Shown here: positions 1 to 25,324 of the stretch, piece by piece
Position numbering within the stretch: position 1 is the stretch's first letter
How the letters are laid out: each line of letters opens with the position of its first letter
Origin: a virus
Length of the DNA: 25,324 nt
IMG/VR virus record: IMGVR_UViG_3300030109_004463
Span: 1-25,324 of that record
Strand: one strand, 5' to 3'
The notes under the pieces: generated by a model
Seen by the model: the letters and a program-made list of their open reading frames with translations, nothing else
Told to the model about the DNA's origin: nothing
The model's database searches: none
Program-made: the position numbers and the translations under genes

Positions 1-299
1 TAATCCAAAACATCTGGTGTTATATTTCGTGTACCCATAGATGTATAAAGTTCTGCATGACTTTGATACCGCATTAAAAACTGACCCATTTCGTCCGTCC
101 ATGCTTTGTTTAAATCATCATTCCACTTTAATTCTTCTTTAACTTTACCGACAAGATTACCAGACCAATCCTCCATCTCATCATCTATAGCCTTATTGCA
201 TTTTTCAACAAAAGCAGCAGACATTTTCTTATAGCCTAAAATTGGACTAAAAGGTGTTAGTATTTCTTCTTCTTTTTGGGGGTTGTATATATTTGCCAT
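1..299 (-). CDS. Partial phage protein, possible 2OG-Fe(II) oxygenase-like
   Basis: The gene runs off the left edge, so only about 99 N-terminal residues are visible and no stop is seen. It starts at the ATG at 297-299, with an AGAGGAG ribosome site about 10 bases upstream. The visible part (start MANIYNPQKEEEIL, then WSGNLVGKVKEE near residue 50) is hydrophilic, with no signal peptide or membrane segment. From memory, the WSxNLVGKVKxE pattern occurs near the N-terminus of marine phage proteins annotated as putative 2OG-Fe(II) oxygenases. The iron-binding HxD...H residues would lie outside the window, so this assignment is an inference. It is the last visible gene of the minus-strand block. 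Confidence 0.6.
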   Translation of the reverse strand, partial: MANIYNPQKEEEILTPFSPILGYKKMSAAFVEKCNKAIDDEMEDWSGNLVGKVKEELKWNDDLNKAWTDEMGQFLMRYQSHAELYTSMGTRNITPDVLD

Positions 300-327
300 T
301 ATCGAGCGACTCCTCTAGGGTTAAAAT

Positions 328-549
328 TTATTCTACACCGTATCCTAACATTGAATTTAAACCAAACACTTCAAATATCATAAAACTAAATAGCAATAAC
401 AGTATGCTCCATACGATTAACTTTCCACTAAAATTAGTTGCTGATAATTTAATAGCAATCAATTCATTACCAAGAAAACGCAAACTAAGTTCAAACTCGT
501 TTTGCTCATTCTTAACTACAATGCCATTCTTTTTTTCTTCTTTTATCAT
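328..549 (-). CDS. Small protein with one C-terminal membrane segment
   Basis: This 73-residue protein has a charged N-terminus (MIKEEKKNG) and a hydrophobic stretch at about residues 44-62 (VWSILLLLFSFMIF), which predicts a single transmembrane helix. Its ATG overlaps the stop of the nuclease gene by four bases, so the two are probably translationally coupled. No catalytic motif is seen. The central FELSLRFLGNELIAIKL is reminiscent of a conserved small protein in other marine phages, but I can assign no function. A role in lysis or at the membrane is possible only from its topology and neighbours. Confidence 0.7.
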   Translation of the reverse strand: MIKEEKKNGIVVKNEQNEFELSLRFLGNELIAIKLSATNFSGKLIVWSILLLLFSFMIFEVFGLNSMLGYGVE

Positions 550-929
550 CTTTTAGACTTTAATTCATTTAAATCTTTTTCTTTCTTACCTCCATCGTAT
601 TCCCAAGCGTATCCTCTGTATATCATTTCTAAATTGATATTAGTATCTCCACAAAAGAGCCAACCAAGCATACGTCCATATTTTCCGTCTTTTTCCGTCT
701 TTACTCGTAGACCAGATTCAAAACCTTCTTCTAACCTACGTTTAAGAAACTCTTTAGCTTGTAGTCCCATTTCTTTTTCCTCCAAATCTTTTGTTCGACT
801 TTCAGGAGTATCGATTCCTGCTAACCGCACACGTTCTTTTTTAGAAAGATTAAATCCAAGATCAATAACAATATCAACAGTATCACCGTCAACAACTCTT
901 ACGATTTCTTTTATCGCATACTCATACAT
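546..929 (-). CDS. Staphylococcal nuclease-like (thermonuclease) protein
   Basis: This 127-residue protein is close to the minimal SNase fold (OB-fold, Ca2+-dependent phosphodiesterase). The diagnostic pieces are present: VVDGDTVDIVID at residues 12-23 (metal ligand Asp16), RVRLAGIDTPESR at 33-45 with Arg35, Asp40 and Glu43, and KYGRMLG at 83-89 with Arg86. These match the catalytic Asp, Arg, Asp, Glu and Arg of the family, so it should be active. The C-terminus carries the usual AWEYDGG-type end. No signal peptide is visible, so it acts in the cytoplasm or is released at lysis. Host DNA breakdown or defence against competing DNA are plausible roles but are inference. The start codon overlaps the upstream stop as TAATG. 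Confidence 0.9.
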   Translation of the reverse strand: MYEYAIKEIVRVVDGDTVDIVIDLGFNLSKKERVRLAGIDTPESRTKDLEEKEMGLQAKEFLKRRLEEGFESGLRVKTEKDGKYGRMLGWLFCGDTNINLEMIYRGYAWEYDGGKKEKDLNELKSKR

Positions 930-1045
930 TACTTTTTACTTTTTTTCTTCTTTAAAACCGTTTTTAAAGTCTTTGCTTGTTTTGCATGACTTTTAGATGC
1001 TTTGTTCAAACCTTTTATTACTCTTTTTAATTTTGTTTCTGACAT
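929..1045 (-). CDS. 38-residue lysine-rich microprotein
   Basis: This very short gene starts MSETKLKRVIKGL, contains KASKSHAKQAK and ends in KKKKSKK. It is strongly basic with no hydrophobic segment, so it may bind nucleic acid or another acidic partner. It starts at the ATG at 1043-1045, preceded by AGAGGA at good spacing, and its stop overlaps the nuclease start (TAATG). That coupling and the ribosome site are the main reasons to believe it. A similar short basic protein occurs, from memory, in other marine phage contigs. Function unknown. Confidence 0.65.
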   Translation of the reverse strand: MSETKLKRVIKGLNKASKSHAKQAKTLKTVLKKKKSKK

Positions 1046-1058
1046 TAGTTATTTCCTC

Positions 1059-1256
1059 TTACATTCTATATAATATCGCTAACAGTAAAAGAATAATTGA
1101 AGTAACAGACCCAATTGCCCAAGCTTCAATGCGCTTAACACGATTGTAGAGGTCTTTAAACTGAATATGAATCTCAGTCTCCAAAGCAACGACCCTTTTA
1201 TCGATCTCAACAAGTTCTAACCTTGCTTTTTCAGCTGCTGTTATTCTCTCGCTCAC
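1059..1256 (-). CDS. Coiled coil plus C-terminal membrane helix, XhlA/holin-accessory-like
   Basis: The 65-residue product has a charged, heptad-like helix (residues about 8-45, ALETEIHIQFKDLYNRVKRIEA) followed by one membrane segment (about 47-63, IGSVTSIILLLLAILY). This layout is that of XhlA-type haemolysin/holin accessory proteins, which sit in the membrane by their C-terminus and work with a holin and lysin. The similarity is architectural, so the function is inferred. It overlaps the upstream EF-hand protein gene by four bases and lies in a run of small membrane proteins, consistent with a lysis module. Phage tail or head accessory membrane proteins remain possible. Confidence 0.7.
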   Translation of the reverse strand: MSERITAAEKARLELVEIDKRVVALETEIHIQFKDLYNRVKRIEAWAIGSVTSIILLLLAILYRM

Positions 1257-1594
1257 TTTCCATTTTCCTTAATCTTCGTGTACCCATTAATACCAAGGAA
1301 CGCACCAATTATACCCATATTAGCTATGACCCAAGTACTTCCTATAGGCTGCAACACTTGAACTCGTTCAATACTTACCCAAGGAGTCATCATAAGACCA
1401 ATAAAACTTGTAACACTAAATAAACTAAATAAAATCATAAAACGACTTTGATCTTCCTTTCTATTCTGATTATCTATTTTTATAAAACGTTCATGCGTGT
1501 CAAGTTCTTCTTTTGTAACTATACCGTCACCGTCCAAGTCAGCTTTATTTAAAGGGTTATCTTTGCTTAGTTTTTTCATTTTATTAACATCCAT
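1253..1594 (-). CDS. EF-hand protein with two membrane segments
   Basis: The 113-residue protein carries one complete EF-hand loop at residues 19-30 (DLDGDGIVTKEE), with Asp at positions 1, 3 and 5, Gly at 6 and Glu at 12, so calcium binding is likely. Two hydrophobic stretches follow, at about 52-70 (FMILFSLFSVTSFIGLMM) and 87-101 (WVIANMGIIGAFLGI). Similar EF-hand plus two-helix proteins are known to me from marine phages, always without a proven function. A calcium-responsive holin-like role is speculative. The start overlaps a 32-residue upstream microgene and the end overlaps the coiled-coil membrane protein. Confidence 0.8.
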   Translation of the reverse strand: MDVNKMKKLSKDNPLNKADLDGDGIVTKEELDTHERFIKIDNQNRKEDQSRFMILFSLFSVTSFIGLMMTPWVSIERVQVLQPIGSTWVIANMGIIGAFLGINGYTKIKENGK

Positions 1595-1674
1595 TTCGGT
1601 TCAAAAGTTATGGCGTGATGATAAGCAAGCAACAATAAAATTATAGTAATCCAAATTATTCTTTTTGGCTCCAT
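1576..1674 (-). CDS. 32-residue single-pass membrane microprotein
   Basis: A short reading frame from the ATG at 1672-1674 encodes MEPKRIIWITIILLLLAYHH and ends at a TGA that overlaps the start of the EF-hand gene by 19 bases. Residues 6-18 form a hydrophobic segment flanked by a positive N-terminus, as in small phage inner-membrane proteins. The support is its exact fit between two genes and its composition. The purine-rich AGGG directly next to the ATG is poorly spaced, so it may be weakly translated or coupled to the upstream stop. No function can be assigned. Confidence 0.45.
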   Translation of the reverse strand: MEPKRIIWITIILLLLAYHHAITFEPKWMLIK

Positions 1675-1680
1675 CCCTCA

Positions 1681-2112
1681 TCATTGATATTTCATCGCAA
1701 ACATAATCATAAAGTAAGCACCAACTCCAGTGATGAGCATTGCACATATAATTCCTAGGGCGTTTACAAGTTGATTTTTACGTTTTGTCGCTTGATAACG
1801 GCCTTCAACCTCTTGTTGTCTTTCTTGCTTTCTTAATGCCTGAAGTTGTTTCCAGCCAGCTTCTCCTCTTGTAGAAAGCACTATGTTGCGTAAGTTATGC
1901 TCTAAATCCTCCGCTTGTTTCAAGGCTATGAACTTCTCCATAGCATTACCACCACCAGACTTCTTAGCACCCTTTGCGTCCGCTTTTACGTCATCTATGG
2001 CTTGCCATAAAGTACCTAAATCTTTTCCAAGTTCTGCCATGGACTTCGCACCAGCTACTCCTGCCTTCACAGCAGCAAAAGCTGATAAAGCGATAGTTAT
2101 TGGTTCGGGCAT
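1681..2112 (-). CDS. Conserved phage protein of unknown function with C-terminal membrane helix
   Basis: This 143-residue protein has an alanine-rich amphipathic N-terminus (ITIALSAFAAVKAGVAG), a hydrophilic middle with EDLEHNLRNIVLSTRGEAGW near residues 68-87, a basic RYQATKRK segment and a hydrophobic helix at about 118-138 (LGIICAMLITGVGAYFMIMF). I recall proteins with this layout next to portal or tail genes in marine phages, always as hypothetical proteins. It starts four bases after the portal stop and belongs to the same transcript. A virion or ejection role is possible because of its place, but nothing in the sequence proves it. Confidence 0.75.
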   Translation of the reverse strand: MPEPITIALSAFAAVKAGVAGAKSMAELGKDLGTLWQAIDDVKADAKGAKKSGGGNAMEKFIALKQAEDLEHNLRNIVLSTRGEAGWKQLQALRKQERQQEVEGRYQATKRKNQLVNALGIICAMLITGVGAYFMIMFAMKYQ

Positions 2113-2116
2113 GTTC

Positions 2117-4609
2117 TTATGTCCTTCTTAATGAACTTTGTCGCTGAACATCAATACGTTCGCGATTAACGTCTGAACGGTCATCAGCAATTTGTTCTTG
2201 CAACTCTAGTCGAGCGGCATCGGTCATAGCTTGCTGACGTAGCTTCTCCTGATCCAAACCTAAACGCATTTGATCTGTCATAGCTCTTCGGTCAGACTCC
2301 TCGGCCTTAATCTGAAGTTCCTGCTGTCGAATTGCAACAAGAGGATCTTGCTGTTGTCCTGGTGGTGGTCCAAGCATTGCCGTAAGTTCCTGAACAAGCT
2401 GTGCTTCTATTTGAGCAACACGAGCTTCTGTTTGATCTGGATTAACCTGCTGTGCTTGCTGCATCTGTTGTTGTGCCATCATAGGATCCATTGCTCCCGT
2501 TTGTGCCATCATTATTGCTTGCTGTGCTTGGGCTTGCATTTGCTGCATTTCCTGATCAACCATATTACGAGCTTTTTGTGCAATGTGCTCTAGCAGATGA
2601 GCAAAAAACGTTCCCACGACAGGTGGAGATGTCTGCACAATCGGAAGTTGCATAAAGGCTACATGAGTGGCGATGTGAGCATCGTGATCCTGTTGTGGAA
2701 ATGCCTGTAGAGTTTCGCCCATTAACGCACGAGCGTTCTCTATACTTGGATCCATAGGTTGTTTTTCCGGCTGTGGTGGAAGTATCTCGTCAATGTTCTG
2801 TACTTCCAAAGCCTGATACATGCGCCGGTACGCGGCTTGCAGATTATGCAGTTGTGGATTGGACTGCGCCAACTGCAACTGTGTCTGAGCCAAGGTTACT
2901 CTTTGGGCCATAGAGAAGATGTTAGGGTCAGAGACTGGGAGGATATCTACCCTGTCATCAAAATCCTCTGCCTTAACCTCCGAGGGCGCACCAGCAACTT
3001 CATAAGGATACATCGGGGGTAAGTTCTCCGAAAAAATCCTTGCTAATAAACGAAACTCTGTTTTCTGTGCGTAGTGCAACCTTTTATGTATGGCAGACAT
3101 AACCTTCATGCCACGCTCCAAAAGCGCAACAGTCGTGCCTACAGGCATGTCCTGACTCATGTTGCTAACCTGTTGATCAGCAATAGAGATAAATCGACGG
3201 CCTCCTTCAATCAACGAACCAAGCAATTGTGCAAGAGTCGCAGATGGTTCTTTAAACGGCAGAGGTATGATCGATCCTCTTATATCGCCCCCTGGAGCAT
3301 CGATGTCTCTAAACTCACCGGGAGACAACGGTTCATCGTCATTACGAATACGAATACCACGAGCTTTAAAACCAGACGGTAAGTTCGCCAGTGTACCAGC
3401 GTCAATCAGCTGACGTAGAATGCTTGTAGCAGCACGGCCCAAGCCACCAATCATATGTATCAAACCAAAACCATAAAACCCTAGTCCCGGTAGAAACTTG
3501 TAATGAACAAAGTACTGTCTCTTACGCTTAAACGGATCGTCAGCGTCGTAGTTTCTGCGAATGGCAAGAATGTCTCCAGAACCGTGATCCAAGGTCACAA
3601 TATAAGGAAGCTTAATACCTGTTGGCTCCCCTTCTTGGTCCACATCCTCAAAGCCCTCAATATCAAGGTTAACGTGCATTTCCAAAATACTATACACATC
3701 ATCGGAATAGCTCTTTGAAACGCCCTCAAGCTTATCAATCTTATCTCTTACCGGATCGTCTTCCAAATCACTCGTGCTCAGATCCACATCACGAAACACC
3801 TGTGCAACCTGCATTTTACGCAATTCATTCTCATCCATACGTAAAACATGCGTAACACGAGGAGCCGTGGTTAAATCCGTAGCCGTATATGGAATGATTA
3901 AATCTTCTGCACCAATGAATTTCGAAACAGCCCTGTCTCTCGGTCCATCAAAATATATCTTTTTAAACGTGGATCCAGACAAAGGAAGATAAAACAGCAT
4001 CTGATCCATGTCAGGATCAAACTCCTCCATAACTTCCATAATTTGATAATTCATGAAATCCTTTACTCGAACAGCCTGTGCCTCACGTTCTGGTGTTTGA
4101 GCACCCATAACCTGTGTTCGAACAGGACCGCCAGCAGGAAGTAACTCCTTATACGCCTGTGCCTGAAACTGTGTAACCGATTCCGATATCAACGGATGCG
4201 TAACTCCTGAAGCTCCTTGAAACGGTTGTGTTCGTTCCTGATAGTTTATACCAAGCAAATCCAAACCCTTGGTGTACGCTTCTCGCCACTGGGAACTCGA
4301 TTCTAAATCGTCTTCGTACTTCTCTCTTAAGTCAGAAGAAATCTCGCCCAAAATACCCTCCGGCAAAACTTCTGCCAAGTTCGCATCATGATCGTACTCT
4401 TCCGTTACAACTTCAGCCTCACCTTCAAGCATACCTTCGAGAGCTTGAACAATCGCACCGCCCATGCCGTCTTCTATAACTTCTGCCCCTCCTGCAAAGT
4501 CTTCAGCTTGAGGTATATCTACGTCAACAGAAGGAAGGTCTTCCGTTGCTCCACCTTGCATAAGGCCAGAATCAATTAAAGATGAGGGGGGTCTAGGGGG
4601 AAGTGCCAT
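2117..4609 (-). CDS. P22-like portal protein
   Basis: The 830-residue product is the probable dodecameric portal through which DNA enters and leaves the capsid. Recognisable family stretches are HPLISESVTQFQAQAYKEL (about residue 140), DQMLFYLPLSGSTFKKIYFD (about 205), then FVHYKFLPGLGFYGFG with HMIGGLGRAATSILRQLID (about 370-405), as in the P22-type portal family. The last 200 residues are rich in Gln, Met and Ala and predict long helices, equivalent to the P22 portal barrel. It is somewhat longer than P22 gp1 (725 residues). An acidic N-terminal region precedes the core. The start overlaps the upstream gene as TAATG. TerL lies one small gene upstream, the usual packaging order. Confidence 0.93.
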   Translation of the reverse strand: MALPPRPPSSLIDSGLMQGGATEDLPSVDVDIPQAEDFAGGAEVIEDGMGGAIVQALEGMLEGEAEVVTEEYDHDANLAEVLPEGILGEISSDLREKYEDDLESSSQWREAYTKGLDLLGINYQERTQPFQGASGVTHPLISESVTQFQAQAYKELLPAGGPVRTQVMGAQTPEREAQAVRVKDFMNYQIMEVMEEFDPDMDQMLFYLPLSGSTFKKIYFDGPRDRAVSKFIGAEDLIIPYTATDLTTAPRVTHVLRMDENELRKMQVAQVFRDVDLSTSDLEDDPVRDKIDKLEGVSKSYSDDVYSILEMHVNLDIEGFEDVDQEGEPTGIKLPYIVTLDHGSGDILAIRRNYDADDPFKRKRQYFVHYKFLPGLGFYGFGLIHMIGGLGRAATSILRQLIDAGTLANLPSGFKARGIRIRNDDEPLSPGEFRDIDAPGGDIRGSIIPLPFKEPSATLAQLLGSLIEGGRRFISIADQQVSNMSQDMPVGTTVALLERGMKVMSAIHKRLHYAQKTEFRLLARIFSENLPPMYPYEVAGAPSEVKAEDFDDRVDILPVSDPNIFSMAQRVTLAQTQLQLAQSNPQLHNLQAAYRRMYQALEVQNIDEILPPQPEKQPMDPSIENARALMGETLQAFPQQDHDAHIATHVAFMQLPIVQTSPPVVGTFFAHLLEHIAQKARNMVDQEMQQMQAQAQQAIMMAQTGAMDPMMAQQQMQQAQQVNPDQTEARVAQIEAQLVQELTAMLGPPPGQQQDPLVAIRQQELQIKAEESDRRAMTDQMRLGLDQEKLRQQAMTDAARLELQEQIADDRSDVNRERIDVQRQSSLRRT

Positions 4610-4878
4610 TAGAATGTTCCTTTAAAGTTTTTCATGGCTTTAACAGTGCCACCACCAGATAAAAGTTGCATTTTTCCAGAAGAATCCCGGTCTAACGATT
4701 GTCTTCGTCGAATCATTCGCATTACTTCCATCATTTCTTTTTCAGTTTCAGAAAGTTCTGGCTCATAATATTTCATCCTAGAAGAAACACCTGAAGAATT
4801 TGGTTTAACAGTTTTCATTCTGGAAGTATCAATGTTATTAGATTTTTCTAGCAGTTGAAGTAGTTCTTGCAAATCCAT
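4609..4878 (-). CDS. Small protein between TerL and portal
   Basis: I place the start at the ATG at 4876-4878 (MDLQELLQLLEKSN), giving 89 residues. It overlaps the TerL stop as TGATG and has AAGGAGT about eight bases upstream. An upstream in-frame ATG would add ten residues but lies inside TerL without a good ribosome site. The protein is charged, with an N-terminal leucine-rich helix and a second predicted helix LSETEKEMMEVMRMIRRRQS. Its position between TerL and portal suggests a packaging or head-assembly accessory protein, but no family is recognised. Confidence 0.75.
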   Translation of the reverse strand: MDLQELLQLLEKSNNIDTSRMKTVKPNSSGVSSRMKYYEPELSETEKEMMEVMRMIRRRQSLDRDSSGKMQLLSGGGTVKAMKNFKGTF

Positions 4879-6341
4879 CAATAATACTCCTTCTCTTTTG
4901 GATACCAACTCTCGGTCATGTCGTCTTCTCCTTCTAGCGTAATAAAGCCGCCTTGTCGAAACCTTATCAGAGCCATAGTCATGCTGTCTACAAAATCATC
5001 GTGGTCTCCGTTAGGAAACGCAGCGCATTCCTCCACAACTTCCTCGGCGAAACTCTTCTCAGGAGCCCACACCATGCCAGCTTCAAACAGAGGTGCAACC
5101 GTGTGCATTCGCGTCACCTTATCACGACCTTTGCCCGGTGTATAGTTCATAACTGGAATTCCTGCTCTTCGCATTTCATCCGTTAAAGGCATTCCACTGG
5201 CTTTCGCTTCCACAATCACCATGTCAGGCTCCCAATACTCATACTCTTCTCCTGCCGCTTCTTTAAGCTCTGGGAAGTTCCAACGCCCACGCCGAGCGTC
5301 CATAAGTATTATATTATCAGGACCACCGTCCTCTGGATTAAACACACCCCACGTTGTTATCGCACTGTAGTCAGCCGATTCCTTCTTACTAAACGCCGTG
5401 TCGTAACTCTGTATAATGTACTTCACAGGAGGTATTTTCTCCTTTTCCCACAGATTCCACCACTCTTTTTTAACGATTGCACCCTCCGCAGCGGTCGGTT
5501 GTTGTTGCCATTGGGCGTTCCATTTGCCCACAGGAAGGGACGCTTTGACCGCTAAAAGGTCATCTTTACCCCAGAATTCAGGCCATAATGGGTCATTTGA
5601 CGGCATAATCGCCGGAAACTCTACAACTTCCCATGTATCAGATAAAACGTCCGATCCTTGGGATTTTATCAATCGACCCGTTAAATCCTTCATGCCCCAA
5701 CGGGTCATAACAACAATAATCGCTCCTCCAGGCTGTAAACGCTGTCGAGGACCAGATGTATACCACTCAAATGCGTTATCAAACGCAGATTCGCTCAACG
5801 CATCTTGCTCCGAGTGCGGATCATCAATAATAAACAAGTCTGCACCACGACCCGTGACCGCCGCACCCACACCAGCAGCGAAATACTCGCCCCCAGCTTC
5901 GGTTTCCCACCGTCCTGCCGCTTTACTATCCGCTTTTAACTCTGCTTTTGGAAAAACGTCCTTATATGCAGGGTCTTCAAGCAAATCTCGCACCTTACGA
6001 CCAAATCGAACAGCCAATTCCGTGTTATGAGTGGCCTGAATAATCTTTAATTTCGGATTTCGACCCAAAAACCACGCTGGCATAAGGTAAGATGCAAACT
6101 CAGACTTGGAATGACGGGGCGGCATGTTCACAATCAGCCGTTTTAGCTTCCCTTGAGCAATTAATTCAAGCTTTTCAGCTATGACACGGTGATGACGACC
6201 CTCAATAAAGCCTTCATACACATGATGAACAAACGGCATGAACTTATCTCGTGCTTCTTCACGCACGGAAAGTCGAACTTGTGCCTGTTTTAAAGACAAT
6301 ATCTCCCGTAGGGCTTCTTCAGGTACACTATCTAGGTTCAT
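4878..6341 (-). CDS. terL: Terminase large subunit (TerL)
   Basis: This 487-residue packaging motor has both domains. The ATPase has the Walker A variant MPPRHSKSE (residues 73-81), Walker B LFIIDDPH (169-176) and the coupling segment MTRWG (212-216). The RNase H-like nuclease has metal ligands at Asp314 (SYDTAF), Glu378 (VIVEAK) and the HDDFVD cluster (447-452). PPRHSKS in place of GKT is normal for this Terminase_6 group. It translocates DNA into the prohead and cuts the concatemer. The end overlaps the next gene and the start overlaps the 690-residue gene by four bases. The likely small subunit is unusually far away, at 12144-12701. Confidence 0.96.
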   Translation of the reverse strand: MNLDSVPEEALREILSLKQAQVRLSVREEARDKFMPFVHHVYEGFIEGRHHRVIAEKLELIAQGKLKRLIVNMPPRHSKSEFASYLMPAWFLGRNPKLKIIQATHNTELAVRFGRKVRDLLEDPAYKDVFPKAELKADSKAAGRWETEAGGEYFAAGVGAAVTGRGADLFIIDDPHSEQDALSESAFDNAFEWYTSGPRQRLQPGGAIIVVMTRWGMKDLTGRLIKSQGSDVLSDTWEVVEFPAIMPSNDPLWPEFWGKDDLLAVKASLPVGKWNAQWQQQPTAAEGAIVKKEWWNLWEKEKIPPVKYIIQSYDTAFSKKESADYSAITTWGVFNPEDGGPDNIILMDARRGRWNFPELKEAAGEEYEYWEPDMVIVEAKASGMPLTDEMRRAGIPVMNYTPGKGRDKVTRMHTVAPLFEAGMVWAPEKSFAEEVVEECAAFPNGDHDDFVDSMTMALIRFRQGGFITLEGEDDMTESWYPKEKEYY

Positions 6342-8410
6342 CTAAGTGAAACTATCCCACCGTTTCTCGCTACAAAGACATTCGCATAAGGATCGGCAAA
6401 CGGATTAACCTGATTTGCTCGAATGAAATCCATACTCGGAGCAGCATACGTATTTCCCGAATAAGGAACCAAACTTGGCTGTAAAAACGAAGGAACCTGA
6501 ATGTTCGATGGAATAAACGGAACAAGCGGATCATAAACAATTGGATCATCTGGGTCGGGGTCAGGATCTGGGTCTACTGGATCAGGATCCACAGGGCCAG
6601 GGTCAACGGGATCAGAACCGCCACCGCCATCACCGCCACCTTGATCACCACCGCCCGAAGCTCCTCCTCCAGTATCGCCACCACCTGCTGCACCGCCTCC
6701 ACCACTGTCATCTCCTCCTGATTGATCTCCACCTTGACCGCCTCCACCGCCTAAATCATCGTAAGTCGATCCACCGCCCGTGTAACCAGGCTGTCCTAAC
6801 GTGGGCAACATGCCACCTAAATCATCGTAAGTCGATCCACCACCTAATTGTCCAGGCTGTCCGAGAGTCGTGAGCATACCATCCAAATCATCATACGAAC
6901 CTGGTGTCTTCACTTCATTCAAATTAAGACTAGATAACCCTCCGTCCAAATCATCATACGAACCCGAAGGAGTTTCACCGCCAACAGTGACCGTTGGTCC
7001 ACGACCACCTCGTTCACCCGTTAAAAACGTGTCAAATCGACCTTGAAGCTCATCCATAAACCGAAGATTCGCATCGCCATCAAGACCACCTCCTGCGTAT
7101 ACCGCCTCTAAACGACGACGATTCCAATCCTCAAACCACTCTGAGTCATTCTCTTGAAGAAACTTTCCTGCTCCAAAACCGTAATTCGGACTGAATGGGT
7201 TGTCTCCAAGATCTGCACCAACAACCTCGCCCAGTACCGAGGACGGTAAAACTCCGCTCGTAAAACCACGGTCATCGGTTCCAACGGCCGCTGGACCTAC
7301 GGACGAACCGCCACCACCACGCAAAATAGCATCTTGATAAACATCATCAGAAGAACCACCGCCAACACTCGTTGGAATATTGTATCCAGAACCTCGGCCA
7401 ACCTCACCAAAGATATTAGGAGTTGTGTTATAGATTGCCGAATCAAAAACCTCCCCGTCTTCGTCGTATCCAAAATTATCTAAGCCAGCTGGTCTACGTA
7501 AAGGATCGACTTTGGTCAGCACAGCACCAGGAGCCGTGATTCCTAAAAACTGCTTGCCCTTATCAACCAAATCCGTAATACCACCGCCAACACTGCTTGC
7601 AAGATTCTTTAAATCACCGCCAAGCTGACCGCCTCTCGTAACCAAATCATCCTTCGCAAGAGCAAGATCGGCTATAAAACCATCGCCCGATTTTAAAGAA
7701 AGTCTTTTCTCATGATCAATTAAAGCCTGTGAGTCTTTTCCCCTATCCTTGCCAGATGTAATCTTGCCCGTTGAATCAGCGTTCTTACCGTAAAACGCAT
7801 CCTTGTCCTTATCCGATAATCTTTTTGCCTCCGCAGCCTTATCATCAAGGTATCCAGACACAAGCTCACTGTCCACACCGCCAAACTCTTCAAAAATATT
7901 ATTCGTTAAATCTTTCTTAATACCGGATACAACCTTATTAAGAGCTTGATTCTTGCTACCATCAACGCTTTGTTTCAAACCAGGCTTTATATTCAACTCA
8001 AGAGGATTACCCTCCGCATCCGCATATTTAAAACTAAAACCTTTTTGCGTTAATACTGATCCGTCATCAAAAGTTACAATGCTGCCTTTTTTATCCCCAG
8101 AATACTTATAGGTTTCTTTGTCCGTAGCTAAACCTTTATCCAAAGCTGCTTTTAAATCATCAATCGTTTGTGCAGGTTCAGGAGGAAGAGCTCCAGCAGG
8201 AGTTACCGGATCAAGGGCCGCGGTTCCTGGATCAGCGGCAACAACAGGAGCAGCAGGAGTTACCGGATCAGCGGCAGGAGCCGTGTATTTAACTGTTTCT
8301 CCTGCCTCGTTCCTCGTATAACCAGTTGGAGAAACAACCGCGCCGTCAGGTTGCGTTACAAAACCATACTTCTCGACCAATATCTTAGCAACAGCTGGGG
8401 AATAGGACAT
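6338..8410 (-). CDS. 690-residue repeat and Gly/Asp/Pro-rich protein, probable virion component
   Basis: This is the first gene of the leftward block, with GGAGG just ahead of the ATG at 8408-8410. The N-terminus (MSYSPAVAKILVEKYGFVTQ) is followed by an Ala/Pro-rich linker with DPVTPA copies, a charged middle part, then at least four imperfect repeats built on (S/T)YDDLxGxL with LGQPG spacers (about residues 480-560). Next come a long Gly/Asp-rich stretch and a run of DPVDP units (about 560-635), and a more ordered C-terminus ending FVARNGGIVSLR. No enzyme motif is seen. Such a layout suggests a flexible linker between two attachment ends, as in fibre or decoration proteins. Function is inferred from position only. 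Confidence 0.8.
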   Translation of the reverse strand: MSYSPAVAKILVEKYGFVTQPDGAVVSPTGYTRNEAGETVKYTAPAADPVTPAAPVVAADPGTAALDPVTPAGALPPEPAQTIDDLKAALDKGLATDKETYKYSGDKKGSIVTFDDGSVLTQKGFSFKYADAEGNPLELNIKPGLKQSVDGSKNQALNKVVSGIKKDLTNNIFEEFGGVDSELVSGYLDDKAAEAKRLSDKDKDAFYGKNADSTGKITSGKDRGKDSQALIDHEKRLSLKSGDGFIADLALAKDDLVTRGGQLGGDLKNLASSVGGGITDLVDKGKQFLGITAPGAVLTKVDPLRRPAGLDNFGYDEDGEVFDSAIYNTTPNIFGEVGRGSGYNIPTSVGGGSSDDVYQDAILRGGGGSSVGPAAVGTDDRGFTSGVLPSSVLGEVVGADLGDNPFSPNYGFGAGKFLQENDSEWFEDWNRRRLEAVYAGGGLDGDANLRFMDELQGRFDTFLTGERGGRGPTVTVGGETPSGSYDDLDGGLSSLNLNEVKTPGSYDDLDGMLTTLGQPGQLGGGSTYDDLGGMLPTLGQPGYTGGGSTYDDLGGGGGQGGDQSGGDDSGGGGAAGGGDTGGGASGGGDQGGGDGGGGSDPVDPGPVDPDPVDPDPDPDPDDPIVYDPLVPFIPSNIQVPSFLQPSLVPYSGNTYAAPSMDFIRANQVNPFADPYANVFVARNGGIVSLR

Positions 8411-8570
8411 CGAACCTCCAATATTATGTTGGCAGCATCCTAACCCAAAAAAATATAAGAGGCAAATGAAATTAGATTTGAAATAATTTTGGGGGCTAGG
8501 GACTCCAAAGCCTTCTCAGATTACGTTTTTCCTCCGAACGAAAATATATCTCATTGAAACTATAAAACCA

Positions 8571-8585
8571 GGGCGGGAGGGTGGG
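8571..8585 (+). other. Perfect G-quadruplex motif
   Basis: The sequence GGGCGGGAGGGTGGG has four G3 tracts with one-base loops (C, A, T). This is the arrangement known to form the most stable parallel quadruplexes. It lies in non-coding DNA between divergent genes in an otherwise AT-rich window, with further G-runs 25-37 bases downstream. The motif itself is certain; folding and role are inference. Confidence 0.8.
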
Positions 8586-8811
8586 AAGCGGCGAGTGCTC
8601 CAAATTTAGGGGGTGAGGGGGGCCTGGCTTTTCCGTGTACCCGACCCTATGCCCCAAGTAACCCCTAGCCAGTGACGCTTAGAAGCTTGTGATGGGCTGT
8701 TATAAGGTTACAAGTAAACGTTGCATTATTGTCACTGTCAAGCATTAAATTACATGTGTGTGTTATTTGCCACAAGACTATAAGAATATTTATATATTGA
8801 TCGATCGCATG

Positions 8812-8840
8812 TTGACTATCACAAGTAATAATATTAATAT
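8812..8840 (+). promoter_or_regulatory. Candidate sigma70-type promoter for the rightward small genes
   Basis: A TTGACT box (8812-8817) and a TAATAT box (8835-8840) are separated by 17 bases, placing a start near 8847 and a leader of about 29 bases before the ATG at 8876. The -35 matches consensus at five of six positions and the -10 at four of six. Confidence 0.45.
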
Positions 8841-8875
8841 CGTAGATATTAACCAAGTCTATGAAAGGACACACT

Positions 8876-9118
8876 ATGAAGAAAGCAGAAAAGCATAGCA
8901 TTTATAATATCGCTTTATGGAGGAGTAACCAAAAAGCTCAGATGATATCTGATCTTGAAACTCTAAAAGGTTTTGAGAAAGCTATTAAAAACGAGATCAA
9001 GAAGTTAAAAGACAATGCAGTTCGATTAGGTAAAGGACATTATATTGTTACTAGCAGAGATATTCCTTCAAAGGATGCATACACTCAAACAGTAAATACA
9101 TTTGCTTGGAAGGATTAA
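8876..9118 (+). CDS. Small basic hypothetical protein
   Basis: The 80-residue protein starts at the ATG at 8876 (MKKAEKHSIYNIALWR), eight bases after GAAAGGA. An in-frame ATG at 8861 would place the ribosome site inside the gene, so I reject it. A predicted helix with alternating charge (about residues 22-47, SDLETLKGFEKAIKNEIKKL) is followed by a short segment ending TVNTFAWKD. No family is recognised. It is the first gene after the candidate promoter and is followed two bases later by the next small gene, so the two form one unit closed by the terminator at 9387. Confidence 0.7.
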   Translation: MKKAEKHSIYNIALWRSNQKAQMISDLETLKGFEKAIKNEIKKLKDNAVRLGKGHYIVTSRDIPSKDAYTQTVNTFAWKD

Positions 9119-9120
9119 GA

Positions 9121-9381
9121 ATGTTTGACCAAAAATTAAAAGTAACATATGCAATCGACACTCTGGACACTAGTCCAGAGGTCAAGTTCTTTAACCTCTT
9201 TCACGAGGTTGAAGACTACTTAACGGAAGAGGTTGAACGTAGAATTCAATGGGCTATCGATCACTCTCAAACTTCTATTTCAGAAGAAGAACGACAAAAA
9301 CTTCAAGAGATCGAGTATTCTTTAATTACTATCGAAGAGATCAAAAAAGTTCCTTTGGAGTTTGTTTTCGGGCAAGCTTAA
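9121..9381 (+). CDS. Small acidic hypothetical protein
   Basis: The 86-residue product begins at the ATG at 9121 (MFDQKLKVTYAIDTLD), with GGAAGGA about six bases upstream inside the end of the previous gene. It is acidic and predicted mostly helical (FHEVEDYLTEEVERRIQWA; SEEERQKLQEIE). No catalytic or binding motif is visible. It closes a two-gene unit, since a strong hairpin terminator starts six bases after its stop. A regulatory or host-takeover role is a common guess for such genes, but nothing here tests it. Confidence 0.72.
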   Translation: MFDQKLKVTYAIDTLDTSPEVKFFNLFHEVEDYLTEEVERRIQWAIDHSQTSISEEERQKLQEIEYSLITIEEIKKVPLEFVFGQA

Positions 9382-9386
9382 CGATC

Positions 9387-9413
9387 AAGGCCTCTTCGGA
9401 GGCCTTTTTCTTT
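9387..9413 (+). terminator. Intrinsic terminator with TTCG loop
   Basis: Stem AAGGCCTC / GAGGCCTT (8 pairs) closes a TTCG tetraloop, followed by TTTCTTT. This is a textbook rho-independent terminator directly after the gene ending at 9381. A near-identical copy lies at 10163. Confidence 0.92.
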
Positions 9414-9494
9414 ATCCATTGGTCAGCTGACCATCCAGGTTTATATATATATATTTATTTAATAGTTATTGTTGTACCTATTAAAAAGGACCAG

Positions 9495-9534
9495 CCCGAT
9501 CCCGAATCCCCGAATCCCGAAACCCGAACCCGAA
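9495..9534 (+). repeat. CCCGAA array 1
   Basis: Six units of CCCGA(A/T), with spacers of zero to two bases, lie between a terminator and the next promoter. On the minus strand this reads as TTCGGG repeats, giving six G3-4 tracts with loops of three to four bases, so it meets the usual quadruplex rule. It is a GC-rich island inside AT-rich DNA. Confidence 0.85.
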
Positions 9535-9592
9535 CGGCTCGAAGACAACGGTTGCAACCCGACCAGGTGCCGGATAGGTGCCGGATAGATAT

Positions 9593-9682
9593 AAAAATTT
9601 TTATATAAAAGGCTTGTATTATGTATAAATATCTTTATACTTTTAGGTATTGTTAATTTAGAATTGGAGAAAAAAAACAATG
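9593..9682 (+). repeat. Duplicated control region, copy 1
   Basis: This stretch begins with AAAAATTTTTATATAAAAGG (9593-9612), identical over 20 bases to 10345-10364. It continues through a promoter and ends in the leader TTAGAATTGGAGAAAAAAA, with GGAG as ribosome site and the ATG at 9680. Copy 2 precedes the gene at 10431. The same elements in the same order show a duplicated regulatory cassette serving different genes. Confidence 0.8.
9614..9641 (+). promoter_or_regulatory. Promoter, copy 1
   Basis: TTGTAT (9614-9619) and TATACT (9636-9641) are 16 bases apart. The -10 is nearly consensus. The same TATACT box at a matching place in the second copy (10389-10394) supports it. The transcript would begin near 9648 and carry a leader of about 30 bases. 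Confidence 0.6.
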
Positions 9683-9820
9683 ACTCAAAATGAATTTTTA
9701 TGGCTATGTAATAGAAACACAGTCGATCCAAATGTTGCTTTGGAAAACGACGATTTAAGAAACGCATTGCAAGCAAGAGACGATGCGAAAGTAGAAAAAA
9801 TCTTTAGGGAGAAATTCTAA
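9680..9820 (+). CDS. 46-residue conserved phage microprotein
   Basis: The gene starts MTQNEFLWLCNRNTVDPNVA and ends DDAKVEKIFREKF. Its ATG follows TTGGAGAAAAAAAACA, a good ribosome site, and its stop overlaps the next start as TAATG. From memory, short proteins of the pattern M-xx-EFLWLC-xx-TVDPxxALEN...LxxRDD occur in many phages and mobile elements beside the two following genes, so the frame is probably real. No function is known to me. It is the first gene of the unit driven by promoter copy 1. Confidence 0.72.
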   Translation: MTQNEFLWLCNRNTVDPNVALENDDLRNALQARDDAKVEKIFREKF

Positions 9821-10137
9821 TGAACATGTTTTCTCATACACAAATATCAATTCCCCATATTGATACAATAGGCCATGGTTATCTTAAAGTTTCCAGCTAT
9901 GATCTTCGAGGCTTTGGAATTAGTCTCAAAGAGTTTTCAGAATATTCCTATTATGATTTGAAAAGCGGCGTTGCATACCTAGAAGAAGACTGCGACGCAT
10001 TAAAGCTTTTTAAGTTATTAAAAGAAAAAAATGTTATGGTAAACGTTATAGACGGCGGCGTTGACGAAAACTTAACTAATGGAAAAATAAGATTGTCTAA
10101 CCAAGCTTTAATTTCACAGTTAGCAATGAATTATTAA
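9820..10137 (+). CDS. Conserved phage protein with YLEEDCD motif
   Basis: The 105-residue protein has the stretches HGYLKVSSYDL (about residues 19-29) and GVAYLEEDCDALKLFKLL (about 50-67). I recall HGYLxV...S.YS...YLEEDCD as a recurring pattern in small proteins of phages and mobile elements, always of unknown function. It starts at the ATG overlapping the preceding stop, with AGGGAG upstream. Neighbours are also typical of that small-gene set. The product is soluble by composition, with no membrane segment. A terminator hairpin follows 25 bases after the stop. Confidence 0.78.
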   Translation: MNMFSHTQISIPHIDTIGHGYLKVSSYDLRGFGISLKEFSEYSYYDLKSGVAYLEEDCDALKLFKLLKEKNVMVNVIDGGVDENLTNGKIRLSNQALISQLAMNY

Positions 10138-10162
10138 GGCTTAATCAAAGAACAAAACAATT

Positions 10163-10189
10163 AAGGCCTCTTCAGAGGCCTTTTTCTTT
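10163..10189 (+). terminator. Intrinsic terminator, near-copy of the first
   Basis: Stem AAGGCCTC / GAGGCCTT with loop TTCA, followed by TTTCTTT. It differs from the hairpin at 9387 only in the last loop base and closes the unit ending at 10137. Confidence 0.92.
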
Positions 10190-10268
10190 CGGCTCAAAGA
10201 TCGGCAGCAAGTCAAAAGAATTTTATATATAGTATTAATAGTTCTTGTTATCACTATTAAAAGGGAAA

Positions 10269-10309
10269 CCCGAACCCGAACTATAACGCCCCGAACCCCG
10301 AACCCCGAA
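10269..10309 (+). repeat. CCCGAA array 2
   Basis: Two CCCGAA and three CCCCGAA units lie between a terminator and promoter copy 2, mirroring array 1. The minus strand has five G3-4 tracts, with loops of three bases apart from one longer spacer of about eight. Confidence 0.85.
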
Positions 10310-10344
10310 CCAATAAATAAAACTGTAGCAACCCGACCGGGCAC

Positions 10345-10433
10345 AAAAATTTTTATATAAAAGGGTTGATTTACGCTATAAAATTTCTTATACTTTTTAT
10401 ATTGTTAAATTAGAATTGGAGAAAAAAACAATG
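10345..10433 (+). repeat. Duplicated control region, copy 2
   Basis: This region holds the 20-base AT-rich element (10345-10364), a TTGATT/TATACT promoter and the leader TTAGAATTGGAGAAAAAAA before the ATG at 10431. It matches copy 1 at 9593-9682 in order and mostly in sequence. Confidence 0.8.
10366..10394 (+). promoter_or_regulatory. Promoter, copy 2
   Basis: TTGATT (10366-10371) and TATACT (10389-10394) have the ideal 17-base spacing. Expected start near 10401, leader about 30 bases. The better of the two paralogous promoters. Confidence 0.65.
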
Positions 10434-11171
10434 AAAACTTTAGAACAAACAATAGTTGCAATGTTGACTGAGAATACTGGTACTCATTTCTTAGACAGTG
10501 GGGGTGCTGGTGGTCGTAATTGGCAACGCAACCAAGGGTGTGATATTGACTATTTTAGAAATACTGCACCGGCAACAATAAAATTTTATGACGTTGAGGA
10601 CTCATGGCCAGAAGTCACAGTCTCTTTATTTCATAAACTTACAAGTGGGATTTTAGAACTTGATGAGTTCTGTCATAGGTTCAACGCAATAGAAGTGAGT
10701 AAATGGAACGGTCAATACACTGGAACTGATTCCAAGGGTTCAGGTTTACTTGATGATATGGGGTTTAAAGCCGAGGGTGACATTTTCAATACCTATAACT
10801 GGGACAATAATTTTTCTCAGGTTCTGCAAGGTCAGTTCTTAAAAAATCCTGATGATGAGGATTATGTATTGCTTCAAATTCACGGAGGGGCTGACGTTCG
10901 GGGGGGTTACACTGACGCGAAACTTTTTAAAATAAATGATCATGAGGAACCTTATTCTCTATTGACTGACGACTGTCATTTTTCAATAGAAGATATGTCA
11001 GTTGATACTGAAACAAAAGACTTGCTTGACGGGTCAACTCGCAACGGTTCTTTTGGTCTATCGTGGTCAGGTGAATGGTTGAACGAGGAAGGGGGTTCTG
11101 CTAACGACGACGACTTTAAAAAGTTCGCTATACTTTCAGACTGTAAAGAAATAGAGGGAATGGCATATTGA
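10431..11171 (+). CDS. Conserved phage/mobile-element protein, DSGGAGGRNWQRN motif
   Basis: I start this 246-residue protein at the ATG at 10431 (MKTLEQTIVAML), right after the GGAG leader; a start 15 bases earlier would overlap that leader. Near residue 20 it has FLDSGGAGGRNWQRNQG, close to a DSGGxYGRxWxRN signature I remember from hypothetical proteins of phages and mobile elements. The rest is acidic and includes QIHGGADVRGGYTDAKLF (about 160-177), which recurs in the same family. No enzyme motif is recognised and there is no membrane segment. It is coupled to the following HTH microgene by a TTGA overlap. Confidence 0.82.
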   Translation: MKTLEQTIVAMLTENTGTHFLDSGGAGGRNWQRNQGCDIDYFRNTAPATIKFYDVEDSWPEVTVSLFHKLTSGILELDEFCHRFNAIEVSKWNGQYTGTDSKGSGLLDDMGFKAEGDIFNTYNWDNNFSQVLQGQFLKNPDDEDYVLLQIHGGADVRGGYTDAKLFKINDHEEPYSLLTDDCHFSIEDMSVDTETKDLLDGSTRNGSFGLSWSGEWLNEEGGSANDDDFKKFAILSDCKEIEGMAY

Positions 11172-11332
11172 TCCCTCTAGAAAAAGAAATCGCAACCTTG
11201 ATACGTTCGCGTATCAAGGAAGCCCTCGAAGCTTCAAACGATAACAAGGTTCAGGCCTCAAAGCTGTTAGGGTTAAAGAACTATCAAACCCTTAACAATT
11301 GGATCAAGAAATACCTGGAGGACAACGAATGA
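11168..11332 (+). CDS. 54-residue Fis-type helix-turn-helix protein (TTG start)
   Basis: This gene is invisible to an ATG-only search. It starts at TTG 11168, which overlaps the previous stop (TTGA), with GAGGGA about ten bases upstream, and its TGA overlaps the next ATG as ATGA. The protein contains IKEALEASNDNKVQASKLLG followed by LKNYQTLNNWIKKYLED. This matches the C-terminal HTH of the Fis family (A-LE-x-x-xGNKxxAAxLLGxxxxTLxxWIKKx). It probably binds DNA as a dimer and may control the nearby promoters; the target is inference. Confidence 0.75.
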   Translation: MIPLEKEIATLIRSRIKEALEASNDNKVQASKLLGLKNYQTLNNWIKKYLEDNE

Positions 11333-11691
11333 CAAAACCAAATAAAAAACAATTAAATGAGATAAAAGGATCGCTAGAAGACAATGCTGGAGATATGACT
11401 AGAGAAGACCTTTGGGAATATATCCGAGATGAATGGCATACCGACAATTACGAAGCTGATGACAAGGAAGAAATGGAACGGGCATACGTTAAAGGAATGA
11501 TGCAGGAATTGTCCGAATTATCTTTAGAAGAATTAGTGAAAGAACGTTGGATTTCTGGTGATTGGTATTTCTTTTGTGATGACTGTCAAACTGAATGGGA
11601 AGAGTTTCAGGACCTTTCAGCTTGCCCTAATTGCAACGTCGAAAGAAATGGAACTAATTTAAACGATGATTACACCCAGGAAGTAGGATAA
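11329..11691 (+). CDS. Protein with C-terminal zinc ribbon
   Basis: The 120-residue protein starts at the ATG at 11329 (MTKPNKKQLNEIKG), after CTGGAGGACAACG. The N-terminal 80 residues are acidic and helical. The end has FFCDDCQ...SACPNCNV, two CxxC pairs 13 residues apart, which form a zinc ribbon. Such ribbons bind nucleic acid or another protein. It overlaps the Fis-type HTH gene by four bases, so the two are co-translated and may act together. No closer family is recognised. Confidence 0.78.
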   Translation: MTKPNKKQLNEIKGSLEDNAGDMTREDLWEYIRDEWHTDNYEADDKEEMERAYVKGMMQELSELSLEELVKERWISGDWYFFCDDCQTEWEEFQDLSACPNCNVERNGTNLNDDYTQEVG

Positions 11692-11701
11692 ACAATCAAG
11701 A

Positions 11702-11813
11702 ACCTTGCATTCGGCAGCAGTCGGGTGTAAGGTCATCGGACTTGTTAGTTCTCCAATTCTATCAAGGGGACAAGTACTAACAGTCCTTTCATAATTGTAA
11801 TTGTACTTGTCCC
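11702..11813. promoter_or_regulatory. Potential alternative hairpins
   Basis: Three pairings are visible: 11702-11709 with 11726-11733 (8 pairs, one G-T); 11738-11749 with 11776-11786 (11 pairs and one bulge, followed by TTTC); and 11767-11777 with 11803-11813 (11 perfect pairs, GGGACAAGTAC / GTACTTGTCCC). The second and third share bases 11776-11777, so they compete. The third is also a pair of GGGACAA sites and could be an operator instead of an RNA structure. Confidence 0.5.
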
Positions 11814-11868
11814 GATTACCCCGAACCCCGAATTACCCGAAAAATATCCCCGAACCCCGAACCCCGAA
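11811..11868 (+). repeat. CCCGAA array 3, overlapping the nuclease 3' end
   Basis: Seven CCC(C)GA(A/T) units occupy this stretch. The minus strand carries seven G3-4 tracts. Unlike arrays 1 and 2 it is partly coding: the nuclease gene stops at 11816-11818, so the array encodes its last 17 or so residues. Confidence 0.85.
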
Positions 11869-12199
11869 CCAATGGCTCAAGGTCAAGCCCGACCTCGGAC
11901 AAGGGACCTGCCGAGCCACCGTCAAATAAAAATAGATCACGCTCCCCGACCCTCTTTACCAAGATAAAGTTTACGCCTCCCTTGTGAGAATACGAAGTAT
12001 TCCACGAGATTTGGTGAGGAGACAACGAAACCTTGTTATTTTTTGTTACTTTGAGTTCTAACCAAAAAGCCAGACTATCCCATATAATATGGACATCTGG
12101 AATTCCACCACCATGACGGTTTTCTATACGAGTTGCGAATGAGTTAGGTGGCAGATTCTTGCGAACTGTGTTCCAAAAGTTTCCCTCTGGTGTCCCCAT
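11816..12199 (-). CDS. PD-(D/E)xK nuclease, VRR-NUC / resolvase-like
   Basis: The 127-residue protein begins MGTPEGNFWNTVRKNLP, with AGAGGT five bases before the ATG. The nuclease core is clear: RIENRHGGGIPDVHII (about residues 23-38, catalytic Asp), then WLELKVTKNNK (about 46-56, the ExK pair Glu and Lys) and SPHQISWN (about 60-67). This matches small PD-(D/E)xK enzymes of the VRR-NUC or Holliday-junction resolvase type in phages. It overlaps the small terminase gene by 56 bases. The C-terminal Gly/Arg-rich tail RGSGFGDIFRVIRGSG comes from the CCCGAA array and is probably not part of the fold. Branched-DNA trimming during packaging is a reasonable inference. Confidence 0.82.
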   Translation of the reverse strand: MGTPEGNFWNTVRKNLPPNSFATRIENRHGGGIPDVHIIWDSLAFWLELKVTKNNKVSLSPHQISWNTSYSHKGGVNFILVKRVGERDLFLFDGGSAGPLSEVGLDLEPLVRGSGFGDIFRVIRGSG

Positions 12200-12701
12200 C
12201 TTTTACCTCTGTAAACTCCCCTTCGATAAACGCTTGAGGATATTGTTTTCTTAGTTGGGCCAGTCGAGCCGTTATATCTTCTCTGGACAGATCATCAAGA
12301 GAATGAATACTTTCCCTTCGATCAACAGTAAGTCCACCCAAGGCCGAGCGAATTTTTTCTGCATTTATTGCTGACGAAAATTGTCCAGCCTCTTCTGCTC
12401 CTTCGGATAATTCTTGCAAACGTTTAAGTTGTCCAATGACTGTGACTCCATAACGACGTTCACGTTCCTGTCGCAGTTCGGTAATGTATTCCACGACATG
12501 AGGATACGACTTTCCATTTAATAATGTGCTTGCTGAGATACGAGCCACTTTTGGAGAATAACCTGCTTTTCTGGCACACTCGGCATTGGAGTATATTCCC
12601 TCAACATAATGTCGTGCAAACTCACGTTGACGATTCGTTAATTTACGATCCTGATTTTCTTCAACATCTCTTGCGATAGTATTTGCAGTACGAGTAACCA
12701 T
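12144..12701 (-). CDS. terS: Probable terminase small subunit
   Basis: The 185-residue product has LTNRQREFARHYVEGIYSNA followed by ECARKAGYSPKVARISASTLL (residues 21-61), the N-terminal HTH of Terminase_2-type small subunits (LTxKQxxFvxxYl..NAxxAaxrAGYS). A helical oligomerisation region with QLKRLQELSEGAEEAGQF follows. It should recognise the packaging start site and hand DNA to TerL. It lies 5.8 kb from terL with plus-strand genes in between, which is unusual. No clear ribosome site precedes the ATG at 12699-12701. The N-terminus could instead start at a later codon, but no Met is near. Confidence 0.8.
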   Translation of the reverse strand: MVTRTANTIARDVEENQDRKLTNRQREFARHYVEGIYSNAECARKAGYSPKVARISASTLLNGKSYPHVVEYITELRQERERRYGVTVIGQLKRLQELSEGAEEAGQFSSAINAEKIRSALGGLTVDRRESIHSLDDLSREDITARLAQLRKQYPQAFIEGEFTEVKDGDTRGKLLEHSSQESAT

Positions 12702-12794
12702 GAGTTTTTATATACAGCCTTATTAAAAGAAATACAAAAAGAAATTTTTCAAAAACGCAAACCTAGACTGATCGGCCGTAGAAGTGTTACAAAC

Positions 12795-12952
12795 GGGACA
12801 AAAGAGAAGATAAACGGGACAAACTTTTTTCAACTATATAACGTTGTAATATACACTTGTCCCACTTGTCCCACTTGTCCCACTATAATTAAGTAAAAAA
12901 AATAAAAAAATCATTTCTTTCTAGGACTGTTATAATGCAACTCGTGGGACAA
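12795..12952. promoter_or_regulatory. Cluster of GGGACAA operator-like sites
   Basis: CGGGACAAA occurs at 12794 and 12815, exactly 21 bases apart (two helical turns). TTGTCCC occurs three times in tandem at 12857, 12866 and 12875. GTGGGACAAA occurs at 12945. Three sites face one way and three the other. The spacing and repetition suggest a binding site for a regulator; the protein is unknown. Confidence 0.6.
12855..12881 (+). repeat. Three tandem copies of ACTTGTCCC
   Basis: Three perfect 9-base direct repeats end three bases before a TATAAT (12884-12889). Nine-base tandem spacing resembles iterons or a multi-site operator. Confidence 0.9.
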
Positions 12953-12973
12953 ATATCTTTATTAAAATAAATG

Positions 12974-13002
12974 TTGTTATTTTTGTCATATACGTTTACA
13001 CT
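12974..13002 (+). promoter_or_regulatory. Candidate promoter of the rightward operon
   Basis: TTGTTA (12974-12979) and TACACT (12997-13002) are 17 bases apart. The start would be near 13009, giving a leader of about 36 bases. The closest GGGACAA site lies about 21 bases upstream of the -35 box. Confidence 0.5.
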
Positions 13003-13044
13003 AAATCATTACTTAATTTAACTTAATTTAATTGGAGAAGTATA

Positions 13045-13467
13045 ATGGATTTTAATAAAGCAACATTGAATGTTATTCGGGAGAAGATGCAAGAAGCGTT
13101 GAACGATGTATCTATTGATACCTACACAAATCATGACGGAGTTCAATCATTAGGTTTAACTATTGTCGTAGGGAATTGTTCTTATGATGAACATAGTGCA
13201 ACGTTCAAGGTCAACATCACGAAAGAGGGTGGAGCCTCAAAAGAGGAGCGAGATTTGAAACAGATGGCTCCCCTTCATCATTTAGATTTAGACAAGGTTG
13301 CCACGATTAATGGAAATCTCAAGGTTAAACTTTCTGGATATCGTTCTCGTGCGAGGAGCAAACCTTACATGGTTCGATCTGTTGATGATCCGAGCAAGCA
13401 ATATATTATTTCGACGGATCAAGCGAAAGATATGTTTGGCGATTATATTAAGGTTCCAACATCATGA
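13045..13467 (+). CDS. Conserved phage hypothetical protein
   Basis: This 140-residue protein is the first gene of the rightward operon, with TTGGAG ahead of the ATG. It has an N-terminal helix (IREKMQEALNDVSID), a beta-rich middle (LGLTIVVGNCSYDEHSATFKV, written in part), a MAPLHHLDLDKV segment and a basic KLSGYRSRARSKPYMVRS. I recall similar proteins in phages with a ...SYxxxxATFKV...LapLyGL... pattern, without known function. There is no signal or membrane segment. The end overlaps the next gene by four bases (ATGA). Confidence 0.75.
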   Translation: MDFNKATLNVIREKMQEALNDVSIDTYTNHDGVQSLGLTIVVGNCSYDEHSATFKVNITKEGGASKEERDLKQMAPLHHLDLDKVATINGNLKVKLSGYRSRARSKPYMVRSVDDPSKQYIISTDQAKDMFGDYIKVPTS

Positions 13468-13739
13468 CCTTTGAGCAATTTCAACAAACCAGAGAACGTT
13501 TAACATTAGACCACCCCTATCATGGGGAGGTCGATGTTTATGCGTACAATATTTTTCAAGACCCAGAGTTTTGGGACGATTTAACAACAGACGATGTTTT
13601 ACATATTGTTATTAATCAAGACGAGAAACCCACACGTTATGAGTTGACCTTGGATCGTTCTGACTTTGAGAGTGATGATTTGGGTCAGTTGGAGAAGTGG
13701 CTTTACGACTTTGCTATTACTGAGGGGTTGATACAATGA
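13464..13739 (+). CDS. Small acidic phage hypothetical protein
   Basis: The 91-residue product starts MTFEQFQQTRERLTLD and has DVYAYNIFQDPEFWDD in the middle and LGQLEKWLYDFAITEG near the end. The MTFEQFQxTR start and LExWLYDxA end resemble a small conserved phage protein of unknown role. It is strongly acidic. It is joined to both neighbours by ATGA overlaps, so the genes are translationally coupled. No catalytic motif is seen. Confidence 0.75.
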   Translation: MTFEQFQQTRERLTLDHPYHGEVDVYAYNIFQDPEFWDDLTTDDVLHIVINQDEKPTRYELTLDRSDFESDDLGQLEKWLYDFAITEGLIQ

Positions 13740-14044
13740 CTTCTTTTATTGATGCAAGAATGATGGCGAGGGATTTTCCAGAAACGTTTCATGTTCCGAG
13801 TTCCGAGGAGATTGCAACGTTGAACGTTGGAGATTTCGTTAAGGTTGCGTGTGAGTTTAAGGACGGTGGCGAGAGGTTTTGGGTTCAGATATTTGAACTG
13901 GATTCCAAGCGTCGATGGTTCAAGGGCGATGTATCGAATGTTCTAGGCACAAACGAGATGAACTTTGGAGATGAGGTTATGGTTTTTGCGAACAACATTT
14001 ACGATTACACTTACGCAGAAGCAAACGAGGAGAATGTAAGATGA
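13736..14044 (+). CDS. DUF2314-like hypothetical protein
   Basis: The 102-residue protein has ARDFPETFHVPSSEEIATLN (residues 11-30), then VGDFVKVACEFKDGGERFWV (31-50) and FGDEVMVFANNIYDYTY near the end. The order GDxVKV...GGERFWVxV...GdxVxFxxxNIyD matches the pattern I remember for DUF2314 proteins, small all-beta proteins of unknown function. The match is from memory. The gene overlaps both neighbours by four bases. No membrane segment is present, so it should be cytoplasmic. Confidence 0.72.
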   Translation: MTSFIDARMMARDFPETFHVPSSEEIATLNVGDFVKVACEFKDGGERFWVQIFELDSKRRWFKGDVSNVLGTNEMNFGDEVMVFANNIYDYTYAEANEENVR

Positions 14045-14292
14045 ATTTTTCTGAATTATACGAGTGTTGGCGTTTTGCAGAAATTTTAACTCATCCACAT
14101 AATGTAGAACGGCACAATTTATTACAGAATAGAATTAGTGCAATAATTCCCTCCCCAAGCAAAGGCGAAGAGGAATATGACGATAAAGGGAGATTTCGTG
14201 TTCATATGAAAAAGATTTCATTAGATAATGAAAAATCTTCAACAATGATAAAGGAACTTGTGGAAGAGATTGATCGGTTAAAGTCATTGTAG
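14041..14292 (+). CDS. Small hypothetical protein
   Basis: The 83-residue protein starts MNFSELYECWRFAEIL and ends in a charged helix (SSTMIKELVEEIDRLKSL). No family is recognised. It begins at an ATG overlapping the previous stop (ATGA) with GAGGAGAATGTAAG upstream, and a terminator hairpin starts seven bases after its stop. It therefore closes the first transcription segment of this operon. Confidence 0.65.
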   Translation: MNFSELYECWRFAEILTHPHNVERHNLLQNRISAIIPSPSKGEEEYDDKGRFRVHMKKISLDNEKSSTMIKELVEEIDRLKSL

Positions 14293-14298
14293 TGAATA

Positions 14299-14329
14299 GG
14301 CGACTTCAGTTTTGGAGTCGCCCTTTTTG
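14299..14329 (+). terminator. Intrinsic terminator
   Basis: Stem GGCGACT / AGTCGCC with a 10-base loop, followed by CTTTTTG. It lies between the genes ending at 14292 and starting at 14365 and may only partly stop transcription, since no strong promoter is visible right after it. Confidence 0.85.
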
Positions 14330-14364
14330 TGCAATGACGCACAACCCCAGAAGAGGAGAACAAC

Positions 14365-14559
14365 ATGGGAAAAGTAAAAGATATATTAATCGGCATGGAA
14401 GAAGATGCCATGACAATGGATCGTGATGCGTGGATTGAGAAGCATGGCGAGAGTGACGTTTATATTTATGATCGTGTTAATGACGAGATATCTAGAGAGA
14501 TGGCGATGCACATGTTGAATGGATTGAACGATCTTTTGTATGGTCGTGAAGCATCATGA
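14365..14559 (+). CDS. Small acidic hypothetical protein
   Basis: The 64-residue protein (MGKVKDILIGMEEDAMTMD at its start) follows AAGAGGAGAACAAC, a strong ribosome site. It is acidic with two predicted helices, one containing REMAMHMLNGLNDLLYG. Nothing identifies a family. The stop overlaps the next gene by four bases. It is the first gene after the hairpin terminator and must be reached by read-through or by a promoter I cannot define. Confidence 0.68.
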   Translation: MGKVKDILIGMEEDAMTMDRDAWIEKHGESDVYIYDRVNDEISREMAMHMLNGLNDLLYGREAS

Positions 14560-14786
14560 CGCAATCAGATCAGGAGTTTGAAGGAACATCGATGGTGTAT
14601 GACAAACTATTGGACATTTCGGAAGAGTTGAGCCGTGAAGGAGTAACGACTTCCCAGATAGCACGAGCAACGGCATTATTCCTAGTGGATTTGAGTTTTG
14701 ATTGTGCTCCATCGGGGGATTATGCCATGCACTTAATTTTAAGTGCGATCATTGAGAGATTGGAAAGGAACATAAGTGATGCCTAA
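14556..14786 (+). CDS. Small hypothetical phage protein
   Basis: The 76-residue product starts MTQSDQEFEGTSMVYDKLLD and contains VTTSQIARATALFLVDLSFD (about residues 30-49), a likely amphipathic helix. Similar 'AHALxxVxLELSLDCAPS'-type segments occur in small phage proteins I remember; here LSFDCAPSGDYAMHL is the matching part. Function unknown. It overlaps both neighbours, as usual in this operon. Confidence 0.68.
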   Translation: MTQSDQEFEGTSMVYDKLLDISEELSREGVTTSQIARATALFLVDLSFDCAPSGDYAMHLILSAIIERLERNISDA

Positions 14787-14967
14787 ATTCATAGTGAAGG
14801 GAAATTACGCTTATAAAGTTGAAAAGCAAATAGAAGCAACCTCTAAAGACGAAGCGTTTGAGATTGCAACTAATCATTCCGAAGCATTGTGTGAGTGGAA
14901 CAGTCAAGACCAAGACACTTATTTTGAGGAAGTTGTTTCTGTTGAGGAGGATAAAGACGATGACTAA
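14779..14967 (+). CDS. 62-residue acidic hypothetical protein
   Basis: I choose the ATG at 14779 (MPKFIVKGNYAYKVEKQIEA), eleven bases after GGAAAGGA. A GTG three bases earlier is in frame but less likely. The pattern YxVEKxIEATSKDEAFEIA resembles short phage proteins with a beta strand followed by a helix. It ends in an acidic EEDKDDD. It overlaps the previous gene by eight bases and the next one by eight bases. No function is known. Confidence 0.62.
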   Translation: MPKFIVKGNYAYKVEKQIEATSKDEAFEIATNHSEALCEWNSQDQDTYFEEVVSVEEDKDDD

Positions 14968-15043
14968 ACAACGAATTGATAGTGAAGATATAGAAAAGGC
15001 GATAGCTGGAGCTTTTAAAAAATATTTTAAGGGAGAATTATAA
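14960..15043 (+). CDS. 27-residue microprotein
   Basis: The frame MTKQRIDSEDIEKAIAGAFK continues to KYFKGEL. It has a GAGGAGG ribosome site seven bases before the ATG, overlaps the previous gene's end by eight bases and shares a base with the next start (TAATG). It predicts one amphipathic helix. The excellent ribosome site is the main evidence that it is translated. Confidence 0.55.
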   Translation: MTKQRIDSEDIEKAIAGAFKKYFKGEL

Positions 15044-15501
15044 TGCCGAATCATTGTACTAATGAGGTTACGATAACCTTTAAGGATTTGGATCAGAAGG
15101 AAGCGTTCCGAAAGTGGGTGGATAATGGAGAAGATAATCCACTCGATTTTGAAAGAATACTTCCTTATCCAAAGGGAATAGAAACTGTGACTGATATCTT
15201 ATCTGGCGAGAAGAAGAAAGTTGTAGTCGGTGGCGAATGGAATTACGAGTGGTGCTGTGAAAACTGGGGAACGAAATGGAATTCCTACAGTTGGGAAGAT
15301 TCCAACGATCCTTGGGAAGATGAGTATGACGAGGAATATGTTGATTTGAAATTCGAAACGGCATGGGGACCACCGACAGGAATTCTGGAAAAAATTCATG
15401 AGAAGTTTCCAGACTTGCCATATATACGATGGTTTTATCGTGACGAAGCTGACATGTTTTGTGGATATCTTGATGTAGATGTGGGGATTTCAAATGCCTA
15501 A
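15043..15501 (+). CDS. Api92-like phage protein
   Basis: The 152-residue protein starts MPNHCTNEVTITFKDLDQ and has WNYEWCCENWGTKWNSYSW (about residues 66-84) and FETAWGPPTGILEKI (about 104-118). MPNxCxN at the start, a C-x-NWGTKW core and F-x-TAWxPP are the signature of the Api92 family (APSE phage P92), which has a ferredoxin-like fold. Its function is not known. It is followed by another small gene with an eight-base overlap and preceded by GGGAGAA as ribosome site. Confidence 0.88.
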   Translation: MPNHCTNEVTITFKDLDQKEAFRKWVDNGEDNPLDFERILPYPKGIETVTDILSGEKKKVVVGGEWNYEWCCENWGTKWNSYSWEDSNDPWEDEYDEEYVDLKFETAWGPPTGILEKIHEKFPDLPYIRWFYRDEADMFCGYLDVDVGISNA

Positions 15502-15724
15502 TTATTATAAACACCGACATGGTTTTCCTTATGACCGAGGTTCTGCCGATGCGTATTACGGCAGACCTTGGGACCCTCACTATTGGAGTGAGGGTACATA
15601 TCATGGAACGCGAACTGAACTGAAAGATATGACTCCACAAGAAATCGTTGATTACACCAAAGGGTATAACGAGTGCGATGACCGTAAGAACTGGGGTACT
15701 TATCAGGAGGACGAAGATGTATGA
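15494..15724 (+). CDS. Conserved small phage protein, RGSADAYYGRP motif
   Basis: From the ATG at 15494 the product has 76 residues and contains YDRGSADAYYGRPWDPHYW (about residues 13-31). It ends in a segment with EIVDYTKGYNECDDRKNWG. I remember DRGSADxYYGRxxxPH...Y..GY..nd..kdW as a widespread small phage protein without assigned function. It is soluble and aromatic-rich. The start overlaps the Api92-like gene, and AGGAGG near its end serves the next microgene. Confidence 0.82.
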   Translation: MPNYYKHRHGFPYDRGSADAYYGRPWDPHYWSEGTYHGTRTELKDMTPQEIVDYTKGYNECDDRKNWGTYQEDEDV

Positions 15725-15785
15725 GTTCCCAGTATGCGATGAATGTGGCAATGAGTCGGTCGATGTTAGAGAGGAGTTTTATTAA
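15717..15785 (+). CDS. 22-residue microprotein with CxxC
   Basis: This tiny frame reads MYEFPVCDECGNESVDVREE before the final Phe-Tyr. It has a strong AGGAGG seven bases before the ATG, overlaps the previous gene by eight bases and shares a base with the next start (TAATG). The CDEC pair is half of a zinc site, so a dimer might bind metal. It may serve mainly to couple translation of the neighbours. Confidence 0.5.
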   Translation: MYEFPVCDECGNESVDVREEFY

Positions 15786-15994
15786 TGCAACGTAGAAGAA
15801 AATCAACGATTACTAGGGATCAGTTGCTTCGAGCCTTGTATGATTATTTCAAGGATGAAGAGTCAACCTTTGATGAAATCTATATTGATGGAAGCGAGGA
15901 GCAAGGTACGTTGTATGTTTGTTACGAGCGACTAAGAGAAAATAGAATGGATATTTGTTTAATAAAGGAAGGAAAAGAAATTGACGAAACTTAG
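15785..15994 (+). CDS. Small hypothetical protein
   Basis: The 69-residue product starts with a basic MQRRRKSTITRDQLLRALYD and continues acidic. The layout (basic arm, helix, then strands such as EIYIDGSEEQGTLYVCYERL) could suit a small DNA-binding protein, but no family is recognised. Ribosome site GAGAGGAG lies upstream. Its last 14 bases overlap the start of the methyltransferase, which suggests coupled translation with it. Confidence 0.65.
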   Translation: MQRRRKSTITRDQLLRALYDYFKDEESTFDEIYIDGSEEQGTLYVCYERLRENRMDICLIKEGKEIDET

Positions 15995-17057
15995 GCACGT
16001 TGATTTGTGTTCGGGAATCGGGGGTTTTGCCCTCGGTTTCCAATGGGCAGAGTTGTCCAAAACAATAATGTTTTGCGACACCGAGAAGTGGTGTCGTGAA
16101 ATCCTAGCGAAGAATTTTCCCGAAACCCGAATAGAAAAAGATGTAAAGGAGTTAGCAAATGACCCAGAGAGACTTGTTCCCGACCACGATATCCTCACCG
16201 CCGGATATCCCTGTCAGCCGTTCTCGGTTGCCGGACTTAGAAAAGGAGAAAAAGATGACCGTCACATCTGGCCGTACATCTTTAGAATTATTACATGCAA
16301 AAGACCCACTTGGTGCGTTTTCGAAAACGTTTATGGTCACATTGCCTTGGGTCTCGACAAAGTGCTCGCTGACTTGGAAAGTGAAGGCTACTCCACAAGG
16401 ACGTTTGTTGTTCCAGCTTGTGCCAAAGACGCATTCCATCGCAGAGACCGACTCTGGATTATTGCACACTCCGACAGCAAAAGCGAACCAGATGTCTCCG
16501 AGCATGAAGGAAAGAGACAAGGGAAGTTGGGGGAAAGAACCACCATTGTGGAAAACACCATTGGTGGACGATGCGAAGAACGTGACACCGAATCCGAAGA
16601 GGTTTCAAGGTCTTTACGCACAAGTTCAAATGTGGCCGACTCCGACAACGAAGGGTTACGGTCACGGAAGCGAGGGTCAGTACCAAAATCTTTACAAAAA
16701 AATGATTCAAGGAGTTATCACGCAGACAGATTTGGAAGTTATGACGGCAACAAAGATGGAAAACCACAGGTCTTACAAAAAAATGCAGAAGATGTGGCCG
16801 ACTCCGACGACGAGGGATCACAAGGGGGGATACATCGGGGGGAGAATTCGGAACGGCAAAGTTTCGATGGACACTCTGGACGTAGCCGTTCAACACACCG
16901 ACAATCAAAGCAAGAGTTCTGGACAGTTGAACCCAACGTGGGTCGAGTGGCTCATGGGATACCCAGAAGGGTGGACAGACTTAAAGGATTAGGAAATGCA
17001 ATCGTGCCACAAATTTCCATGCAGATTGGTCTGGCGATAAAGGAGCATTTGAACTGA
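15981..17057 (+). CDS. DNA (cytosine-5) methyltransferase
   Basis: The 358-residue enzyme starts at TTG 15981, eight bases after GGAAGGA; no earlier start fits and the first Met is past motif I. It transfers methyl from S-adenosylmethionine to C5 of cytosine. Motif I is DLCSGIGG (8-15), motif IV PCQPFS (77-82, catalytic Cys78), motif VI ENV (115-117), motif VIII HRRDR (153-157), and motif X GLGNAIVPQ near 338. Between VIII and X lies about 150 residues of very hydrophilic sequence with duplicated VADSDxEG and LQKN pieces, poorly suited to a normal target-recognition domain. The DNA here also encodes another protein in a second frame. Likely role: self-modification against host restriction. 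Confidence 0.94.
   Translation: MTKLRHVDLCSGIGGFALGFQWAELSKTIMFCDTEKWCREILAKNFPETRIEKDVKELANDPERLVPDHDILTAGYPCQPFSVAGLRKGEKDDRHIWPYIFRIITCKRPTWCVFENVYGHIALGLDKVLADLESEGYSTRTFVVPACAKDAFHRRDRLWIIAHSDSKSEPDVSEHEGKRQGKLGERTTIVENTIGGRCEERDTESEEVSRSLRTSSNVADSDNEGLRSRKRGSVPKSLQKNDSRSYHADRFGSYDGNKDGKPQVLQKNAEDVADSDDEGSQGGIHRGENSERQSFDGHSGRSRSTHRQSKQEFWTVEPNVGRVAHGIPRRVDRLKGLGNAIVPQISMQIGLAIKEHLN
16145..16151 (+). promoter_or_regulatory. Internal ribosome binding site for the overlapping gene
   Basis: AAAGGAG lies seven bases before the ATG at 16159, inside the methyltransferase gene. It is a near-ideal Shine-Dalgarno site with no evident use other than to start the frame at 16159. Confidence 0.7.
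16159..16992 (+). CDS. Overlapping +1-frame gene inside the methyltransferase (WPTPT/WVEWLMG protein)
   Basis: This 277-residue frame lies wholly inside the methyltransferase gene, shifted by one base. It has its own ATG and AAAGGAG site, directly after an in-frame stop. It contains LTWKVKATPQGRLLFQLVP (71-89), a row of HTPTA, WKTPL and two MWPTPTT units (103-218), and LNPTWVEWLMGYPEGWTDL (257-275). From memory, TWKxKxTPxxRLLFQL, repeated MWPTPT and LNPxWVEWLMGxPxGWTDL characterise proteins in phages and metagenomes that are often labelled methyltransferase-related. An open frame of 834 bases with three family motifs is unlikely by chance. Function unknown; it might assist or recognise the target for the enzyme it overlaps. 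Confidence 0.72.
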   Translation: MTQRDLFPTTISSPPDIPVSRSRLPDLEKEKKMTVTSGRTSLELLHAKDPLGAFSKTFMVTLPWVSTKCSLTWKVKATPQGRLLFQLVPKTHSIAETDSGLLHTPTAKANQMSPSMKERDKGSWGKEPPLWKTPLVDDAKNVTPNPKRFQGLYAQVQMWPTPTTKGYGHGSEGQYQNLYKKMIQGVITQTDLEVMTATKMENHRSYKKMQKMWPTPTTRDHKGGYIGGRIRNGKVSMDTLDVAVQHTDNQSKSSGQLNPTWVEWLMGYPEGWTDLKD

Positions 17058-17239
17058 TGTGGAAAGCAATGGCACTAATGTGCGTTCTGGAGGGGGGTGA
17101 GCAATCTTGTCCCACCGTTTACTTTGAAGAGACTTTCGATAGTAAACAAGAATGTGAGGTCTGGCTTGTAAGGACTCGGTTCTATACATTGCCGAGTAAC
17201 AAGAAAATAGTATTGGACGATTGTTACTTGAAACGTTAA
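17057..17239 (+). CDS. Small cysteine-containing hypothetical protein
   Basis: The 60-residue protein (start MWKAMALMCVLEGGEQSC) overlaps the methyltransferase stop as TGATG. The short hydrophobic start is too weak to call a signal peptide, but the four cysteines (9, 18, 33, 56) and the pattern FxSxxECEVW resemble small exported proteins found in phages. Ribosome site AAAGGAG lies about 11 bases upstream. It may be periplasmic; this is inference. Confidence 0.6.
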   Translation: MWKAMALMCVLEGGEQSCPTVYFEETFDSKQECEVWLVRTRFYTLPSNKKIVLDDCYLKR

Positions 17240-17274
17240 GGTGTCTTATTGTTAATTCATACAAGGAGACGATA

Positions 17275-17451
17275 ATGATTACCAAACAACCCAAGCAAGA
17301 GTTTCGAAATGTGGCACTCTTGCTTGATACGCATGGTCGTATAAAAGAAATTGCCGACGCTGAACAACGAACGATAGCTCGGCAACTAAAGATTATAATT
17401 GAAAGAGAACACGCTAAGTATTTTGGACCAGGGGAGGACGATTATGTTTAA
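17275..17451 (+). CDS. Probable ribbon-helix-helix (Arc/CopG-type) regulator
   Basis: I start at the ATG at 17275 (MITKQPKQEFRNVALLLD), directly after AAGGAGACGATA, giving 58 residues. A strand NVALLLD is followed by helix THGRIKEIADAEQRT and helix IARQLKIIIEREHAKYF. This is the layout of ribbon-helix-helix repressors, where the strand enters the DNA major groove of a dimer. It may regulate this operon or be an antitoxin-like protein, but no toxin partner is visible. It overlaps the transporter gene by eight bases. Confidence 0.65.
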   Translation: MITKQPKQEFRNVALLLDTHGRIKEIADAEQRTIARQLKIIIEREHAKYFGPGEDDYV

Positions 17452-17914
17452 TTATAAATTTTCTATAGGATATATTTTATCTATTGTTTTAGTAAATATT
17501 GGCTTTGTTTATGTGGCTCCGATTCCACTTTTGGGAGAGATGTTTCCACCCATGTCTTTTGTAGTTGGAGCCGTCTTTATACTTAGGGATTATGCCCAAA
17601 GAGAAATAGGACACAAGGTTCTAGGTGCAATGTTAGTTGGAGCTGGACTAAGTTATTTAATGGCTGATCCTTTTGTGGCGATAGCATCTTTAGTTGCTTT
17701 TGTTATTTCTGAAACGGCTGATTGGGGTGTTTACTCTGTAACGAAAAAACCGTTAGGTCAGAGAATTTTAATTTCTTCGGCAATAGCAACCCCGATTGAT
17801 AGTGCAGTATTTTTATACATGATTGGATACTTTAGTGTTCTTGGTTGTATTCTTATGGTTCTTGCAAAGATGGTTGCCGCCGGATTAATTTGGTGGAGAT
17901 TAAAGGGTGAATAA
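17444..17914 (+). CDS. VUT/YhhQ-type queuosine-precursor transporter
   Basis: Starting at the ATG at 17444 (after GGGGAGG), this 156-residue membrane protein has about five to six hydrophobic helices. Key stretches are FVVGAVFILRDYAQREIGHK (about 39-58), VAFVISETADWGVY (about 85-98) and SSAIATPIDSAVF (about 111-123). The order FxLRDxxxRxxG...SExxDxxVY...GxxxDSxxF is that of PF02592 (VUT family, E. coli YhhQ), which imports preQ0/preQ1. It is shorter than YhhQ (221 residues). With the next two genes it suggests uptake of a 7-deazaguanine base. The link to DNA modification is inference. Confidence 0.82.
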   Translation: MFNYKFSIGYILSIVLVNIGFVYVAPIPLLGEMFPPMSFVVGAVFILRDYAQREIGHKVLGAMLVGAGLSYLMADPFVAIASLVAFVISETADWGVYSVTKKPLGQRILISSAIATPIDSAVFLYMIGYFSVLGCILMVLAKMVAAGLIWWRLKGE

Positions 17915-18185
17915 ATACACTTTTAATTTCACATGTATTTGTCCTAGCGATAAGGAAACTATTTCGTATAAAGCAATCATTGAAACAAAAGAAATGATTA
18001 TGGTTGAGAATATTAACGATTATATTTACCAAATATCTGGAAAAGAATGGTTTCAAGAAAAACTTACAGAAAAAATAGCAAACGCATTTTCTATTACAGG
18101 AGAAGGACATGGAGTTAAGGTAACAACTTTTGGCACACACCAAGGAGTTGAGATTGAGTGTGAGTTAGGGAGTTCTACACTTTGA
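17907..18185 (+). CDS. QueF/FolE-like T-fold protein
   Basis: The 92-residue protein starts at GTG 17907, six bases after GGAGAT. FTCICPSDKETISYKAII (residues 8-25) aligns with the QueF segment FTxLCPxTGQPDFATI, placing Cys12 at the position of the QueF nucleophile. MVENINDYI lies near the QueF VESKSL site, and FQEKLTEKIANAF plus GVKVTTFGTHQGVEIE matches the second half of the T-fold (also seen in FolE). The QPD part is missing and the protein is shorter than QueF. It may act on preQ0, by reduction or another change, or be a diverged GTP cyclohydrolase relative. Its neighbours favour the deazaguanine role. Confidence 0.55.
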   Translation: MNKYTFNFTCICPSDKETISYKAIIETKEMIMVENINDYIYQISGKEWFQEKLTEKIANAFSITGEGHGVKVTTFGTHQGVEIECELGSSTL

Positions 18186-18865
18186 TTCATTATCATGGAA
18201 CACCTATGACTCCACGTTCCAAACTTTTACCAATGGCAGGGAAGCACTTTTGTGTTTCCTTTGCCGACAAAAGAGACGGGGATTGGTGTTTATTAAACGC
18301 ACAATCTGTTATGTGGGACAATGGAGCTTTCACTGCGTATACGAAAGGTAAAGCTCCCGATTGGAACGGTTATTATAAATGGCTGGAGGATCGATTGTCT
18401 CACCCACATTGGGCAGTTGTTCCCGATGTCATTGATGGAACTCCCGAAAATAATTTAGAATTAATAAACCAGTGGCCCCATCGTAAGGATTGCAGTGCCG
18501 TGGTATGGCATATGGACGAGCCGATAGATCATCTTTTGCATTTATTGACTCTTGGTTTTGGTAAACTTTGTTTTGGTTCATCTGGTAAATATTGGCAAGT
18601 AGGATCGGAGTCTTGGGAACGACGAGCAGATGAAGCGTTTAACGCTATATCAAAAGAAGGTGTTATTCCCTGGATACACATGCTTCGAGGATTATCAATG
18701 TCTGGAGACAAATATCCTTTTGCTTCGGCCGACAGTGCAAATGTTGCTCGGCATCATAATGAGTTAAACATTTGTCCTGAACGAATGGCTCGACGTATTG
18801 ATGCTGTTCAATGTCCTTCGTTTTGGAATTTAAGACCTACTCAGGAGGATTTTTTTGAAACGTAA
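18182..18865 (+). CDS. DpdA-like / tRNA-guanine transglycosylase-like protein
   Basis: The 227-residue protein starts at TTG 18182, overlapping the previous stop (TTGA), with GGGAG upstream; this start keeps the conserved HGTP. Motifs in order: WDNGAFTAY (45-53, like the DSGGFQ Asp loop of TGT), WAVVPDVIDG (77-86), VVWHMDEP (107-114), CFGSSG (130-135), IHMLRGL (165-171) and YPFASADSAN (178-187). This order fits the TIM-barrel TGT/DpdA group, in which DpdA exchanges guanine in DNA for preQ0 or a derivative. I recall closely similar phage proteins. It lacks a visible tRNA-binding domain. A DNA target is inferred from phage context and from the transporter and T-fold genes beside it. Confidence 0.72.
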   Translation: MIHYHGTPMTPRSKLLPMAGKHFCVSFADKRDGDWCLLNAQSVMWDNGAFTAYTKGKAPDWNGYYKWLEDRLSHPHWAVVPDVIDGTPENNLELINQWPHRKDCSAVVWHMDEPIDHLLHLLTLGFGKLCFGSSGKYWQVGSESWERRADEAFNAISKEGVIPWIHMLRGLSMSGDKYPFASADSANVARHHNELNICPERMARRIDAVQCPSFWNLRPTQEDFFET

Positions 18866-19019
18866 AGAAGACAAGAACCAATGTCCGAGGTGCATGAGTC
18901 TCACATCGTTTATTCTGGTCCATGGTCACTACCAATGTTTGATTTGTAAATCAGTGGTTGATGATTGTTGCCAAGGTGAAACGTGTGAGACTAGTATTCA
19001 AACCCCGAAAGATAAGTAA
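18855..19019 (+). CDS. 54-residue zinc-ribbon protein (TTG start)
   Basis: This gene starts at TTG 18855, six bases after AGGAGG, inside the end of the DpdA-like gene, and stops directly against the stop of the lysin gene on the other strand. The protein has NQCPRC (Cys10, Cys13), HGHYQCLIC (Cys28, Cys31) and CCQGETC (38, 39, 44). The first four cysteines form a zinc ribbon. It contains LVHGHYQCLICKS, which I remember from short marine phage proteins. Close coupling to the DpdA-like gene suggests a partner, perhaps replacing the missing nucleic-acid-binding domain; this is inference. Confidence 0.7.
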   Translation: MKRKEDKNQCPRCMSLTSFILVHGHYQCLICKSVVDDCCQGETCETSIQTPKDK

Positions 19020-19514
19020 TTATAACCCTTCTTCGTATTTGATACATGTATTGAGCGTATAAACGTGATACGGCAAGGTTTCGCAAATTGTTTCTGTTGG
19101 TCGAGGCATAGGAGACAGGTTTTTTTTTGCGTAAAAAATATGATTCCCGACTTGCTTTGTATAACCTAAGTTATCGATCCAGTATGGAGTAACATATTGT
19201 GCATGATAGTGTGTTACATTATCCCCGACCACAGATATATATTGTCCATCTTCGATCATCATTTTAGCGAGTGCCTTTGATCTTTGAAACGCTTGAGGTT
19301 CTGTTGGCGTATCGGACTTTCCATCGCACCACCAGCTGAACTGACAACCTTCGCTATTGTCTTGAAGCACAACCTCGCAGATTGTATCTGGATAATGCGG
19401 CGAGGCTACTCTATTAAGAGTAACCTCAGCAACGGCAAGTTGACCAGCGATGGGTTCTGATCGAGCTTCAAAGTACATGTTAAGTGCAAGGCAGAGTAAG
19501 GCCGTTTCAATCAT
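19020..19514 (-). CDS. SleB-type cell wall hydrolase (lysin)
   Basis: The 164-residue enzyme has LNMYFEARSEPIAGQLAVAE (11-30, catalytic Glu in YFEAR), VTLNRVASPHYPDTICEVV (31-49), CQFSWWCDG (57-65) and GNHIFYA (about 122-128). This is the Hydrolase_2 (PF07486) domain, a lytic transglycosylase-like peptidoglycan hydrolase. The domain fills the protein and no peptidoglycan-binding module is present. No classical signal peptide is seen, so release would need a holin. The start follows AGAGGAAAACCAAAA. It is in an operon with an SNF2 helicase, away from the structural genes. Confidence 0.92.
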   Translation of the reverse strand: MIETALLCLALNMYFEARSEPIAGQLAVAEVTLNRVASPHYPDTICEVVLQDNSEGCQFSWWCDGKSDTPTEPQAFQRSKALAKMMIEDGQYISVVGDNVTHYHAQYVTPYWIDNLGYTKQVGNHIFYAKKNLSPMPRPTETICETLPYHVYTLNTCIKYEEGL

Positions 19515-19656
19515 TTTTGGTTTTCCTCTTTGCGTTCTTTTTGTTTTTTAATTCTCTAACCATTTTTACTTTGCTTCTGCTGATAGTATTACCGTGCCGG
19601 GATCTTAATTCAATTTTCTTTAGTGCAAACTCTTCTGCTATTGTTTGTTTTGTCAT
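19507..19656 (-). CDS. 49-residue basic microprotein
   Basis: The frame begins MTKQTIAEEFALKKIELRSR and ends NAKRKTKND. Its ATG (19654-19656) overlaps the previous stop as ATGA, GAGGAACAAAC supplies a ribosome site, and its end overlaps the lysin start by eight bases. It is highly basic, with two predicted helices. It is a likely real link in the operon; function unknown. Confidence 0.62.
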   Translation of the reverse strand: MTKQTIAEEFALKKIELRSRHGNTISRSKVKMVRELKNKKNAKRKTKND

Positions 19657-19874
19657 GTTTGTTCCTCATGGTTTATTATTGGAAAAGGTACAACGTTATT
19701 TTCGTTGTTGATTTCTTTCTTTTTAATGGATTGAATAAAGCTTCGAGCAACCCCGAAACTTAATCCAGTAAATTCTTGGAGTTTTCTAACAGCCTGTTCA
19801 TTTGTTAGAAGACCTTTTTTATAGTCTACCAAGACATCAAGACTTTGGGCTATGTCTTTTTTATTTCTAGCCAT
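19653..19874 (-). CDS. Small phage hypothetical protein
   Basis: The 73-residue protein starts MARNKKDIAQSLDVLVDYKK and contains AVRKLQEFTGLSFGVARSFI. The DYKKG...A...L.eftGls...A...i layout is common in small phage proteins I remember, of unknown role, and looks like an all-helical domain. It overlaps the helicase gene by 25 bases and the next microgene by four, so all four minus-strand genes here form one operon. Confidence 0.72.
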   Translation of the reverse strand: MARNKKDIAQSLDVLVDYKKGLLTNEQAVRKLQEFTGLSFGVARSFIQSIKKKEINNENNVVPFPIINHEEQT

Positions 19875-21313
19875 TCTCTTGCTTTTTCTCCTAGTACTTG
19901 AGCACTTATGTTAATCTTTCCCCGAAGAGCTGCAACAATTTTCTCATCGATTGTTTTATCGCAAATCAGGTCTACATAGGTAACTGGGTTTTTCTGACCA
20001 ATTCTATGACACCGGTCTTCTGATTGAGATCGTGTGTCCAGGTTAAAGTCATTTGTATAATAAACGACAGTATTGGCCTCGGTCAGAGTCAGGCCACGAC
20101 CTGCTGTTGCAGGATTTCCTACGAAGAACCGAAGGTCCGATGTTTGAGATTGGAAGTCCCGAATAACCTTTTGTCTTTCGTCGTCTGTAGTATCCCCGAA
20201 GAACGACGCTGCTGTTCCTTCCCCGAAAGTTTTATTCAGCTGTTTGGTGATGTGAATTATATCGTACCGAAACCGTGACCATATAATCATCTTTCCCGAA
20301 GTCTCACCACATATATCAAGGAGTGCGTCCAATCGTTGTGTTGGAAACTCTATAAGTTCGCCTTCATCGGTTTTTAAATACCCCGAAAGAATCTGTTGCA
20401 ATCGAAGCATCTGCGTAATAACGGCTGGAGCCGTAACAAGTTCGCCATTGTCAAACATAATCATCGCTTGCTTTTGAATCTTCTTATACATGTCCGATTG
20501 TTCTTTGGAGAGTTCGATGTGCCTTGAGGTAAAGGTTTTATCAGGCAAATCCAGACAATCCTTTTTTAAAACCCGATAGCTAAACTCTTCGAGCTTCGTG
20601 GTTAGCTCGTCTATGTTTCGAAACCCGACAACCTTTTGAAAGGACAACGCGCCCATCTTGACGCTTTTAAGAATTGCGTACCGTGCTTGAAATGCGTAGA
20701 AGGACGAGAACCCCAACATCTTTTCGCCTAAGAACTCGCATTGGGAATAAAGATCCATAGGTGTATTTGTTACCGGTGATCCCGTTAGAATTCTTTTGTA
20801 CTTAAACAACCTAGACACTTTAATCAAAGCCTTGGTTCGCTTGGCCTTGTGATTCTTAATCGTTGTGGATTCATCAACGGCAATGAGTCCTTTGTCCCCG
20901 AACTTCTTGCCAAAGAATGTCCCCGACTCCCGACCTTTAATAGAGGAGTAGGCTTCGACGTTCATGACAAAGATTTTCATTTTTCCCGTTGCGTTTATCA
21001 TACGCTTTATTTCAGCCTTGCGGCTCGAAGTCATTGGTGACTGCCAACTGGACATATACGTTGGTACGTCTTCCCAAAAATGAATCGGGATTTCCATCTC
21101 AACCCAGTTGCGATAAACGCCCTTGGGTGCTATGATAAGAGCGAAGTCTATTTCACCTTCTGTATAAAGTCGTGCAATATCATCAAGTAAAACCTTAGAT
21201 TTACCGGTTCCCATTTCCATAAAGAACCCGAAAGATTTCTTCCCAGTACAACGCTCCAAAGCCATTATTTGATGTCTATATGGTTTTGTTTTAAATTTGT
21301 AGTTGACTTTCAT
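19850..21313 (-). CDS. SNF2-family (SF2) helicase/ATPase
   Basis: The 487-residue protein has a full set of SF2 motifs: I EMGTGKS (33-39), Ia IIAPKGVYRNW (60-70), II VDEST (146-150), III LTGSP (177-181), IV MIIWSRF (342-348), V GRGLTLTEAN (405-414) and VI QSEDRCHRIGQ (430-440). HRIGQ is typical of the SNF2 group. Such phage enzymes are thought to move along duplex DNA in replication or recombination. The ATG follows AGGGAGGA at good spacing. It is first in the leftward operon that also carries the lysin and faces a rightward operon across a gap of under 90 bases. Confidence 0.94.
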   Translation of the reverse strand: MKVNYKFKTKPYRHQIMALERCTGKKSFGFFMEMGTGKSKVLLDDIARLYTEGEIDFALIIAPKGVYRNWVEMEIPIHFWEDVPTYMSSWQSPMTSSRKAEIKRMINATGKMKIFVMNVEAYSSIKGRESGTFFGKKFGDKGLIAVDESTTIKNHKAKRTKALIKVSRLFKYKRILTGSPVTNTPMDLYSQCEFLGEKMLGFSSFYAFQARYAILKSVKMGALSFQKVVGFRNIDELTTKLEEFSYRVLKKDCLDLPDKTFTSRHIELSKEQSDMYKKIQKQAMIMFDNGELVTAPAVITQMLRLQQILSGYLKTDEGELIEFPTQRLDALLDICGETSGKMIIWSRFRYDIIHITKQLNKTFGEGTAASFFGDTTDDERQKVIRDFQSQTSDLRFFVGNPATAGRGLTLTEANTVVYYTNDFNLDTRSQSEDRCHRIGQKNPVTYVDLICDKTIDEKIVAALRGKINISAQVLGEKAREWLEIKKT

Positions 21314-21332
21314 ATATGTCCTCCCTTATGTT
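21303..21332 (+). promoter_or_regulatory. Candidate promoter of the replication operon
   Basis: TTGACT (21303-21308) and TATGTT (21327-21332) lie 18 bases apart. The -35 overlaps the first codons of the divergent helicase gene, so the two transcription units would compete for polymerase here. The -10 is weak. Confidence 0.35.
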
Positions 21333-21395
21333 AAATATACGGTAATCATGAGATGCCGTCAACTGAAACTTAAACCTGAAGAGGATGTACTTGTC

Positions 21396-21965
21396 ATGGT
21401 GACAGATATTTTTGATGAAAAGATGTTCGTGGACCCAACATCATTTAGCGGTGTTGATACGCAGACAATGAAGAACCTCTCCAACCTGGTTCAACAACTT
21501 AACAACGTTGTCAGCACGATTGCTGATAAAGAAGAAGAGTTGAAAGAACTTCGAGCGGAGAAGCAACGACTATCCATTGATATAATTCCACAAGTTATGG
21601 ACGAGATGGGTACAGAACGTGTAGACGTTGAGGGGGGCTCGGTAAGTTTAAGACCGTTCATCTCCGCAAGTATTCCCAAAGATGAAGAGAAGAAGCAGAA
21701 AGCTTTTGATTGTTTGAGGGAGTATGGTTTGGAATCTATAATAAAGAACGATGTTGTTCTGACCTTTGCAAAAGGGGAAGACAATGTTGCCAAGTCACTG
21801 ATAGCTGATTTGGAGCAAAAAGGTTTTGAACCCGAAACAAAAACACACGTTCATCCTTCAACATTAAAAGCAACTTTGCGTACTTGTGTTGAAGATGGGA
21901 AACCAATCGATCTTGATCCGTTCAATGCGTTTATCGCTAGAACGGCTGTTATAACTGCCAAATAG
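21396..21965 (+). CDS. Conserved phage protein with coiled coil
   Basis: I prefer the ATG at 21396 (MVTDIFDEKMFVDPTSF), which has GAGGA ten bases upstream and a leader fitting the promoter; an ATG at 21348 would add 16 residues but lacks a ribosome site. The 189-residue protein has a coiled coil (about 30-65, LVQQLNNVVSTIADKEEELK), IIPQVMDEMGTERVDVEGGS (about 68-87), ISASIPKDEEKKQKA and THVHPSTLKATLR (about 152-164). I recall the order iPelmxExG...AsIPkd...VHPqTLkA in phage replication regions, without known function. Confidence 0.78.
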   Translation: MVTDIFDEKMFVDPTSFSGVDTQTMKNLSNLVQQLNNVVSTIADKEEELKELRAEKQRLSIDIIPQVMDEMGTERVDVEGGSVSLRPFISASIPKDEEKKQKAFDCLREYGLESIIKNDVVLTFAKGEDNVAKSLIADLEQKGFEPETKTHVHPSTLKATLRTCVEDGKPIDLDPFNAFIARTAVITAK

Positions 21966-21976
21966 GAGGAATAGAA

Positions 21977-22747
21977 ATGGCTAATGATTTAGAAAAGGGT
22001 AAGTCAAACTTACCAGCAGAACTTATGGACGATATTTTTGCGACAGCAGGTCAGGGGGTTGATTACGAAACCTCTGAGTTGCAGATACCTTTCGTTCGTG
22101 TAATACAAGCGTTATCTCCACAGATAAAAAAGAATGATTCTTTGTTTATCAAAGGAGCATCACAAGGAGATGCGTTCAACACCGTAACAGGCGATTATTG
22201 GGTTGGAGAAGAAGGGTTCGAAGTTGTGCCGTGTCTTCAACAAACCAAGTACTTGGAGTTTATACCAAGGGATCAAGGCGGTGGTGGATTTGTGGGAGAA
22301 CTACCTTCCGACAGTCCAGAGATTGCGAAGGCTACGAGAACCGGTGGCAAAGAAACATTGCCCAATGGAAACGAACTTGTCAAAACTGATCAGCATTATT
22401 GTTTGCTTCTTGATAAAGATGGCATGTTTCAACCTGTTATCATCGATATGAAATCGACACAGTTAAAAGTGTCTCGTCGATGGAAGACACAAATTGCCAT
22501 GCAGAAGATTAAGGCTCCTGATGGACAACTAAAAACTCCTGCACTTTTTGCTACGATATGGAAGTTTACAACCATAGAAGAAAGCAATGATATGGGGAGT
22601 TGGTTTAACTGGTCGATAGAAAAATCTAAGACGATTGACGACAAGTCTCTTTTTCTTGAAGCCATGAATTTCCGTAAATCAATTGAGAAGGGCGAAGCCA
22701 AAGCCGTTGTGGAAGATCACGGCGAAAAGGATGACGTACCGTTTTAA
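21977..22747 (+). CDS. Phage protein with SSB-like acidic C-terminal tip
   Basis: The 256-residue protein follows GGAGGAATAGAA. The N-terminal third has LQIPFVRVIQALSPQIKK, the middle GGGGFVGELPSD and HYCLLLDKDGMFQPVIIDM (about 141-159), then SRRWKTQIAMQKI and PALFATIWKFTTIEE. The tail is acidic and ends EKDDVPF, like the DDDIPF tip of bacterial single-strand binding proteins. It is longer than typical SSB, and no OB-fold can be shown by eye, but a single-strand DNA binding role fits its place before the primase and the tip. I recall similar phage proteins without firm annotation. Confidence 0.78.
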   Translation: MANDLEKGKSNLPAELMDDIFATAGQGVDYETSELQIPFVRVIQALSPQIKKNDSLFIKGASQGDAFNTVTGDYWVGEEGFEVVPCLQQTKYLEFIPRDQGGGGFVGELPSDSPEIAKATRTGGKETLPNGNELVKTDQHYCLLLDKDGMFQPVIIDMKSTQLKVSRRWKTQIAMQKIKAPDGQLKTPALFATIWKFTTIEESNDMGSWFNWSIEKSKTIDDKSLFLEAMNFRKSIEKGEAKAVVEDHGEKDDVPF

Positions 22748-22753
22748 TTAACC

Positions 22754-22778
22754 GGGGGAGAGAAATCTCCCCCTTTTT
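22754..22778 (+). terminator. Strong terminator with GAAA loop before the primase gene
   Basis: GGGGGAGA / TCTCCCCC (8 pairs) closes a GAAA tetraloop, followed by TTTTT. The T-run ends two bases before the ribosome site (GGAG, 22781) of the primase gene, leaving no room for a promoter. Confidence 0.92.
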
Positions 22779-22790
22779 ATGGAGAAGTAT

Positions 22791-24323
22791 ATGTCTGTGA
22801 TAGACCGTTTTATGGCGGCATTTAAAGGGTCAGACCTTGCCCACGGACAAACAACGATTGGTAATAAAAGACGGAACGGAAAGACGGACGCAAAGAGTTT
22901 TATTGTTAAGCAACCACTAACACGAGACTTGATTGAGGAACACTTAAAAGGAAGTAAAGGTGTTGGGGCTATCCCGATTAACGACAGGAATATGTGTAAC
23001 TTTGGTGTCTTGGACATCGACACATATCCGATTGAACATTTAGATATTCTTAAGAAGTGTCGGAAGTTGAAGTTACCATTGATTGTTTGTAGATCAAAAT
23101 CTGGAGGGGCTCATTTGTTTTTGTTTATGAAGACAGAAACAACTGCGTCAGAGCTTCGAGATTACATGGGCGAGATGTCTGCGGCTTTAGGATATGCTGG
23201 GTGCGAGATTTTTCCGAAGCAAGACCAGATTCTTGCTGATCGTGGGGACGTTGGTAATTTTATTAACCTGCCGTACTTTGATGCTAAGAACACTGTTCGA
23301 TACGCTATTAAAGATAATGGCGATGATATGACTCTGGAAGAGTTTTTAGATGAGGTGGACAAGAGACGAGCGACATTGTCCACTTTGGAGAAGATAGATT
23401 TTGGGACGCAAAGGGAACAATACTCTGACGCTCCTCCTTGTTTGCAGATGTTTTTGACAATGGGAATTCCCGAAGGCACGAGGAACAAGGTCATGTTTAA
23501 CTGTGGTATTTATTTAAAACGCAAGTTCCCCGACTCTTGGAAGGAAAAACTAGAAGAAATGAATCAAAAACATTGTCTTCCGGCCTTACCAGCTTCCGAG
23601 GTTGTGACACTGCAAAACCAACTGGATAAGAAGGAGTACTTCTACACATGTAAAGACGAACCTATGGCAAGTCATTGCAACAAATCATTGTGTAAGACAA
23701 GAGCGTTCGGGGTTGGTGCGTCGGAAACGGCTCCTCAAGTTGGGGGCATGACTATTTTACTTTCTGAACCTCGACTGTACTTTCTTGATGTTGATGGAAA
23801 ACGATTGGAAATCACAACAGAACAACTGCAAATGCCTATTCAATTCCAGAGAGCTTGCATGGAACAGATTAACTTTATGCCTCCATTGGTTAAGCCGAGT
23901 GATTGGCAACAGGTGGTAAACAATCTTTATGATAACGCAACGAAGATAGCGGTTTCAGAAGAACTAACGAGTGCAGGACAATTCAAGGAACTTCTTGAAA
24001 CTTTCTGTATGAGTCGGATTAGAGCTAAGTTTCCCGAAGAGTTGGCGGTTGGAAAGCCGTGGACCGAGGACGACACAACATATTTTACAATGAAAGGGTT
24101 ACAGGAATTCTTGAGGCAGAGAGGATTTACTTTATACAACAGGCCACAAATCCAAGAGCGTTTAAAAGAATTGAACAACAATCAAGCGTGTCACGGACAG
24201 TATAAGGTAAAAACGGACGAGGGGAAATGGACAAACATAAGAGTTTGGTGGGTTCCTAGATTTGAAACAAGCGAGGTAGAAATACCTTTAAACGAAAAGG
24301 AGATTGATGATGTCCCATTCTGA
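22791..24323 (+). CDS. Archaeo-eukaryotic (TOTE-type) DNA primase
   Basis: The ATG at 22791 (MSVIDRFMAAFKG) follows GGAG by six bases; one at 22779 would place that site inside the gene. The 510-residue protein has an AEP core: FGVLDIDTYP (71-80, metal ligands Asp75 and Asp77), CRSKSGGAHLFLF (100-112, Ser/His), EIFPKQDQ (139-146) and GNFINLPYF (155-163). This matches primases of the TOTE conflict-system type. FYTCKDEP...HCNKSLCKTRAFGVG (about 285-310) is a cysteine cluster, probably an Fe-S or zinc site. The C-terminal part is helical and ends EIDDVPF, the same tip as the preceding protein. It should make primers for phage DNA synthesis. Confidence 0.9.
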   Translation: MSVIDRFMAAFKGSDLAHGQTTIGNKRRNGKTDAKSFIVKQPLTRDLIEEHLKGSKGVGAIPINDRNMCNFGVLDIDTYPIEHLDILKKCRKLKLPLIVCRSKSGGAHLFLFMKTETTASELRDYMGEMSAALGYAGCEIFPKQDQILADRGDVGNFINLPYFDAKNTVRYAIKDNGDDMTLEEFLDEVDKRRATLSTLEKIDFGTQREQYSDAPPCLQMFLTMGIPEGTRNKVMFNCGIYLKRKFPDSWKEKLEEMNQKHCLPALPASEVVTLQNQLDKKEYFYTCKDEPMASHCNKSLCKTRAFGVGASETAPQVGGMTILLSEPRLYFLDVDGKRLEITTEQLQMPIQFQRACMEQINFMPPLVKPSDWQQVVNNLYDNATKIAVSEELTSAGQFKELLETFCMSRIRAKFPEELAVGKPWTEDDTTYFTMKGLQEFLRQRGFTLYNRPQIQERLKELNNNQACHGQYKVKTDEGKWTNIRVWWVPRFETSEVEIPLNEKEIDDVPF

Positions 24324-24531
24324 AGCATGGAAGGACAGAAAGTATATGAAGATTGGAGAGATAACGGATATGTTAAACGTGTCCCGACAAACCGTTTATG
24401 TATGGGTAGAAGAAAAGAATTTTCCAAAACCGTTTATTTTTGGAGATGCAACGAAAAATACCACTGTTCGTTGGTTAGACACTGATGTTAAACAGTGGTT
24501 AGATGCACTTCCGAGGGAGAAAAATGACTGA
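24310..24531 (+). CDS. AlpA/MerR-like winged HTH protein
   Basis: I choose the ATG at 24310 (MSHSEAWKDRKYMKIGEI), seven bases after AAGGAG; the ATG three bases earlier is too close. The 73-residue product has MKIGEITDMLNVSRQTVYVW, then NFPKPF and TVRWLDTDVKQWLDA. This is the AlpA/excisionase-type HTH (iGe-itxxLgvSrxTvyxW...FPkpixlg...RWxxxdVxxWl). It overlaps the primase end by 14 bases and the helicase start by eight. It may regulate transcription or act as an excisionase-like DNA-bending factor, though no integrase is present in the window. Confidence 0.85.
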   Translation: MSHSEAWKDRKYMKIGEITDMLNVSRQTVYVWVEEKNFPKPFIFGDATKNTTVRWLDTDVKQWLDALPREKND

Positions 24532-25324
24532 GAAACTTATACTCGGTCCCCCTGGATGCGGTAAGACCTACACACTTATAAACATCGTAAAGCAAGAATT
24601 ACAAAATGGCACTGCTCCAGAGAGAATAGGGTTTGTGTCCTTCTCAAAGAAAGCTATTGAAGAAGCCAAAGCTCGAACAACAGTGGAACTTGGATTGTCG
24701 GATAGAGATGTGCCTTGGTTTCGAACTCTGCACTCAACAGGATTTCAATGGATGGGAATGAAAGCAGAAGAAGTTGTTTCCCGTTATGATTTCAGAAAGC
24801 TTGGACTGCTATTGGGAATGGCTTTTAGCAACAACACAGCGGCAAGTCTTGCCGATGGCATTTTACCTGCGGCTGTTCAAGAGGGAAACAAGTATCTGGA
24901 GATGATTGGACGAGCCACACTTAGAATGCTTACGTTAGAAGAGCAATATAATGACGCTTGTAACTATGATTTAAGTTGGCCTATGCTTAAAAAAGTTAAT
25001 GAGATTTACACTTTATATAAAGCTGAGAATAACAAATACGATTATACTGACATGATTCGATTGTTCGTGGAGCAAGGTACGTCCCCTTCTCTTGAGGTGT
25101 TGATTGTGGACGAGGCACAGGATTTAACTCCGTTGCAATGGAAGCAGGTTGAGGTACTAAAGCAAACAACAGAACGTGTTTGGTACGCAGGAGATGATGA
25201 CCAAGCTATCCATCGATGGATGGGCGTTCGGGTTGAGCAGTTTATGGAAGCGTGTGATGAGGTTGAAATTCTAACGCAAAGTCATAGAGTTCCCTCGTCA
25301 ATACACAAGCTTGCAAACAGAGTT
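24524..25324 (+). CDS. UvrD/PcrA-like superfamily 1 helicase (partial)
   Basis: The gene begins at the ATG at 24524 after GAGGGAGAAAA and runs off the right edge, so 267 N-terminal residues are seen. Motif I is GPPGCGKT (8-15), followed by GFVSFSKKAIEEAK (about 34-47, motif Ia), the Q-like FRTLHSTGF (about 66-74), motif II VDEAQDL (about 195-201), motif III YAGDDDQAIHRWMG (about 221-234) and QSHRVPSSIHKLA (motif IV region, at the edge). This is the UvrD/Rep family, ATP-driven 3'-5' single-strand translocases. It is the likely replicative or repair helicase of this block. The C-terminal half is missing. Confidence 0.93.
   Translation, partial: MTEKLILGPPGCGKTYTLINIVKQELQNGTAPERIGFVSFSKKAIEEAKARTTVELGLSDRDVPWFRTLHSTGFQWMGMKAEEVVSRYDFRKLGLLLGMAFSNNTAASLADGILPAAVQEGNKYLEMIGRATLRMLTLEEQYNDACNYDLSWPMLKKVNEIYTLYKAENNKYDYTDMIRLFVEQGTSPSLEVLIVDEAQDLTPLQWKQVEVLKQTTERVWYAGDDDQAIHRWMGVRVEQFMEACDEVEILTQSHRVPSSIHKLANRV

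Follow-up and report, generated by a model that had tools for sequence, protein, structure and literature searches.

A C5-cytosine methyltransferase gene of a phage contains, wholly within it and in the +1 frame, a second gene, and we consider it probable that the locus encodes a two-subunit C5 methyltransferase, with a catalytic chain and a nested chain carrying the target-recognition domain (TRD) and motif IX. No expression, complex or activity data are available for this locus. The stretch of DNA analysed (the window) is a 25,324-base IMG/VR virus record that also encodes terminase, portal, primase and helicase genes.

Layout, coding status and distribution of the nested frame

The nested ORF encodes 277 amino acids and lies at +1 relative to the methyltransferase frame. 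The features of the locus are the following:

15981-17057, + strand: large chain, C5-cytosine methyltransferase with motifs I-VIII and X (TTG start, 358 aa)
16145-16151, + strand: Shine-Dalgarno sequence AAAGGAG of the nested gene, 7 nt 5' of the nested ATG
16159-16992, + strand: nested small chain in the +1 frame (ATG start, 277 aa), with an N-terminal domain, WPTP repeats and a motif-IX-like C-terminus
16203-16226, + strand: motif IV GYPCQPFS (catalytic Cys) in the methyltransferase frame, within the overlap
16234-16458, + strand: N-terminal domain of the nested protein (about residues 26-100, KMTVTSG...LTWKVKATPQGRLLFQLVP), overlapping motifs IV-VIII
16437-16463, + strand: motif VIII HRRDRLWII in the methyltransferase frame, 3' of which this frame is neutral
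16480-16926, + strand: TRD-like repeat region of the nested chain (KTPLVDD; MWPTPTTKG, 16630-16656; MWPTPTTRD, 16792-16818)
16927-16983, + strand: motif-IX-like C-terminus of the nested chain, LNPTWVEWLMGYPEGWTDL
16989-17012, + strand: motif X LGNAIVPQ in the methyltransferase frame, beginning at the last codons of the nested gene

The first-pass annotation had described an 834-base +1 ORF with its own ATG and AAAGGAG inside the methyltransferase gene, and this is confirmed (16159-16992, Shine-Dalgarno 16145-16151). The motifs that it quoted are all present, with one correction of position (NPTWVEWLMGYP begins at 16930, not 16929), and MWPTPT occurs twice in the nested protein.

The large chain matches PF00145 in a Pfam profile search (E 3.9e-37) and M.HhaI by sequence (E 2.4e-37, residues 5-171 of the profile). 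The catalytic PCQ, ENV, motifs I-VIII and motif X are all present, as required of a C5-cytosine methyltransferase. A monomeric enzyme would additionally have the TRD and motif IX between motifs VIII and X in the same chain. The large chain does not meet this requirement because its residues 172-327 are mostly predicted to be disordered and are neutral in the methyltransferase frame. The nested protein matches the PHROG family phrog_1008 (E 2.5e-34). Profile searches of Pfam and NCBIfam gave no match to it, nor did searches of the PDB by sequence and by fold.

Synonymous codons were shuffled while the methyltransferase protein and its codon usage were preserved. The shuffled sequences have a mean of 7.4 stops in the nested frame, and none is found in the 121 actual loci. 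For the window alone, 7.1 nested-frame stops are expected and the frame was open in 0 of 200 shuffles. In 87 non-redundant loci, the third bases of four-fold-degenerate methyltransferase codons have an identity of 0.30 outside the overlap (0.26 expected), against 0.64 inside it. The edges are sharp, with a rise from 0.30 at 16155 to 0.99 at 16164 at the nested ATG and a fall from 0.60 at 16986 to 0.30 at 16992 at the nested stop. The best nested start in 120 homologous loci is ATG in 102, GTG in 14 and TTG in 4, and a Shine-Dalgarno core of at least 4 nt precedes the chosen start in 114 of the 120, a count that is biased upward because the Shine-Dalgarno sequence partly guided the choice of start. 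The typical GATGTAAAGGAGTTAGCAAATG doubles as the methyltransferase residues DVKELAN. Six loci (L003, L065, L068, L062, L078 and L085) have other methyltransferase residues there, and a different Shine-Dalgarno sequence and start at roughly the same position. Judged by these sequence comparisons, the nested frame is a protein-coding gene with its own start, ancient and universally linked to the methyltransferase in this family.

Searches for homologues of the nested frame gave 112 phage records with the window as query (E 1e-5), 228 phage records with a second query (E 0.01), more than 540 IMG/VR stretches per scan among the matches listed, and 345 sites in 84,980 species genomes. The pair is nested at +1 in all 130 loci of the first scans and in 80 of 80 prokaryotic-genome loci. 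A scan anchored on the methyltransferase likewise gave the nested frame at +1 in 80 of 80 loci, 54 of them absent from the first set. By record title, the genome loci belong to Bacillota, Bacteroidota, Pseudomonadota, Desulfobacterota, Acidobacteriota, Spirochaetota, Nitrospirota, Verrucomicrobiota, Actinomycetota, Gemmatimonadota and others. The phages and prophages in which the overlap is seen span more than ten bacterial phyla. The first-pass supposition that the overlap is old and widespread is upheld, as homologues of the nested frame sit inside methyltransferase genes at every locus of the main scans. The methyltransferase query matches 1381 phage records, and the remoter C5-methyltransferases do not all have the nested frame. 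Two loci (L009 and L089) have breaks in both frames close to the end, which probably reflect a mutation or a sequence error.

In bacterial genomes the pair is surrounded by phage genes (integrase, DnaC-like loaders, PAPS reductase, other methyltransferases), and no restriction enzyme is prominent among the 25 neighbour families listed for these genomes. Such surroundings, with genes for phage replication and lysogeny, are consistent with an orphan methyltransferase of phages. The pair also occurs in cultured phages, for instance Escherichia phage K1G and E. coli phage Bas74, the latter with an unannotated nested frame. Both ORFs are listed in the annotation of K1G and of Paenibacillus phage Tadhana, and some records annotate the nested frame only ('Mte8-like', PP996006).

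Selection and enzyme parts in the two frames

Substitutions were scored by their effect in both frames. Over the whole overlap (63 independent pairs), the ratio of nonsynonymous to synonymous change is 0.37 in the nested frame (95% CI 0.32-0.41) and 0.55 in the methyltransferase frame (CI 0.50-0.59). When the overlap is split at motif VIII (47 pairs), both frames are under purifying selection over motifs IV-VIII (0.45 nested, 0.25 methyltransferase). 3' of motif VIII, the nested ratio is 0.34 (0.28-0.40) and the methyltransferase ratio 0.96 (CI 0.89-1.03), with similar values in the middle part that holds the TRD-like repeats (0.35 and 0.97). In a negative control outside the overlap, the +1 frame has a ratio of 0.83 (0.76-0.90) and the methyltransferase frame 0.21. 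The control value of 0.83 puts the baseline of the method slightly below 1, and the rates carry no multiple-hit correction, so that ratios are drawn towards 1. In the frame-wise test that the first-pass annotation had proposed, both frames are therefore constrained over motifs IV-VIII but just the nested one beyond them, and the test has a negative control. After motif VIII the methyltransferase frame is free of stops, although about 5.4 would be expected given the nested protein. Its amino acids are thus under no measurable selection there, yet the frame is kept open.

The large chain was modelled with AlphaFold from 77 sequences; the structure alignments comprised the window and IMG/VR loci only. 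The model has a confident M.HhaI-like catalytic domain (residues 1-165; Foldseek to M.HhaI 2.1e-13) and two confident motif X helices (residues 330-337 and 342-357). Confidence is below or near 50 across most of residues 172-327, and the methyltransferase-frame reading of 16480-16926 is an unconstrained linker predicted to be disordered. It had been claimed that the methyltransferase lacks a normal TRD where the overlap lies. The low model confidence in the stretch (172-327) that links the catalytic domain to the motif X helices bears this out. Modelled alone, the nested chain has low confidence (pLDDT 65, pTM 0.29), with predicted helices at 26-42 and 50-61 and a beta hairpin at 70-90. A poor single-chain model would be expected if the nested protein folds on its partner, which is not proven.

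The nested C-terminus, LNPxWVEWLMGYPxGWT, resembles motif IX, which in M.HhaI reads LHPRECARVMGYPDS. Certain actinophage enzymes with a single frame (L323-L338) have LLPTPxAxD repeats and RLNxAFAEWMMxxPxGxVT in-frame, directly 5' of motif X. An HMM profile of the nested protein matches these enzymes across its C-terminal two thirds (E 1e-10 to 1e-5), and in hhalign the nested C-terminus aligns with their TRD/motif-IX region with a probability of 96.8% (E 2.6e-10). The two profiles align over no more than about 78 columns, and proline is abundant in the repeats. On this sequence evidence, the C-terminal part of the nested protein and the TRD/motif-IX region of single-chain relatives are homologues. 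The assignment of motif IX to the nested chain rests on this homology, without a structure.

Other loci are mosaics of the two frames. In L298-L304, motif IX has returned to the methyltransferase frame, and in L305 the main frame holds motif IX together with the TRD. In this last locus a short +1 ORF (L305:2712-3113) corresponds to the nested N-terminal domain only (E 6.5e-20). Its persistence despite a main-frame TRD and motif IX may point to a role beyond target recognition. The domain (about residues 26-100) was found only with nested or formerly nested enzymes, and to call it an assembly domain is a guess. In L310-L314 (2147-3473), the first ORF stops after motif VIII and an overlapping +1 ORF encodes the N-terminal domain, the TRD and motifs IX and X, a layout resembling that of M.AquI.

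Two further arrangements were observed. In mycobacteriophage Rhynn (L133:2032-2745) and a near-identical locus (L348), a +1 ORF lies within the methylase gene. Its own start is unclear, and its tail has a single WPTPT unit and a motif-IX-like end. In Komagataeibacter phage phiKX1 (L137:1729-3388), an HNH-endonuclease-like insertion lies near the end of the nested gene, 5' of motif X. The methyltransferase frame is open across the insertion (549 codons) and the nested-like tail ITAWDDCAVTAMPSSRKS resumes after it; whether the insertion is an intein or an intron is unresolved.

Competing readings and the proposed enzyme

Long spurious ORFs are common in high-GC phages, and annotators usually drop one of two overlapping frames, so the nested frame might be no more than an untranslated shadow of methyltransferase codon usage. 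The lack of stops where 7.4 are expected, the substitution classes and their negative control all speak against this, and the exact coincidence of the edges of synonymous-site conservation with the nested ORF refutes it; we give this reading practically no credence. Just as negligible is the converse, that the methyltransferase frame has decayed and the nested frame is the sole functional gene, as the records annotating only the 'Mte8-like' frame could suggest. Motifs I-VIII and X are intact, and the idea is contradicted by the methyltransferase-frame ratios of 0.25 over motifs IV-VIII and 0.21 outside the overlap.

Two readings accept both frames as functional. Programmed frameshifting would have the nested frame entered by a +1 shift after motif VIII, never started on its own, giving a chimeric methyltransferase. 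The order of motifs I-VIII, TRD/IX and X in one stretch with alternating frames is what a double shift requires, and relatives with a single frame exist. However, constraint on the nested frame starts at its ATG, upstream of motif VIII, which a shift after motif VIII leaves unexplained, and its Shine-Dalgarno sequence and start codon are conserved. The nested frame thus lacks the marks of such a product, namely no start of its own and constraint only downstream of the shift site. The chimera could also get to motif X only by a second shift that restores the first frame, and the neutral region of the methyltransferase frame contains no stop where roughly 5.4 are expected. We regard frameshifting as very unlikely. 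Somewhat less improbable, but still unlikely, is that the nested protein is real and has a separate function (for instance as a regulator, an anti-restriction factor or a partner nuclease), overprinted by chance. Ordinary C5-methyltransferases have nothing equivalent to its N-terminal domain, which is kept in L305, and the absence of a PDB match leaves room for such a role. Against it stand the homology of the nested C-terminal part to the TRD and motif IX of single-chain enzymes, the shifting of modules between the two chains, the presence of the methyltransferase with the nested protein in every main-scan locus, and the lack of any constrained region of the large chain's own between motifs VIII and X.

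The most likely reading remains that the nested protein is the missing target-recognition and motif IX part of the methyltransferase. As the parts found here in two chains belong to a single chain in some enzymes, a Rosetta-stone argument suggests that the two chains of the window locus may form one enzyme. In the proposed two-subunit enzyme, the larger chain would provide SAM binding, catalysis (motifs I-VIII) and motif X. To get to motif X, the ribosome would cross the target-recognition region in the wrong frame and make an unstructured linker, which must remain open but whose amino acids would not be under selection. The nested +1 gene would start from its own Shine-Dalgarno sequence and ATG, giving one message with two starts, and its product would contribute the target-recognition region and motif IX, while its N-terminal domain may serve to join the subunits. 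Once assembled, the enzyme would protect phage DNA from host restriction by methylating it. The assembly of the chains, the need for both, the methylated site and the anti-restriction role are all inferred.

With less assurance, we lean towards a broader reading, in which such loci form a very widespread class of phage and prophage methyltransferases whose entire TRD lies in a second frame, with the catalytic chain being neutral filler there, the TRD and motifs IX and X having moved between frames, and the N-terminal domain being an undescribed assembly or regulatory domain. If this is true, the overlap locks an enzyme and its specificity into one heritable unit.

Known split enzymes, significance and neighbouring genes

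In 1995, Lee, Kam and Shaw reportedly described the small chain of M.EcoHK31I as read from an alternative frame within the large-chain gene, and such nesting is present in the window pair. M.EcoHK31I, which recognises YGGCCR (Lee, Kam and Shaw 1995, described in PMC3404938), is built from two polypeptides: motifs I-VIII, motif X and a predicted TRD are in the larger, and motif IX is in the smaller (PMC3404938). The window pair is alike in having motifs I-VIII and X in the large chain and motif IX in the small one. It differs in that its TRD-like part is in the nested chain, whereas the predicted TRD of M.EcoHK31I is in the large chain (PMC3404938); the large-chain stretch of the window pair that matches this position is neutral and predicted to be disordered. 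In this respect the window locus is unlike M.EcoHK31I, and the placement of that enzyme's TRD counts against our reading. M.EcoHK31I is also a restriction-modification enzyme, whereas pairs of the window type occur in phages and prophages. In a search of plasmids for EcoHK31I-like pairs, the methyltransferase genes found were mostly annotated as such and none was identifiable as EcoHK31I.

M.AquI (CYCGRG) is naturally split into two polypeptides in the variable region, with motifs IX and X in the small chain (PMC3404938). Like the window pair it is a naturally split C5-methyltransferase, and L310-L314 resemble it in layout, but motif X of the window locus is in the large chain, so the window pair is not of the M.AquI type. 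M.HhaI and the actinophage enzymes share the catalytic domain with the window locus but have all motifs in one chain and one frame; the actinophage enzymes additionally share PTP repeats and the motif-IX-like sequence with the nested chain. The 'Mte8-like' proteins of Escherichia and Salmonella phages (phrog_1008) are the nested protein, annotated as separate genes. In phage K1G, ORF30 (Mte8-like) lies inside ORF31 (methylase). The 'Mte8-like' gene is named in PMC5582158 without discussion of the overlap.

Our literature searches found no description of the phage overlap and none that explains the Mte8-like overlap. The earlier statement that no published description was known thus holds for the overlap in phages; it does not hold for the two-chain kind of enzyme, which is already known from the published two-polypeptide precedent M.EcoHK31I (PMC3404938). 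The breadth in phages, the split of selection and the frame mosaics appear to be undescribed in the papers searched. The overlap is repeatedly mis-annotated, with one frame dropped or both named methyltransferase. To our knowledge, few same-strand overlaps outside a handful of textbook viruses are at once long, ancient and clear in function, and this one offers a natural test bed in which a neutral and a constrained frame can be measured on identical bases. It would also supply many natural, separable specificity subunits for cytosine methylation, of use in assigning phage motifs and as split-enzyme tools.

Elsewhere in the window, the region directly 3' of the methyltransferase (17399-18865, + strand) encodes a Vut_1-type transporter (PF02592, 2.7e-6) and a queuine tRNA-ribosyltransferase-like protein (phrog_887, 1.7e-37). 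An ORF at 17907-18185 has a weak, GTP-cyclohydrolase-I/QueF-like match that is under the cut-off (4.9e-4). The region 17399-18865 is possibly a 7-deazaguanine tRNA or DNA modification module adjoining the methyltransferase. Further downstream are members of the cyanophage Pam3 gp33-like (21303-21965, + strand; PF23984, 7.8e-23) and gp34-like (21977-22747, + strand; PF23977, 8.7e-62) families, and a protein with an AEP-TOTE primase domain (22779-24323, + strand; PF22548, 5.6e-17; PHROG primase).

Follow-up and report, generated by a model that had tools for sequence, protein, structure and literature searches.

In a 2019 survey (PMC6884629), phages that carry DpdA without synthesis genes form the largest phage group, and their modification status is described as hard to predict. 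Host preQ0 or uptake is suggested there as the source of the base in these DpdA-only phages, and YhhQ was seen in some phages, uncorrelated with any group. Two phages of the DpdA-only group, 7-11 and MED16, carry dADG of unexplained origin according to another report (PMC8306585), in which dADG amounts to ~0.13% of G in MED16 DNA and dpdA alone was found in the MED16 genome. Other phages have a larger gene complement: Streptococcus phage Dp-1, the DNA of which carries dPreQ1 (PMC6884629), is one that is relevant here, and another is EC151, which has folE, queD, queC and queE arranged as is usual in Seuratvirus (PMC8310023). Two RNA-directed activities also bear on what follows. QueF-Like has preQ0 in tRNA as its substrate and uses free ammonia and a thioimide, which absorbs near 376 nm (PMC5485725), and VUT proteins serve queuosine salvage for tRNA (PMC5372724).

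The locus described here lies in the IMG/VR record IMGVR_UViG_3300030109_004463; the window is the whole 25,324 bases of this record, which is probably a fragment and encodes phage portal, terminase, primase and helicase genes elsewhere. Four ORFs at 17444-19019 overlap head to tail in the order VUT, T-fold, DpdA-like and zinc ribbon, and they and their neighbors are as follows:

15981..17057, plus strand: cytosine C5 DNA methyltransferase, context only
17275..17451, plus strand: small ORF, AAGGAGA upstream of the ATG at 17275, start read from the sequence
17444..17914, plus strand: VUT/COG1738 (YhhQ-type) queuosine-precursor transporter, 156 aa (Vut_1, phrog_4899)
17907..18185, plus strand: mini T-fold protein, QueF-Like-related, 92 aa, GTG start; candidate tailoring enzyme
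18182..18865, plus strand: DpdA/TGT-like base exchanger, 227 aa, TTG start (phrog_887, DpdA profile matches)
18855..19019, plus strand: zinc ribbon, 54 aa, TTG start (own sequence), translationally coupled

The overlaps measure 8 bases (VUT/T-fold), 4 bases (T-fold/DpdA) and 11 bases (DpdA/zinc ribbon). An earlier note on this DNA had described three consecutive overlapping genes followed by a zinc ribbon; the ORFs are indeed there, and because the arrangement recurs across loci it is non-random rather than a chance juxtaposition. The small ORF at 17275..17451 overlaps VUT by 8 bases and is possibly the first gene of the transcription unit; its likeness to ribbon-helix-helix proteins is weak (RHH_5, E 0.13).

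The DpdA query recovered 16 viral loci together with isolated phages, which include Rhizobium phages RHph_N3_2 and RHph_X2_30, Pseudanabaena phage Pam5, Microcystis phage Mae-JY30 and Caulobacter phage DMCA. The T-fold protein used as a single-sequence query found nothing, and a five-row T-fold profile found 86 viral relatives, of which 80 were kept. In every one of these 80 loci from the T-fold-only scan DpdA is the next gene downstream, usually with an overlap of 4 bases; its reading frame is split or short in 7. The same profile run over GTDB contigs gave 9 loci, all from Pseudomonas and all with DpdA next. A DpdA profile scan gave at least 574 matches, of which 80 were kept and then reduced to 77 (L007 was present already and L110 and L111 were repeats); VUT is present in 63 of these 77 loci, the T-fold gene in 18, and the full order VUT, T-fold, DpdA in 13.

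Pooling the searches, excluding the window and dropping L023, L110 and L111 as repeats left 184 non-duplicate DpdA loci, and since these were found by DpdA and T-fold queries and include near copies, the counts that follow are descriptions and not rates. The gene orders are T-fold-DpdA (90 loci), DpdA-VUT (41), VUT-DpdA (21), VUT-T-fold-DpdA (14), DpdA alone (13), T-fold-DpdA-VUT (3), DpdA-T-fold (1) and DpdA-VUT-T-fold (1). The T-fold gene is thus found in 109 of the 184 loci, overlapping DpdA by 4 bases in 95 and by 1 base in 8, separated from it by 1 base in 4 and lying downstream in 2. The transporter is absent from 77 T-fold-scan loci (L024-L100) and from the 9 Pseudomonas loci, all of which have T-fold plus DpdA. 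Among phage records, the T-fold gene gave 2 matches with the window's protein and 4 with the Pseudomonas-type protein (Epa33 twice, Mae-JY30 and RHph_X2_30), and a search of 36 records for an unlinked T-fold gene returned nothing beyond three linked genes already known, that of the window among them. One sequence set was restricted to T-fold proteins longer than 75 aa. The transporter, T-fold protein and DpdA, which the earlier note had taken for a single module, do recur as one across viral loci. The cassette is real and recurrent, probably represents a salvage form of 7-deazaguanine modification in phages, and includes a QueF-Like-related protein that is uncharacterised.

The VUT assignment is borne out by a score over the Pfam Vut_1 cut-off (28.5 against 27.2 bits) and by a match to phrog_4899 (1.7e-36). 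The protein falls below the TIGR00697 equivalog cut-off (28.5 versus 50.95 bits), as do all five VUTs scanned from other DpdA loci. A simple Kyte-Doolittle scan shows five hydrophobic peaks, two of them overlapping, corresponding to about 4-5 hydrophobic segments, against about six membrane segments expected of such a transporter. Uptake of preQ0 or preQ1 is the function predicted from this family membership. By comparison, 94 of 50,697 phage records contain a VUT match.

The identity of the DpdA/TGT-like protein holds up through homology. The exchanger matches phrog_887, annotated 'queuine tRNA-ribosyltransferase' (1.7e-37), and a DpdA profile (A7) aligns with gp38 of Pantoea phage MED16 (8.1e-47 over 192 columns) and, more distantly, with Dp-1 gp7 (1.3e-8, 95.6%). 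Asp46 and Asp184 are invariant in 27 aligned DpdA sequences and align with Asp in MED16 and Dp-1; we take these two candidate catalytic residues to be the DSGGF-type Asp and the nucleophile. The predicted structure (pLDDT 88.5) is a TIM barrel and spans the barrel only: the exchanger has 227 aa, whereas bacterial TGT chains of solved structure run to 360-380. In VIA comparisons with this model Cap10 scores 14.7, arcTGT 14.3 and TGT 13.9, with PdxJ (13.8) tying with TGT, while Foldseek gave no match at E<=0.001, and it is therefore homology rather than fold that carries the DpdA case. The DpdA profiles found no relative among PDB sequences. From its relatives the exchanger is predicted to insert its base into DNA.

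The T-fold protein matches phrog_37496, a family of unknown function (8.4e-10), as do 26 of 27 aligned family members, and it has sub-cut-off matches to FolE (5e-4) and QueF-II (0.003); no Pfam or NCBIfam family is common to most of the 27 members. Across 29 diverse members, with identities to the window protein down to 23%, Cys12, Pro13, Tyr21, Glu34, Glu51 and His78 are invariant, Asp15 is kept in 28, and residue 50 is His or Gln (Gln50 in the window). A profile of diverse members (A6) run against 177,635 PDB sequences has archaeal QueF-Like (5jyx) as its best match at 3.3e-5, the next match being unrelated at 0.14; a narrower profile (A3) gave unrelated matches only and no T-fold relative. 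Alignment of A6 by hhalign to single Dp-1 proteins was uninformative (QueF 3.2%, QueD 0.3%, FolE 2.1%). The structural model (pLDDT 91) leads to the same relative, with 5jyx/5k0p first in Foldseek (2.1e-5) and in VIA (Z 13.9, rmsd 1.9, 91 residues aligned), and with GTP cyclohydrolase (Z 11.8) and QueF (Z 10.5) lower in VIA. The nearest solved relative of the T-fold protein, by profile and by fold, is thus archaeal QueF-Like, the archaeosine synthase.

Cys12 aligns with the catalytic Cys21 of QueF-Like. The general acid/base of 5jyx, Asp28, aligns with Ile19 and so is not kept, and for this reason we call the protein QueF-Like-related and do not file it as QueF-Like. Asp15 sits four residues before the Ile19 position, and with Ile opposite Asp28 either Asp15 or His78 may take over the work of that residue. 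What we take to be the NADPH motif of QueF, E(S/L)KSxK, is present in Dp-1 gp1 and HVTV-1 gp82 and was not found in the window's T-fold family; the T-folds of these two phages carry ESKSLKLY or ELKSLKYY together with PRGGIS. Neither PRGGIS nor an Asp seven residues after the Cys occurs in the window's family, which has Ile19 at +7 where Dp-1 has that Asp. We therefore rejected plain preQ1 synthase (QueF) as the name of this protein. The earlier suggestion of a QueF-like T-fold with Cys12 at the nucleophile place stands as regards the fold and the Cys, the structural comparisons made here returning QueF-Like, GTP cyclohydrolase and QueF; it does not stand as QueF proper.

The source of the base was approached through the genes that might make it. 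QueC, PTPS/QueD and FolE were sought in the 25.3-kb window and none was found, the one FolE match being the T-fold gene itself, below cut-off. As the record is probably a fragment, the absence of synthesis genes was also judged on relatives. QueC over cut-off is found in none of 71 distinct records (40 + 30 + 1), most of the records examined being fragments but the 71 including phages with complete-titled records (RHph_N3_2, Pam5, Mae-JY30, RHph_X2_30, DMCA and Epa33); the L155 record has a QueC-like match at 6.2e-27, below cut-off. Three of 70 distinct records have a PTPS match (in one of them at the end of a contig, in DMCA below cut-off, and the third in L150), and FolE over cut-off is found in none of 22 records. 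The earlier observation that no synthesis genes are visible thus extends from the window to its relatives in the case of QueC over cut-off. Its corollary, reliance on import, fares less evenly: VUT is common in DpdA loci but optional, being missing from many loci with T-fold and DpdA. Among the Pseudomonas genomes with a VUT-less T-fold-DpdA pair, 8 of 9 have QueC over cut-off, so that supply by the host is also possible; host supply in Pseudomonas and import elsewhere would fit these observations.

The remaining neighbors are less closely tied to the cassette. The zinc ribbon is present and overlaps DpdA as described before, and it has no meaningful family match; among loci L001-L022 it recovered only its own sequence, with no counterpart in L002-L022, and we therefore rejected it as a conserved part and regard it as probably accessory or incidental. 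The upstream methyltransferase is likewise genuine (PF00145, 3.9e-37), separated from VUT by two small ORFs, and a C5 methyltransferase also adjoins the cassette in Epa33. A motif scan, run with no background control, found the C5-methyltransferase motif in just 20 of the 184 DpdA loci, which leaves a linked second DNA modification unsupported as a rule and the methyltransferase rejected as a regular partner. A preQ1 riboswitch upstream was sought and rejected, with no Rfam match in the window at gathering thresholds or within 16900-19100 at E up to 1.

The slot occupied by the T-fold gene can hold other proteins. In L155 and L167 a 182-aa QueC-like protein (1.9e-39 and 5e-40, both just below the equivalog cut-off) lies between VUT and DpdA, Caulobacter phage DMCA encodes a short QueD-like protein ahead of its DpdA, and a PTPS gene lies just past DpdA in L150. 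A quick DpdA tree of 71 rows with 22 open branches (from 178, after dropping sequences below 190 aa and those at least 85% identical to a kept one) requires at least 14 changes in T-fold presence and 11 in VUT presence. Despite these repeated changes, the T-fold gene is nearly always in the same slot. Most VUT-DpdA loci lack it, so the core can do without it. The cassette is most simply read as modular, its tailoring enzyme varying from locus to locus.

Taken as a whole, the locus is probably best explained as a salvage-type 7-deazaguanine DNA-modification cassette. We infer that VUT would supply the infected cell with a 7-deazaguanine base from outside, preQ0 being the likeliest, and that the DpdA-like TIM-barrel enzyme would swap guanine in phage DNA for the imported base. 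The T-fold protein, encoded directly before DpdA, would alter the side chain through a covalent thioimide at Cys12, as QueF-Like does, probably acting on the base once it is in DNA, and the nitrile would likely be converted to an amidine (dG+) or an amide (dADG). We propose that it acts on preQ0 in DNA by analogy with QueF-Like, which modifies preQ0 in tRNA by way of a thioimide and free ammonia; ammonia-dependent formation of an amidine on preQ0 in nucleic acid would be the activity expected of a QueF-Like enzyme. More tentatively, the cassette could represent plug-in salvage, composed of import, DpdA insertion and interchangeable tailoring, with the T-fold protein as a new enzyme class whose own active site (Cys12, Asp15, His78) remodels the preQ0 nitrile in DNA. 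On this reading it would be the first T-fold enzyme that we know of with DNA as its target.

The T-fold protein might instead be a true QueF, as in the conversion step of the earlier note, reducing free preQ0 to preQ1 with NADPH for insertion of preQ1 by DpdA. In favor of this are the T-fold, the Cys in the nucleophile position and the QueF-II match below cut-off, and in the 2019 survey phage T-folds that HHpred calls QueF-L gave dPreQ1 in Dp-1 and HVTV-1 (PMC6884629). We nevertheless consider this unlikely, as ESKSLKLY/ELKSLKYY, the Cys+7 Asp of Dp-1 and PRGGIS are all missing from the window's family, QueF scores lower in VIA than either QueF-Like or GTP cyclohydrolase, and the PDB profile matches include no bacterial QueF. 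A non-catalytic role, in which the T-fold protein binds the base, hands it over or stabilizes DpdA, would account for its near-constant coupling to DpdA, its small size and the lack of a family match above cut-off. This is a slighter prospect again, given that all 29 members retain Cys12, Glu34, Glu51 and His78 even as the bulk of the sequence changes, and that QueC-like enzymes can occupy the same slot.

Least probable of the readings weighed here is that the cassette modifies host tRNA, raising queuosine-type modification during infection, and leaves phage DNA alone. DpdA is after all a relative of TGT, PHROGs names it queuine tRNA-ribosyltransferase, and the VUT family is tied to queuosine salvage for tRNA (PMC5372724). 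Set against this are the barrel-only exchanger, with 227 aa where solved bacterial TGT chains have 360-380, and the homologous DpdA of MED16, whose DNA holds dADG (PMC8306585).

The salvage-type DNA-modification reading would supply DpdA phages that lack synthesis genes with a concrete supply route, import, and a named tailoring candidate. The T-fold gene is borne by the isolated phages Epa33, RHph_X2_30 and Mae-JY30, in which the product of the pathway could be measured; Pseudomonas phage Epa33 pairs it with DpdA and RHph_X2_30 has VUT as well, whereas RHph_N3_2 and Pam5 carry DpdA and VUT with no T-fold gene. If the reading is true, it would give T-fold enzymes a further chemistry and yield a set of three genes with which a modified base could be installed in DNA. 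In the literature searched, with most subscription papers outside its scope, we saw no report of the T-fold partner or of a VUT-DpdA linkage, and a prior description is possible. Cui et al. are said to have described in 2023 the decarboxylase DpdL and the DpdA3/4 classes.

Among known systems, archaeal QueF-Like (5jyx/5k0p; PMC5485725) resembles the T-fold protein in its fold, nucleophile Cys, His/Gln-Glu pair and absence of the QueF NADPH motif; the phage family differs in not keeping Asp28 (Ile19), in its extra invariant Asp15 and His78, and in its phage setting, with coupling to DpdA in place of action on tRNA. Streptococcus phage Dp-1 likewise has a T-fold protein, a transporter and DpdA in one cluster, but it also encodes GTP cyclohydrolase, QueC, QueD and QueE, and the motifs of its T-fold protein are those of a canonical QueF. 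The Dp-1 transporter is annotated QueT, which belongs to a transporter family other than VUT (PMC11130926). Seuratvirus-type phages (CAjan, Seurat, EC151), which have a preQ0 transporter, encode VUT homologues, with ~46% identity in CAjan and Seurat, as well as DpdA, although in EC151 and its Seuratvirus relatives the transporter is paired with full synthesis. Bacterial dpd islands combine DpdA with YhhQ in ~9% of cases, but are large, with dpdB/dpdC and a restriction operon, and the accessible text mentions no T-fold partner of this kind (PMC11888242). Comparable too are the DpdA-only phages such as MED16, which likewise have DpdA, in MED16 a homologous one, without preQ0 synthesis genes; relative to that survey group, the loci described here are set apart by a VUT gene adjoining DpdA in 63 of the 77 profile-scan loci and by the T-fold partner.

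In two of the collected loci a gene for a QueC-like protein lies between the YhhQ-type VUT transporter and the DpdA base exchanger, with the genes closely packed, and in another locus a PTPS/QueD gene (match 7.1e-32) begins about 17 bases after the end of DpdA:

L155:3456-4004, QueC-like protein gene
L167:3450-3998, QueC-like protein gene
L150, about 4696-5049 (= G059:50843-51196), PTPS/QueD gene

A search of the L155 record found no PTPS gene; together with the QueC-like gene in the VUT-DpdA slot, this would mean that the salvaged compound is 7-carboxy-7-deazaguanine or some other intermediate.

Other genes recur close to DpdA, including PP-loop (SGGRTS) proteins recognized by eye, one of which (L004) overlaps DpdA by 4 bases, cell-wall hydrolases, and related proteins of 81-86 aa, found in three isolated phages, whose genes adjoin that of DpdA or of VUT; both scanned members of this last trio match phrog_9572:

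L004:3174-4004, PP-loop protein
L021:1902-2738, PP-loop protein
L108:571-1428, PP-loop protein
window 19020-19514 (-), cell-wall hydrolase, endolysin PHROG match
L019:5326-5823, cell-wall hydrolase, by eye
L003:4678-4938, 81-86 aa protein
L005:3512-3757, 81-86 aa protein
L006:4723-4977, 81-86 aa protein

The DpdA frame is split in two in L022, L067, L070 and L073, where the upstream T-fold gene is intact, and decay, phase change or sequencing error may be the cause. Two differing DpdA genes occur within a single locus:

L154:3995-4684, DpdA
L154:5425-6123, DpdA

Pseudomonas phage Epa33, an isolated phage, carries the T-fold, DpdA and C5 cytosine methylase genes consecutively and offers a ready-made test case:

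L192:3001-6075, T-fold, DpdA and C5 cytosine methylase genes
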